Below, one piece after another: positions 1 through 44,282 of a DNA stretch of 44,282 nucleotides. Origin of the DNA: Candidatus Mediterraneibacter intestinipullorum (GTDB lineage Bacteria > Bacillota > Clostridia > Lachnospirales > Lachnospiraceae); the NCBI GenBank assembly GCA_019118665.1, contig DWYM01000057.1, positions 1 to 44,282 on the forward strand. The letters are read 5' to 3'. Within the stretch, counting starts at the first letter, position 1. Each line of letters opens with the position of its first letter. Under the pieces are notes generated by a model, which worked only from the letters and a program-made list of their open reading frames with translations, had not been told where the DNA came from and ran no database searches. A program made the translations under genes and the position numbers.

Positions 1-1
1 G

Positions 2-310
2 TCTTCCGTCATTGACGCAATCAGATATGCCCTGACGAATAAATCCGACCGGAAATATATTGTCCGGAACGGGGAGACGGAAGGGGAAATCCTGATTGAG
101 ACGGATACTGGCCTGAGAATTAACCGGAAAGCCAGGACGAACCAGGCGGATTATAAATCCGTAAAGCAGAACGGGCGGGAGGTCGGAAGTCCGGAAAGCT
201 TCCTGCGAGATATATTTTCTCCGCTACAGCTCTCCCCGGTGGAATTTCTGGAAAAAACGGAGAAGGAACAGAACGCATACATGAAGATTTTTTTCCCGAT
301 ATTCCGATGA
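2..310 (+). pseudogene. AAA (RecF/SMC-like) ATPase, N-terminal fragment, truncated
   Basis: The open frame enters from the left edge and stops at 308-310 after 102 codons. It begins with SSVIDAIRYALTN, the sequence that normally follows the Walker A GxxGxGK in RecF/SbcC/SMC-type ATPases (GKSSVIDAIRYAL). A beta-rich stretch follows, as in the first lobe of these proteins. Family members usually run for several hundred residues with a coiled coil and a C-terminal Walker B lobe, and none of that is present before the stop. The frame ends in a phenylalanine-rich tail with a run of T residues in the DNA, which fits a frameshift or deletion. A different, intact ATPase of the same superfamily lies just downstream (917-2923). 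The assignment rests on a short motif; the truncated state is clear within the window. Confidence 0.6.
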
Positions 311-353
311 AGTTTTTATTCCAGAGAAAAGAATAAAATGTTGTTCACAAAAA

Positions 354-367
354 CAAACATATGTTCG
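354..367. promoter_or_regulatory. LexA/SOS-like box 1
   Basis: CAAACATATGTTCG reads CGAACATATGTTTG on the other strand. This matches the Firmicutes LexA box (CGAAC-N4-GTTCG, relaxed form GAAC-N4-GTTY) with one mismatch. It lies 61 bp upstream of the HTH gene and is repeated 31 bp away. A phage repressor operator with similar symmetry is the alternative. Confidence 0.5.
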
Positions 368-384
368 ATAAAAACAATATATCA

Positions 385-398
385 CAAACATATGTTCT
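385..398. promoter_or_regulatory. LexA/SOS-like box 2
   Basis: CAAACATATGTTCT repeats 13 of the 14 bases of the box at 354-367, in the same orientation and 31 bp (about three helical turns) away. On the other strand it contains GAACATATGTTT (GAAC-N4-GTTY). A phased pair in the only sizeable gap ahead of the early operon suggests cooperative repressor binding. No convincing -35/-10 pair could be assigned in this gap. Confidence 0.5.
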
Positions 399-427
399 GG
401 TCAATGATAAAAGAAAGGAGGCAAATT

Positions 428-712
428 ATGACAGAAGATCAGGTGAGAGATGAAAACATGATGGCTGACAGGATTGCACGAAAAATATTAGGAAGTGTTT
501 GCCCATCATTTCCACCGGGTAATGTCCCGGTAAAAGTTGCGGCAAAAGTATTTGGAAAGTCCGAAATTTGGGTTAGAAATGGGATCCGTACAGGGCTGCT
601 TCCAATCGGTGTTGTGACAGCTTCCGAACAGCAGCAGAACGCCAATGTGTATATCAGCCCCAAGCTCTTGTGGGAATTTACCGGATATGTCTGGGAGGGG
701 AAAAACAGATGA
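428..712 (+). CDS. Small HTH (excisionase/MerR-like) DNA-binding protein
   Basis: A 94-residue protein. Its centre (VPVKVAAKVFGKSEIWVRNG, about residues 32-51) has the layout of a winged helix-turn-helix found in phage excisionase-like proteins. A short beta wing (ANVYISPK) and a C-terminal helix follow. The chosen ATG sits 7 nt after AAAGGAGG; an in-frame upstream ATG at 338 has no ribosome binding site and would be translated across the LexA-like boxes. It is the first gene after that regulatory gap, and its stop overlaps the next start (ATGA). It is likely an early regulator or excision factor. Which of these cannot be told from sequence. Confidence 0.6.
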   Translation: MTEDQVRDENMMADRIARKILGSVCPSFPPGNVPVKVAAKVFGKSEIWVRNGIRTGLLPIGVVTASEQQQNANVYISPKLLWEFTGYVWEGKNR

Positions 713-876
713 GCATGCTTATGTTATTGATGGGATTCTTTCTGATGTCAGCGGACAGTGTTCCGGTTGCCGTGATCGGACTGGTGCTTATGATTGGAGC
801 CGCATACCGGGAAGGAGCATTCTACCAAATGAAAAAGTCCTGCCGCCGCCAAGCTAAACAGGACAAATTCAAATAA
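709..876 (+). CDS. Small membrane protein with SAD motif
   Basis: A 55-residue protein whose first half is one hydrophobic segment (LMLLMGFFLMSADSVPVAVI), followed by a basic C-terminal tail (KKSCRRQAKQDKFK). That predicts a single-span protein with a positively charged cytoplasmic end. It is translationally coupled to the preceding HTH gene through ATGA. Its core, SADSVPVAVIGLVLM, resembles SADNVAVVGVGVVML in the 43-residue protein at 43600-43731, so the window carries two relatives. Function unknown. Confidence 0.6.
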   Translation: MSMLMLLMGFFLMSADSVPVAVIGLVLMIGAAYREGAFYQMKKSCRRQAKQDKFK

Positions 877-916
877 CTACAGCCTTATTGTAAGGCAGAT
901 TGAGAGGAAAAGCAAT

Positions 917-2923
917 ATGCAGATCAGATTAAAGAGTTTGCATCTGGAGAACTTTAAAGGGATCCAGAACATAACCATGGATTTTTCACGGAGGACAAAT
1001 ATCCATGGCGCCAATGCAACGGGAAAGACAACGATTTTCGATGGTTTTACCTGGCTGCTGTTTAATAAAGACAGTACAGGGAATGAAAAGTTTGATATCC
1101 GGCCGTTGGATGCGGAGGGCAAGCGCATTGATAACGTGGAGATCAAAGTAACTGCGCTTTTGGATGTAGATGGCACAGAAGTAGAACTTTCCAAAGTTCA
1201 GAAGCAAAATTGGGTGAAAAAGCGCGGGACAGACACGGTATCACTCCAGGGGAATATCAATTCTTTTGAAGTAGACGGGTATCCGAAGCTGGAGAGCGAT
1301 TATAAGGCGTACATAAATCAGCTGATCCCGGAGGATTTATTTAAAATCCTGACTTCACCGCAGTATTTTGCCGGAATGGACTGGAAGAAGCAGAGGACGG
1401 TTCTTATGAAGCTGGCAGGCAGGGTATCCGATCTGGAGATTGCCAGAGAAGATGCAAAATTCGCTTTGCTGATTCCGGAATTGGAGAAGGCTCCGTCCAC
1501 GGATGATATCCGAAAAAAATATGCCAAGGCGTTGTCCGAATGGAAGAAGCGTCAGGCTGAACTCCCGGCGAGAATAGATGAAGTATCCCGTCAGTTTGTG
1601 GATGTGGATGTAGCAGAATTGGAGCTTTATCGAAATCATCTTAAGGAGAAAATCGCAGAGGCAGAACAGGTAATGGATAATTCTGCCGGTGCATACAAGG
1701 AATACCAGACACGGTTCGAGGAAGTCACGACTCTTCGGAAAGAAGTACAGGAATATAGGAAAAAAGCTGAGAATAAGGCGGAAGAGCAGCGGGAGAAGAT
1801 CAGAAAAAAGATCCGGGACTGCGATTCCACTATCAGCATAGCCCGTCAGGGGTCAAAGTTTGCAGTTTTGGAGACAGAGAGACTGGAACGTCAGATCGGC
1901 AGTCGGCAGGAAGAAAAAGTCTCCCTCCAAAACGAATGGAGAGCAAAGAAAGCGCAGAATTATCAGGAGTTTGTACCACTTCCCGATTTGGGTCAGGATG
2001 CGTTGAGTTGTCCGGTATGTCACCGGGAGTTCCAGGACGATAGAAGAGAACAAATTATACGGGATCATGAGGAACTTTGCCGGAAACATGAAGAAGACTA
2101 CAGAAAAGGTATGGATGCCTTTGAATTGGATAAGAAAAAATCTCTTGCCGCTATTGAGGAAAAAGGGAATGCGGTAGTAGAGACCATCCGGAATCTAAAA
2201 GCTGAAAAGGAGCAGATTCAAAACCAGATCGCAGAGCATGAGAAAAATATTCAGAATGCAGAGACAGAGAAAGCTGATCTGGAAAAGATCCTTTCGCAGA
2301 TCCCAGTGGACGCCGGATTGAGCGATGATCAGGTATTCGCGGAAATGCAGTTGCGTCTTTCCAAAATGGAAGAGGCGTTTTCCGGTTTGAATAACGGCGA
2401 GGATTCCAGAAGTCAGATGAAGATCCGACTTTCCGGTTTGCGTGAAGAGTTGTCTGCAACAGAGCAGAAAATTGCCAGTTCTGATAATTCCAAGGTTGAA
2501 GCAAGGATCGAAGAACTGCAGGAAGAGCAGCGTGAAGTAGGCCAGAAGGTTGCTGATCAGGAACAGATGCTGTATTTGCTGGATCAATTTGTGATGGAGA
2601 AGATGCAGTGCATATCAGAGCTTATCAACAGTAAATTTGATACCGTGTCCTGGAAACTTTTTGATATTCAGATCAACGGCGGAGTAAAAGAATGCTGCGA
2701 GTGTACAGTGAATGGAGTTCCGTATTCTGCCCTGAATAGCGGACATCGCATTGTGGCGGGGCTGGATATCATCAGATCTTTGTCGCAGCTTTATGAGGCT
2801 TCTGCTCCGATCTTTATCGACAATGCAGAAAGCATCAATGAATTTAATCTTCCAGATATGGATGCACAAATGATATGCCTGTCTGTATCTGAGGACAGAG
2901 AGCTGAAAGCGGAGGTGGAATAA
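917..2923 (+). CDS. SbcC/Rad50-like AAA ATPase with zinc-hook motif
   Basis: A 668-residue SMC-type ATPase of the AAA_23 class. The N-terminal lobe has LHLENFKGIQ and the Walker A GANATGKTT (residues 31-39). A long charged coiled coil (about 200-560) is interrupted by CPVC (365-368), which fits a zinc hook. The C-terminal lobe has a signature-like stretch (ALNSGHRIVAGLDI) and Walker B APIFIDNAES with D635. Rad50/SbcC proteins tether and process DNA ends, usually with an SbcD/Mre11 nuclease. No SbcD gene is visible here, so it may use a host partner or work with the RecT-like and ERCC4-type proteins downstream. The start follows GAGAGGAAAAGC. A GTG-start gene follows directly after its stop. 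Confidence 0.8.
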   Translation: MQIRLKSLHLENFKGIQNITMDFSRRTNIHGANATGKTTIFDGFTWLLFNKDSTGNEKFDIRPLDAEGKRIDNVEIKVTALLDVDGTEVELSKVQKQNWVKKRGTDTVSLQGNINSFEVDGYPKLESDYKAYINQLIPEDLFKILTSPQYFAGMDWKKQRTVLMKLAGRVSDLEIAREDAKFALLIPELEKAPSTDDIRKKYAKALSEWKKRQAELPARIDEVSRQFVDVDVAELELYRNHLKEKIAEAEQVMDNSAGAYKEYQTRFEEVTTLRKEVQEYRKKAENKAEEQREKIRKKIRDCDSTISIARQGSKFAVLETERLERQIGSRQEEKVSLQNEWRAKKAQNYQEFVPLPDLGQDALSCPVCHREFQDDRREQIIRDHEELCRKHEEDYRKGMDAFELDKKKSLAAIEEKGNAVVETIRNLKAEKEQIQNQIAEHEKNIQNAETEKADLEKILSQIPVDAGLSDDQVFAEMQLRLSKMEEAFSGLNNGEDSRSQMKIRLSGLREELSATEQKIASSDNSKVEARIEELQEEQREVGQKVADQEQMLYLLDQFVMEKMQCISELINSKFDTVSWKLFDIQINGGVKECCECTVNGVPYSALNSGHRIVAGLDIIRSLSQLYEASAPIFIDNAESINEFNLPDMDAQMICLSVSEDRELKAEVE

Positions 2924-3175
2924 GTGAAATTCTTAAAAGCGAAATTTTTGAAACAGGATAAGCCGACTGGACGGTCATATACATATCGCACGGAGGACGA
3001 TGTGCAGCCTGGAGATATTGTTACTGATGTCCGGGGCACAAAGCTGGCGGTAGTGGATGAGAATGTAGATATGGGATGGGTGGAGACCTACGGCCCTGAC
3101 AAAGTGGCTAAGGTAAGAAAGTATATCAATCCGGATGAATCTGGAAAGGCAGGAGGAAACAAAGATGGCAGGTGA
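2924..3175 (+). CDS. Hypothetical small phage protein (83 aa)
   Basis: It starts with GTG immediately after the stop of the ATPase gene, with GGAGG about 9 nt upstream, so the two are translationally linked. The first 55 residues contain YTYRTEDDVQPGDIVTDVRG, which loosely resembles the small beta domain of PriA that binds DNA 3' ends (a Y-x-Y/V-P-x-G-x-x-V pattern). That is a weak analogy, not an assignment. The C-terminus is polar and overlaps the start of the RecT-like gene by 11 nt. Its place between two recombination genes suggests an accessory role there. Confidence 0.6.
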   Translation: MKFLKAKFLKQDKPTGRSYTYRTEDDVQPGDIVTDVRGTKLAVVDENVDMGWVETYGPDKVAKVRKYINPDESGKAGGNKDGR

Positions 3176-4226
3176 AAAGAAAGAGGTTGCAAAGACTTCT
3201 GAATATACCACAGCAATCAGCCAGTGGAGCAACGAGCTTACCGGACTTGTGTCCAGAGACTTTGAGGCGTGTGGGGTCCAGTTTGATGAGTATTCCAAGC
3301 AGTGTGCGATGGCAGCGATGACGAATATCTTTCAGCTTGTGAAAGACAGCGATAAGATCAAAGACCTGAATAATCTGGATTCATCCAATCTCCGGGAAAT
3401 CGTCGGACGAGTTGCCAGCCTGAAGCTGAACGCCAATGCGGTGCCGCGAGAAGTCTATTTCCAGTTGCGTACGAAAAAAGCCGGAGAAAATTATATACAG
3501 GTCGTCGAAATGGGGATCGAAGGTGACGGAAACGATGCTCTGCTCCGCAACTTCGGAGAAGATGTTGATATGGTTTATCCTTGCTGGCTGGTAAAAGAAG
3601 GGGATGATTTCACATATCCGAGACACCGGGGAGTGGAAATTACGCCGCCGGAATGGACGGAAAAAGGTGAATCATCAAAAGTTATTCGTGTGGTATACCC
3701 CGTAAAACTGAAAAATGGGACATTCCAGTATTTAATTGCGGAACGCGACAGCGTGAAGACAAATCTTTTTGCACATATCCGGAATAATCTGATGAATGAG
3801 ACTTTTGGAATCATCACCGGGAAGAAATCAAACGGGAAGGATCGTACCCGCTATGATGCGACGTCGGAAGAAAAGGAGAAGATCACGGAGAAAAAAGAAG
3901 AGATCTACGAAGCGCTGAGAAACTGTGAAACTGTAGAGGACATGATTTCCTGCAAAGAAGCCAGACCATATATCAGTGCGGCATGGCTGGATACGTCTGA
4001 ATCTATGATTGTCCGGAAAATGCGCAACAATGCGATCAGGAAGTTTCCGAAGAATTTCAATGCATTGGGATCGCGGTCCCTAATGAAGATGGATGAAACC
4101 TATCAGCAGGTGCAGGAAGATATTCAAGAGAATGCGAACAGCGAAGATTTTATTGATGCCGATGGGGTTGAAATTACAGATGCGGAGCCAACTCCGGAAT
4201 CGGAAACTGTAAAAGCCCCATTTTAA
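3165..4226 (+). CDS. recT: RecT-like single-strand annealing protein
   Basis: A 353-residue protein. The N-terminal half has helices followed by ASLKLNANAVPREVYFQLR and YIQVVEMGIEGDGNDAL, which parallels the RecT pattern of a helix-rich lead, then LNPxxxxxYFVP and KVQLxxGYxG. The C-terminus is acidic (EDFIDADGVEITDAEPTPES), as in phage annealing proteins that recruit SSB. The order ATPase, annealing protein, MBL-fold protein, SSB matches many clostridial phage recombination modules. RecT proteins anneal complementary single strands during recombination and replication restart. The start was set at the ATG behind GGAGGAAACAAAG. The similarity is distant, so the broader RecT/Redbeta class is safer than the gene name. 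Confidence 0.6.
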   Translation: MAGEKKEVAKTSEYTTAISQWSNELTGLVSRDFEACGVQFDEYSKQCAMAAMTNIFQLVKDSDKIKDLNNLDSSNLREIVGRVASLKLNANAVPREVYFQLRTKKAGENYIQVVEMGIEGDGNDALLRNFGEDVDMVYPCWLVKEGDDFTYPRHRGVEITPPEWTEKGESSKVIRVVYPVKLKNGTFQYLIAERDSVKTNLFAHIRNNLMNETFGIITGKKSNGKDRTRYDATSEEKEKITEKKEEIYEALRNCETVEDMISCKEARPYISAAWLDTSESMIVRKMRNNAIRKFPKNFNALGSRSLMKMDETYQQVQEDIQENANSEDFIDADGVEITDAEPTPESETVKAPF

Positions 4227-4236
4227 GGAGGACCGT

Positions 4237-4896
4237 ATGAAACTCAGGGTATTAGGATCTGGATCATCCGGGAACTGTTACGTTCTGGAAAATGAGACGG
4301 AAGCACTGATCATTGAAGCCGGGTTCCCCTTTATGGAAGTAAAAAAGATACTGAATTTCAATGTCAGGAAGATCGCTGGAGTAGCCGTGAGCCACTCCCA
4401 CGGGGATCATGCGAAGTATATTTCTGAGTATGAGAAAGCGGGAATTCCGGTATTTAAACCATATGAGAGAGCAGAACCCATGGTTTTCCCGAACTGCCAG
4501 TTTCTTATTCAGGCATTTGAGCTGGTACACGATGTACCGTGCTATGGATTCTTTATAAAGCATCCAGAAATGGGGAATCTGGTTTATGCCAGTGACACTG
4601 AGTATATCAAATGGCGCTTCCAGAATGTGAATCATATTTTGGTGGAAGCGAATTACTCAGATGATTATATGGGGCAAATCGAGCCGAGTTACGATCATGT
4701 CCTGCGTGGACATATGAGCATTGAGACAGTGGGTGATTTCCTACAGGTGAATAATAGCCCGGCATTGAAAAACGTCGTATTGTGCCATCTGAGCGCCCGT
4801 AACGCCGACGCAGGGGACTTTGTCAGGAGAGTTAAAGAGATTGTCGACTGCCCCGTATACGCGGCTGAAAGAGGGCTGGAAGTGGATTTAAAGTAA
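4237..4896 (+). CDS. Metallo-beta-lactamase-fold hydrolase
   Basis: A 219-residue protein with the full MBL signature. GSGSSGNCYVLE opens the fold (residues 7-18), SHSHGDH gives the HxHxDH metal ligands (53-58), and ASDTEY carries the later metal-binding aspartate, with CHLSARNAD near the C-terminus. It resembles the YycJ/WalJ-like branch, which contains predicted nucleases or phosphodiesterases acting on nucleic acids. The start follows AAGGAGG. Placement right after the RecT-like gene supports a DNA-processing role, possibly as the exonuclease partner. The substrate is unknown. Confidence 0.8.
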   Translation: MKLRVLGSGSSGNCYVLENETEALIIEAGFPFMEVKKILNFNVRKIAGVAVSHSHGDHAKYISEYEKAGIPVFKPYERAEPMVFPNCQFLIQAFELVHDVPCYGFFIKHPEMGNLVYASDTEYIKWRFQNVNHILVEANYSDDYMGQIEPSYDHVLRGHMSIETVGDFLQVNNSPALKNVVLCHLSARNADAGDFVRRVKEIVDCPVYAAERGLEVDLK

Positions 4897-4913
4897 CAAT
4901 ATTTAACAACAAT

Positions 4914-4927
4914 TTTGACCGGTCAAA
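4914..4927. promoter_or_regulatory. Perfect 14-bp palindrome upstream of replication gene
   Basis: TTTGACCGGTCAAA is a perfect dyad in the 78-bp AT-rich gap between the MBL gene and the 'replication terminator' gene. It contains TTGACC, a near -35 element, but no well-spaced -10 follows. It fits a protein-binding operator. It is too compact to be a terminator and lacks a T-run. Confidence 0.45.
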
Positions 4928-4974
4928 TTTATATACAGTAACCCGAAAACCAATTCTTTAGGAAAGGAAATATC

Positions 4975-5367
4975 ATGTTTGATATTAATTTAGATGATCT
5001 GGCGGGCGGCGAACTGGGGGTACAGTTCCAGGCAGCGGCGAAAAAGGTTATAGAAAACCTTCTGGATCCGAACACGCCATATAAGAATAAGCGCGGGATC
5101 ACTATCAAGCTCACTTTCGAGCAGAATGAGCAGAGAAACGATGTGACCGTAGGTGTTCAGGTGGAGACGAAACTCTCCCCGCGTAGTCCGATCAAGACGC
5201 AGATGGCGATCGGAAAGGATCTGAGGACAAAAGAGCTCTTCGTGGAAGAGTATGGAAAAGGCATCCGCGGTCAGGTGCGGATGGAAGATCTTCCAACGGA
5301 TGAGAATGGGAATATCCTGATAGGAGAAAAAGCAGCAGACCCGGAAACGGGAGAAATCATAGATTAA
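4975..5367 (+). CDS. Phage 'replication terminator protein' family
   Basis: A 130-residue protein of a family that public phage annotations call 'replication terminator protein'. The shared features are an opening MFDINLDDLAGG, NLLDPNTPYKNKRGITIKLTF with a following NEQR, and an acidic end (DENGNILIGEKAADPETG). The biochemical basis of that name is weak, so it is better read as a conserved replication-module protein. It starts behind GGAAAGG after a gap holding a perfect palindrome, which suggests its own regulatory point inside the operon. It is followed by the 241-residue protein usually seen next to it. Confidence 0.65.
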   Translation: MFDINLDDLAGGELGVQFQAAAKKVIENLLDPNTPYKNKRGITIKLTFEQNEQRNDVTVGVQVETKLSPRSPIKTQMAIGKDLRTKELFVEEYGKGIRGQVRMEDLPTDENGNILIGEKAADPETGEIID

Positions 5368-5389
5368 AGGAAAGATGAGGTAAAAATTT

Positions 5390-6115
5390 ATGGCAGGAAT
5401 TATCAAAGAAGCATTGCAGTGGATCGTGGAGTCGCAGCAGCCGAAGATCATTAAGGATGGGGACTGGAGTTATACCAGTGAAAACCTTCAGAGACTGGAT
5501 GAATGTTTGAGGGCAGATCCGGTGGGTATGACGACGCTTTCCGGTCTGGTGGATTATATCAAATCAAAAGTAGATGCCTTGGATGATAAGATGCTGATCC
5601 ATGTAGTGTCTCCAACGGAAGTTCAGTTGATTTCTCCGCTGGATGCGGACAGGGAGAGGGAGTGCCTGGTAAAAGTCAGAGCGGAACTGCCGGAGATTAC
5701 ATACGGGAGATTTTTGAAAACGGAACCGTTCCTGATCAGTATCCGCGCCAACTTTGTCCAGAATGAAGGCTCAGAGGCGGTTCTCCGGTTCGCAGGGACG
5801 ATTGAGAGCGGCACGCTGGCTGCATACAGTGACGACGGTATTTCTCAGTCTGCAACGGTTAAGAAAGGAATCGCTGGTAAAGAGAGTGCATTGGTTCCGA
5901 ATCCGGTGAAGCTGAGGCCGTATCGTACCTTCATTGAAGTGCAGCAGCCGGAATCTGAATTTATATTCCGGATGAAGGACTACGACGGGGAAATTGGCTG
6001 CGCCATCTTTGAAGCAGACGGCGGAGCGTGGAAACGAGAAGCCATGAAGAACATCAAAGAGTATCTGGAGTTCGAGCTGGCAGATCTGGCGCCGCAGTTT
6101 ACGGTGATTTCATAA
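5390..6115 (+). CDS. Conserved phage protein (DUF2303-like layout)
   Basis: A 241-residue soluble protein without recognised catalytic residues. The first half (LRADPVGMTTLSGLVDYIKS, then beta-strands around MLIHVVSPTEVQLISPL) resembles DUF2303 proteins, which carry a 'TLSDLVDYI' segment near the N-terminus. The match is by eye and weak. The second half is beta-rich with an EVQQPESEFIFRM stretch. It lies between the replication-terminator-family gene and ssb in tight same-strand spacing. Role unknown; probably DNA replication or repair by context. Confidence 0.55.
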   Translation: MAGIIKEALQWIVESQQPKIIKDGDWSYTSENLQRLDECLRADPVGMTTLSGLVDYIKSKVDALDDKMLIHVVSPTEVQLISPLDADRERECLVKVRAELPEITYGRFLKTEPFLISIRANFVQNEGSEAVLRFAGTIESGTLAAYSDDGISQSATVKKGIAGKESALVPNPVKLRPYRTFIEVQQPESEFIFRMKDYDGEIGCAIFEADGGAWKREAMKNIKEYLEFELADLAPQFTVIS

Positions 6116-6123
6116 AAAGTGTA

Positions 6124-6148
6124 TGCGCCCTGCCGGTGGTGGGGCGCA
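6124..6148 (+). other. GC-rich hairpin ahead of ssb
   Basis: TGCGCCC (6124-6130) and GGGCGCA (6142-6148) form a perfect 7-bp stem with an 11-nt loop, ending 12 nt before the ssb start codon. There is no T-run, so it is not a terminator. It could limit ssb translation or protect mRNA. Confidence 0.4.
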
Positions 6149-6160
6149 GAAAGGAAGAAC

Positions 6161-6589
6161 ATGAACAAAGTAATCTTAATGGGTCGCCTAACCAGAGATC
6201 CGGACGTTCGTTACTCCAATGGAGAGAACGCAACGGCAGTGGCAAGGTTTTCCCTGGCGGTAGACCGTCGATTTAAGCGGGACGGAGATCAGAAGGCAGA
6301 CTTTATTAGTTGTGTGGCATTCGGGAAAAACGCGGAATTCATCGAGAAATACTTCCGTCAGGGAATGCGCGTGACGATCTGCGGACGTATCCAGACCGGC
6401 AGCTATACGAACCGTGACGGACAGAAAGTGTACACTACAGACGTGGTTGTGGAAGAGCAGGAGTTTGCGGAGAGTAAAAAGGCTTCCGAGGGAAACCGTG
6501 ATGCGGGTCCAGCACCGAATAATGCTCCTGGAGGCGATGGATTTATGAATATACCGGACGGTATAGATGAAGAGCTGCCATTCAATTAA
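6161..6589 (+). CDS. ssb: Single-stranded DNA-binding protein
   Basis: A 142-residue SSB. The OB fold covers residues 1-103 (MNKVILMGRLTRDPDVRY, then FISCVAFGKNAEF and GRIQTGSYTNRDGQKVYTT). A glycine/proline-rich linker leads to the acidic tip DEELPFN, the hook that recruits replication and repair partners. It coats single-stranded DNA for the phage primase-helicase and the RecT-like protein. The ATG was chosen because AAGGAAG precedes it and it begins at the canonical MNKV; the longer in-frame option adds residues not typical of SSB. Confidence 0.95.
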   Translation: MNKVILMGRLTRDPDVRYSNGENATAVARFSLAVDRRFKRDGDQKADFISCVAFGKNAEFIEKYFRQGMRVTICGRIQTGSYTNRDGQKVYTTDVVVEEQEFAESKKASEGNRDAGPAPNNAPGGDGFMNIPDGIDEELPFN

Positions 6590-6604
6590 CAGGAGGATGA
6601 GCAT

Positions 6605-6985
6605 ATGCAAAAATTATTGCCGTCAGAACAGATCGCGGAGTTTCTGGATTTTTTACAGGAGTGTCAGTCCATATATAAAACCAATATTCAAGAGGTTTGG
6701 AAGTACGATAAACGCCAGCAGGATCAACTTCATGATCTGGAGTTTGCGATGGATTATAAAGAACGGTGCCGGATAGGGACCAGGGTGCATAATGAACGGC
6801 TCGCGCGGCGCGCTTGCAAGGATCAGGCTGAAATGACAGAAGAGATTGCAAAGTTCTGCTCGGATAAACAGAATAAGCAGTTCTTGGACAAGTTGAAAGG
6901 GCTTGTAGAGCGTCAGCGGCGGGCGGAGGAGTATCTGACAGGGGAACGGCATTATAACAGGAGAGGCGGTGACGCGGAATGTTGA
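6605..6985 (+). CDS. Hypothetical helical phage protein (126 aa)
   Basis: A charged, mostly helical protein with no cysteine pair or enzyme motif. Its N-terminus (LLPSEQIAEFLDFLQECQSI) and the ERQRRAEEYL stretch suggest a coiled-coil or helical-bundle adaptor. It starts behind AACAGGAGGATGAGC and overlaps the following nuclease gene by 7 nt. The position between ssb and the nuclease suggests a replication accessory role. No family was recognised. Confidence 0.6.
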   Translation: MQKLLPSEQIAEFLDFLQECQSIYKTNIQEVWKYDKRQQDQLHDLEFAMDYKERCRIGTRVHNERLARRACKDQAEMTEEIAKFCSDKQNKQFLDKLKGLVERQRRAEEYLTGERHYNRRGGDAEC

Positions 6986-7575
6986 TTATAGAAGATAAAG
7001 GGCAGCAGGCGGGAAAGCATGAAATGAAACACCGTTGGTTTGACTGGCATGAGGTAGAACTGCTGCAGGCTCCGCTTCCAGTCGGAGACTATGTACTGGC
7101 AGATGATAAGGTGCTGGACGTGATCCAGAGAAAGACCCGGCGGAGTCTGGAACTGAAAAAAATGGACTTTCTCGGAAGCTATAAAATCGCCGTCGACACC
7201 AAACGGGACATGCAGGAAATCACAGGGAACATCTGTGGGAAACAGCATCCGAGATTCCGGGACGAGTGCATTCTGGCGCAGAATAACGGCATCAAACTGT
7301 ATGTCTTGATCGAAAATACAGATCAGATCACCTGCCTTTCCGATGTGGTGAGATGGAAGAACCCGCGGATGGCACGCTATGAAAAGATCAAACGCATGCA
7401 CAGCATCGGGAAATGGCGGAATGTGAAGCTGCCGAAGTCTACACCTACATCTGGAGAAATCTTGATGAAGGCTATGCAGACGATGCAGGAGAAGTATGGT
7501 GTGAAGTTCCTGTTCTGTCATACGGAAGAAGCAGGAGCGCATATCATTCGATTATTGACATACCAGGAGGGCTGA
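6979..7575 (+). CDS. ERCC4/XPF-type structure-specific nuclease
   Basis: A 198-residue protein with LPVGDYVLADD (G36-D37), then a DxK motif VDTK (72-75) and GKQHPRFRDECILAQNNGIK. This is the order of a phage ERCC4 nuclease domain, in which the usual ERK appears as VDTK. Between the GD and DTK motifs it carries an extra segment of roughly 20 residues (DVIQRKTRRSLELKKMDFLG) with a second, degenerate ERK-like triplet (QRK). XPF-like nucleases cut branched DNA, so resolving recombination or replication intermediates is the likely job. It overlaps the previous gene and is followed 1 nt later by the DUF4373 gene. Which triplet is catalytic is inferred. Confidence 0.75.
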   Translation: MLIIEDKGQQAGKHEMKHRWFDWHEVELLQAPLPVGDYVLADDKVLDVIQRKTRRSLELKKMDFLGSYKIAVDTKRDMQEITGNICGKQHPRFRDECILAQNNGIKLYVLIENTDQITCLSDVVRWKNPRMARYEKIKRMHSIGKWRNVKLPKSTPTSGEILMKAMQTMQEKYGVKFLFCHTEEAGAHIIRLLTYQEG

Positions 7576-7576
7576 C

Positions 7577-8470
7577 ATGGCAAGACCACAAAAGGTAGGA
7601 CTTGACTACTTTGAGTTGGATTGCCACATGGATGAGAAAATAGAATTGATCGAAGCTGAGTTTGGGCTAAAGGGTTTTGCAGTGATCGTCAAGTTGTACC
7701 AGAGCATATATTCGGGATTTGGTTATTACTGTGAATGGACTCCCGAAATCTCCGTGCTGTGGGCGTATCGGCTCGGATGTACCCGCAGTGTGGACTGTCG
7801 GAATGTTGGCAGTGTGTGTGAAGAATGTGCGCTGCCCGGATTCCCCAATAACTTAATAAATGAGATCGTTGCAGCTTCGATCCGGAGGAACATTTTTTCA
7901 GGAGAACTTTTCAAGAAATATCGGATTCTTACCTCATCTGGAATCCAGAAAAGATATTTGAACGCAGTGTCCAGGCGCGAAAGGGTAGAACTGAAAAAAG
8001 AGTACCTCTTAATTAGTGTTGGCAAAAATCTTCAAAATGTAGTCATAAACTCAGTTAATGATAGCAGAAACTCAAAAAATGAATACGAAAATACGCAGAG
8101 TAAAGAAGAGAAGAGTAGAGAAGAGAATTATATATCACGCACTCCAACGGAGCGCGATGCAGATTCCCTGGAAGAATTCTTTGAGTCCATCTGGAAATTG
8201 TATCCCATCAAAAAGGGGAAGGGACAGGTGTCAAAGACCAAGAAACAAAAACTCCAGCGGATTGGGTATGACCAGATTAAGCGCTGTGTGGAACGGTTCG
8301 TAAAGGATATGGAGTCGGAACATCGCGATAAGAAGTATTGGATGCATGGAAGTACGTTTTTTAATTCCGGCTATGTGGATTATCTGGATAAGAATTATGA
8401 TTCTGAAATTCCTGAGAAGGAACCAGAGATTCCGGAAGAGGAAGAAGAATTGGTAGGTGATGACTGGTGA
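7577..8470 (+). CDS. DUF4373 (Lin1244/Lin1753-like) replication initiator-type protein
   Basis: A 297-residue protein. The N-terminus MARPQKVGLDYFELDCHMDEKIELIEAEFGLKG... is the DUF4373 winged-helix domain found at the start of many Firmicutes phage replication proteins. It contains a short cysteine-bearing insert (CRNVGSVCEECALPGF, about residues 73-88). After a lysine/glutamate-rich linker (about 160-190) a second helical domain (LEEFFESIWKLYPIKKGKGQ, KRCVERFVKDME) resembles DnaD/DnaB-type C-terminal regions. The end is highly acidic. Such proteins usually bind the phage origin and load the helicase encoded next door. Its stop overlaps the GTG start of that helicase. Confidence 0.75.
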   Translation: MARPQKVGLDYFELDCHMDEKIELIEAEFGLKGFAVIVKLYQSIYSGFGYYCEWTPEISVLWAYRLGCTRSVDCRNVGSVCEECALPGFPNNLINEIVAASIRRNIFSGELFKKYRILTSSGIQKRYLNAVSRRERVELKKEYLLISVGKNLQNVVINSVNDSRNSKNEYENTQSKEEKSREENYISRTPTERDADSLEEFFESIWKLYPIKKGKGQVSKTKKQKLQRIGYDQIKRCVERFVKDMESEHRDKKYWMHGSTFFNSGYVDYLDKNYDSEIPEKEPEIPEEEEELVGDDW

Positions 8471-10317
8471 AAATTTATGAATTCCGGGAAGCGGATGCGT
8501 TCGCGTTTGCGCGACATGTGGGAGCGGAAACCAAAGTGCAGGGAGGGGAACTATTCTTCAAGATTTGTCCGTATTGCCACCCCAGACCTACACATGGGAA
8601 TACGCGAACATTTTCCATCAACCTTCAGACAGGGCAGTTTAAGTGTCTGCGGGCATCCTGCGGAGTGTCCGGGAATATGATCACCCTGAGCCGGGATTTT
8701 GACTTCTCCCTGGGGAATGAGGCGGATGAATATTACCGGCCGCGCAGGAAGTACCGGAAGCTGAAAACGCCGAAAGAGCCGATCCGGCCGAAGGAATCGG
8801 CGGTGAGATACCTGGAGGGCCGCGGCATCCCGGCAGAGATCGCCCACCGGTATGAGATTACGACGCAGACGGACCATTATAACGTGCTGGTATTCCCGTT
8901 CTACGACGACCAGGGAAACCTGCAGTACGTGAAGTACCGGAAAACGGATTATGACCGGGAAAAGGACAAGAACAAGGAATGGTGTGAAAAAGACTGCAGG
9001 CCGATCCTGTTCGGAATGAAACAGTGTGGCGAAGATCATGACCGGCTGGTGATCACGGAGGGCCAGTTGGACAGCTTGAGCGTTGCCGCCGCCGGAATCG
9101 AGAACGCGGTATCTGTGCCAAACGGCGCGAAGGGAATGACCTGGGTCTCGTACTGTTACGACTGGGTGAGCAGTTTTTCTGAAATCGTGATCTTCGGGGA
9201 CTGCGAGAAAGGACATATCACCCTGCTAGAAGACGTTCAGCGCCGTTTCCCGGGACGAATCAAGCACGTGCGAGAAGAAGACTACCAAGGTTGTAAAGAC
9301 GCAAATGAAATCCTGCAGAAGCACGGAGCCGGGGCCGTCCGGAGGGCGGTGGAGAATGCTGTGCTCTTGCCGGTGCAAAGAGTATTGTCGCTGGCGGACG
9401 TGGAATCGGTGAATATCTACCAGCTGCCGAAGCTGAAAACCGGGATCACAGAGCTGGACCGGATGCTTTACGGTGGGCTGCCGTTCAGCATGGTCTGCCT
9501 GATCTCCGGCAAGCGCGGCGACGGCAAGAGCACGCTGGCAAGCCAGATCATGGGGAATGCGGTGGACCAGGGATATGTGACATTCGCCTATTCCGGGGAA
9601 CTGCCGAATTACCTGTACAAAAACTGGTTTGACTTCCAGATCGCCGGCCGGAACCATATCACCGAGAATAAAACTGACTTCGGGACGCCGGACCGGTTCC
9701 TGACCAGGAAGAACCAGGAGCTGATCAATGCCTGGTACCGTGACAAAGCCTATATCTATGACAGCCGGATCATCGAAAGTGATGAAAAAGAGGATTTGCT
9801 GCGGACCATCCGGAAAGCGATCATGCAGTACGGCGTAAAAGTAGTACTGGTGGACAACCTCATGACTGCGATGTATATAGACGAAAGGCCGGGAACAGAC
9901 AAATATGACTGGCAGGGAAGATTCGTCCGGGAACTGGCGGCGATCGCGGTACAGTTCGATGTCCTGATCCTCCTGGTGGCGCACCGGCGGAAGAATGCTT
10001 TTGGCGGAGATGCGAACGATGAAGTATCTGGATCTGGAGATATCACGAATCTGGCCGGGATTACCTTGGGATATGACCGGGGGGCGAAGGATGAAGTGGA
10101 AAAAGGGTTGATGCTGGAAGAGCAGAGGAAGCTGATCGTGGCGAAGAACCGGCTTTTCGGGAAGACCAACACGGCGGGGATCATCCTCAGCTACGACGAA
10201 AAGAGCAAACGAATCTACGGCAAGCGCGACGATGTGAACCGGCAGTTCGGCTGGGAGACGGAATACGACCCGGCGGGAGGATTTGAATATGCGGATATGG
10301 AAATACCATTTGATTAA
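8467..10317 (+). CDS. TOPRIM primase-DnaB-type helicase fusion
   Basis: A 616-residue T7 gp4-like protein. A zinc-binding domain has CPYC (34-37) plus C60 and C65. The TOPRIM domain has VITEGQ (E198), FGD (D245) and KDANE (near 277-281). The RecA-like helicase has Walker A GKRGDGKS (348-355), Walker B VVLVDNL (D463) and the downstream AHRRK sensor region. It should prime and unwind at the phage fork, with SSB as partner. It starts at a GTG overlapping the preceding stop (GTGA), so the two replication genes are coupled. Its local GC content looks higher than that of neighbouring genes. No frameshift or missing motif was seen. Confidence 0.92.
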   Translation: MKIYEFREADAFAFARHVGAETKVQGGELFFKICPYCHPRPTHGNTRTFSINLQTGQFKCLRASCGVSGNMITLSRDFDFSLGNEADEYYRPRRKYRKLKTPKEPIRPKESAVRYLEGRGIPAEIAHRYEITTQTDHYNVLVFPFYDDQGNLQYVKYRKTDYDREKDKNKEWCEKDCRPILFGMKQCGEDHDRLVITEGQLDSLSVAAAGIENAVSVPNGAKGMTWVSYCYDWVSSFSEIVIFGDCEKGHITLLEDVQRRFPGRIKHVREEDYQGCKDANEILQKHGAGAVRRAVENAVLLPVQRVLSLADVESVNIYQLPKLKTGITELDRMLYGGLPFSMVCLISGKRGDGKSTLASQIMGNAVDQGYVTFAYSGELPNYLYKNWFDFQIAGRNHITENKTDFGTPDRFLTRKNQELINAWYRDKAYIYDSRIIESDEKEDLLRTIRKAIMQYGVKVVLVDNLMTAMYIDERPGTDKYDWQGRFVRELAAIAVQFDVLILLVAHRRKNAFGGDANDEVSGSGDITNLAGITLGYDRGAKDEVEKGLMLEEQRKLIVAKNRLFGKTNTAGIILSYDEKSKRIYGKRDDVNRQFGWETEYDPAGGFEYADMEIPFD

Positions 10318-10453
10318 AAATTTGCGGCGGTTGTATGTCCGGCTGTCAGGGAGAAATTGCGACACCTGCCGGCACTATGATGGTCGGTTCGGGGAAGACT
10401 GCTGCTTCCAGTGTGAGCGGAACATAAAGGCGGTGAATTATGACAGAGAATGA
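10289..10453 (+). CDS. Small cysteine-rich protein (54 aa) overlapping helicase end
   Basis: A short gene that starts inside the 3' end of the helicase gene in another frame. It has GGGAGG 8-9 nt upstream and ends 14 nt into the next gene. The protein is MRIWKYHLIKNLRRLY, then a cluster with C24, C27, C38, C39 and C42 (CDTCRHY and DCCFQC), enough to bind zinc. It has a basic N-terminal half. The ribosome binding site, cysteine spacing and tight fit between neighbours support a real gene. Function unknown. Confidence 0.6.
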   Translation: MRIWKYHLIKNLRRLYVRLSGRNCDTCRHYDGRFGEDCCFQCERNIKAVNYDRE

Positions 10454-10664
10454 ACTGAGAAGATATTTTGACATGTTTACGGACTGCTGGAAGTTCTTCC
10501 GCCGGAATGTGGGCCGGATGGATGATCCGGAATTCTGGCAGCAGGTCGCAGACGATAACTGCGAGACATGGGCAAAGCATAACCATGACCCGCTGATGAA
10601 GACGCTTCTGGCGGCAACGACAAAGGAGATTGAGCGGATATATGACGGGAGGAATACGAAATGA
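10440..10664 (+). CDS. Hypothetical small phage protein (74 aa)
   Basis: A 74-residue helical, aromatic-rich protein (MFTDCWKFFRRNVGRMDDPE, then WQQVADDNCETWAKH). This resembles small proteins found between replication and modification genes in clostridial phages; no named domain was recognised. The start follows AAGGCGGTG. Both ends overlap neighbours (by 14 nt upstream and by ATGA downstream), which marks it as part of the operon. Confidence 0.6.
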   Translation: MTENELRRYFDMFTDCWKFFRRNVGRMDDPEFWQQVADDNCETWAKHNHDPLMKTLLAATTKEIERIYDGRNTK

Positions 10665-10819
10665 CGGTGCTTTATGACATATACAATAACGGGCGCTTAA
10701 TCGGGCCAAATAAGACCCTGCGCCAGATTCGGCAGCTATTCGGCGATGGTGTTGCCGCTATGCTGCAGACATCCGGATCCGTAACCTATGAAAAATACCA
10801 GATTGTAAAAAAGGGGTAA
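10661..10819 (+). CDS. Hypothetical small phage protein (52 aa)
   Basis: A 52-residue protein starting with MTVLYDIYNNGRLIGPNKTL and ending VKKG. The start codon overlaps the previous stop as ATGA, with GGGAGG upstream, which supports translation by coupling. It has a beta-alpha look with a helix LRQIRQLFG. No family recognised. It fills the gap exactly before the zinc-ribbon gene. Confidence 0.55.
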   Translation: MTVLYDIYNNGRLIGPNKTLRQIRQLFGDGVAAMLQTSGSVTYEKYQIVKKG

Positions 10820-10824
10820 GTGTA

Positions 10825-11091
10825 ATGGATTGGACGAAAAGATTTACGGAGCCGGGAAGAGACACTTCTTTCCGGGTGGTAGGGCTGAGCACGATCTACG
10901 ACCGGCAGCCGCCGAAGAGCCAGAAGCTGAGCATGGCGCTTGCAAAACTCTTCCGGATGGAGCAGATGGGTGCCGATTATTATCTGGAGCACCCGGAGCA
11001 CCTGGAATACTGCTCAATCTGTGACAGCTCTTTTAGAGTGCCGGATGATGCGGAATATAAGTACTGTCCATACTGTGGAAAGGAGCGGTGA
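10825..11091 (+). CDS. Zinc-ribbon protein (88 aa)
   Basis: The N-terminal two thirds are helical and basic. The C-terminus is a zinc ribbon with CSIC (63-66) and CPYC (81-84) separated by a short hairpin. Such proteins bind nucleic acid or act as adaptors. The ATG lies behind a weak AAGGGG. It sits between a small hypothetical gene and the MazG-like gene. Specific role unknown. Confidence 0.6.
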   Translation: MDWTKRFTEPGRDTSFRVVGLSTIYDRQPPKSQKLSMALAKLFRMEQMGADYYLEHPEHLEYCSICDSSFRVPDDAEYKYCPYCGKER

Positions 11092-11093
11092 CT

Positions 11094-11387
11094 ATGAAAG
11101 TAGAAGAAAAGATCCGGTATATCGCAGAGCACAATGGTCTGGAAAAGGCCCTGGATAAACTGGCAGAGGAATGTGCTGAATATGCCGCGGCGCGGATCAA
11201 GCATAATCTCGGTGAGGACAACGGGGAATACCTGGAAGAGCTAGCGGATGTATTTATAATGCGTGCAGAGGTTCAGCTGCTTATGCCGGAGGAAATGAAA
11301 TGCCAGATCTCGGAAGAGATTAACAGAAAGCTGGATCGGCAGATAGAGAGGATACAAGATGAAATCTCTGAAAGAAATAAAATCTAA
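11094..11387 (+). CDS. MazG-like nucleotide pyrophosphohydrolase
   Basis: A 97-residue all-helical protein with the MazG/PRA-PH core: EECAE (residues 25-29) followed by EELAD (48-52), the ExxE and ExxD metal-binding pairs of this superfamily. It is single-domain length. Such enzymes hydrolyse NTPs or dNTPs to monophosphates, and phage versions may purge modified nucleotides or lower alarmone signals. The ATG was chosen over an in-frame GTG two codons upstream because AGGAG is 8 nt before it. It overlaps the next gene by 29 nt. Confidence 0.7.
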   Translation: MKVEEKIRYIAEHNGLEKALDKLAEECAEYAAARIKHNLGEDNGEYLEELADVFIMRAEVQLLMPEEMKCQISEEINRKLDRQIERIQDEISERNKI

Positions 11388-11697
11388 TGGAAAACTGGAA
11401 ATTCTGCGGGAAAGTTTTGATGGAATGTCTGGCATGTTACATATGACTGGACTTAAAAACTGCACCATCATAGCAAGCTGGGCAGGCGGATGGGAACATG
11501 TTTCGGTGTGCCCGTCCAACAGAGTCCCGACTTGGAATGAAATGTGCCAGATTAAGGATATGTTTTGGGATGATGATGAGGTTGTTATGCAGCTTCATCC
11601 GGCAAAAAGCAATTATGTAAATTTGATGGAAAATTGCCTGCACTTATGGAAACCGATACATAAAGAAATTCCGGTTCCGCCGACTTTGTATGTTTAA
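11359..11697 (+). CDS. DUF7694-like phage protein
   Basis: A 112-residue protein with the conserved run ASWAGGWEHVSVCPSNR, PTWNEMC, an acidic FWDDDEVVMQ and HPAKSNYVN, ending with CLHLWKP. This pattern recurs in small phage proteins grouped as DUF7694. The many conserved tryptophans and histidines suggest a compact binding domain. The gene starts inside the MazG-like gene and is followed 15 nt later by the PAPS-reductase-like gene. Function unknown. Confidence 0.6.
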   Translation: MKSLKEIKSNGKLEILRESFDGMSGMLHMTGLKNCTIIASWAGGWEHVSVCPSNRVPTWNEMCQIKDMFWDDDEVVMQLHPAKSNYVNLMENCLHLWKPIHKEIPVPPTLYV

Positions 11698-11712
11698 GAA
11701 GGAAGAGAGAAC

Positions 11713-12843
11713 ATGTACATAAAAGAGGACGATTTAAAGCTGAATGAATGGCAGTTTTCGCAAAGGAAGTACCTGCCATATGAAATAAAAATTCGGCTTT
11801 CTGAAACCCGTATCCGCGAATGGTATGACAACTGGGACGGACAGGTATATCTCTCCTATTCTGGCGGCATTGACAGCACAGTACTTTTGCATATGATCCG
11901 TAAAGTGATCGGGGATCATGTGCCGGCAGTGTTCTCCAATACGGGGATGGAATTTCCGGAGATTGTAAGATTTGCGCGGAAAGCGTCAGGGGAGTATGTA
12001 GAGATCGCCCCGCGGGATAAGAACGGGAAAAGAATCCTGTATCGTGATGTGGTAATGAAATATGGATACCCACTGGTGAGTAAAGAGACAGCTATGAAAA
12101 TCAGAAAACTGCGTCATGGAAATCTATCTGATCGATACAGAAATTATCTCCTGAATGGGGATGAACGTGGGAAAATGGGAGTCTTATCCAAAAAGTGGAG
12201 ACCTCTTTTAACGGCTCCGTTCGATACCAGCGAGAAATGCTGTGATGTTATGAAAAAGGCGCCTTTTAAGAAGTATCACAAGGACACTGGAAGAGTTCCA
12301 TACATCGGAGTGACCCAGGATGAGGGAATTATGAGGGCGAGACAATATGCCCACACCGGTTGCAACGTCTATGACGGAAATACAGTCAAGAGCCAACCTA
12401 TTGGATTCTGGACGCGGCAGGATGTGCTCAGATACGTAACGGAGAACGATATAGAAATCTGCTCTGTATACGGAGATATCGGAAGACGGTCAAATGGAGA
12501 ACTATACACCACAGGGGAGCAGCGGACCGGTTGCATGTTCTGTGCGTTCGGTGCTCACCTGGAATCAGAGCCGAATCGGTTCCAGAGAATGCAGGTAACG
12601 CATCCTAAATGCTATGAAAAATGCATGCGGCCGCTGGATCAGGGCGGACTGGGGATGACCATTCCGCTGGATTACATAGGGATTCCATACACAACCTGGG
12701 AAGGACTGGGACAGATGAACCTGAAAGAATTCATGAATGTAAAGGAGGGCTGTAATCCGGCGGATGAACGACTTTCTGCAAGAGAACGATTTGAGAAGAA
12801 ATCTTGGAACCAACTTGGAACAAGATTGGAACCAACTGAATAG
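11713..12843 (+). CDS. PAPS reductase/DndC-like PP-loop ATPase
   Basis: A 376-residue protein with the PP-loop SGGIDST (50-56), as in the adenine-nucleotide alpha hydrolase fold of PAPS reductases and DndC. The C-terminal half has paired cysteines, EKCCD and GCMFC, that could hold a metal or iron-sulfur site as in DndC-type enzymes. Phages often carry such proteins; proposed roles include sulfur or DNA-base modification, but no dnd partner genes are present. The next enzymes are a PD-(D/E)XK-like protein and a C5 methyltransferase, so DNA modification is a reasonable but unproven theme. The start follows GAAGGAAGAGAG. Confidence 0.75.
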   Translation: MYIKEDDLKLNEWQFSQRKYLPYEIKIRLSETRIREWYDNWDGQVYLSYSGGIDSTVLLHMIRKVIGDHVPAVFSNTGMEFPEIVRFARKASGEYVEIAPRDKNGKRILYRDVVMKYGYPLVSKETAMKIRKLRHGNLSDRYRNYLLNGDERGKMGVLSKKWRPLLTAPFDTSEKCCDVMKKAPFKKYHKDTGRVPYIGVTQDEGIMRARQYAHTGCNVYDGNTVKSQPIGFWTRQDVLRYVTENDIEICSVYGDIGRRSNGELYTTGEQRTGCMFCAFGAHLESEPNRFQRMQVTHPKCYEKCMRPLDQGGLGMTIPLDYIGIPYTTWEGLGQMNLKEFMNVKEGCNPADERLSARERFEKKSWNQLGTRLEPTE

Positions 12844-12861
12844 TTAGTGGAGGGTTGAAAA

Positions 12862-13215
12862 ATGGTATTAGAGAAGATTCTGAAAGAGATAGAGGAGAAA
12901 AAGAAAAAGCATTTAGATATTGTGAAAATAGAGGTTGACCCTGTGGAGATAACCATACATAGAGAGCAATACAAAGGTTTAAGAATGGCGGAGGATATCA
13001 TTCGCAAGCACATGAATTACGGCTGGATTCCGGTATCGAACGATCTTGCGCCGGAAGATGGTGAACAGGTATTATGCACAGATGGGGAATACGTATACCT
13101 GGTTGAATATGACGCAGATTTAGACGCACCGTTTGGTGATATAGACGGTATTACGGCTTGGAGCCCTAGTCCTGAGCCATACCGCCCAAAACAGAAGGGG
13201 CAGGAGCTAAACTAA
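12862..13215 (+). CDS. DUF551 domain protein
   Basis: A 117-residue protein. The second half carries the DUF551 signature WIPVSNDLAPEDGEQVLCTD followed by a C-terminal TAWSPSPEPY, a small beta domain widespread in phages. The N-terminal half is a charged helix (LEKILKEIEEKKKKHLD). It starts behind GGAGGG. The molecular function of DUF551 is not known. It lies between the PAPS-reductase-like and MmcB-like genes. Confidence 0.7.
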   Translation: MVLEKILKEIEEKKKKHLDIVKIEVDPVEITIHREQYKGLRMAEDIIRKHMNYGWIPVSNDLAPEDGEQVLCTDGEYVYLVEYDADLDAPFGDIDGITAWSPSPEPYRPKQKGQELN

Positions 13216-13244
13216 CCTGAGATTTGGTGAACAAGGAGAAACGG

Positions 13245-13730
13245 ATGAGCGGAAGGCCAGAAATAACAGCATTTTTGTCGCTGTCTGCTGAAAAATATAT
13301 AAATCCTCATGGGGATACAAGAATCTATTGGGCCAAAGAAGTTACTTTTGATTATGCAACGACTCACGCAGTAAGGGTAGACTACATGAAATTCAAACCG
13401 GTAAATAATACTGTGAGTGGGATAGAAAAGGGAGATTTTTACTGTTATGAGATCAAATCGTCAACAGAGGATTTCCACTCAAAGAATGGTCATAATTTTA
13501 TTGGAGACTATAATTACTACATTATGCCGGAAGATGTGTATGAGAAGGTTAAGAACGAAATCCCTTATTACGTAGGGGTATTGGTGCCAGAGAAAAAGCA
13601 TTATCAAAAAGAGTGGTATGATTTGAAATCTGTGAAAAGGGCGCATAGAAAAGATAGAAGCAGACCGGCATTGGAAATGCTCCTGATGATGTTTAGATCA
13701 GCATCAAGAGAAAGAAAATCTGAGATCTAG
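13245..13730 (+). CDS. MmcB-like PD-(D/E)XK-fold protein
   Basis: A 161-residue protein. VRVDYMKF supplies a conserved aspartate, and YCYEIKSSTEDF matches the E-x-K of PD-(D/E)XK nucleases such as the MmcB DNA-repair family. HNFIGDYNYYIMP and IPYYVGVLVP complete the fold. It may cut or bind damaged or foreign DNA. The ATG was chosen for its AAGGAG 6 nt upstream; two alternative non-ATG starts lie up to 21 nt earlier without a better site. It directly precedes the methyltransferase gene, a pairing reminiscent of a modification-linked nuclease. Confidence 0.65.
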   Translation: MSGRPEITAFLSLSAEKYINPHGDTRIYWAKEVTFDYATTHAVRVDYMKFKPVNNTVSGIEKGDFYCYEIKSSTEDFHSKNGHNFIGDYNYYIMPEDVYEKVKNEIPYYVGVLVPEKKHYQKEWYDLKSVKRAHRKDRSRPALEMLLMMFRSASRERKSEI

Positions 13731-13738
13731 TAAAGAAG

Positions 13739-15346
13739 GTGAGAAGATTGATCAATGGAGAATTGATCGTAGATAACTTTGCCGGAGGCGGCGGTGCCAG
13801 TACCGGGATCGAGATGGCGACAGGATACAGTGTAGACATAGCGATCAATCATGATCCTGAAGCCATCCGGATGCATAAAGCGAATCATCCGTCTACACGA
13901 CATTATTGTGAATCGGTATGGGATGTAGATCCGGTAAAGGTATGTGGCGGTCATCCTGTGGCGCTGGCGTGGTTTTCGCCGGATTGCAAACACTTTTCAA
14001 AGGCCAAGGGAGGGAAACCGAAGGATAAAAACATCCGAGGACTTGCATGGGTAGCATGCCGGTGGGCCGGACTGGTCAGGCCGCGGGTGATAATGCTGGA
14101 GAACGTCGAAGAGTTCAAGACCTGGGGCCCTCTCAACCGGAATCACCGGCCGGTGAAATCCAGGCAAGGACAGACCTTTTGCCGGTTTGTCCAGCAGCTT
14201 CAGGATCTGGGATATGAGGTTCAAACGCGGGAGCTTGTAGCTGCAGACTATGGAGCGCCGACCATGCGAAAAAGATTCTTCTTGATTGCCAGATGCGATG
14301 GACGGCCTATCGTCTGGCCGGGGCCGACACATGCGCCGATAGACAGCGAAGAGGTGAAGTCTGGAAAACTGCAGCCATATGTTGGAGCGTATACACAGAT
14401 CGACTTTTCCATGCCGTGTCCGTCCATCTTCGATACGTCGGAAGAAATCAAGCAGAAATACGGTATCCGGGCAGTGCGGCCGCTGGCAGAAAAAACTATG
14501 CGGAGAATCGCGCGGGGACTGAAAAAATTTGTACTGGATAATCCAGAACCGTTCATCATCCAGTGCAATCACAACGGGGAGCGGAAGCCGCAGGACATCA
14601 AAGATCCAATGCCGACGATCACCGGGAAGCATGGGTACGGAGTCGTTATGCCAATGCTGATCCAATATCATTCTGAAACTGCACAAGATGAAGTGCGTGG
14701 GCAAGGAATCGCTGATCCGATTATGACCGTGGACGGGTCGAATAGATATGGTTTAGTAACATCATTCCTGCATAAGTATTTTGACGGCGGCTATACAGGA
14801 GCAGGTGACCGCCTGGAAAATCCGTTGCCAACGGTAACGGCGTGGGATCATAACAGTATCGTAACCGCAAATCTGATCCAGATGAATAATCATTGCGATG
14901 GGAAAGACATCACAGAACCGCTTCCGACGATTACGGCTGGGGATGGACATTTCGGAGAAGTCAGGGCGTTTCTGGTGAAATATTACGGAGGAGAAAGCAC
15001 AGGACAATCTATAACGGAGCCGTTGGACACGATAACCACGCATGACCGGTTCGGCCTTGTAACGATACAGGGCGTGGATTATCAGATAGTAGATATCGGA
15101 CTTCGGATGCTGGAACCGAGAGAGTTATACGGATGCCAGGGATTCCCGAAGGACTACATAATCGATCATGGGTATGATGGGAAGAAGTATTCCAGGTCAG
15201 AGCAGGTAAAGCGCTGCGGGAATGCTGTCTGCCCGCCGATACCGGCGGCGCTGGTGAGGTCGAATCTCCCGGAGTTATGTGTGGCGGAGCGGATGCCGAA
15301 CATGAGCATTGGGGAAGAACAGACAGGTCAGCTGAGGTTTGCGTGA
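13739..15346 (+). CDS. DNA (cytosine-5) methyltransferase with repetitive recognition region
   Basis: A 535-residue C5 methyltransferase. Motif I is NFAGGGGAS (13-21). Motif IV is WFSPDCKHF, with the catalytic cysteine C83 in PDC where most family members have PCQ. Motif VI is ENVEEF (121-126), a motif VIII-like QTREL follows, and motif X GNAVCPP is near the end. The target-recognition half holds about five imperfect repeats of the type ITEPLPTITAGD...V (KDPMPTITG, ADPIMTVDG, ENPLPTVTA, TEPLPTITA, TEPLDTITT). It likely methylates phage DNA against host restriction. The start is uncertain: GTG at 13739, or TTG at 13748, which has the better-placed AAGGTGA. Confidence 0.88.
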   Translation: MRRLINGELIVDNFAGGGGASTGIEMATGYSVDIAINHDPEAIRMHKANHPSTRHYCESVWDVDPVKVCGGHPVALAWFSPDCKHFSKAKGGKPKDKNIRGLAWVACRWAGLVRPRVIMLENVEEFKTWGPLNRNHRPVKSRQGQTFCRFVQQLQDLGYEVQTRELVAADYGAPTMRKRFFLIARCDGRPIVWPGPTHAPIDSEEVKSGKLQPYVGAYTQIDFSMPCPSIFDTSEEIKQKYGIRAVRPLAEKTMRRIARGLKKFVLDNPEPFIIQCNHNGERKPQDIKDPMPTITGKHGYGVVMPMLIQYHSETAQDEVRGQGIADPIMTVDGSNRYGLVTSFLHKYFDGGYTGAGDRLENPLPTVTAWDHNSIVTANLIQMNNHCDGKDITEPLPTITAGDGHFGEVRAFLVKYYGGESTGQSITEPLDTITTHDRFGLVTIQGVDYQIVDIGLRMLEPRELYGCQGFPKDYIIDHGYDGKKYSRSEQVKRCGNAVCPPIPAALVRSNLPELCVAERMPNMSIGEEQTGQLRFA

Positions 15347-15370
15347 TGTGAAGAGAGGGGATGAAATGCA

Positions 15371-15781
15371 ATGGATAAAGTGGATATTGAAAAAGCACAG
15401 AGACTGCTGGATCAGGGTATGAGGCGCGGAGAGGTGGCTATCCGGATGGGCGTTACATATAACGTCATATCAGGCATGATAGCCCGTAAAGTACTGAAAG
15501 ATCCAGATACTAGAAAGCGATGTTATGTAGAATATAAGCCCATGCTCCAGCGTCGCCCGATTACAAAGCAGGAATTAGAGGAATACCGGGAAATACTAAA
15601 GATAGGTGATCCGGTAGAAGCTGAGTATGATGGCGCGGTCAGGAAATTTGAGGTCACGGAAAAGTACAGATATTTCTGCATGCTGCAGAATTCGAGATGC
15701 CGGACGTCGGCTACATATGTGGATCTGGTGTTGAGATACAGAGGGAGGGGTACCAATGAGACAGAAAGTGAATCTATATAA
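15371..15781 (+). CDS. HTH-containing phage protein (136 aa)
   Basis: The N-terminus (IEKAQRLLDQGMRRGEVAIRMG, then TYNVISGMIAR) is a helix-turn-helix of the transposase/resolvase type. A middle helical linker (ITKQELEEYREIL) leads to a small beta-rich C-terminal part (GDPVEAEYDGAVRKFEVTEK). This layout is common just upstream of phage late regulators. It overlaps the following HTH gene by 26 nt. Likely DNA binding; target unknown. Confidence 0.6.
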   Translation: MDKVDIEKAQRLLDQGMRRGEVAIRMGVTYNVISGMIARKVLKDPDTRKRCYVEYKPMLQRRPITKQELEEYREILKIGDPVEAEYDGAVRKFEVTEKYRYFCMLQNSRCRTSATYVDLVLRYRGRGTNETESESI

Positions 15782-16058
15782 TGTGCTGGATCTTGAAGGG
15801 AAGGTACTGCATAGGAATGTGTCCGCCCGTGAGATCGCAGAAAGAACCGGGCAGAGCCAGTCATTTGTGCTCCGTGCTGTCCAGCGCGGGAACATCCTGT
15901 CAAAGAAATACAGGGTTGAGCTGGCCCAGGAGCGCATACCGGATGGAAATGATCTGGAAAAATTGAAGTTGCTTGAAGAATGGGACAAGACCAGGGCGCC
16001 GTTCCTGCGGGTGAGATGGGTAAAAGAAATGGGGAAGGGAGTGAAGTGCCTGAGATGA
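15756..16058 (+). CDS. HTH phage protein (100 aa)
   Basis: A 100-residue protein. VSAREIAERTGQSQSFVLRAV (residues 22-42) is a clear helix-turn-helix, resembling the 'DNA-binding intron-encoded' or Mga-like short HTH seen in phages. The C-terminus is basic with two tryptophans. It starts within the previous gene behind AGGGAGGGG and overlaps the ArpU-like start by 4 nt. Probably a transcriptional accessory factor in the same unit. Confidence 0.6.
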   Translation: MRQKVNLYNVLDLEGKVLHRNVSAREIAERTGQSQSFVLRAVQRGNILSKKYRVELAQERIPDGNDLEKLKLLEEWDKTRAPFLRVRWVKEMGKGVKCLR

Positions 16059-16459
16059 CATACGAAGAAAAAAAGGAGTTCCTGTCTGGATACATCGAAT
16101 GCAAAAGACAGATCGCAGCACTGATCCAGGATTGGGAGTATTGGCTGAACATAGGGACATCTATGGGAGCCAGTTCCGGCGAGGGACATGGCAGCGGGAC
16201 GGGAAGCAAAGTTGAAACGGCAGCCGTGAAAATAGCCGATATTCAGCGGGAAATTGAATTTAACATAAATGACTGCGATAAGCTCAGAAAAGAGGTCAGA
16301 AACGCCGTGGAACGACTCAGAACGAGTAAATATAAGACCGCTTTATATGACATATACATCGCGGGAATATCCAGAGACACCGCAGCCAATGAGCGGGGCA
16401 TAAGTGTGGGACGGCTTAACGCCATGCTTCATCGGGCCATAGATCAGCTGGATATTTAA
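16055..16459 (+). CDS. ArpU/RinA-like late transcription regulator
   Basis: A 134-residue protein. A long N-terminal helix, a glycine/serine-rich insert (GASSGEGHGSGTGS) and helices lead to a sigma-70 region 4-like HTH at the C-terminus (KTALYDIYIAGISRDTAAN, then RGISVGRLNAMLHRAID). This layout is typical of ArpU/RinA/DUF1492 regulators that switch on phage late genes. It is the last gene of the early operon, where such regulators normally sit. The start overlaps the previous stop, with GGGAAGGGAG upstream. A plausible target is the promoter at 22658-22688 ahead of the terminase genes. Confidence 0.7.
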   Translation: MTYEEKKEFLSGYIECKRQIAALIQDWEYWLNIGTSMGASSGEGHGSGTGSKVETAAVKIADIQREIEFNINDCDKLRKEVRNAVERLRTSKYKTALYDIYIAGISRDTAANERGISVGRLNAMLHRAIDQLDI

Positions 16460-16464
16460 CACAG

Positions 16465-16486
16465 ACCGGGCATTCATTTGCCCGGT
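16465..16486 (+). other. GC-rich hairpin after the early operon
   Basis: ACCGGGCA (16465-16472) and TGCCCGGT (16479-16486) form a perfect 8-bp stem with a 6-nt loop right after the ArpU-like gene. It is followed by A residues rather than T residues, so it is not a standard intrinsic terminator. It may pause RNA polymerase or protect the 3' end. Confidence 0.45.
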
Positions 16487-16504
16487 AAAAAAATAACTTT
16501 GAAC

Positions 16505-16518
16505 CGAACATCAGTTCT
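16505..16518. promoter_or_regulatory. LexA/SOS-like box ahead of integrase
   Basis: CGAACATCAGTTCT fits CGAAC-N4-GTTC, the Firmicutes LexA core, in the 183-bp gap between the ArpU-like and integrase genes. The inner four bases do not follow the usual purine/pyrimidine preference, so it is weaker than the pair at 354-398. No firm promoter was found in this gap. The rest of the gap holds the hairpin and an AT-rich stretch before a strong ribosome binding site. Confidence 0.35.
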
Positions 16519-16642
16519 AAAACAGGCAAGAAAAACGGCGACCGGTACGCCAATACCAGCCGCCATATAAGAGCTATACTCTTTCAGCACCAACTAGATT
16601 ATAGCACTTGCCGCCAAATTTCACAAGGAGGAAAGTGTTACC

Positions 16643-17665
16643 ATGACGAAAAAAGATATTTTCAAAAATGATATTTTAATGGCTATGAAGCATCACCTGA
16701 AAGCGGATCAGATGGCGATCCTGGAAAACGTGCTCTCAGAAGCTCTGTACCGCGTTGACATCGTGGAGATGGAATGTCTGCCGGCGACCATTGACATGAC
16801 CAATGAATATATCCTGAGTCTTTATGAGCTTAAGAAAGGATCGCGGCTGTCTCCGGATACTATGCGGGCATATATGATCACCTTCCGGGAGTTTTTGCGC
16901 TACGTGGACAAGAATCTGCTCCAGGTAACACAGGAGGACGTTGAGCATTACCTGCGGACAAAATATCGGGAAGGGAACGGAAACGCATCCCTGAATAATA
17001 AGCGTCGGAAGCTGTCCGCACTCTTTGAATGGATGAGAAAAAGCGGGCTGATCTTGAGAAATCCGGTGGAAAATATCGAGAAATTTAAAGAGATCCTGGC
17101 TCCGATCGACCATATGGAGGCGGAAGAGGTGGAGCAGCTGAAGAATGGATGCCGGACGAAACGTGACCGCGCGCTGATCGAATGGATGCGCTGCACAGCC
17201 ATGCGAAAGGGGGAAATCCCGGAGATCACGATCAACCAGATTGACTGGCAGAAAGGCCGCGTGATGATCTATGGATCGAAGGGAAAAGCATTCCGGACGG
17301 TCTGTCTGGACGCCATTGCCCTGAAATATCTGCGGGAATATATCGTGGATGAGCGCGGCCTGGATCTGCGAAGTACTCAGCCGTTGTTTACACATAACAG
17401 AGGGAATACCACACAGGCTTTGAGCAAAAGCGGGATATATTCCGAAATTAAGCGTATTGCGGCTGCTTCAGGGTTGGATCGGCGCGTGTATCCGCACTTA
17501 TTCCGGAAGACCACCGCAACCAACATCATCCGGCGCGGCGGGACGGATTCTGATGCCGGGGAATACCTGGGCCACAAGCCGCAGGGAGTCGCGGCACGGC
17601 ATTACGCATTTCGGAGCGAAGATCATACTGTAAAGATCTTTGAATCTTATGTGGCAGCAGTGTAA
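16643..17665 (+). CDS. int: Tyrosine site-specific integrase
   Basis: A 340-residue tyrosine recombinase. The N-terminal SAM-like DNA-binding domain (about 55-140) contains LSPDTMRAYMITFREFLRYV. The catalytic domain has all conserved residues: R188 (CTAMRKGE), K213 (GSKGK), H285 and R288 (HLFRKT), H311 (LGHKP) and Y321 (RHYAF). It integrates or excises the phage, or resolves multimers in the manner of XerD. It starts behind AAGGAGGAAAG. A phased set of 8-bp direct repeats lies 30-71 bp beyond its stop, where attP arm sites would be expected. Target site unknown. Confidence 0.9.
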   Translation: MTKKDIFKNDILMAMKHHLKADQMAILENVLSEALYRVDIVEMECLPATIDMTNEYILSLYELKKGSRLSPDTMRAYMITFREFLRYVDKNLLQVTQEDVEHYLRTKYREGNGNASLNNKRRKLSALFEWMRKSGLILRNPVENIEKFKEILAPIDHMEAEEVEQLKNGCRTKRDRALIEWMRCTAMRKGEIPEITINQIDWQKGRVMIYGSKGKAFRTVCLDAIALKYLREYIVDERGLDLRSTQPLFTHNRGNTTQALSKSGIYSEIKRIAAASGLDRRVYPHLFRKTTATNIIRRGGTDSDAGEYLGHKPQGVAARHYAFRSEDHTVKIFESYVAAV

Positions 17666-17694
17666 TATATTAATAGAGAAATATTATATAAAAT

Positions 17695-17736
17695 ATCAAC
17701 ATGCTATCAACATATTATCCACATATTTTTCAACAT
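17695..17736 (+). repeat. Four phased direct repeats, one a perfect DnaA box
   Basis: ATCAACAT (17695), ATCAACAT (17706), ATCCACAT (17717) and TTCAACAT (17729) start 11, 11 and 12 bp apart, so they lie on one face of the helix. Extended by one base to the left, the third gives TTATCCACA (17715-17723), the consensus DnaA box; the others differ from it by two bases. They could be integrase arm-type sites or a DnaA-binding cluster. Confidence 0.65.
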
Positions 17737-17740
17737 CTTA

Positions 17741-17769
17741 TTGAAAATCATCCATGGAAATGTTATAAT
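17741..17769 (+). promoter_or_regulatory. Sigma-70 promoter for the Panacea pair
   Basis: TTGAAA (17741-17746), a 17-nt spacer and a perfect TATAAT (17764-17769) predict a strong vegetative promoter. Transcription would start near 17776, about 40 nt before the antitoxin-like gene. It overlaps the end of the repeat array, so proteins binding the repeats could regulate it. Confidence 0.75.
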
Positions 17770-17817
17770 TCCTATACAAAACAAAGGAAATTTGAGATTG
17801 TGAAAGGAGAATTGAAC

Positions 17818-18249
17818 ATGTGGTATAGAGCATTAGAAGTGGCCAGATATATCATTACAAAGTGTTCGGAAATGGGTCTGCCTGTAAGCAATCTGAAATT
17901 GCAGAAGATGCTTTATTTTTTATGGGTGGATTACTATAAAAAAACTGGAAGAAAATTGTTTGCAGATGAAATATGCGCTTGGAAATTGGGACCGGTGGTA
18001 CCGGAAGTGTATTATGAATATTGCCAGTATGCGGGAATGCCCATAAATATGTGTTATGTTTCAGAAATAAATAAAGAAGATGAGTCTGTATTGGATGAAT
18101 TGATATTAAAGTATGTTGGTGTTTCCGCGAGCGAATTAGTAAGCAGGACTCATGCATCTGGTACTGCTTGGGATTATATTTTCGATAATGGAAAGGGTAA
18201 TAGGAAACCTATTCCATTTGATCTGATCATCAATAAGGAAATGAATTAG
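17818..18249 (+). CDS. Panacea (SocA-like, DUF4065) antitoxin-type protein
   Basis: A 143-residue protein that matches the Panacea/SocA domain over its whole length. It has VARYIITKCSEMGLPVSNLK followed by LQKMLYFLW, then ADEICAWKLGPVVPEVY, and the end part SASELVSRTHASGTAWDY. These are the family's conserved LQKLLYF, AWxxGPVVPxVY and HxxxxxW blocks. Panacea proteins (PanA) are antitoxins that neutralise many unrelated toxins encoded beside them. The start is the ATG behind GAAAGGAG, downstream of its own promoter; earlier in-frame ATGs would start upstream of that promoter. The downstream membrane protein begins 5 nt after its stop. Confidence 0.85.
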   Translation: MWYRALEVARYIITKCSEMGLPVSNLKLQKMLYFLWVDYYKKTGRKLFADEICAWKLGPVVPEVYYEYCQYAGMPINMCYVSEINKEDESVLDELILKYVGVSASELVSRTHASGTAWDYIFDNGKGNRKPIPFDLIINKEMN

Positions 18250-18254
18250 TTGTC

Positions 18255-19100
18255 ATGCTGATTGAAGAGCAAAGGAGAAGGCAAGACCTTCTGAAAGCAC
18301 GTATTTTAGAATTAGCAAAAGAGTCTTTGGACGAATCGGAGATACGAAAAGAAGTCTTGAGACTATTGGATATTTACAGTGGTGGATTCCGTCACAGTTA
18401 TGCGGATTTTTTCCCTATTATATCGGAGATCTCTCAAAATGAGCAGATATATGCCTTGGACTTTCTCACCAATAATTTATCGTGTATCTGCAAATGCATA
18501 GAAGATGATTTTGAATCAGGTAAGAATGAATTTACAGAGATACATTCTCAAATAAATAAACTCTGCGATCATTTAAACCTGGAAATAGGGAGATGGAATT
18601 ATTACTCCAAAAATGAAAAGAAAATAGAGGATTTGGAGTTAAGGAGCGTAGACCTGAATGAAGAAATGAAAGTTGCAGAACGAAAACTTACAAAGGCCTC
18701 TAAAAAAGCTTCATCGATACAAACGGAACTAATAGCTGTACTAAGTATTTTTGCAGCTATCGTTACAACTTTTTCAGGGAGTTTCACTTTCCTTGGAAGT
18801 GTCATGACTTCTATTAATGGAGCAGAGCACTATGAAGCTGTTGTAATGGCAGCTATAGTGTGTGGTATGGTTATTTTCAATACGTTGTTTTTAATGATGT
18901 ACATGGTTGGCAAAATCACGGAAAGGAATATATATGCCAGATGTGTTACTGAAGACTGTAGTTGTGAGAAAAAGTGCTGTGGAATTACCAAGGTAAGGAA
19001 AAGGTTACCATATGTATTTTGGTTTAATTTAATATGTATAGCAGGATGCATTGTTGATCTCGTGATTTGGTGGTTTGATATGGCAGGATATATTGGATAA
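18255..19100 (+). CDS. Candidate toxin/effector: coiled-coil membrane protein
   Basis: A 281-residue protein. The soluble N-terminal part (1-115) is helical. A charged coiled coil (about 118-158) leads to hydrophobic segments at about 158-182 and 195-218, a cysteine cluster CVTEDCSCEKKCC (230-242), and a last membrane segment at about 251-274. It has no enzyme motif. It lies 5 nt after the Panacea gene, has little ribosome binding site of its own and ends in a strong terminator, so the two form a bicistronic unit. Membrane-acting toxins are one known class of Panacea partners, so it may depolarise the membrane. That is inference; no toxin family was recognised. Confidence 0.6.
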   Translation: MLIEEQRRRQDLLKARILELAKESLDESEIRKEVLRLLDIYSGGFRHSYADFFPIISEISQNEQIYALDFLTNNLSCICKCIEDDFESGKNEFTEIHSQINKLCDHLNLEIGRWNYYSKNEKKIEDLELRSVDLNEEMKVAERKLTKASKKASSIQTELIAVLSIFAAIVTTFSGSFTFLGSVMTSINGAEHYEAVVMAAIVCGMVIFNTLFLMMYMVGKITERNIYARCVTEDCSCEKKCCGITKVRKRLPYVFWFNLICIAGCIVDLVIWWFDMAGYIG

Positions 19101-19133
19101 TAAAAGGGGTTGAATGCCTCTTTTATTTTTTTT
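19099..19133 (+). terminator. Intrinsic terminator after the Panacea pair
   Basis: AATAAAAGGGG (19099-19109) pairs with CCTCTTTTATT (19117-19127) with one G-T wobble, over a 7-nt loop, and is followed by a run of T residues. It starts at the stop codon of the membrane-protein gene and faces the minus-strand terminator at 19243-19282. Confidence 0.85.
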
Positions 19134-19242
19134 CGAAATAATGCAAAAATTTTGATACCCCCCTGGGTGCTGAACAAATGCGGGAAGAAATCCGGATTAT
19201 CTTTCTTCTGGATTTTGTGCCGATTTTAGTTTCAGATTGGAG

Positions 19243-19282
19243 AAAAAATGGATTGAAGGGGATGCTATGAGTTATCCCCTTC
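19243..19282 (-). terminator. Intrinsic terminator of the serine recombinase gene
   Basis: GAAGGGGAT (19255-19263) and ATCCCCTTC (19274-19282) form a perfect 9-bp stem. On the minus strand it is followed after a short gap by six T residues (19248-19243). The stem overlaps the recombinase stop codon. With the plus-strand terminator it isolates two converging units. Confidence 0.7.
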
Positions 19283-20119
19283 AGGAAGAATGAACAGTTT
19301 CTTTTGACGCTCACGGCCGGTTATTTTCCCTTGTCGAAGAATGAGCCGCTGAACCTTGTTGAAGTCTTGTACAGTCCGGATTGACTCATAATTTCCCTTG
19401 TAGATGGTCCCCTTATAAACATTGTACCCGGCATATATTGGACGGGTCAGGATCTTATGAATAGATTCAGGATTAGGAATCTTCCCACGTTTTCCGCGAA
19501 AGCCCATTTCCCGACAGAGCGCGGCGACTTCAGAGATATTCTTGCGAAGCAGATAATTATCAAATACAAAATTGACATATTTAGCCTCTTCCGGGTTGAT
19601 CCGGAAAGAGTCTTTCCCGGCCGGATCATATCCAAGGACATCGGTGCATGTGCGCTTTCCCTGCCGTGCCCGTTCCAACATCCCCAGAGCCACGTTCTCC
19701 GCCGTTACTTCCCGTTCAAACTGCGCTACGGTCCCCAGCATGGAGCGAACCATGCGACCGGCGGGAGTATAACTGTCAAACGCTTCAGAGTAGCTTATAA
19801 GGGCTATGCCGAGCTTGTCCAACATCTCACATGATGCTGTCAGGTCTGCCAGACTCCGGGAAAACCGGGTCAGCTTCCAGACCAGAATCAGATTAAATCT
19901 TTTTTCCTGTGCGTCTGCCAGAAGAGCGATCATCCCGGGCCGGTGCCGGATATCTTTGGCGCTTATGCCCTCATCGCTGTAGATCTTATAGACCTGGTAA
20001 CGATGGGATTTACAATAATCCATCAATAACCGCTCCTGAGCGTCCAGGGAGTAGCCTTCTTCGGCTTGCTCGCGGGTGCTAACCCTTGTGTATATTGCCG
20101 CCGTTAATGTGGTTTTCAT
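19265..20119 (-). CDS. Serine site-specific recombinase
   Basis: A 284-residue protein. The resolvase catalytic domain opens with AAIYTRVSTREQAEEGYSL; the nucleophile is S14. It continues with LILVWKLTRFSRSLADL and AQFEREVTAENV. A 'recombinase' domain (about 160-250) follows, containing INPEEAKYVNFVFDNYL and IHKILTRPIYAGYNVYKG. It lacks the zinc ribbon and long coiled coil of large serine integrases (usually 450 residues or more), so it is a short form of that class, nearer transposon or invertase-type enzymes. The start follows AAGGAGGCAAAGCC. It is unrelated to the tyrosine integrase and lies at the end of a minus-strand block with its own regulator. Substrate sites unknown. Confidence 0.85.
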   Translation of the reverse strand: MKTTLTAAIYTRVSTREQAEEGYSLDAQERLLMDYCKSHRYQVYKIYSDEGISAKDIRHRPGMIALLADAQEKRFNLILVWKLTRFSRSLADLTASCEMLDKLGIALISYSEAFDSYTPAGRMVRSMLGTVAQFEREVTAENVALGMLERARQGKRTCTDVLGYDPAGKDSFRINPEEAKYVNFVFDNYLLRKNISEVAALCREMGFRGKRGKIPNPESIHKILTRPIYAGYNVYKGTIYKGNYESIRTVQDFNKVQRLILRQGKITGRERQKKLFILPEGDNS

Positions 20120-20408
20120 GGCTTTGCCTCCTTCTGGTAATAGTAATTTTGCAGACTCCCAGCCCTACACCCGGCGCGCGTCCCGTCCCGTGGCTCTGGG
20201 TGTAGGGCTGCGGTATGCTGGATGGTATCGCCCAACCGTTAAGCGCCGGATAACTTCACCGGGGCGGTGCGTGGTTGACAGTAACCGGCTTGCCGTGTCC
20301 CTGTAGACGGGTACAGGATCAAGGGCAAGTGCTTTCAATTCCTTCCGTTTTCAGGAGGGAAACCGCCGCCGGGCATCGCTCCCGGCTGGCATCCTCTGCG
20401 GCGGTCAG
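20120..20408 (-). other. Non-coding GC-rich structured leader of the recombinase gene
   Basis: No credible gene lies in these 289 bp. Read on the minus strand it is a long leader before the recombinase. It contains CCGGGAGCGATGCCCGG (hairpin), nested arms CTTGCC/GGCAAG enclosing CCTGTA/TACAGG, and a large hairpin nearest the gene (20160-20210). The nested arms and GC richness suggest a folded RNA or an attenuation region. No known riboswitch was recognised. Confidence 0.5.
20160..20210 (-). other. 13-bp perfect inverted repeat before recombinase
   Basis: CAGCCCTACACCC (20160-20172) and GGGTGTAGGGCTG (20198-20210) are perfect inverted copies around a 25-bp GC-rich loop. The structure ends about 40 bp before the recombinase start. 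As RNA it is a very stable leader hairpin; as DNA it could be a recombinase-binding or crossover site. There is no T-run after it. Confidence 0.7.
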
Positions 20409-20609
20409 TTATTCAATAGCATCAATTTTCTTGATTGGGCACCAATCTGGTTTTTTATTTTCCAAATCCCGCATTTTATATTTATTTAGATCATGCAATC
20501 CGTTATAGTCTGCCCAGCATATGTAGCGGCATTCTTCTTTGTCGTAATCAAAAAAATCACATGATACGCATGATTTCGGTATTTCATTTACTACAATAAT
20601 CCCTTTCAT
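20409..20609 (-). CDS. Small cysteine-rich phage protein (66 aa)
   Basis: A 66-residue protein with IPKSCVSCDFF (C14, C17), C27, C31 and a final PDWCPIKKI (C57). This I-P-K-S-C-x-x-C ... W-C-P pattern recurs in small zinc-binding phage and mobile-element proteins. The start follows GGAAAGGAAAA on the minus strand. A GC-rich hairpin leader precedes it, as for its two neighbours. Function unknown. Confidence 0.65.
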   Translation of the reverse strand: MKGIIVVNEIPKSCVSCDFFDYDKEECRYICWADYNGLHDLNKYKMRDLENKKPDWCPIKKIDAIE

Positions 20610-20689
20610 GTTTATTTTCCTTTCCGCCTGCCATCATCAGCTCCGGGAGGCGATCCCGCGGAGGACGGGGAGCTTGCCCCCGTTTCGGC
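20610..20689 (-). other. GC-rich hairpin leader of the 66-aa gene
   Basis: On the minus strand ACGGGG...CCCCGT forms one hairpin and GGGA...TCCC forms a second, just before the ribosome binding site. There is no gene in this gap. It is one of three similar structured gaps in the minus-strand block. Confidence 0.4.
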
Positions 20690-21700
20690 TTATGCTGTTA
20701 AAACCTCGGATGGGTCAAACCGGAATATAAACCCGTGCTTGAATTTGCTGTAATATCCTCCCCGCTCTTTCATTGCCTTGTTTTCGGCGATGTATGCAGC
20801 TTTATCCAGATTCTCAACGATACGTACAACCCAGAGTTCCGAACCGTCGCGCGTGTCTTCGCCTTTTGTGATTTTGTATGTATATCCGCTTTTTTGTTCT
20901 AACTTTTCAGGCTCTGGCTTTTTGTTTTCAGTGGCTTTCTTCTGTTCTGCCGGGGCTGTGGATTTGCTTTTGATTCTTGCTGTTTTCGCGACGATTTTTA
21001 TATTCTGTCCGTTGTTCTGAGCACATCCGAAATAATAAAAATCTACGTCAAAATAATCAATCATGCCATCACAATCGCTGTAATTGTAGGACTTTACAAA
21101 GCTGTCTACATCTTCAATAACCGACTTTGTAACCTCGTTCAGAATTTTGTAAAAATTTCCATGTTCGGCGGTTATACGGTTGTATTCGGCTTTAAATTCT
21201 TCATCTGTCCAGCTGTTAAGTGCCCAGTAATTATTTCTATTTGCCTTCCGGAAAAACTCGTTTTTGTCGTCCTCGTCCAATTCGTCGGCGGTTTTGTAAA
21301 TTTCAATCGGGCTTTCTTTCAATTCAACATGTAATTCCTGGCACATGGAAGCATAAGAAGTGCGGACGCTGAATTTATAAGTCGGATATTTTTCTTTGAC
21401 GTATGCCCGGACGATCTGAGCGACTTCTTTCAATGATCTGTTCCAGTCGTGGTTACTTCCTTCCCATCCGTTCATTGTGTAAAACTGTTTCCGGGTGCTG
21501 TCGGCTGTCTCGTTGATGACTTCTCCTGTTGTTTGCTCCGTGCGGTTCTTCCAGATCGGAAAAAGTGCGTCATATTCAACATTGATTTCTTTCATTTTCT
21601 CAGCGTCGCCGCCGTTGTCCGGGTGGTTGGCCTTCAGAAGCGTCCGAAACTGTTTTTTCAAATCCTCAAAACTCTTTACATTTTTAAAATACTTTGCCAT
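20690..21700 (-). CDS. J-domain protein of mobile-element type
   Basis: A 336-residue protein. The N-terminal 50 residues form a DnaJ-like domain (SFEDLKKQFRTLLKANHPD then GGDAEKMKEIN), including the HPD motif that stimulates Hsp70. A helical middle (60-200) contains GWEGSNHDWNRSLKEVAQIV. A lysine/proline-rich linker (about 235-265) leads to a C-terminal beta-rich domain (ELWVVRIVENLDKAAYIAEN then FKHGFIFRFD). Similar proteins are found on clostridial plasmids, conjugative elements and phages, with unknown purpose. A hairpin (21726-21759) precedes its ribosome binding site GAAAGGAG. Confidence 0.7.
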   Translation of the reverse strand: MAKYFKNVKSFEDLKKQFRTLLKANHPDNGGDAEKMKEINVEYDALFPIWKNRTEQTTGEVINETADSTRKQFYTMNGWEGSNHDWNRSLKEVAQIVRAYVKEKYPTYKFSVRTSYASMCQELHVELKESPIEIYKTADELDEDDKNEFFRKANRNNYWALNSWTDEEFKAEYNRITAEHGNFYKILNEVTKSVIEDVDSFVKSYNYSDCDGMIDYFDVDFYYFGCAQNNGQNIKIVAKTARIKSKSTAPAEQKKATENKKPEPEKLEQKSGYTYKITKGEDTRDGSELWVVRIVENLDKAAYIAENKAMKERGGYYSKFKHGFIFRFDPSEVLTA

Positions 21701-21725
21701 AATATATTTACTCCTTTCGTGGGGT

Positions 21726-21759
21726 GCCGCTGGTTCAGTTTCTCAGGCCGTCCAGCGGC
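21726..21759 (-). other. Leader hairpin of J-domain gene
   Basis: GCCGCTGG (21726-21733) and CCAGCGGC (21752-21759) form a perfect 8-bp stem in the gap before the J-domain gene, just upstream of GAAAGGAG on the minus strand. Read on the plus strand it is followed by TTTCTTTTTC, so it could also stop plus-strand transcripts. Confidence 0.5.
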
Positions 21760-21785
21760 TTTCTTTTTCATCCTTTTTCCTGCTT

Positions 21786-22094
21786 TTACTCTTCAATCTC
21801 ATGTCCCGCCTCGGTGAGAATCCGTACAGCCGCTTCCAGATACCATTCTTCCGTTTCTTTTACGGTACTCGGGAAAAAACCTGGGTCCATGTCTGGATGA
21901 TACAAAATCCTAATAGAATCTGATCTGTATACTTTCCAGCTGTTTACATCCAGAAAGCAGTCCGCCCATATTTCACCGTCGTCTGCGTCAATCATCATCT
22001 GGTATGTGTGTCTCCAGTCACGGCGCAACCATTCGCGCGCCTCTTTGTATTCCTTCCTGATCTGTTTTGCAAGTTCTTTCTTTTTGATCGTCAT
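21786..22094 (-). CDS. Hypothetical protein (102 aa), first gene of minus-strand block
   Basis: A charged protein with a basic N-terminal helix (KKKELAKQIRKEYKEAREWL) and a tryptophan-rich centre (DGEIWADCFLDVNSWKVY), ending in an acidic helix. The start follows AGGAGG on the minus strand. It is the first gene behind the operator region at 22124-22274 and so should respond most directly to the HTH_26 regulator. No family recognised. Confidence 0.6.
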   Translation of the reverse strand: MTIKKKELAKQIRKEYKEAREWLRRDWRHTYQMMIDADDGEIWADCFLDVNSWKVYRSDSIRILYHPDMDPGFFPSTVKETEEWYLEAAVRILTEAGHEIEE

Positions 22095-22123
22095 TGTGTT
22101 TTCCTCCTGATTTCCTTTTGTTG

Positions 22124-22129
22124 ATTATA
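22124..22129 (-). promoter_or_regulatory. Leftward -10 element of the minus-strand block
   Basis: ATTATA on the plus strand is a perfect TATAAT on the minus strand, 30 nt before the 102-aa gene. Operator 1 (22133-22146) lies directly upstream, where the spacer and -35 would be. The -35 itself is poor (TTTTTC at 18-nt spacing), so activity may depend on a factor. Confidence 0.5.
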
Positions 22130-22132
22130 TAT

Positions 22133-22274
22133 TACTAAAAATAGTACGAAAAATCAATTGACAATATTACTAAATATAGTACGAATTTTGAGACTGTATT
22201 TCATACAATATTACTAGAAATAGTACGACAAAAAAGAGCTTGACATGATACAGAATTTATTACTATAATTAGTA
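22133..22274. promoter_or_regulatory. Four TACTA-N4-TAGTA operators
   Basis: Dyads TACTA-N4-TAGTA occur at 22133-22146, 22168-22181, 22212-22225 and 22261-22274; every arm base is identical in all four. The centres are 35, 44 and 49 bp apart. The first three also share a following CG. Operator 1 abuts the leftward -10, and operator 4 covers the rightward -10. The regulator is probably the HTH_26 protein encoded next door. Confidence 0.85.
22240..22269 (+). promoter_or_regulatory. Rightward promoter of the HTH_26 gene
   Basis: TTGACA (22240-22245), an 18-nt spacer and TATAAT (22264-22269) are both perfect consensus elements. The -10 lies inside operator 4, so the bound regulator would block its own promoter. 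Transcription would start about 60 nt before the gene. Confidence 0.75.
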
Positions 22275-22335
22275 ATAAAAATGTATTTGGGATGATACGA
22301 AAAAAGGTTCTATATATAGAAAGAAGCGTGTGAAG

Positions 22336-22644
22336 ATGGGAAGAAAACAGACAGAAGAGGTAAATATAAGTTTTCGTAAATTGGGTGAATTACTGGAAAG
22401 AAAAGGGAAGAAGTGGCAGTATTTAAGAGACAACGGCATTTCTCCAGGTATTGTGGCGAAGATGAAGGACGGGACCGGACATACTGATACACGGACAATA
22501 CAGAAGGTCTGCGAGTTGCTGAAGTGTCAGCCCGGGCAGATCATGGAATATATTCCAGCAGCTCCAAAAGACGAGAAGGAAGAAGATACCGCGCCAGCTC
22601 CGGCTGATTCGGATGAAGAGTTGCCGGCATTCTTCCAGGAGTAG
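22336..22644 (+). CDS. HTH_26 (Cro/CI-type) regulator
   Basis: A 102-residue protein. ISFRKLGELLERKGKKWQYL, then DNGISPGIVAKMKDG and TDTRTIQKVCELLKCQPG give the compact five-helix HTH_26 fold (about residues 9-72), with recognition helix around SPGIVAKM. The C-terminus is acidic and proline-rich, possibly for dimerisation or partner binding. The ATG was chosen because AGAAAGAAG is spaced about 9 nt away; a GTG two codons earlier is possible. It is divergent from the serine-recombinase block and flanked by four operators, which suggests autoregulation and control of that block. Confidence 0.8.
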   Translation: MGRKQTEEVNISFRKLGELLERKGKKWQYLRDNGISPGIVAKMKDGTGHTDTRTIQKVCELLKCQPGQIMEYIPAAPKDEKEEDTAPAPADSDEELPAFFQE

Positions 22645-22657
22645 AAAGAATATATCC

Positions 22658-22688
22658 TTGACAGAATCTGAATATTATGTATTATAAT
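22658..22688 (+). promoter_or_regulatory. Candidate late promoter ahead of the terminase genes
   Basis: TTGACA (22658-22663) and TATAAT (22683-22688) are perfect elements but 19 nt apart, a longer-than-optimal spacer that often marks activator-dependent promoters. Transcripts would run through the terminators at 22758-22796 and 23181-23208 into the head genes. An ArpU-like activator is encoded upstream. Confidence 0.6.
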
Positions 22689-22757
22689 AGAATCAGAAAA
22701 TTAAAGAAAATTAAAAATCACTTAGGTATAAGCCTAAAAATATATTGCGGATTCGTG

Positions 22758-22796
22758 AACCGTCAGAGATTGAGAAATCAGTCTTTGGCGGTTTTT
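22758..22796 (+). terminator. Leader terminator upstream of late genes
   Basis: AACCGTCAGAGATTG (22758-22772) pairs with CAGTCTTTGGCGGTT (22779-22793) over 15 bp using three G-U wobbles, with a 6-nt loop and a T-run. It begins about 63 nt after the expected start of the 22658 promoter. The leader also holds a small TTAGG/CCTAA hairpin. Confidence 0.75.
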
Positions 22797-22818
22797 CTTG
22801 TTTCTGGAGGTCAAAAGG

Positions 22819-22998
22819 ATGATTTGCGATGAGTTCAGGTGTCAATATGCGAACGGGGATATATGCCAGCCGATCAGCGGCGCGTGTGTGTCTGATCGGT
22901 GTGATTGCTGGGGAATATGTGCGACATGTCAGGATCTCAACGCGGATCAATGCGAAGGCATCCGGAAAGAATGGGAGGAATTAACAGGTGAGCGATAA
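22819..22998 (+). CDS. Cysteine-rich small protein (59 aa)
   Basis: Nine cysteines in 59 residues (3, 8, 16, 23, 28, 30, 34, 37, 45), with CDCWGICATC at the centre, indicate at least one and perhaps two zinc sites. The start is the ATG behind TGGAGGTC. It is the first gene after the leader terminator and overlaps the next gene by 11 nt. Unknown function; a nucleic-acid-binding late regulator is one option. Confidence 0.65.
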   Translation: MICDEFRCQYANGDICQPISGACVSDRCDCWGICATCQDLNADQCEGIRKEWEELTGER

Positions 22999-23155
22999 TA
23001 CAGTATTTACGGATTCTGGAATAGAAGTATATGAGGATAATATATATTGCCCTGGATCGGTATATCAAAGAGCGCGGGAGATCCGGCGATATAGGGGAGA
23101 GATCGGACGATATCGGGCAAATGTGACAAAAGTGCAGTTGATCGTGACTGGATAA
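22988..23155 (+). CDS. Hypothetical basic protein (55 aa)
   Basis: A GTG-start gene inside the end of the cysteine-rich gene, with GGGAGG 8-9 nt upstream. The protein begins MSDNTVFTDSGIEVYEDN and has an arginine-rich second half (RAREIRRYRGEIGRYRANV), so it may bind nucleic acid. The gene ends just before the terminator at 23181. The overlap and ribosome binding site support it; no family recognised. Confidence 0.5.
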   Translation: MSDNTVFTDSGIEVYEDNIYCPGSVYQRAREIRRYRGEIGRYRANVTKVQLIVTG

Positions 23156-23180
23156 CATGATATTGTAGTATTAGCCAATT

Positions 23181-23208
23181 GGGACGCAAAAGACAGCGTC
23201 CCTTTTTT
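23181..23208 (+). terminator. Intrinsic terminator just before terS
   Basis: GGGACGC (23181-23187) and GCGTCCC (23196-23202) form a perfect stem with an 8-nt loop and six T residues. It lies 24 bp before the terminase small subunit gene, so late transcripts must either read through it or start after it. No promoter was seen between it and the gene. Confidence 0.85.
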
Positions 23209-23231
23209 ATTGCCTGGAAGGAGGTGGAGAA

Positions 23232-23675
23232 ATGGCACAGAGGACCGAAGAGGAGAAGAGAGCAGCGAGGGAGCGGAGCAACGCGAATCTTATGACGCCG
23301 CAGGAGGTCAACGCGCGGAAGACGCCCGAAGAGAGGCGAGAGAGCGCCAGCAAAGCGGGCAAAGCGTCAGCAGAGGCCAAGAAACGGCGTAAGACGGCGC
23401 GCGAGATCTACGAGGCCATGCTTTCCCGTCCTGCGTCTGATCAGGTGATGGGCGGATTACCTGATCTGCCGGAGGGGGCAACAAATTACGACGTTATGTT
23501 AGCGCGAATGATGTTTTCCGCGCAGAAAGGAAGCGTAAAAGCGGCACAATTTGTCCGCGATACAGCAGGGGATCAGCCGACGACCAAGGTTGAGGCTGAT
23601 ATAGGCATGACGGACGGAGACAGGGCGCTGCTTGAAAAGGTAGCGGAACGTATCAAAAAGGATAGCAATCAGTAG
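23232..23675 (+). CDS. terS: Terminase small subunit
   Basis: A 147-residue protein. A basic, alanine-rich N-terminal half (ERRESASKAGKASAEAKKRR) is typical of the small-terminase group preceded by 'NARKTPEERRE'. The C-terminal half has VMLARMMFSAQKGSVKAAQF and GDQPTTKVEADI, the segments seen in Firmicutes phage TerS proteins. It recognises the packaging site and hands DNA to TerL. The start follows AAGGAGGTGGAG. Unusually, 320 non-coding bases separate it from terL. Confidence 0.8.
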   Translation: MAQRTEEEKRAARERSNANLMTPQEVNARKTPEERRESASKAGKASAEAKKRRKTAREIYEAMLSRPASDQVMGGLPDLPEGATNYDVMLARMMFSAQKGSVKAAQFVRDTAGDQPTTKVEADIGMTDGDRALLEKVAERIKKDSNQ

Positions 23676-23995
23676 AACATGACGCAAAATTATTCTTTTG
23701 CGACGCGTTGAACGTGATTTGCTAATGCCAATAATACAACCAGTATGTAATTGATAGGGATAGGGCGGGAGAGTCCGCACTCTGCGCACACCTGACAGCC
23801 AGTGACAGCAGGTAAGGGCGCAGAATATTTTATATGATGATCATGCAGGGGCGCGCAAATTTTTTTTGCGTGCTTTTTTGGTGGCTACTCATAGACCCGT
23901 ACCCACCCCAGGGGCATCCCCTCCCATCGGGATGCAGGTCGCTTTATTTTACCTCCTGTATATCCATCAGAAAATTTATAAAATTTTGAGACCGG
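23676..23995. other. Non-coding structured region between terS and terL
   Basis: No credible gene is present in these 320 bp. They hold CGCAAAA/TTTTGCG (23683-23702). A nested hairpin has TCTGCGC/GCGCAGA (23781-23824) enclosing ACCTG/CAGGT. A stem with T-run (GCGCGCAAA...TTTGCGTGC, about 23851-23880) looks like a terminator, and GCATCCC/GGGATGC lies at 23914-23935. Such a position suits a packaging (pac/cos) site or a regulatory RNA. Confidence 0.55.
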
Positions 23996-25492
23996 GTGAC
24001 AAAGGTGACAGTAGAAGAAATTCGCGAGAAGGAAATTGAATATTGCCGAGATCATGTGGAGTATTACATCGAAACGTATTGCCACATTGAGGATAAAGAT
24101 GCGGAAGAGCTTATTCAGCCGTTTCATCTGTGGGAAGCTCAGAAACAGGCCCTGAAAGATATTCATGAGCATCGTAAGATTGCAATCTTGAAAGCGCGTC
24201 AGTTGGGATTCTCCTGGCTGGTTATGAGTTACGCTTCATATCTCCTGCGGTGTTGGACTGGAAGGACTGCAATAGGGCTTTCTCGATCAGAGGAAGAGGC
24301 GAAAGAGCTTGTTCGTCGTCTGGCAGTGATTTTTCGTTATATGCCCGAACTGATTGCTGAATATGGGAATGTACCACAAGGTTGGAGCGGACCTGTTTTT
24401 AAGAGAAATGATCTTATTCTAACTATATTTTTTTCAAACGGTCCAGAAAGCGTATTCAAAGCTTTCCCATCGTCGCCGAATGCGGCACGATCTTTTACCG
24501 CGGATCTTCTGGTGTTTGATGAGTGGGCATTCCAGCAATTCGCCGAAGAAATCTGGAAGGCAGCATTTCCGGTCATAAACCGTCCATTTGGCGGAAAAGT
24601 CGTAGGACTTTCCACGATAGAACGCGGCAGCCTTTTTGAGCAGATTTTTACGGACCCGGATAACGGGTTCTATAAAATTTTTATCCCGTGGTATGCAGAC
24701 CCAAAACGTGATGAAAAATGGTATGAAGAAACGAAGCGGGCTATGGGGGACGATATCACGCAGGAATATCCAGCAACGATTGAGGAGGCTTTGGAAGTTC
24801 CGGGCGGTGCATATTTCCCGGAGGTTCGTGCAGAGACACATTTGACGACAAAATACCCGGAAGGAAATGTGAGAACTTACGTATGCATTGATTATGGTCT
24901 GGACATGTTTTCGGCGCATTGGGTGGCGGTTGATGAAAAAAATCATGCTGTAGTTTACCGGGAGTATGATTCTCCGAACAAGACGATCGGAGAAGCGTGC
25001 GACATACTGCGGAGTCTTTCAGAGGAAGAAAATGTAGAATTATTTTTGGCGCCGCCGGATTTATGGAACCGGGATCAGATCACAGGAAAGTCCCGCGCAC
25101 TGCACTTTGCTGAATATGGGATAACGCTCACAAAAACCTTGAATCGACTGGAAGATGGATGCGCAGCTATGAAGGAATGGCTGTATGTCCCGAAAGATGG
25201 AAAGCCGGCACTTCAGATTATGGAGAACGCAGCTCCTAATCTTTATCGATGTCTTCAAAAGATTCAGAAGGACAAGCGCCGCCCCAACATTTACGCGAAA
25301 GATCCTCACGACCTGACTCATGACGTGGATAGTCTTCGCTGCTTCTGTGTTTATTGGACGGATCCCGCGGATCCAGAGAAACAGCGGAAGAAAAAGAAAT
25401 GGACGGCGGATATGTATGAAGATTATGAGAATGCTAGCGAAGAGGATAAGCGGAAACTTTTAAGAATATACGGAGAGCCGGAAGAATGGTAG
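23996..25492 (+). CDS. terL: Terminase large subunit
   Basis: A 498-residue packaging motor. The ATPase domain has a Walker A-like KARQLGFSW (66-74), and Walker B is LLVFDEW with D175-E176. The C-terminal RNase H-like nuclease has VCIDYGLDMFSAHWVAVD (around 290-307) and a late DPHDLTHDVDSLRC with metal-binding aspartates. It cuts concatemers and pumps DNA into the prohead through the portal encoded next. The start is a GTG with a weak ribosome binding site; a second GTG three codons later is possible. The end overlaps the portal gene by 7 nt. Confidence 0.9.
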   Translation: MTKVTVEEIREKEIEYCRDHVEYYIETYCHIEDKDAEELIQPFHLWEAQKQALKDIHEHRKIAILKARQLGFSWLVMSYASYLLRCWTGRTAIGLSRSEEEAKELVRRLAVIFRYMPELIAEYGNVPQGWSGPVFKRNDLILTIFFSNGPESVFKAFPSSPNAARSFTADLLVFDEWAFQQFAEEIWKAAFPVINRPFGGKVVGLSTIERGSLFEQIFTDPDNGFYKIFIPWYADPKRDEKWYEETKRAMGDDITQEYPATIEEALEVPGGAYFPEVRAETHLTTKYPEGNVRTYVCIDYGLDMFSAHWVAVDEKNHAVVYREYDSPNKTIGEACDILRSLSEEENVELFLAPPDLWNRDQITGKSRALHFAEYGITLTKTLNRLEDGCAAMKEWLYVPKDGKPALQIMENAAPNLYRCLQKIQKDKRRPNIYAKDPHDLTHDVDSLRCFCVYWTDPADPEKQRKKKKWTADMYEDYENASEEDKRKLLRIYGEPEEW

Positions 25493-27429
25493 GGAGAATT
25501 AAGAACATGATCAAGAACATGAAGAATCCTGAGCAGTTCCGCAGGCTGCGGATGTGGCAGGGCAGGCTGGATATAGCACTTGCGGCGTATGATCTGGAAC
25601 GCAGGCACATGGATACGAAAGAGGCATATTACAATGGAACCCGGGAGGTCCAGAAAAATCCCAATTCTAAAAAATCCCCGACGAAGCTGGCCAGTAATGT
25701 TCGGAACATTGTCTATGAGCTGATTGAGTCACAGGTAGATAATTCAATTCCGATGCCGAAAGTGCGACCAATTCATCCGGAAGACATTGAGCTTGCGAAA
25801 AGTATAGAAAAAGCGCTGGTCAACGAGATTTCTAAGATCAAGTATAAGGACATAAATGATGAGCAGGAAAGGGTCACACCTATACAGGGCGGTGACTTTT
25901 TTCATGTCCAGTGGGATTCTACGTCAGGAATGCACTGTACTTTGGGAGATGTCTCTGTAGAAGAGGTGCATCCAAAGCAGGTAATACCGCAGCCGTGTGT
26001 AACAGAACTGGAGAAGATGGATTATGTGTTTCTCATCTTTTCTCAGACAAAAGATTTTATAAAAAAACGGTACGGCGTGAATGTGGAGGATGCTATAGAG
26101 GATCGTCCGGATATCCGTAATCAGAACGATACTACGTACAATGACGATATAGTAAGCCAGTATATCGCATATTACCGCAATAAAAACGGCGGGATCGGGA
26201 TGTTTTCCTGGGTGGAAGATTACATTCTGGTGGATTTTGAAGACTATCAGGAAAGAAAGCTGGAGCGCTGTAAAAAATGTGGCGAGATCAAGACCGCTGA
26301 TGTGTGTCCGGTATGCGGCGGGAAAAAATTTGAGGAAGTTTCAGAAGATACGGAAGAAGTTTTCTCTGATATCCCGTTATCAAACGGAAATTTTATCCGT
26401 TCCGTTATAGGGGCAGAAGAAATTCCAGTGACCGATTCTGAAGGGAATGCTGTATATGATGAAAACGGGATTCCGTTGGTGGATATGCGGCCGATTCACG
26501 AACGAATTCCGTATTATAAGCCAAATGTGTTCCCGCTGGTGATCCGGAAAAATATATCAAAAAGTAAAAAATTCCTGGGCGGCTCTGATGTGGATGTGAT
26601 CATAGATCAGCAGGACACTATAAAGAAGCTGGGAACGAAGATCAATGAAAAACTACTGCGCGGATGGTCATTTGCGACGTTGCCGGAAGGCCGAGAGATT
26701 ACCTGCAGCAAAAATGAAATGAATATAGTCCGGGTACGTCCGCAGGATGTGAGCCTGATCGGTGTTTATAACATGCAGCCGGATATCTCCAAAGACCGTG
26801 TGGCTCTGGAAGACAACTACGACTGGGCGAGATCATCCCTTGGGATCACTGATTCTTATCAAGGGAAATATGATTCATCGGCCACATCAGGAACAGCAAA
26901 GCAGTATTCCATCAATCAGGCTGCGGGACGTCTGGAGTCAAAACGGATCATGAAAAATAATGCCTATGCTGCTCTGTACAAAATGATCTTCCAGTTTTGG
27001 CTGTCATATGCGGACCAGCCTATTCCTCTGAGTTACAAAAAGGAAGACGGGACATATGAATTCTCTCATTTCAATCGGTATGATTTTCTGAAAAAGGATG
27101 ATGCAGGGGAATGGTACTGGAACGATGAATTTATATTTGAGACGGACACAACATCCTCGATCATGACAAACCGTGAGGCTATGTGGAATGCGGCTGACGT
27201 GAAGTATCAGGCAGGGGCATTCGGACCCATTGGTGATCTTGAATCGTTGGTGCTTTATTGGAAATTTATGGCAAAAGCGAATTATCCGAATGCCGGGGAA
27301 ATTTTATCTGATATTCAGACTCGACTGCAGGAGCAAAAAGAAATGCAACAGGCATTACAGGAAGGAGATGTGCAAAGTGAAGTGTCCGCTATGCAATTTG
27401 GAAATGGCGATCCAGTCATCCCGGTATGA
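25486..27429 (+). CDS. Portal protein with zinc-ribbon insertion
   Basis: A 647-residue portal. The region SSLGITDSYQGKYDSSATSG with a following SINQAAGRLESKRIMKN is typical of portal crown/stem segments, and an acidic, glutamine-rich C-terminus follows. Around residues 262-283 it carries CKKCGE...CPVCGG, a four-cysteine zinc ribbon inside the portal body that most portals lack. The portal forms the dodecameric ring for DNA entry and tail attachment. It overlaps terL, and its last 53 nt overlap the small zinc-protein gene. Confidence 0.85.
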   Translation: MVGRIKNMIKNMKNPEQFRRLRMWQGRLDIALAAYDLERRHMDTKEAYYNGTREVQKNPNSKKSPTKLASNVRNIVYELIESQVDNSIPMPKVRPIHPEDIELAKSIEKALVNEISKIKYKDINDEQERVTPIQGGDFFHVQWDSTSGMHCTLGDVSVEEVHPKQVIPQPCVTELEKMDYVFLIFSQTKDFIKKRYGVNVEDAIEDRPDIRNQNDTTYNDDIVSQYIAYYRNKNGGIGMFSWVEDYILVDFEDYQERKLERCKKCGEIKTADVCPVCGGKKFEEVSEDTEEVFSDIPLSNGNFIRSVIGAEEIPVTDSEGNAVYDENGIPLVDMRPIHERIPYYKPNVFPLVIRKNISKSKKFLGGSDVDVIIDQQDTIKKLGTKINEKLLRGWSFATLPEGREITCSKNEMNIVRVRPQDVSLIGVYNMQPDISKDRVALEDNYDWARSSLGITDSYQGKYDSSATSGTAKQYSINQAAGRLESKRIMKNNAYAALYKMIFQFWLSYADQPIPLSYKKEDGTYEFSHFNRYDFLKKDDAGEWYWNDEFIFETDTTSSIMTNREAMWNAADVKYQAGAFGPIGDLESLVLYWKFMAKANYPNAGEILSDIQTRLQEQKEMQQALQEGDVQSEVSAMQFGNGDPVIPV

Positions 27430-27568
27430 AACGCAGGACGATGACAGCCCAGATAAAGAAACGCAGTTGTTTGTGGTTATGGATCTTACTTGCAGGGACA
27501 AGAAGTGCCCTAATTATGGGAAAGTGGTTCAAACAGTGAAAAATCCACTTCCAGTCAACAACACCTGA
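27377..27568 (+). CDS. Small zinc-finger protein overlapping the portal end
   Basis: A 63-residue protein with CPLC (C3, C6) and CRDKKC (C39, C44), a split zinc-binding set. The GTG start was chosen because AAGGAG lies 9 nt upstream; an ATG 9 nt earlier directly abuts that site and is less likely. The stop codon sits in the loop of the terminator at 27560-27582. It overlaps the portal gene by 53 nt. It may be a head-assembly accessory protein; function unknown. Confidence 0.6.
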   Translation: MKCPLCNLEMAIQSSRYETQDDDSPDKETQLFVVMDLTCRDKKCPNYGKVVQTVKNPLPVNNT

Positions 27569-27582
27569 AAGGGTGTTTTTTT
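27560..27582 (+). terminator. Terminator between portal and scaffold genes
   Basis: AACACC (27560-27565) and GGTGTT (27572-27577) form a 6-bp stem followed by seven T residues. The stop codon of the preceding gene lies in the loop. The short stem suggests partial termination, tuning the ratio of portal to capsid expression. Confidence 0.65.
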
Positions 27583-27625
27583 AATACATTTTCGCAGGAA
27601 GAGCGTAAAAATCCGGGAGGTATTT

Positions 27626-28456
27626 ATGAGATTTAAAGAGATTCCGATGAACTTACAGATGTTCGCAGGCGAAGAAGTGCCGGAAGTCGCCGATCCGGCA
27701 TTGGAAACAGAAGGAATCGGGGGAGAACCCTCGGAAGGCATAGAAGGTGAAGGCGGAAAAGATCCGGAAGTCGCCGACCCGGTAATTGACCAGAATGCCG
27801 CATATGCTGCTGCGCGCAGGAGGGCAGAGCAGCATTATAACCAGCAGATCGCGAACCGGGACGCAGAATATGCCCGGAGATTCGGTCATTTGCGTAACCC
27901 TGAAACAGGACAGCCGATACGAAGCGAAAAGGATTATTTCGCCGCACTGGATGCACAGGAGCGGCTTGGGGTCCAGGAACAACTCAGATCCCAGGGCGTA
28001 GACCCTGCGATGTTGGATCGGGTGATCCAGAATAACCCGACAATCCGCCAGGCGCAGCAGGTGATCCACCAGGCGAGGGTGGATAAAGGGAATCAGATGC
28101 TGGATGCCCAGATCAAAGAAATTTCCGAATTCTATCCGGAGGTGAAGTCCCTGGAAGATATTGCAAAGATGGATACATTTCAATCTTTTGACCGATATGT
28201 GCGAAGCGGGATGAACCTGGTTGATGCGTTCAGATTGGCGAATTTTGATGCCCTGGTCGGTAAAGGGGCAGCGGCATCTAGACAGGCGGCAATTAATTCC
28301 GCGAAAAGTACCGGTCATTTAATCCCGGTTGGTGGCGGGGTCAGTGGACCAGAGGGAGAAGTAGAAATCCCGAAAGCCGAATTGGGATTATGGCAGGACA
28401 TGTATCCAGGCCTCAGTTATAAAGAACTCCGCACAAAGTATAACCGGACATTATGA
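27626..28456 (+). CDS. Capsid scaffolding-type protein
   Basis: A 276-residue protein with the usual scaffold features. The N-terminus is acidic and disordered (EGIEGEGGKDPEVADP). A helical, glutamine- and arginine-rich middle (AARRRAEQHYNQQIANRDAE, AQQVIHQARVDKG) and a C-terminal helix with aromatic residues follow. It starts with MRFKEIPMNLQMFAG, a common opening of Firmicutes head genes. Scaffolds shape the prohead and then leave. It lies between portal and capsid genes, as expected. Confidence 0.7.
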   Translation: MRFKEIPMNLQMFAGEEVPEVADPALETEGIGGEPSEGIEGEGGKDPEVADPVIDQNAAYAAARRRAEQHYNQQIANRDAEYARRFGHLRNPETGQPIRSEKDYFAALDAQERLGVQEQLRSQGVDPAMLDRVIQNNPTIRQAQQVIHQARVDKGNQMLDAQIKEISEFYPEVKSLEDIAKMDTFQSFDRYVRSGMNLVDAFRLANFDALVGKGAAASRQAAINSAKSTGHLIPVGGGVSGPEGEVEIPKAELGLWQDMYPGLSYKELRTKYNRTL

Positions 28457-28472
28457 GAAGGGAGAATTATCA

Positions 28473-28901
28473 ATGTTTGCTTTTAAAAAATCCAATGTAA
28501 AACCGGAAGTCCCGGTGATCAAAACTTTGCCGACCACTGCATCTACAGCGTATAAGATCGGCGACGCGCTGGTACTTACTGGCGGGAAACTGGCAAAAGC
28601 CACGGGAACGACGATCCCGCGGTATATCTGCGCATGCAATTATTCTGCCCCGGCAGAGAATCCGGAAGACATCGCAGTGTACCTGATCGCTCCTGGAATG
28701 GAGTGGGATACGACTTTTGCGGCAGATGCTTCCTCTGTCACGGAAGGATCGAAGGTAACTATTCATACGGATGCAGCGCAGGTTACTGCCACCACAACGT
28801 CTGGGATTGTGACGATTCTGAAAAAGTACGGCACTGGGGCAAGTGGAACGGCGGTAAGAGTCACTTTTGATGGTGCAGTTCCTGCAGCGGCTGCAGGCTG
28901 A
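28473..28901 (+). CDS. Head decoration-type protein
   Basis: A 142-residue beta-rich protein with few charged patches: KTLPTTASTAYKIGDALVL then GGKLAKATGTTIPRYICAC, and repeated T/V strands near the end (VTATTTSGIVTILKKYG). This resembles DUF2190-like or head-stabilisation proteins located just before the major capsid gene. It probably cements capsid hexamers. The start follows AGAAGGGAG. Confidence 0.6.
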   Translation: MFAFKKSNVKPEVPVIKTLPTTASTAYKIGDALVLTGGKLAKATGTTIPRYICACNYSAPAENPEDIAVYLIAPGMEWDTTFAADASSVTEGSKVTIHTDAAQVTATTTSGIVTILKKYGTGASGTAVRVTFDGAVPAAAAG

Positions 28902-28920
28902 TTTAAAGGAGGTAGAAAAT

Positions 28921-29922
28921 ATGGCACTTATTTTTTCACAGAACAGCGGACTGAATGATGATCTTTGGAAACCTGTTGGTCAGGTAATCAAAAGCGTTAT
29001 GATGGATGCTGATACCGAAAAAACACCATACGACAAACTGGTGACGGATCTTTGTAATGAAGAGAAGTCGAAAAAATATGCAGAGAAGAACACAGGTCTT
29101 ACTTCCACTGGAACCTTTCAGCTGGTAAACGAAGGCGATGTGCCGGATCTGTCTGATATCCGGGAGACTTTCCCGAAATTGATCATCCATTCTACATTCA
29201 TGGATGAGATCGCATGCACCCGGCAGATGTTGGATGATGGTGAGATCAATACTATGAAAACCATGTCCCGAAACCTGGTTATGGGGTATAAAAGGACACG
29301 CGCGAAGCTGGCAACGAATGCCGTAGCGACGGAGGGAGCAAAGTACTCTATGGGAAGTCGTGAGCTGGATAAAACAACCGGCGACGGAAAAGCTCTGTTC
29401 GATACTGCGCATCCGGCAGCAAAAGAGGGAGTCGCTGTTCAGAGTAACGTGTTTACGAATGAGTTCGGAAACGATTCGGCTATGCTTATCCGGCTGGCGA
29501 ATATTGGACGTAACTTTAAGAATAACTCTGGTGAGGTTCAGGGCTATACGTTCGACACCATTATTCTTCCCGGGAATGTGCCGGATCTGGAAGATCTGGT
29601 AAAGAGGATTATCCGGTCTGAACTGATCCCGGGATCCAACAACAACGATGTCAACACCCAGAAAGGTTTATGGAACCTGATCGTCCTTCCGACATGGCAG
29701 GTAGCGTCCGGGAAGAAACCCTACATTATCATGTCCAGCGAGGCGAACAAGGAACTCCGCGGCACCTTGTTTTATGACCGTGTTGGTCTGGATGTGAAAA
29801 ACTGGGTGGATGAGCATTCCCGCAACCTGCTGTGGAACGCATACTGCCGTATGTCCTGCGGGTTCAATGACTGGAGACATATGATCATGGGCGGTGCGGA
29901 TGCCGGAACCACACTTTCCTGA
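28921..29922 (+). CDS. Major capsid protein
   Basis: A 333-residue protein in the expected position after scaffold and decoration genes, behind a perfect AAAGGAGG. The sequence (RETFPKLIIHSTFMDEIACT, then GDGKALFDTAHPA and NLLWNAYCRMSCGFNDWRHM) fits HK97-fold capsid proteins of the Mu-gpT-like group that share 'GxxLFxxxHP'. It has no N-terminal delta domain because a separate scaffold exists. It forms the icosahedral shell. Confidence 0.8.
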   Translation: MALIFSQNSGLNDDLWKPVGQVIKSVMMDADTEKTPYDKLVTDLCNEEKSKKYAEKNTGLTSTGTFQLVNEGDVPDLSDIRETFPKLIIHSTFMDEIACTRQMLDDGEINTMKTMSRNLVMGYKRTRAKLATNAVATEGAKYSMGSRELDKTTGDGKALFDTAHPAAKEGVAVQSNVFTNEFGNDSAMLIRLANIGRNFKNNSGEVQGYTFDTIILPGNVPDLEDLVKRIIRSELIPGSNNNDVNTQKGLWNLIVLPTWQVASGKKPYIIMSSEANKELRGTLFYDRVGLDVKNWVDEHSRNLLWNAYCRMSCGFNDWRHMIMGGADAGTTLS

Positions 29923-29933
29923 TTGGAGGCGTT

Positions 29934-30164
29934 ATGGTCGAAAAGGGATTGCAGAAAGGGGCTGTCTTCACGGAAGGCAGCTCTTTTTACAAAGTAGAAG
30001 AGGTATTACCGGATGGGAATTATATATCCAGAAGGATCAGTGAAGAAGAAGCTGAAAAGCTGCGGATCAAAGATTCGGTGCCGAAAGAAAGCACGGAAGA
30101 GGGAGCGCCGTCAGAAGCCGTCAACAAACAGGTGAAGAAGACAGGCGGAGGAGAACCGGAGTAA
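29934..30164 (+). CDS. Small head protein (76 aa)
   Basis: A 76-residue protein. A short beta part (GAVFTEGSSFYKVEEVLPDG) is followed by a glutamate- and lysine-rich disordered tail. It starts behind TTGGAGGC, 11 nt after the capsid gene. Similar short proteins after capsid genes act in head completion or remain uncharacterised. Confidence 0.5.
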   Translation: MVEKGLQKGAVFTEGSSFYKVEEVLPDGNYISRRISEEEAEKLRIKDSVPKESTEEGAPSEAVNKQVKKTGGGEPE

Positions 30165-30214
30165 GAAAAACAGCGCAGCAGAAAAACCGCTGAACGGGTT
30201 AGGACGGTGATTAT

Positions 30215-30820
30215 ATGACGTGGGGCGATATAAAACTTGCCACTATGCAAAAAATGTTTTCTGCCGATGGCACAGAGATCCCGTCAGATGATTCTTCAAA
30301 AGATTATTTGGCAGGGATGCCTTATGTAGCAAATGAATGTCTGCAAATGATCTGCACATCAAAAAAGTATATCGTGAAGTCTGTAGAGGTGGATTCTACA
30401 GACGGTGAACAGGTGGGGCAGTTTCGCAGGTTCCGGATGAAGGATCTGGCAGAAGATTTTTTTGAATTTTATGGCGAAGTGTATATTACGGCCGGAAATT
30501 ATCACGAAAGATGTGCCGAATACCGATCTGAGGCGCAGGATGTGCTCCTGATCCACTCTGATCTGGAGGGGACATATACGATTTATTATCGGGCGTATCC
30601 GCCGGCAGTGGCAGCTGCAACGGAAGATGATTATTCTTTTGATGGAATTTCGCCGGATGTGCTGGCGATTCTCCCGTTATATATGGCTTCCCAGCTTTAC
30701 AAGGAGGATGATAATGGGATAGCGACATCTCTCCGCAACGAATTTGAAGTAGCATACGAAAGGCTTTCCCAGGATAATCCGTCCTATATCCTGGAATGTG
30801 AAGACGAAGGTGGTTGGTAA
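30215..30820 (+). CDS. Head-to-tail adaptor-type protein
   Basis: A 201-residue protein. Helical parts at both ends (WGDIKLATMQKMFS; DVLAILPLYMASQLYKEDDN) flank a beta-rich centre (HSDLEGTYTIYYRAYPPAV). This layout occurs in podovirus adaptor/gp4-like tail proteins that dock under the portal. The final helix VLAILPLYMASQLY is characteristic of such adaptors. Its stop overlaps the start of the nozzle-like gene (TAATG), giving a tight adaptor-nozzle pair. Confidence 0.6.
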   Translation: MTWGDIKLATMQKMFSADGTEIPSDDSSKDYLAGMPYVANECLQMICTSKKYIVKSVEVDSTDGEQVGQFRRFRMKDLAEDFFEFYGEVYITAGNYHERCAEYRSEAQDVLLIHSDLEGTYTIYYRAYPPAVAAATEDDYSFDGISPDVLAILPLYMASQLYKEDDNGIATSLRNEFEVAYERLSQDNPSYILECEDEGGW

Positions 30821-32676
30821 TGGCAGTTTCATTCAAAGTCCCGTCCAGCCCGAGCAGGAGCATTATTACAATCGATGAGTTCTTGGGCGTGGATTTTACG
30901 AACAGCCCATCCAATGTCGACTTGAATAAATCTCCCAATGGGCAGAATATGATCCGGGACGTCCCAGGTAAGGTCAGAAAATGCATGGGTTATGAATTGG
31001 TCTCAGCCTATGACGGTCAGATCAACGGAATGCATGTAAGGCGCGGGGACGATCAATATCTCATCCACGCAGGGACAAAGCTCTATAAAGGCTCAAACGC
31101 TATATATTCAGCAATGAATAATACGCGGTCAAAGAGCTGGCAGTTTGGCGATGTGCTGTATATCGCTGACGGGAAAAAACTTTTGAAATATGATGGTTCC
31201 TCGGTCAGCACAGTGGAGTCATCTGCTTATGTCCCGACAGTGACAATCGCCAAAGCACCATCCGGCGGAGGGACGCAGTATGAGGCGCTGAATCTTCTTT
31301 CACCGGCGTTCGAGGAATTATTTGCAGGGACAGCAAATGATACAGCTTATCACCTGTCATTCGGCGGCCTGGACTCTACGGCAGTAGTTGTAAAGAAGCT
31401 GAACTCCAATGGCAACTGGGATACGCTCACGGAAAATAATCAATTCACGGTGGATCGAACAAATGGAATTGTGAATTTTACTACCGCCCCAGGCGTCAGC
31501 CCGATAACTGGTGAAGATAATATCCGTATCCGTGCTTATCGTACTGTATCCGGATATGCTGGCAGGATCAATAAATGTACAATTGGAATACTTTACGGGG
31601 TGAGTGGAGCATCAGACCGCTTATTTCTTTCTGGTAATCCGGATTTTGTGAATTATGACTGGTACAGTCAGTATAATGATCCGACGTTTTTTCCAGATAC
31701 CGGATATTCTGTCCTTGGGAGTGGAGGATCTGCGATTGTCGGGTATTCCATCATCAATGACCGGTTGGCTGCACATAAAGATGATATGGAAATCGACCGG
31801 AACATTATTTTGCGCTTAGGCGAAATTGTCGAGGACGAGCCATCTTTCAAAATTGTAAATACGTTGCAGGGAGCAGGGGCAATTGCAAAATGGTCTTTTG
31901 GGTATCTGGCAACCGAACCATTATTCCTGACCCGGCTTGGAATATACGCAGTGACTCCGCAGGATATCACCGGTGAAAGATATTCACAAAATCGAAGTTT
32001 CTATTTGAATGGTAAACTTCTGGATGAGCCAAACCTGGAAGAGGCATACGCATGTACATATAAGGATATGTATTGGCTCTGCATAAACGGAAAAGTTTAT
32101 ATTCTGGACGGCCTTCAACCGATCCAGACAGACCGAAGCATGCCTTACGCGACAAGGCAGTATGTTGGTTTTTACCGCATCAATGTTCCAGCGCGGGTAA
32201 TGTGGGTATATGATGGAGATTTATATTTCGGGTCTTCGGATGGCAAGGTATATAAATTCTTCTCTGATCCGGATTCGCAGGAATCCTATAATGATAATGG
32301 GGTTGCTATTCACGCAATCTGGGAAACGCCGGATTTTTATGGAAAGTTATTCTATAAAAATAAAACGTTTCGGTATATGGCGGTCCGGTTGGCGACGGCG
32401 TTAATGACATCCATCCGGATGTCAGTTTTTAAAAGAGGGATCTGGAGTTTAATCAAAGAGGATACCACGAGTGCAAGATATTTCAGCTTTGCACATGTGA
32501 TATTCAGTAAATTTACATTCCGAACCGATACAACACCAAAGACTATCGCAACGAAGATAAAGGTAAAAAAAGTTGATAAGGCTAGGTTTAAGTTGGAGAA
32601 TGACCATCTTAACGAACCATTTGGACTTTATGATATTGCCTTTGAATATATCGAGAACGGAAATTATAAGGGGTGA
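30820..32676 (+). CDS. Tail nozzle/stabilisation-type protein
   Basis: A 618-residue beta-rich protein. It opens with SIITIDEFLGVDFTNSPSNV and MIRDVPGKVRKCMGY, a typical start for podovirus tail tube/stabilisation proteins ('..F.GVD...sP....p....M.n......v..R.G'). Repeated blades such as KSWQFGDVLYIADGKKLLKY, YWLCINGKVYILDG and DLYFGSSDGKVYKF suggest a beta-propeller. It probably forms the nozzle of a short tail. No tape-measure gene follows, which supports podovirus morphology. Confidence 0.7.
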   Translation: MAVSFKVPSSPSRSIITIDEFLGVDFTNSPSNVDLNKSPNGQNMIRDVPGKVRKCMGYELVSAYDGQINGMHVRRGDDQYLIHAGTKLYKGSNAIYSAMNNTRSKSWQFGDVLYIADGKKLLKYDGSSVSTVESSAYVPTVTIAKAPSGGGTQYEALNLLSPAFEELFAGTANDTAYHLSFGGLDSTAVVVKKLNSNGNWDTLTENNQFTVDRTNGIVNFTTAPGVSPITGEDNIRIRAYRTVSGYAGRINKCTIGILYGVSGASDRLFLSGNPDFVNYDWYSQYNDPTFFPDTGYSVLGSGGSAIVGYSIINDRLAAHKDDMEIDRNIILRLGEIVEDEPSFKIVNTLQGAGAIAKWSFGYLATEPLFLTRLGIYAVTPQDITGERYSQNRSFYLNGKLLDEPNLEEAYACTYKDMYWLCINGKVYILDGLQPIQTDRSMPYATRQYVGFYRINVPARVMWVYDGDLYFGSSDGKVYKFFSDPDSQESYNDNGVAIHAIWETPDFYGKLFYKNKTFRYMAVRLATALMTSIRMSVFKRGIWSLIKEDTTSARYFSFAHVIFSKFTFRTDTTPKTIATKIKVKKVDKARFKLENDHLNEPFGLYDIAFEYIENGNYKG

Positions 32677-32680
32677 TAAC

Positions 32681-33232
32681 ATGGCATTTACGAGAATCAC
32701 AACGGCTGACACAACAGGAAAGGGCGTGGTAGGACTTCCAGATACTCCTGGGCTGGATACTACGAAGATGCAGCAAAAATTTGACGAACTGGCTTTGGAT
32801 GTTGTCATCCCGAAGCTCAATAACCTCGTCAGCGAACTGGAAGCCGCTGCTGGTGCAGCTTCGCTTGGCGCGAAAGTCCCGGCGGGAATCCGGGCGCAAC
32901 AGAACGTGCAGAGTATCCTGGATCAAATTGCCCTAGTGGCAGCAGACGCATCCTCTAAAGCCAATACTGCTTTTAACACTGCAACGGACGCAGCGAGTAA
33001 GATTAATTCTGTGGCCGAAACCGTAAATAACATTGCCTATATGGTTAATCCGTTTACCGGGCAAGTAGAGCCGATTAATCAGATCATCGAAAGTTTGTAT
33101 GACAACATGAAGCCTGCGGCTCTGACCGCGGCAGCATACGCTGCGCTTCAGCTGACAGCAGATCAGTATGCAAGCTATCAGATTACGGCATATGATTATG
33201 CAAATTACGGTGCAAATATTTTAGGAAAATAG
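32681..33232 (+). CDS. Tail/receptor-binding apparatus protein (183 aa)
   Basis: A 183-residue protein starting MAFTRITTADTTGKGVVG, then LPDTPGLDTTKMQQKFDELA, a conserved opening of tail appendage proteins in clostridial phages. An alanine-rich coiled coil (AADASSKANTAFNTATDAAS) and tyrosine-rich C-terminal repeats (QYASYQITAYDYANYG) follow. It likely links the tail to the fibre encoded 12 nt downstream. The ATG follows AAGGGGTGATAAC. Confidence 0.65.
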   Translation: MAFTRITTADTTGKGVVGLPDTPGLDTTKMQQKFDELALDVVIPKLNNLVSELEAAAGAASLGAKVPAGIRAQQNVQSILDQIALVAADASSKANTAFNTATDAASKINSVAETVNNIAYMVNPFTGQVEPINQIIESLYDNMKPAALTAAAYAALQLTADQYASYQITAYDYANYGANILGK

Positions 33233-33244
33233 GGAGGAAGATAT

Positions 33245-33859
33245 ATGTCAACGGCAGCGAAGACACCAAATTATAACTTGTCCCAGGTAGCAGGATCTGA
33301 TATTCCGGACTGGATTACAGACTATACATCGGACATGTCAAAGATAGATGCCGCATTAAAAGAGAATGCGGATGATATTGCCACTGTCAGGCCGGACGAA
33401 TTCAGTGAAGAATCGACCTATGCAGCAGGGGATTACTGTATAAAGGACAATGTGATATATAAAGCCAAGACAGCAGTCGAAGCCGGAGCATTTGATATTT
33501 CGGACTGGACAGCAACGACGATTTTTGATGAGCTTTCGGGACTAAATCAAAAGATGTCCGATTCTGGGTGGCTGATAATACCAACTGATTATCAGCCAAT
33601 AAGGTATCGAAAGATAGGAAAATGGGTTGAACTTATTTTTTGGAATGATAAATCTATACCGCAAGGGACTACGATTGGGACATTACCAGGGGGATTTAGA
33701 CCTTCCATTCCGGGTTATCCAAATGCTATATATATTCAAGATTCTTTTCCTCATTCTGAATCAGCTTTCATATCTGTGGATGCATCAGGAAACATTTTGG
33801 CAGAGAGTGACATTTCATCGGGCTGGTCATATTTTGTGGCAACATATATCGCTGAGTAA
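33245..33859 (+). CDS. Tail fibre/receptor-binding protein
   Basis: A 204-residue fibre. The N-terminus TPNYNLSQVAGSDIPDWITD anchors to the tail. A carbohydrate-binding-like middle (STYAAGDYCIKDNVIYKAK) and a short coiled coil (ELSGLNQKMSD) lead to a beta-rich tip (from about residue 107). The tip contains RYRKIGKWVELIFW and ends with ISVDASGNILAESDISSGW. The tip is homologous by eye to the orphan tip at 41435-41803 and to the C-terminus of the minus-strand repressor (41825-42187). It should determine host receptor choice. Confidence 0.7.
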   Translation: MSTAAKTPNYNLSQVAGSDIPDWITDYTSDMSKIDAALKENADDIATVRPDEFSEESTYAAGDYCIKDNVIYKAKTAVEAGAFDISDWTATTIFDELSGLNQKMSDSGWLIIPTDYQPIRYRKIGKWVELIFWNDKSIPQGTTIGTLPGGFRPSIPGYPNAIYIQDSFPHSESAFISVDASGNILAESDISSGWSYFVATYIAE

Positions 33860-33975
33860 TTGCTTAGTCCAAGTTAATTTTAATAAATTAAATTTTGATT
33901 TAGTTCACTAAAAGGTGGTGATATACATAGAAGTAGATAGGATTAATTAAAACTGAATAGGAACTTGTCAACGAA

Positions 33976-34007
33976 GAGAGCTTCCAGAACTGGGAGCTCT
34001 CATTTTG
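33976..34007 (+). terminator. Terminator between tail and lysis genes
   Basis: GAGAGCTTCCAG (33976-33987) pairs with CTGGGAGCTCTC (33990-34001) over 12 bp with one wobble, followed by ATTTTG. It lies in a 167-bp gap. The rest of the gap is AT-rich and holds only a possible 11-codon frame. Confidence 0.75.
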
Positions 34008-34026
34008 TCAAAGTAAGGAGAAGAAA

Positions 34027-34332
34027 ATGGAATGGTTGATCACGATCATCGCTGCAGCAGGGATTCCGACAGCGATAACAGGCCTGTTGTTTCGCCATTT
34101 GGAAAAACGCATGGATGAGAAAGACCGGGCGAGAGAACAGCACGAGTATCTGATCGTGAAAAGCATCAATGCTTCTATGGCGTTGGGAGAAGCAACCGCA
34201 GAAGCAGTACAACGTATTCCGGACGCTCACTGTAATGGTGACATGCATGCGGCGCTGGAATATGCGAGAAAAGTTAAACACGAACAAAAAGACTTCCTGA
34301 ATAAACAGGCGGTTCATTCAATTATGCAGTGA
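34027..34332 (+). CDS. Single-span membrane protein of the lysis module
   Basis: A 101-residue protein. The N-terminal membrane segment (LITIIAAAGIPTAITGLLF, about residues 4-22) is followed by a charged cytoplasmic helix (HLEKRMDEKDRAREQHEYLI) and a second helical half. Such proteins lie beside holins in Firmicutes phages and may act as accessory holin or antiholin. It starts behind AAGGAGAAG after a terminator, and its stop lies 33 nt before the holin-like start. Confidence 0.6.
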   Translation: MEWLITIIAAAGIPTAITGLLFRHLEKRMDEKDRAREQHEYLIVKSINASMALGEATAEAVQRIPDAHCNGDMHAALEYARKVKHEQKDFLNKQAVHSIMQ

Positions 34333-34364
34333 CCGGCTACTCAGTGCCGGAGAAAGAGGTAAAA

Positions 34365-34739
34365 ATGAACATGGAACTTATAATGCAGTACGTCACTTAT
34401 GTGCTGATGGCAGTCGGGTTGATGGCCTTTGTAGTGAGTGGGATCACACAGGTTATCAAGGAAATGCCGTTTCTTGTAAAACTTCCCACCAGTGCGGTTG
34501 CGCTCGTCGTATCAATGATACTGTGTCCGCTTGCGGTGATAATCGCGTGCCAGTATTTTAATATTGTGATTGTCTGGTATTATGTATTCGCCTCATTCAT
34601 TGCGGCATTTATTGTTTACTTAGTCGCAACCGGAGGATGGGAACGCGTGACAGATATCTGGAACAGAACCAATATAATAAATGATCTGAGGGGCGGGAAA
34701 CCGCGCTTTTTTATGCCGGCGCATCGGCGCGGTGATTGA
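34365..34739 (+). CDS. Holin-type membrane protein
   Basis: A 124-residue protein with three hydrophobic segments: about 8-27 (YVTYVLMAVGLMAFVVSG), 42-63 (AVALVVSMILCPLAVIIA) and 66-88 (IVIVWYYVFASFIAAFIVYL). A basic C-terminal tail follows (GGKPRFFMPAHRRG). This is a class I holin layout, and it lies directly before the endolysin. The ATG behind AGAAAGAGG was preferred to the in-frame ATG at 34329, which overlaps the previous stop but has no ribosome binding site. Holins open the membrane to release the endolysin. Confidence 0.7.
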   Translation: MNMELIMQYVTYVLMAVGLMAFVVSGITQVIKEMPFLVKLPTSAVALVVSMILCPLAVIIACQYFNIVIVWYYVFASFIAAFIVYLVATGGWERVTDIWNRTNIINDLRGGKPRFFMPAHRRGD

Positions 34740-34762
34740 AGAAAGGTAGGTCGGAGGTAAAT

Positions 34763-35785
34763 ATGTTTAGAGGAATTGACGTATCTGCATATCAGGGAAA
34801 GCCTGATTGGGCAAAGGTAAAACAGAGTGGTATTGAATTCGCGATTCTTCGTGTCGCGAACAGTAAAGGGCTGGACACATCATTTGAGCACAATTATGCC
34901 GGGTGTGAAGCGAACAATATTGCAAAAGGAGTTTATCGCTACAGCTATGCGAAGACCACAGAGGCGGCAGTAAAAGAAGCGTGGGAAGTCGTGAAGATTC
35001 TGGACGGCCGGAGATTGGAAATGGGTGTATGGCTTGATCTGGAATGGAGCGGGCTGCGCACTCTTGGAAAGAATGCGATTACTGCAATCGCAAAATCCTT
35101 TATTCAGGTTATTAAAGACGCGGGGTATTCCTGTGGGATCTATTGCAACCTGGACTGGCATGAGAATGTCCTGGATACAGAGGCGCTGAATGTACCGTTC
35201 TGGGTGGCGAGATATTCATCTGAGGATGATGGAACTATGAAAGAGAACCTGCGTCCGGGTGTAGGTGAATCTGGCTGGCAGTATTCCAGTAAGGGATGTG
35301 TGTCAGGAATCTCTGGCAACGTAGATCTGGATGTCTGGTATGAGAGCTTGCCGCAGGGAAATGATGGTGAAAAAGAAGATCGTGAGTTGGATCAGGAAGC
35401 CGTCCGAAGTCTTCAGGAAGCACTCAATGCGGACGGGATCACAGATGCAGACGGAAAAGCATTGATGATTGATGGAATCAAGGGACAGGACACGACCGCG
35501 GCGATCAGGAAAGTCCTGCTGCTTTCCGGAGCTTTTGACAGTCGTACCGCACGCTTTACCGTTGGAAGCACCGGACAGACTGTAAAATGGCTGCAGATGC
35601 GCCTGAATACGGTAATCGGCCCGCAGATCGTAGAGCTTTTGAAAACGGAGTATGGGCTGGAGGCTGACGGAAAATTCGGAAATGATACGCGGCTGGCGGT
35701 CGGATTATTCCAGGAGATCAGAGGCCTGAAACTGGATTACAAGGTCGGTGTCAATACGATCACAGAATTGTTATATGTAGCTTAA
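34763..35785 (+). CDS. GH25 endolysin with C-terminal peptidoglycan-binding region
   Basis: A 340-residue lysin. The GH25 muramidase domain (1-205) opens with RGIDVSAYQGKPDW (D6). GVWLDLEWSG carries the catalytic D92 and E94, and NVDLDVWY closes the barrel. The rest (about 218-340) has two helical repeats (SLQEALNADGITDADGKALM; WLQMRLNTVIG, then YGLEADGKFGNDTRLAVGLF) resembling peptidoglycan_binding_1 modules. It cleaves the glycan backbone at lysis. The ATG was chosen for its TCGGAGG site. No signal peptide is present, so it depends on the holin. Confidence 0.92.
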   Translation: MFRGIDVSAYQGKPDWAKVKQSGIEFAILRVANSKGLDTSFEHNYAGCEANNIAKGVYRYSYAKTTEAAVKEAWEVVKILDGRRLEMGVWLDLEWSGLRTLGKNAITAIAKSFIQVIKDAGYSCGIYCNLDWHENVLDTEALNVPFWVARYSSEDDGTMKENLRPGVGESGWQYSSKGCVSGISGNVDLDVWYESLPQGNDGEKEDRELDQEAVRSLQEALNADGITDADGKALMIDGIKGQDTTAAIRKVLLLSGAFDSRTARFTVGSTGQTVKWLQMRLNTVIGPQIVELLKTEYGLEADGKFGNDTRLAVGLFQEIRGLKLDYKVGVNTITELLYVA

Positions 35786-35793
35786 TTGATTTT

Positions 35794-35817
35794 CCCCGGA
35801 GAAATCCGGGGATTTTT
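35794..35817 (+). terminator. Terminator after the endolysin
   Basis: CCCCGG (35794-35799) and CCGGGG (35806-35811) form a GC-only stem with a 6-nt loop, followed by ATTTTT. It separates the lysis genes from the two internal protein genes, which begin 21 bp later behind their own ribosome binding site. Confidence 0.85.
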
Positions 35818-35838
35818 CAATATAAGGAGAGAAATTTT

Positions 35839-36873
35839 ATGGCATTAAATTTGACGAAAAAGCAGTACGAAACAGAGATGGCAAGAGGCGAAGCCTTGAA
35901 TAAAAAGTACGGGAAGAACAATTCTTCTTCATCGAATAAAAACACATCCAATAGAAACAGCGGAGGCTCAGGAAGAAATTCTGGTGGAAGTTCAGGATCT
36001 TCCAGCGGGGGTAGTTCGTCTGCTGGGAATGCTGCATATTATGCTCAGCTTCAGGCAGAGGCAGAAGCAAGGGCACGCGAAGAAGCGGAGCGTCTCAGAA
36101 GAGAACAGGAGCGTATTGCCCAAAACGCATATGATCGGAATATGGCGGCGCTTAATGATGCATATAACCAGCGTGGAGAGCTTTTAAAACAGAATTATGA
36201 CAGCACTGTGGGGACGCTGAATTCCAGTTATGATGTGTCAAAGGGGAATGTAAACAATCAATCGAATCAGGCATTGAGGGAGGCATACATTAACCGTATG
36301 TTGTCTCAAAGAAATCTCGCTCAAAATATGGCGGCGCAGGGACTTTCGGGTGGGTTGGCAGAAAGCACTATGGCCGGTTTGTCCAATAACTATGGAAATG
36401 CCAGAAATAATATCGAAGAGACCCGCGCCAACAACCTGTCGGAACTGGAAAATACATACCAGAACAATCTGGCAACGGCATTGCAGAATTATAATAATCA
36501 GTTGGCGGAAGATTCTGCACAGAAAGCCGCGTACCAGATGCAGTTGGAAAGCGACCTGGCAAACCTGATTGCGTCATCTTATTCTGATATGTATGATAAT
36601 ATTCCGGCTTTGACGGAATCATATACAGCGGCGATGCAGGATCTTTTGGCGAATCAGGCGGCATATTCACCGGTAGAAGCAACGGTAACAAATAGGCAGG
36701 ATCCTGTCTCAGTAAGTAGTCCAGTAGAGGACTATAGCTCCTGGAATAATTATGCCGCGTGGGCGAAAAAGGTAAAAGCTAATGGATACAGCGATGATCA
36801 GATCGCTGATATGTTGGTAAGAAACGGCGTCAATAATACAGGGGCGCTGCAGTATATTCTCAACCAGCTGTAA
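35839..36873 (+). CDS. Internal virion/ejection-type protein 1
   Basis: A 344-residue protein. The serine/glycine/asparagine-rich low-complexity region (about 29-62) is followed by long helices rich in A, E, Q and N (ARAREEAERLRREQERIAQN; NLSELENTYQNNLATALQNY). A small C-terminal helical domain (WAKKVKANGYSDDQIADMLV) ends the protein. Such helical, repeat-rich proteins near a very large partner are typical of podovirus ejection proteins. Unusually, it lies after the lysis cassette rather than before the fibre. Function inferred from composition and neighbour. Confidence 0.5.
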   Translation: MALNLTKKQYETEMARGEALNKKYGKNNSSSSNKNTSNRNSGGSGRNSGGSSGSSSGGSSSAGNAAYYAQLQAEAEARAREEAERLRREQERIAQNAYDRNMAALNDAYNQRGELLKQNYDSTVGTLNSSYDVSKGNVNNQSNQALREAYINRMLSQRNLAQNMAAQGLSGGLAESTMAGLSNNYGNARNNIEETRANNLSELENTYQNNLATALQNYNNQLAEDSAQKAAYQMQLESDLANLIASSYSDMYDNIPALTESYTAAMQDLLANQAAYSPVEATVTNRQDPVSVSSPVEDYSSWNNYAAWAKKVKANGYSDDQIADMLVRNGVNNTGALQYILNQL

Positions 36874-36888
36874 TCATGGAGGTCAGGT

Positions 36889-39800
36889 ATGGCGAATTAT
36901 AGCATAGACGATATAGAAAAGATGCTTAATAAGCATAAAAACGTCACATCTAATACAGAACATACTCCATCGAAAAAGATGGAAGTATCAAAGCGCCTGA
37001 ACAAAAGCGGGAGCCAAAGTGCCACATCTGGCCAGAAAGACGCTTCTGGAAAACAATGGTATAACGCTGGTGAGCTAAAAAGAAAACAGGATTCTCAACG
37101 TGCGGCTAAAACAGAGAAAAAAGTGAGGACAAGAAGTTCGGTCGGGAATGCACTCAGTTATTATAATGATCGGCAGAAGGATAGTCTTTCCGGAATGACC
37201 GGAGTAGCCCGCCAGTTAAAAAGAACCACTGCTGTACCGACAACGGAGAGAATTCCAAGCCTTGATACATCGAGTCTGGGAAAAGAGAGTTCCTCTCCGG
37301 TTCTCTCGACAGGCTCTGTTCAGAGGCAAGAAAGCATACCCGTCTTGACACAGGAATTTGAACCTCAGGAAGAAGTGTCAAGCACTTCTAACCCGCTTTA
37401 TGGTGCTTTGAGTGGGAAAATGTCAGAAGAGGACCGTAAGGTAATCCAGGAGTATGCAAGCGAATGGTTGAGGGATTATAACCGGCGCATTGCATCTGGA
37501 AGTATTTCTCAGGCGCAGGCGGCAAAAGACGCTACGGATGAGACTTCAATGTATGCAACTATGGTTAGGCTGAAGAATAAAACAAATCCGCTGGCGGCTT
37601 TTGTAACCGGGATTATGGACTCCGCACAGAACCTGCCTGGTGTTGGAACTGTACGAGACTGGATCGATAATCTGACACCGGGAGGGAATCCGTCCGGAAA
37701 CTTCATTGACCAATCCATAGAAGATGCCCGAACACAAAGCCCGCTTGCGCAGGGCGCCGGGAACTTAGCTATGGAGGTCGCAAAATATAACCTGGCCAGC
37801 GGCATTATGTCTGATATTCCAAGGGTTCAGGCGGCAAGAGAGGCGCTTTCCGGAAGGATTGCAAGTGCTTTAAGTCCCGGCGGAAATGCTGCAGCTGCAG
37901 CAGCGGCTGGAAATAGAATCCCGGAGCTCGTCGGAGGGGCAGCGGCGAATGTTCTGAGTGATCTGTCGCTGGATACTGTTTTAGATACACTTCCCCGTGC
38001 GGCGGATGATGTCAGGGCGGGTAGGAGCGCCGGTGAAGTGGCAGGGAATGTCGCGCGAAGCATTGGAACAAATTTGGCATATAATGTTGCGGGCGAGGGG
38101 TTGTCACAGATCGTTGGAAGAGCGCTTCGAAATAGAGCCAGAGGAACGGAGCTTGATCCTCCTGGAAGTCTTGAAAACGGCTTAGAACGGTCTGGAACGG
38201 CATTGAATGAGGCTGCAGATTCCGCAGAGACAGTAATGCGGAGGACGGATGGACTTTCGCCCTTGGGAAATATCCCGGCCAATGGGCGGACCGGCAGCGC
38301 GGTATCAGATGTAATGCCTCCATACAGAGTTGCCGCAGAAAGTGTGGATGATAGAACGGCGAGATTGACGGAAGAAATCCCGACTCTTCGAGATCCTGAA
38401 ATATCTGCGCGCTCTGGCGAGGATCTATTAAATGGAAGCAGGTCCAGACGCACGGCAACAATTGACGGCAGAGATGTTGTCGAGGAGAGTTATGGTAATA
38501 ATATTGCCAGGGGCAGAGTACAGGGTGTTTCCGATGAGATTCAAAACGAATTCATTGACAATCCGGCATTTTATGAAGTTCTGAGCAATGAAGAAACTTT
38601 ACAGCGGGCACAGCGGATTTATGATTCTGGATCTGCAGAAAGCCAGATCTATCGTTTGCTGGACGCAAAATCTCCTGAAGCTGTCCCGTTGGCGAATAAG
38701 ATCGTGTCAGATATGATTGATTCTGGCCGGAAGGACGAAGCTGTGGAGCTGCTGAGGACTGTCTCGCAGAAACTTCGTGAAGGCGGCCAGTTTACACAAG
38801 CTGCTGCAATTACCATGATGAAGAGTGATCCGGATACCGCATTGAGATATGCTGTCCGTGACATAGATAATATGAACGCGGCAGGCCGGCAGAAGTTTGG
38901 GAATCGTTGGACGGATTTTTCCTTGACGGATGATGAGATAGAAATGTTCGGAAAAATCAAACCGGGAGACACTGACGCGATCAAAAAGGCATATGAAAAG
39001 ATTGGGGCGCGGCTTGCAAAGCAGTATCCGTCTACCAGGTGGGAGAAGTTTGTGGAGCTGTCACGCGTGGGCATGCTTTTGAATCCGAGAACACAGATCA
39101 GGAATATCGTATCGAACGCATTATTGCAGCCGGTCCGTTCTTTGACGGATCGTGTGTCTGCGCTCGGGCAAAACGCCATCCATTTGATAAATCCGGATTT
39201 CAAGGTCACTCAGTCCCTTACAGGAGGCGGAAAGGCAGAGAAAAAACTGGCAAGAGAAGTCTGGGATGGTGTGAAAGAAAGCCTTTTGGGGAGTTCTGCG
39301 TCAAAATGGGACTCTGGGCTGAAAAGTATCGCTGGAGATAAGCAGGTGTTTAAGGGCAGTCCGATATCGAAGATCTTTAACAGAATTTTCCCAGGGGCGA
39401 TATCCAGAGCGAATGCAGCTATGGGGCGAAACGTGGATGATTCCCTGCTGGAGACGGTACGAAATTTCACATATTATCTTCTGGAAGCCGGTGATGAGCC
39501 TTTTGTCCGCAACAATTTTGTGAATCGCCTTGCTTCATATATGAAGGCACAGGAGATAACTTCCCTCGATCAGATCCCGGAGGATGCGATAACGCTCGCA
39601 GCGGATGAAGCGTTGAAAGCGACGTTCAAGGACGATAACGCACTGACACGGACTTTTTCAAACTTGAAGAAAAACACCGGAAAAGTTGGGGAAATCGTTA
39701 TGCCTTTCACAAAAACACCTGCGAACCTTGCTATGAGAGGAATTGATTACAGTCCGGTGGGACTTGTCAACGCCTTCAAGATGGTAAAAGATAAAAAAGG

Positions 39801-41382
39801 CGCATCGGAAATCATGGATTATTTGGCGAAGAATCTGACCGGAACAGCAGCAATAGCTGCCGGATATGCTCTTGCCAAAAATGGTATCATTACGGGTGCT
39901 TTATCCAGCGATAAAGACGAAGCGGCTTTCCAGAAACAGCAGGGAGAATTGGCCTATTCGCTTAAGATCGGAGATAATTATTATACTTATGACTGGGCGC
40001 AGCCTGCAGCTATTCCGTTTATTCTGGGTGCATCCATGTACCAATCTATTGCCGAGTCAGAGGATGAATCAAAAACAGCTATGGACAGATTTGAACGTGC
40101 CGCAGATATGGCCGGACAAGCCGCGGTTAGCGTATCAAATTCCTGGCTGGAACTGTCCCCATTACAGTCGCTTGCTGATATTTTTGATACGGGAAATGGC
40201 GGATCTGTCCCGGAGAACTTCATCAATGAGGTGTTGGAATTTCCGCAACGGTTTATACCATCGGCTTTGGGCGCCGCCGCGCGTACAGTAGATCCGGTAC
40301 AGCGCCAGACGTTTTCTACTGATCGACCAATTCAGACGCAGATTAACACGGCCATATCGAAGATCCCGTTCCTGAGTGAAACGCTTCCGGCAGCTTATGA
40401 TACATGGGGCCAGGAAATCCGAAGAAGCGACAGTACAGGCGAAGCGGCATTCGCACAGATGGTTAATCCCGGTCAGCTTGGAAACTCTGCTGAAACGCCT
40501 ATTGATGGCGAGATACAGCGGCTCTTTGATGAAACAGGGAATAATGCTGTATTTCCACGCAAAGCAGAGTGGAAAGTCGGGGATACCAGGCTGACCAATG
40601 AACAGTACAGCGCACTGCAGCGGGCGCAGGGCACACTTTCCTATGAGTTGGCGGAAGGCTTTGTAAATTCTCCTGAATATGAACAATTTGACGATGCTGA
40701 AAAATCTGAGATCCTTGGAGATATGTATTCTCTTGCAAAGGCAGTTGCTGAGAATGAGCAGTTCGGGAAAGAGATGAGCGCTACAAATCAGAAGCTCTAT
40801 AAGATTTATAATGATCTTGGAGTGGAAGGAATTGTGCGTTATAACCTGTATAAAGGCATTAAGGACGAAGGAGGAGAAGGTGCTGCAGATAATGTTAAAG
40901 CGGCGCTGGAAGAAAGCAATATGAGTCTTTCCGAAAAGCAGGAAGTCTACGCGCAGTTGTATCCGAATACAAAAGAAGAGAATAACCCTTACACAGAAAA
41001 GAATTACGAAACGACAAATGCTACGGAAAGGATCAGCGCTTCTCTGGAATCTGATCTGAACAGATCCCAGGCGTATTCGCAGCTTGGTATTCTTCGCTTT
41101 GATTTTGATGATAAGATGGAAAGTTTTACGAAAGCTCTTGCAAAGCATGAAGTACAGGGAACGGAGTTGAGCGCGGAAAACCAGAAGTTGAAGACAATCT
41201 ATGATAATGATGGGGCGGATGGGCTTGCCAGATATTACCTGTATAAAAAGAATGCCGACGCTGATGGGAATGGATCCCTGAGAAAAGATGAAATAATTCC
41301 ATACTTGGATTCGCTGGGTCTTTCTCAGCAGGAGAAAAGGACATATTTCTCATATCTAAGCTCAGCAAAAAATCCATATTAA
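36889..41382 (+). CDS. Giant internal virion/ejection-type protein with EF-hand repeat
   Basis: At 1497 residues it is the longest protein here. The N-terminal 150 residues are basic and disordered. Alanine/glycine-rich, possibly membrane-active stretches follow (about 300-420). A helical core contains RWEKFVELSRVGMLLNPRTQ, a segment seen in large phage virion proteins. Near 985 is a hydrophobic segment (LTGTAAIAAGYALAKNGIIT). Two related ~60-residue repeats close the protein; the second carries a perfect EF-hand loop, DADGNGSLRKDE (1457-1468). It may help DNA cross the envelope. It starts behind TGGAGGTCAGGT, 15 nt after its partner. Confidence 0.55.
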   Translation: MANYSIDDIEKMLNKHKNVTSNTEHTPSKKMEVSKRLNKSGSQSATSGQKDASGKQWYNAGELKRKQDSQRAAKTEKKVRTRSSVGNALSYYNDRQKDSLSGMTGVARQLKRTTAVPTTERIPSLDTSSLGKESSSPVLSTGSVQRQESIPVLTQEFEPQEEVSSTSNPLYGALSGKMSEEDRKVIQEYASEWLRDYNRRIASGSISQAQAAKDATDETSMYATMVRLKNKTNPLAAFVTGIMDSAQNLPGVGTVRDWIDNLTPGGNPSGNFIDQSIEDARTQSPLAQGAGNLAMEVAKYNLASGIMSDIPRVQAAREALSGRIASALSPGGNAAAAAAAGNRIPELVGGAAANVLSDLSLDTVLDTLPRAADDVRAGRSAGEVAGNVARSIGTNLAYNVAGEGLSQIVGRALRNRARGTELDPPGSLENGLERSGTALNEAADSAETVMRRTDGLSPLGNIPANGRTGSAVSDVMPPYRVAAESVDDRTARLTEEIPTLRDPEISARSGEDLLNGSRSRRTATIDGRDVVEESYGNNIARGRVQGVSDEIQNEFIDNPAFYEVLSNEETLQRAQRIYDSGSAESQIYRLLDAKSPEAVPLANKIVSDMIDSGRKDEAVELLRTVSQKLREGGQFTQAAAITMMKSDPDTALRYAVRDIDNMNAAGRQKFGNRWTDFSLTDDEIEMFGKIKPGDTDAIKKAYEKIGARLAKQYPSTRWEKFVELSRVGMLLNPRTQIRNIVSNALLQPVRSLTDRVSALGQNAIHLINPDFKVTQSLTGGGKAEKKLAREVWDGVKESLLGSSASKWDSGLKSIAGDKQVFKGSPISKIFNRIFPGAISRANAAMGRNVDDSLLETVRNFTYYLLEAGDEPFVRNNFVNRLASYMKAQEITSLDQIPEDAITLAADEALKATFKDDNALTRTFSNLKKNTGKVGEIVMPFTKTPANLAMRGIDYSPVGLVNAFKMVKDKKGASEIMDYLAKNLTGTAAIAAGYALAKNGIITGALSSDKDEAAFQKQQGELAYSLKIGDNYYTYDWAQPAAIPFILGASMYQSIAESEDESKTAMDRFERAADMAGQAAVSVSNSWLELSPLQSLADIFDTGNGGSVPENFINEVLEFPQRFIPSALGAAARTVDPVQRQTFSTDRPIQTQINTAISKIPFLSETLPAAYDTWGQEIRRSDSTGEAAFAQMVNPGQLGNSAETPIDGEIQRLFDETGNNAVFPRKAEWKVGDTRLTNEQYSALQRAQGTLSYELAEGFVNSPEYEQFDDAEKSEILGDMYSLAKAVAENEQFGKEMSATNQKLYKIYNDLGVEGIVRYNLYKGIKDEGGEGAADNVKAALEESNMSLSEKQEVYAQLYPNTKEENNPYTEKNYETTNATERISASLESDLNRSQAYSQLGILRFDFDDKMESFTKALAKHEVQGTELSAENQKLKTIYDNDGADGLARYYLYKKNADADGNGSLRKDEIIPYLDSLGLSQQEKRTYFSYLSSAKNPY

Positions 41383-41386
41383 ATCT

Positions 41387-41417
41387 GAGCCAGCTTCTCC
41401 TTAAGAGGGGCTGGCTC
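41387..41417 (+). terminator. Terminator at the end of the late operon
   Basis: GAGCCAGC (41387-41394) and GCTGGCTC (41410-41417) form a perfect 8-bp stem, with an additional CTC/GAG pair inside. ATTTACTATTT follows as a weak T-rich tail. It cuts off the sequence downstream, including the orphan fibre tip. Confidence 0.75.
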
Positions 41418-41434
41418 ATTTACTATTTCAAAAT

Positions 41435-41803
41435 ATGAACGGCCTTGAAGATGATATATCTGAATTGACATCAGATATGTCAGGAAAACAAAATAAAATA
41501 TCCAATCAGACTTTTAAATTTACACCGAATGATGCCGGTATTACTACCTCTTCAATACAGTGTTTCCGGTATGGGAATGTCTGTGTTGTTACAGGTACAT
41601 TCACGCCTAATCAGGCAGGAACGCCACTCACACTTGGGAGTTTTAATGTACACCCAACACAAACTATTACATTTCCCATAAATGGATATGAGAAAGTTAC
41701 GGGTTATGGGACATTAAGTTCATCAGGTTTATTTCAGTGCAATATTCCAGGAGCAATGGCAAACGCGCCTTGTGCTATTAATTTTGCATTTTTAACCACA
41801 TAA
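41435..41803 (+). pseudogene. Orphan tail-fibre tip (no ribosome binding site)
   Basis: An intact 122-codon frame whose product is a fibre tip. A short coiled coil (LEDDISELTSDMSGKQNKIS) leads to a beta-rich domain (SIQCFRYGNVCVVTGTFTPN, then GTPLTLGSFNV). The domain resembles the tip of the fibre at 33245-33859 (RYRKIGKWVELIFW; GTTIGTLPGGF). No ribosome binding site precedes the ATG (ATTTCAAAATATG), and a terminator lies just upstream, so it is probably not expressed as it stands. It lacks the tail-anchoring N-terminus. It is best read as a spare tip cassette or fibre remnant. A dyad ATATCTGA-N7-TCAGATAT (41456-41478) lies in its coiled-coil part. Confidence 0.65.
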
Positions 41804-41824
41804 AATCACTTTTATCCGAACAAT

Positions 41825-42187
41825 TTATTTGAATCTGTATAATCTTACGACTGTTTCGTATCCAGATATTACACCTGGCCCAGCAGCAATTAAAATATTT
41901 CCTTGAATTCCTACACTTATGTTCCAGTTACCAGAGGACGTATTTATTAGAACAGGAATGACAGCTTTATATCCAGAAAGATAGTAGGTCTCAGATTTTT
42001 CACCATTAATTATATAGTCTGCAGAAACTCCAAAATAACTTGCTACTTTTTCTATTGAGCTATGACGTGGTTCCTGTTTTTTCCATTTCGTAACAGAACC
42101 TTTAGCGATTCCAATAGCTCTTTCAAGTTCAGATTGTGATATTCCTCGCTCCTTACATAGATTAATGATTCTATCATGTATTCCCAT
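41825..42187 (-). CDS. CI-like HTH repressor fused to a tail-fibre tip segment
   Basis: A 120-residue protein. Residues 1-70 are a typical Cro/CI HTH domain (ISQSELERAIGIAKGSVTKW, then VASYFGVSADYIINGEK and SETYYL). Repressors of this kind normally continue with a helical NED/AQEIF-type stretch. Here residues 71-120 are instead beta-rich: SGYKAVIPVLINTS, ISVGIQGNILIAAGP, VISGYETVVRLY. They align with the fibre at 33245-33859 (ISVDASGNILAESD; SSGWSYFVATY). The join is in frame at about 41977/41978. It starts behind TTGGAGG on the minus strand and is divergent from the Cro-like gene, so it is probably the immunity repressor. Confidence 0.7.
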   Translation of the reverse strand: MGIHDRIINLCKERGISQSELERAIGIAKGSVTKWKKQEPRHSSIEKVASYFGVSADYIINGEKSETYYLSGYKAVIPVLINTSSGNWNISVGIQGNILIAAGPGVISGYETVVRLYRFK

Positions 42188-42200
42188 GTATTACCTCCAA

Positions 42201-42383
42201 TGTTGAAAAAAATCAACAAAAGGTATTGACAAACTGATTAAAAGCAGTATAATAAAATCAATCGCTGATAAAAAGCAACGATAATTGATAAAGAGTTGAT
42301 TTTTTTCAAATAATATTTCGTGGTAGTTATATTGTAGAATAAATTCAGCGAAAAGTCAATAAATAATTGAGTAAATTCAGCGA
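42201..42383. promoter_or_regulatory. Operator region of the immunity switch
   Basis: The 213-bp gap between the repressor and the Cro-like gene holds TCAGCGA three times: inverted at 42262-42268, and direct within TAAATTCAGCGA at 42340 and 42372 (32 bp apart). It also holds the dyad TGTTGA-N6-TCAACA (42201-42218) and a partial copy TTGA-N6-TCAA near 42296-42309. These are candidate repressor and Cro operators. A leftward promoter may use TTGCTT/TATTAT on the minus strand (-10 at 42250-42255). Confidence 0.6.
42226..42253 (+). promoter_or_regulatory. Rightward early promoter
   Basis: TTGACA (42226-42231), a 16-nt spacer and TATAAT (42248-42253) are both perfect elements. The start point would lie about 140 nt before the Cro-like gene. 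The 5' leader covers the TCAGCGA sites, and the TGTTGA dyad sits just upstream. Confidence 0.75.
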
Positions 42384-42400
42384 TTAGAGGAGGTGGAAAT

Positions 42401-42607
42401 GTGATTTATGAGAATGTGGAAGCTATAGCAATTAAGAGAGGCATTTCTTTAGCGGAAGTAGAGCGTAAGGCAAATTTATCTAAAGGAGCAATCACTAAAT
42501 GGAAGACAGCAAGTCCGACAATAAAAAGCCTTTTGGCAGTTTCCAATGTTCTTGAAGTGAGTATCGAAGATCTGACAAAGAGCGAAGGGAGTGAATCTAA
42601 TGATTAA
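42401..42607 (+). CDS. Cro-like HTH regulator
   Basis: A 68-residue single-domain HTH (ISLAEVERKANLSKGAITKW, then SLLAVSNVLEVSIEDLTK). Its recognition helix SKGAITKW resembles AKGSVTKW of the opposing repressor, so both may read the same operators. It starts with GTG behind GAGGAGGTGG; an ATG 2 nt earlier is out of frame. It is the first gene of the rightward early transcript and overlaps the next gene by 8 nt. Confidence 0.75.
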   Translation: MIYENVEAIAIKRGISLAEVERKANLSKGAITKWKTASPTIKSLLAVSNVLEVSIEDLTKSEGSESND

Positions 42608-42782
42608 AGGCGCAAAGACAATTGCGGAATATGCTATCCGGTCATATTTGGAAAACAAATTCCAGATGGAAAAATTCCGCTTGCAGGTGGATGGGAATAA
42701 TGCGGTGCTGGTCGATATGAACGGGGACACGCTGAGGCTGAGGTATGACAGCGAAAGGCGCTCTGTATCCATCGTAGAGTAG
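42600..42782 (+). CDS. Hypothetical small early protein (60 aa)
   Basis: A 60-residue alpha/beta protein (TIAEYAIRSYLENKF; FRLQVDGNNAVLVDMNGDTL). The ATG was chosen over a GTG three codons earlier because AAGGGAG is spaced about 9 nt from it. It overlaps the Cro-like stop. No family recognised. Confidence 0.5.
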   Translation: MIKGAKTIAEYAIRSYLENKFQMEKFRLQVDGNNAVLVDMNGDTLRLRYDSERRSVSIVE

Positions 42783-42792
42783 GAGGAAGGGA

Positions 42793-43053
42793 GTGAACAG
42801 GATGCCAAGATTACAGCCGAGTCTTGATGAAATGCGTGACAGAGAATCCCGGGCGGTTATGGCGGACGGGCAGGCCTGGAAAGCATACAACGATGAGGAA
42901 ATGGGAAAATTTTTGGCGATTACTCGTCCGACATACCAGAAGCGCCGGCGGCAGCCGGATACCTTTACCATGAGGGAATTCCGGGCAATGGTTCGGGTTC
43001 TTGGATTAAGTGATGAGGAAATTGTCCGATTTATAAGGGGTAAACGGAAATGA
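42793..43053 (+). CDS. HTH-like early protein (86 aa)
   Basis: An 86-residue protein. The second half (EEMGKFLAITRPTYQKRRRQ, then FTMREFRAMVRVLGLSDEEI) fits a compact HTH of the Cro type. The GTG start has AGGAGG 6 nt upstream; an ATG three codons later is the alternative. It overlaps the next start (ATGA). Likely a phage regulator. Confidence 0.55.
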   Translation: MNRMPRLQPSLDEMRDRESRAVMADGQAWKAYNDEEMGKFLAITRPTYQKRRRQPDTFTMREFRAMVRVLGLSDEEIVRFIRGKRK

Positions 43054-43607
43054 GAAAAGCAGATCTGAAAGATGGAATGATATGTGAATTGCGGAATAAT
43101 ATCCGGGGTATATGGTTGAATGGAAGAGTAAGGACTGTTAAGAGATGGTTCAGCGATATCCGGGAGGATCTTACGAATGGTATAACCCCCAATTTTGACA
43201 TCGTGAGGGTTTATGAAGCGTCTGACATTGGGTGTATAGAATATATGCTTTACGATGTTGGGAAGCTGATTTGGGAGAGGCCGGCGATACCTATTGATGA
43301 TGGGAAGGAAGAAGAGCCTATTGTTGCAATGACAGTCAATAAGTTGATGCATAAATTGCGTAAGGATGGAAAAGAACCAACGTATATTTATGAGAATTAT
43401 TCTGCTCTGAGAGACTTGCTTCGCTCGCAAAATGAATTTGATATTCAAACACAGGGAATCAATGAAATGATAGAGATCGTTTTTAAGAGAACCTGTTATG
43501 CAAGATCGCTTGCTGGATATTTCGCAGGGCTTTACGAAAGCGGATACATCACAGAGTCAGAGTATCAGCAGGTGGCAATTGATGCGGGAGTGGTGAGATA
43601 TGTATAA
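43050..43607 (+). CDS. Hypothetical early protein (185 aa)
   Basis: A 185-residue protein with a small beta-rich N-terminal part (LKDGMICELRNNIRGIWLNG) and a helical C-terminal half (YIYENYSALRDLLRSQNEFD; AGYFAGLYESGYITESEYQQ). It has no cysteine cluster or enzyme motif. Both ends overlap neighbours, as expected in this compact early run. No family recognised. Confidence 0.55.
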   Translation: MRKADLKDGMICELRNNIRGIWLNGRVRTVKRWFSDIREDLTNGITPNFDIVRVYEASDIGCIEYMLYDVGKLIWERPAIPIDDGKEEEPIVAMTVNKLMHKLRKDGKEPTYIYENYSALRDLLRSQNEFDIQTQGINEMIEIVFKRTCYARSLAGYFAGLYESGYITESEYQQVAIDAGVVRYV

Positions 43608-43731
43608 AGTCGTATGTGCCCTTCTCATTGGAGGCGTGTTCCTTTGCTCAGCAGATAATGTCGCGGTAGTTGGTGTTGGAGTGGTTATGCTGACAGTGGG
43701 AATGATACTGGCAAAAAAGTGGAGGTTATAA
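43600..43731 (+). CDS. Small membrane protein with SAD motif, second copy
   Basis: A 43-residue, almost wholly hydrophobic protein ending AKKWRL. SADNVAVVGVGVVML matches the 709-876 product (SADSVPVAVIGLVLM) in motif, spacing and single-span layout. The gene starts inside the end of the previous gene, with GGAGTGGTGAG upstream, and is followed 1 nt later by an HTH gene. At both loci it neighbours a small HTH gene. Function unknown. Confidence 0.55.
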   Translation: MYKVVCALLIGGVFLCSADNVAVVGVGVVMLTVGMILAKKWRL

Positions 43732-43732
43732 C

Positions 43733-43945
43733 GTGGAAAGGCGCCCATTGACATTTCAGGAACATCAGAATCTGGCGTGCCGGATTCGCTCAGAACTTCA
43801 AAGACAGTGCCTGAGCATAGCGGATCTGGCAGATATGACTGGATACAGTAAGCGAAGTATATATCGGCTTTTGGATCCGATCCAGACGGTAAGCTGGGAT
43901 CTGGCATATGAGGTGTTTAGGGTACTGGAAATGGAGGACTTATGA
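43733..43945 (+). CDS. Small HTH protein (70 aa)
   Basis: A 70-residue Cro/CI-type HTH (CLSIADLADMTGYSKRSIYR, then VSWDLAYEVFRVLEMEDL). It starts with GTG 1 nt after the previous stop, with GTGGAGG upstream, and overlaps the next start as ATGA. It is the third short HTH protein in this early run. Target unknown. Confidence 0.6.
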   Translation: MERRPLTFQEHQNLACRIRSELQRQCLSIADLADMTGYSKRSIYRLLDPIQTVSWDLAYEVFRVLEMEDL

Positions 43946-44214
43946 TACATATCGTTGGTAATTATTATGTCGGCGCAGATGAGCTTTGCTATACCGTCTA
44001 TCAGAAAAGGAAAGCTGTTCGTGACGGAGAACAGACCGAAGTAGTGAAGCCGATTCATTATTTCGGGACATTTGATAAAGCCGTTATGGATGCGGTGGAG
44101 CTTTACAGAAGGCGGAAACTGGCTGACCTGGACGGAGAGTTAAAAGAAGCCATAGAGTCCCTTAAAACGGTAAATAACGAGTTGAGAGACCTTTTACAGG
44201 TGGTGGGCGAATGA
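43942..44214 (+). CDS. DUF5405-like early phage protein (90 aa)
   Basis: A 90-residue protein. The first half is beta-rich (IVGNYYVGADELCYTVYQKR) and is followed by HYFGTFDKAVMDAVELYRRR and a C-terminal coiled coil (LKEAIESLKTVNNELRDLL). The layout recalls DUF5405-type phage proteins, a weak match. It overlaps both neighbours by ATGA. Confidence 0.5.
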   Translation: MIHIVGNYYVGADELCYTVYQKRKAVRDGEQTEVVKPIHYFGTFDKAVMDAVELYRRRKLADLDGELKEAIESLKTVNNELRDLLQVVGE

Positions 44215-44282
44215 GATTTTTCAAGGATAATAAGTGGGTGTTTCTGGCGCTTCCAGGTGCAGCACTTATATGGACCATATGG
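44211..44282 (+). CDS. Partial membrane-associated early gene (cut by window end)
   Basis: Only the first 24 codons are visible: MRFFKDNKWVFLALPGAALI, then WTIW. A basic start followed by a hydrophobic stretch predicts an N-terminal membrane segment. The start overlaps the previous stop, with a weak GGTGGGCG site. Identity cannot be judged. Confidence 0.45.
   Translation, partial: MRFFKDNKWVFLALPGAALIWTIW

Follow-up and report, generated by a model that had tools for sequence, protein, structure and literature searches.

A repressor frame joined to a probable fibre tip in a Lachnospiraceae phage: likely scar of a lysogeny-block deletion beside a putative store of fibre tips

Known systems of tip exchange and lysogeny loss

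Tail-fibre inversion by Gin, Cin and Min is carried out by serine invertases that act on dyad-symmetric sites. As in these systems, which PMC6109161 mentions for Mu, P1 and p15B, the phage described here has alternative fibre ends in opposite orientations together with inverted sites. The closest known system, however, is the Rin shufflon of Bifidobacterium prophages, for which the accessible part of the same paper (PMC6109161) describes a tyrosine recombinase, 11-bp asymmetric sites and dissimilar tips, and which according to the available text of PMC8778435 is also present in Eggerthella lenta prophages. For the loss of lysogeny, two precedents are relevant. D29 is obligately lytic through a deletion in the repressor gene, as stated in the excerpt available from PMC6550527, and TP-778L, in the portion of PMC3952083 that is accessible, arose by aberrant excision at copies of the integrase gene because attR was lacking. 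TP-J34L was considered as a further precedent of a deletion in the lysogeny region and was rejected, since the deletion given in the accessible portion of that paper (PMC3952083) lies in the receptor-binding gene.

The window, which is the whole stretch of 44,282 nucleotides analyzed here, shares several properties with the Rin shufflon as far as the available text on the latter goes (PMC6109161): the constant N-terminus of the RBP or fibre with dissimilar interchangeable tips, the short asymmetric crossover site before the tips, the occurrence of tips in both orientations, and a XerD-like tyrosine recombinase, in our case a candidate, that is distinct from the integrase. The putative exchange system differs from that description in having two site pairs, one for the expressed tip and one for a spare pair of tips, about 7.5 kb apart across the lysis and late genes, so that the tip store is split over two loci; in the position of the candidate recombinase gene, which is remote from both loci; and in the site itself, here ACTANNTCAAAA with another central pair at each locus, in a system that is known from sequence alone. 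Unlike in Gin, Cin and Min, asymmetric sites are found here, and the enzyme proposed for them belongs to the tyrosine recombinases, although the window also encodes a serine recombinase. No description of a two-locus tip store in Lachnospiraceae phages was found in the openly accessible literature.

As in D29 (PMC6550527) and TP-778L (PMC3952083), so far as the accessible parts of both reports tell, loss within a repressor gene or abnormal joining of prophage ends would have left no normal lysogeny block; unlike in these phages, the repressor frame is here fused to what is most likely a fibre-tip cassette, and the integrase and attP are gone too. If our preferred reading holds, the chimera is a concrete example of one-step loss of lysogeny in a temperate gut phage, with the scar left in the repressor gene. 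In addition, the comparison reveals a putative two-locus system of fibre-tip exchange, whose sites can be searched for and whose recombinase can be tested. The coordinates of the features are collected in Table 1.

Table 1. Features of the window that bear on the chimeric frame and the fibre tips
Feature	Position	Strand	Basis
XerC/D-like tyrosine recombinase, candidate tip recombinase	16643..17665	+	
Serine recombinase, 284 aa, alternative candidate tip recombinase	19265..20119	-	
Expressed fibre gene: conserved N-terminus (about residues 1-102) and variable tip	33245..33859	+	
Crossover site ACTAAATCAAAA inside the fibre gene, at the base of the tip; the sister diverges 2 bp behind it	33541..33552	+	
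Site copy in inverted orientation behind the fibre gene; opens into a 7-residue stub	33893..33904	-	
1497-aa gene, the last one conserved ahead of the storehouse; stands at the right end of the sister prophage	36889..41382	+	
Terminator-like hairpin after the 1497-aa gene and before the storehouse; identical in L047	41386..41418	+	
Left storehouse crossover site ACTATTTCAAAA, same in the sister, which diverges 2 bp further on	41422..41433	+	
Spare fibre tip of the storehouse, presumably silent; its frame is open in the phase of the site	41435..41803	+	
Chimeric ORF, 120 aa: repressor HTH (residues 1-70) and tail most likely derived from a fibre tip (71-120)	41825..42187	-	
Probable tip-derived part, in the minus-strand storehouse tip slot; no crossover site before it	41825..41977	-	position versus L047 7816-8101; pairwise similarity weak
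Repressor-derived part: Cro/CI-type HTH and linker	41978..42187	-	profile matches, C-termini of relatives
Three operator-like elements (ATCGCTGAT at 42261; TTCAGCGA at 42344 and 42376) between repressor and cro	42261..42383	.	
Divergent Cro-like HTH gene	42401..42607	+	profile matches

Fibre tips and putative crossover sites in the window and in a sister prophage

The searches yielded a single close relative, initially as a record of IMG/VR and then in place in the chromosome of Lachnoclostridium sp. An196 (contig NZ_NFJZ01000002.1), a strain that presumably comes from the chicken gut. Stretches longer than 250 bp are 90-98% identical between this sister prophage and the window, and all matching stretches (87-98%) total about 29.7 of the 44.3 kb of the window and follow the same order. 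The end and the start of the window correspond to positions 2255 and 2369 of the sister locus L044, inside one 496-aa gene and 113 bp apart, and we take the contig to be a near-complete circular phage genome (circular map). At the left end of the sister prophage, tRNA-Gly(gcc) is followed by a 437-aa integrase, two genes of 154 and 144 aa, and then the 144-aa repressor and cro. The right end of this prophage reads the 1497-aa gene, a hairpin, TTTACTATTTCAAAA, a plus-strand tip, a minus-strand tip, an inverted TTTACTATTTCAAAA, a second hairpin and a 3′ piece of the tRNA. In this An196 store (L047 7534-8142), the first in-frame Met of the plus tip comes only at residue 45 of 86, and the hairpins lie outside both sites; therefore, the store looks built to be silent.

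The pattern ACTANNTCAAAA, which has two free positions, has three copies in the window, at 33541 (+), 33904 (-) and 41422 (+), and four in the sister, at 8418 (+) and 8890 (-) of L046 and at 7534 (+) and 8101 (-) of L047. It was present nowhere else in the 11 sequences scanned (the window, L039, L040, L044-L047, L049-L051 and L053), with no copy in L044 and L045. The pattern was composed after the first sites had been seen, and its mean number in shuffled sequences was 0.08 for the window (maximum 2), 0.02 for L046 (2 observed) and 0.0 for the 906-bp An196 store (2 observed). All seven copies adjoin a tip and point into it, and six of the seven tips stay open for 43-126 codons in the codon phase of the fibre, the seventh being a 7-residue stub. 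The sites that bracket the tips are inverted 12-nt sequences, both around the expressed tip and in the An196 store, and in both phages ACTAAATCAAAA stands at the base of the fibre tip with an inverted copy after the fibre gene. The central pair of the site differs between the two loci.

The fibres of the window and the sister are 94% identical over residues 1-107. At both loci, the near-identity of the two phages ends 2 bp after the site and the tips differ beyond it, which is the pattern that replacement of tips at this point would leave. No tip was seen in both loci, or in both orientations, when the window and the sister were compared. As in a Rin-type shufflon, the tips can be read in frame behind a constant fibre N-terminus that bears the site, and a short asymmetric site, rare elsewhere, stands at the start of each variable tip; the tip in the chimera is the one that has no site. 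On the minus side of the site-bounded segment of the expressed fibre, the window has only the 7-residue stub (33860-33904) where the sister has a tip of 109 codons.

The spare tip on the plus strand (41435-41803), which had been missed in the initial annotation of this DNA, is all-beta in a low-confidence AF2 model (pLDDT 48). It was found neither in phage records (E up to 1) nor in IMG/VR nor, besides its own genome, in 397 genomes, and the expressed fibre tip was found in one of 195 genomes, namely its own. The latter also gave weak matches (E 0.1-0.8) to minor tail, BppU and otherwise named proteins in 14 phage records, and the PDB match of the fibre was tenascin with an E of 0.56. The divergence of the tips is too great for homology searches like those used here, so that short inverted sites may offer a workable means of locating stores of this type. 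A scan of IMG/VR for CATTTACTATTTCAAAA gave 74 stretches with one copy each in the DNA examined, and these were dismissed as chance. Among farther relatives of the 1497-aa gene (L039 and L040), nothing like the store was seen in the ORF lists just downstream, and L050, a relative of the fibre N-terminus, is without an inverted site pair around the fibre.

The chimeric frame and the missing lysogeny block

The initial annotation described the minus-strand frame at 41825-42187 as an immunity repressor whose C-terminus is the tip of a tail fibre. The frame exists as 120 uninterrupted codons, and its DNA occurs once in its own genome. A helix-turn-helix (HTH) domain of the Cro/CI type is confirmed at residues 1 to about 67, where 1-70 had been given (HTH_26, 5.3e-09; HTH_3, 5.4e-07; phrog_8, 1.6e-18), so that the chimera has the DNA-binding domain that defines a CI/Cro-type repressor. 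The join was placed directly after the usual SETYYL, and the relatives agree with this, as their linker ends there and is followed by a conserved C-terminal helix (YYL, then NEETA..). Among the 31 HTH relatives first compared, NEETA comes after YYL or YYF in two, L015 and the An196 repressor. A second set of 23 relatives was found with patterns from the An196 repressor, including its C-terminus, and contains near-identical rows; in 21 of these (rows counted by eye) the window HTH can be aligned up to YYL, YYI, YFL or YY. These 21 proteins then run into a C-terminal stretch, mostly of the NxETA..AQEIFENKEL kind (NDETAKVAQEIFENKELRALF is an example), and L166 reads GGETYYL and then NDETA at the border. 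The relatives with the same linker thus show what is lost in the window protein, namely its own C-terminal segment, which is replaced by the tail, and the repressor appears to be cut exactly at the border of linker and C-terminal part. AF2 gave no usable model of the chimera (mean pLDDT 38).

The tail is most likely fibre-tip coding DNA, and it is read so mainly by position and not by its sequence. The alignment by eye with the expressed fibre tip, named as evidence in the initial annotation, is weak when taken alone (score 37, reached by 19 of 2000 shuffles), and the fibre ORF ranks third among the 411 ORFs of the window for similarity to the tail. Because the sister has a minus-strand tip at the same place, where it meets a plus-strand tip tail-to-tail, we assign the tail to the tips of the store by position rather than to the expressed fibre tip by sequence. 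The profile search of the tail alone, which had been proposed as a check, gave no Pfam match and a best E of 0.58 with PHROGs. Homologues of the tail were found neither among 50,697 phage records (E up to 10) nor in IMG/VR with the peptide patterns used. Among 146 relatives, the tail had four matches at E up to 0.05 besides its own genome; these lie in ORFs that we recognize as V-type ATPase subunit I, with V-ATPase-like neighbours, and were dismissed as chance. Two more matches at E up to 0.01, in long ORFs, came from 397 genomes of the family, and the PDB match was chain B of 5e3e (E 0.027). No relative in which this repressor or this minus tip is intact was found in phage records, IMG/VR or the family genomes.

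Comparison with the sister suggests what happened at the join. A related prophage with an intact repressor had been named as a useful comparison, and the 144-aa repressor of An196, with its normal C-terminus, provides it. The window retains the hairpin, the left storehouse site and the plus tip, and the minus tip then runs into the repressor HTH and not into a second site. The right storehouse site is absent from the window, as are the terminator, the two genes and the repressor C-terminus of the An196 block, and the An196 att core has no match there with up to 3 mismatches allowed. For the An196-type integrase, the bin contains only a 30% partial match (E 8.6e-4) and a 76% piece of about 104 bp that lies beside another integrase. 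The integrase and attP of the relative are gone while the genome is largely retained, which is the composition of a deletion derivative. By the measures of An196, the missing block is about 2.7 kb, consisting of about 0.26 kb between the right site and the tRNA piece and 2.4 kb between the tRNA gene and the YYF codons of the repressor. Because no DNA of the sister matches the immunity region (window 41437-42475), the deletion is deduced from gene order and not from aligned flanks.

We therefore favor, as the likely explanation by gene order, that the chimera is the scar of a deletion of the lysogeny block, or of an aberrant excision, which fused a presumably silent tip to the DNA-binding domain of the repressor. 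In the ancestor, short inverted sites would have flanked the tip of an expressed fibre gene, and inverted sites of this type would also have enclosed a store at the far right of the prophage, in which two presumably silent tips lay tail-to-tail; a site-specific recombinase could have swapped the tips at these sites. The store would have been followed by attP and then, on the minus strand, by the integrase, two small genes and the complete repressor. A single deletion in the circular form of the phage, or an aberrant excision joining points just inside both prophage ends, would then have taken out attP and the integrase module, together with the right site and the 5′ part of the minus tip on one side and the C-terminus of the repressor on the other, and the remaining 5′ part of the repressor would read in frame into the remaining 3′ part of the tip. 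A single event of this kind would account for all the losses as well as for the fusion.

The initial annotation was right in substance in its observation, and its interpretation holds in part. It ascribed the join to an inversion or an illegitimate recombination, with the inversion putting fibre DNA on the wrong strand; however, the minus strand is the normal orientation of this slot in the sister, and the comparison points to loss of the block between tip and repressor instead of an inversion. Similarly, altered induction had been named as a possibility, and the missing block makes loss of lysogeny the probable outcome instead. The chimera would be without effective repression, as expected since the normal C-terminus is gone even though the HTH and the operator-like elements remain. 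Because the integrase and attP are missing, no lysogeny is expected, and the phage is probably virulent or defective.

The join may also have been made in the computer. In a metagenome-assembled contig, a chimeric read or the collapse of two variants of the phage could have connected the tip to the repressor while the real phage keeps its lysogeny block, and it is in accordance with this that the join is located where the block of the sister should be, that the contig is 113 bp short of closure, and that a chance join would be in frame in one case out of three. The bin is fragmented (123 contigs) and 83% complete, and an intact copy could therefore be missing from it. Nevertheless, no other contig of the bin carries an integrase module of the An196 type or a near-identical version of either the join region or the N-terminus of the repressor, and the matched parts of the contig keep the order of the sister, and we consider such an artefact unlikely.

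A deletion could also have been an accident of the tip recombinase, if it paired the right storehouse site with a site-like sequence in the repressor and deleted the DNA between them; the two sites would be in direct orientation, which leads to deletion. At the junction there is ACTATCTTTC (41985, minus), the pattern ACTA-N(0-3)-TTTC is limited to three places in the window, one of them the storehouse site, and the An196 repressor carries ATTATTTCAACG at the same codons. However, this pattern was picked after the sequence was seen, the conserved TCAAAA half is missing at the junction, the tip there is not in the usual codon phase of the sites, and ACTATTTCAAAA is matched often when up to 3 mismatches are allowed (12 times in L053, which has 5501 bp). 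The site-like sequences at the junction are indistinguishable from background and were rejected, which leaves an accident of this type quite improbable. An 18-nt inverted match between 40694-40711 and 41989-42006 was likewise rejected, being at chance level (E 1.59).

Another reading takes residues 71-120 as the genuine C-terminus of the repressor, with the loss ending between the stop of the plus tip (41803) and that of the repressor (41825), no fusion, and a resemblance to the fibre that arose by chance. The weak pairwise score with the fibre and the failure to find a homologous tip agree with it, as do the match of phrog_4 to the whole protein, which covers residues 2-90 and thus reaches into the tail, and the 17 of 500 phage records that align over at least 80% of the protein. 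These include short repressors of Lactococcus phages, which align weakly up to residues 96-99 and share a W..xVxxxGxxL stretch. When the tail was compared with six proteins that reach residues 96-109, however, 100, 373, 284, 185, 458 and 340 of 1000 shuffles were at or above the observed score. In addition, repressors with the ..ETYYL linker go on with NxETA..AQEIFENKEL, and the tail occupies the slot of the minus tip beside the plus tip and the left site. We regard a genuine C-terminus as very unlikely.

Integration-dependent immunity, described in mycobacteriophages and suspected in bifidophages in the text available from PMC6109161, would have attP inside the repressor gene, and the window would then be the viral form with an extra tail that is replaced on integration. 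The map is circular, a repressor with an odd 3′ end is next to the prophage ends, and an atypical 3′ end of the repressor gene also figures in the accessible account of Brujita-type phages (PMC6109161). Unlike in that account, attP was not found in or near the repressor gene of the window, and the sister integrates separately: its att site, the 3′ end of tRNA-Gly, lies next to a separate integrase at a distance of about 2.2 kb from the repressor gene. Moreover, neither an att core nor a tRNA arm was found in the window, and a search with the join region gave nothing convincing in the rest of its own genome (best E 0.85), which makes this mechanism hardly credible. Also very improbable is a programmed one-way switch from temperate to virulent growth, in which the right storehouse site would recombine with a site-like stretch in the YY(L/F)NEE codons of the repressor, remove the lysogeny block and leave the HTH-tip fusion. 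A chimera made in this way, perhaps oligomerized by the tip, would still occupy the operators or act dominantly on resident prophages.

Candidate tip recombinases

For the putative exchange of tips at the two loci, the XerC/D-like tyrosine recombinase is the candidate enzyme. It differs from the An196 integrase and lies about 16 kb from the fibre. A relative with 51% identity was found in the human-gut phage scaffold MT839831.1 (L143), where its direct neighbours are two tail-to-tail ORFs flanked by inverted repeats (17 nucleotides exact, 22 near-exact), a layout that equals that of the An196 store. One of these ORFs carries an LPEGFRP motif, which we take to be associated with fibre tips. With the tips judged by eye, this was the only one of 15 recombinase loci with a recombinase beside a tip pair, and the enzyme is therefore kept as a candidate and a lead. 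The alternative candidate is the 284-aa serine recombinase.

Three further observations were made at these loci. The ORF pair at 1944-2548 of L143 is unannotated and tip-like, with TAAATAATAATTTGCAC as its repeats and a hairpin outside, and it forms a second storehouse-like layout with a different site. When the serine recombinase of the window is aligned with CcrB/CcrC-type models, which are 542-558 long, the match covers no more than their first 235-241 positions, and the enzyme is possibly truncated. Directly 3′ of the tyrosine recombinase, at 17701-19100, the window has a gene for a SocA/Panacea-type antitoxin and a second gene, predicted by eye to encode a membrane protein. This pair is missing in the sister, where the recombinase and the next conserved DNA are about 10 bp apart, and the position appears to be a point of cassette exchange adjoining the recombinase.
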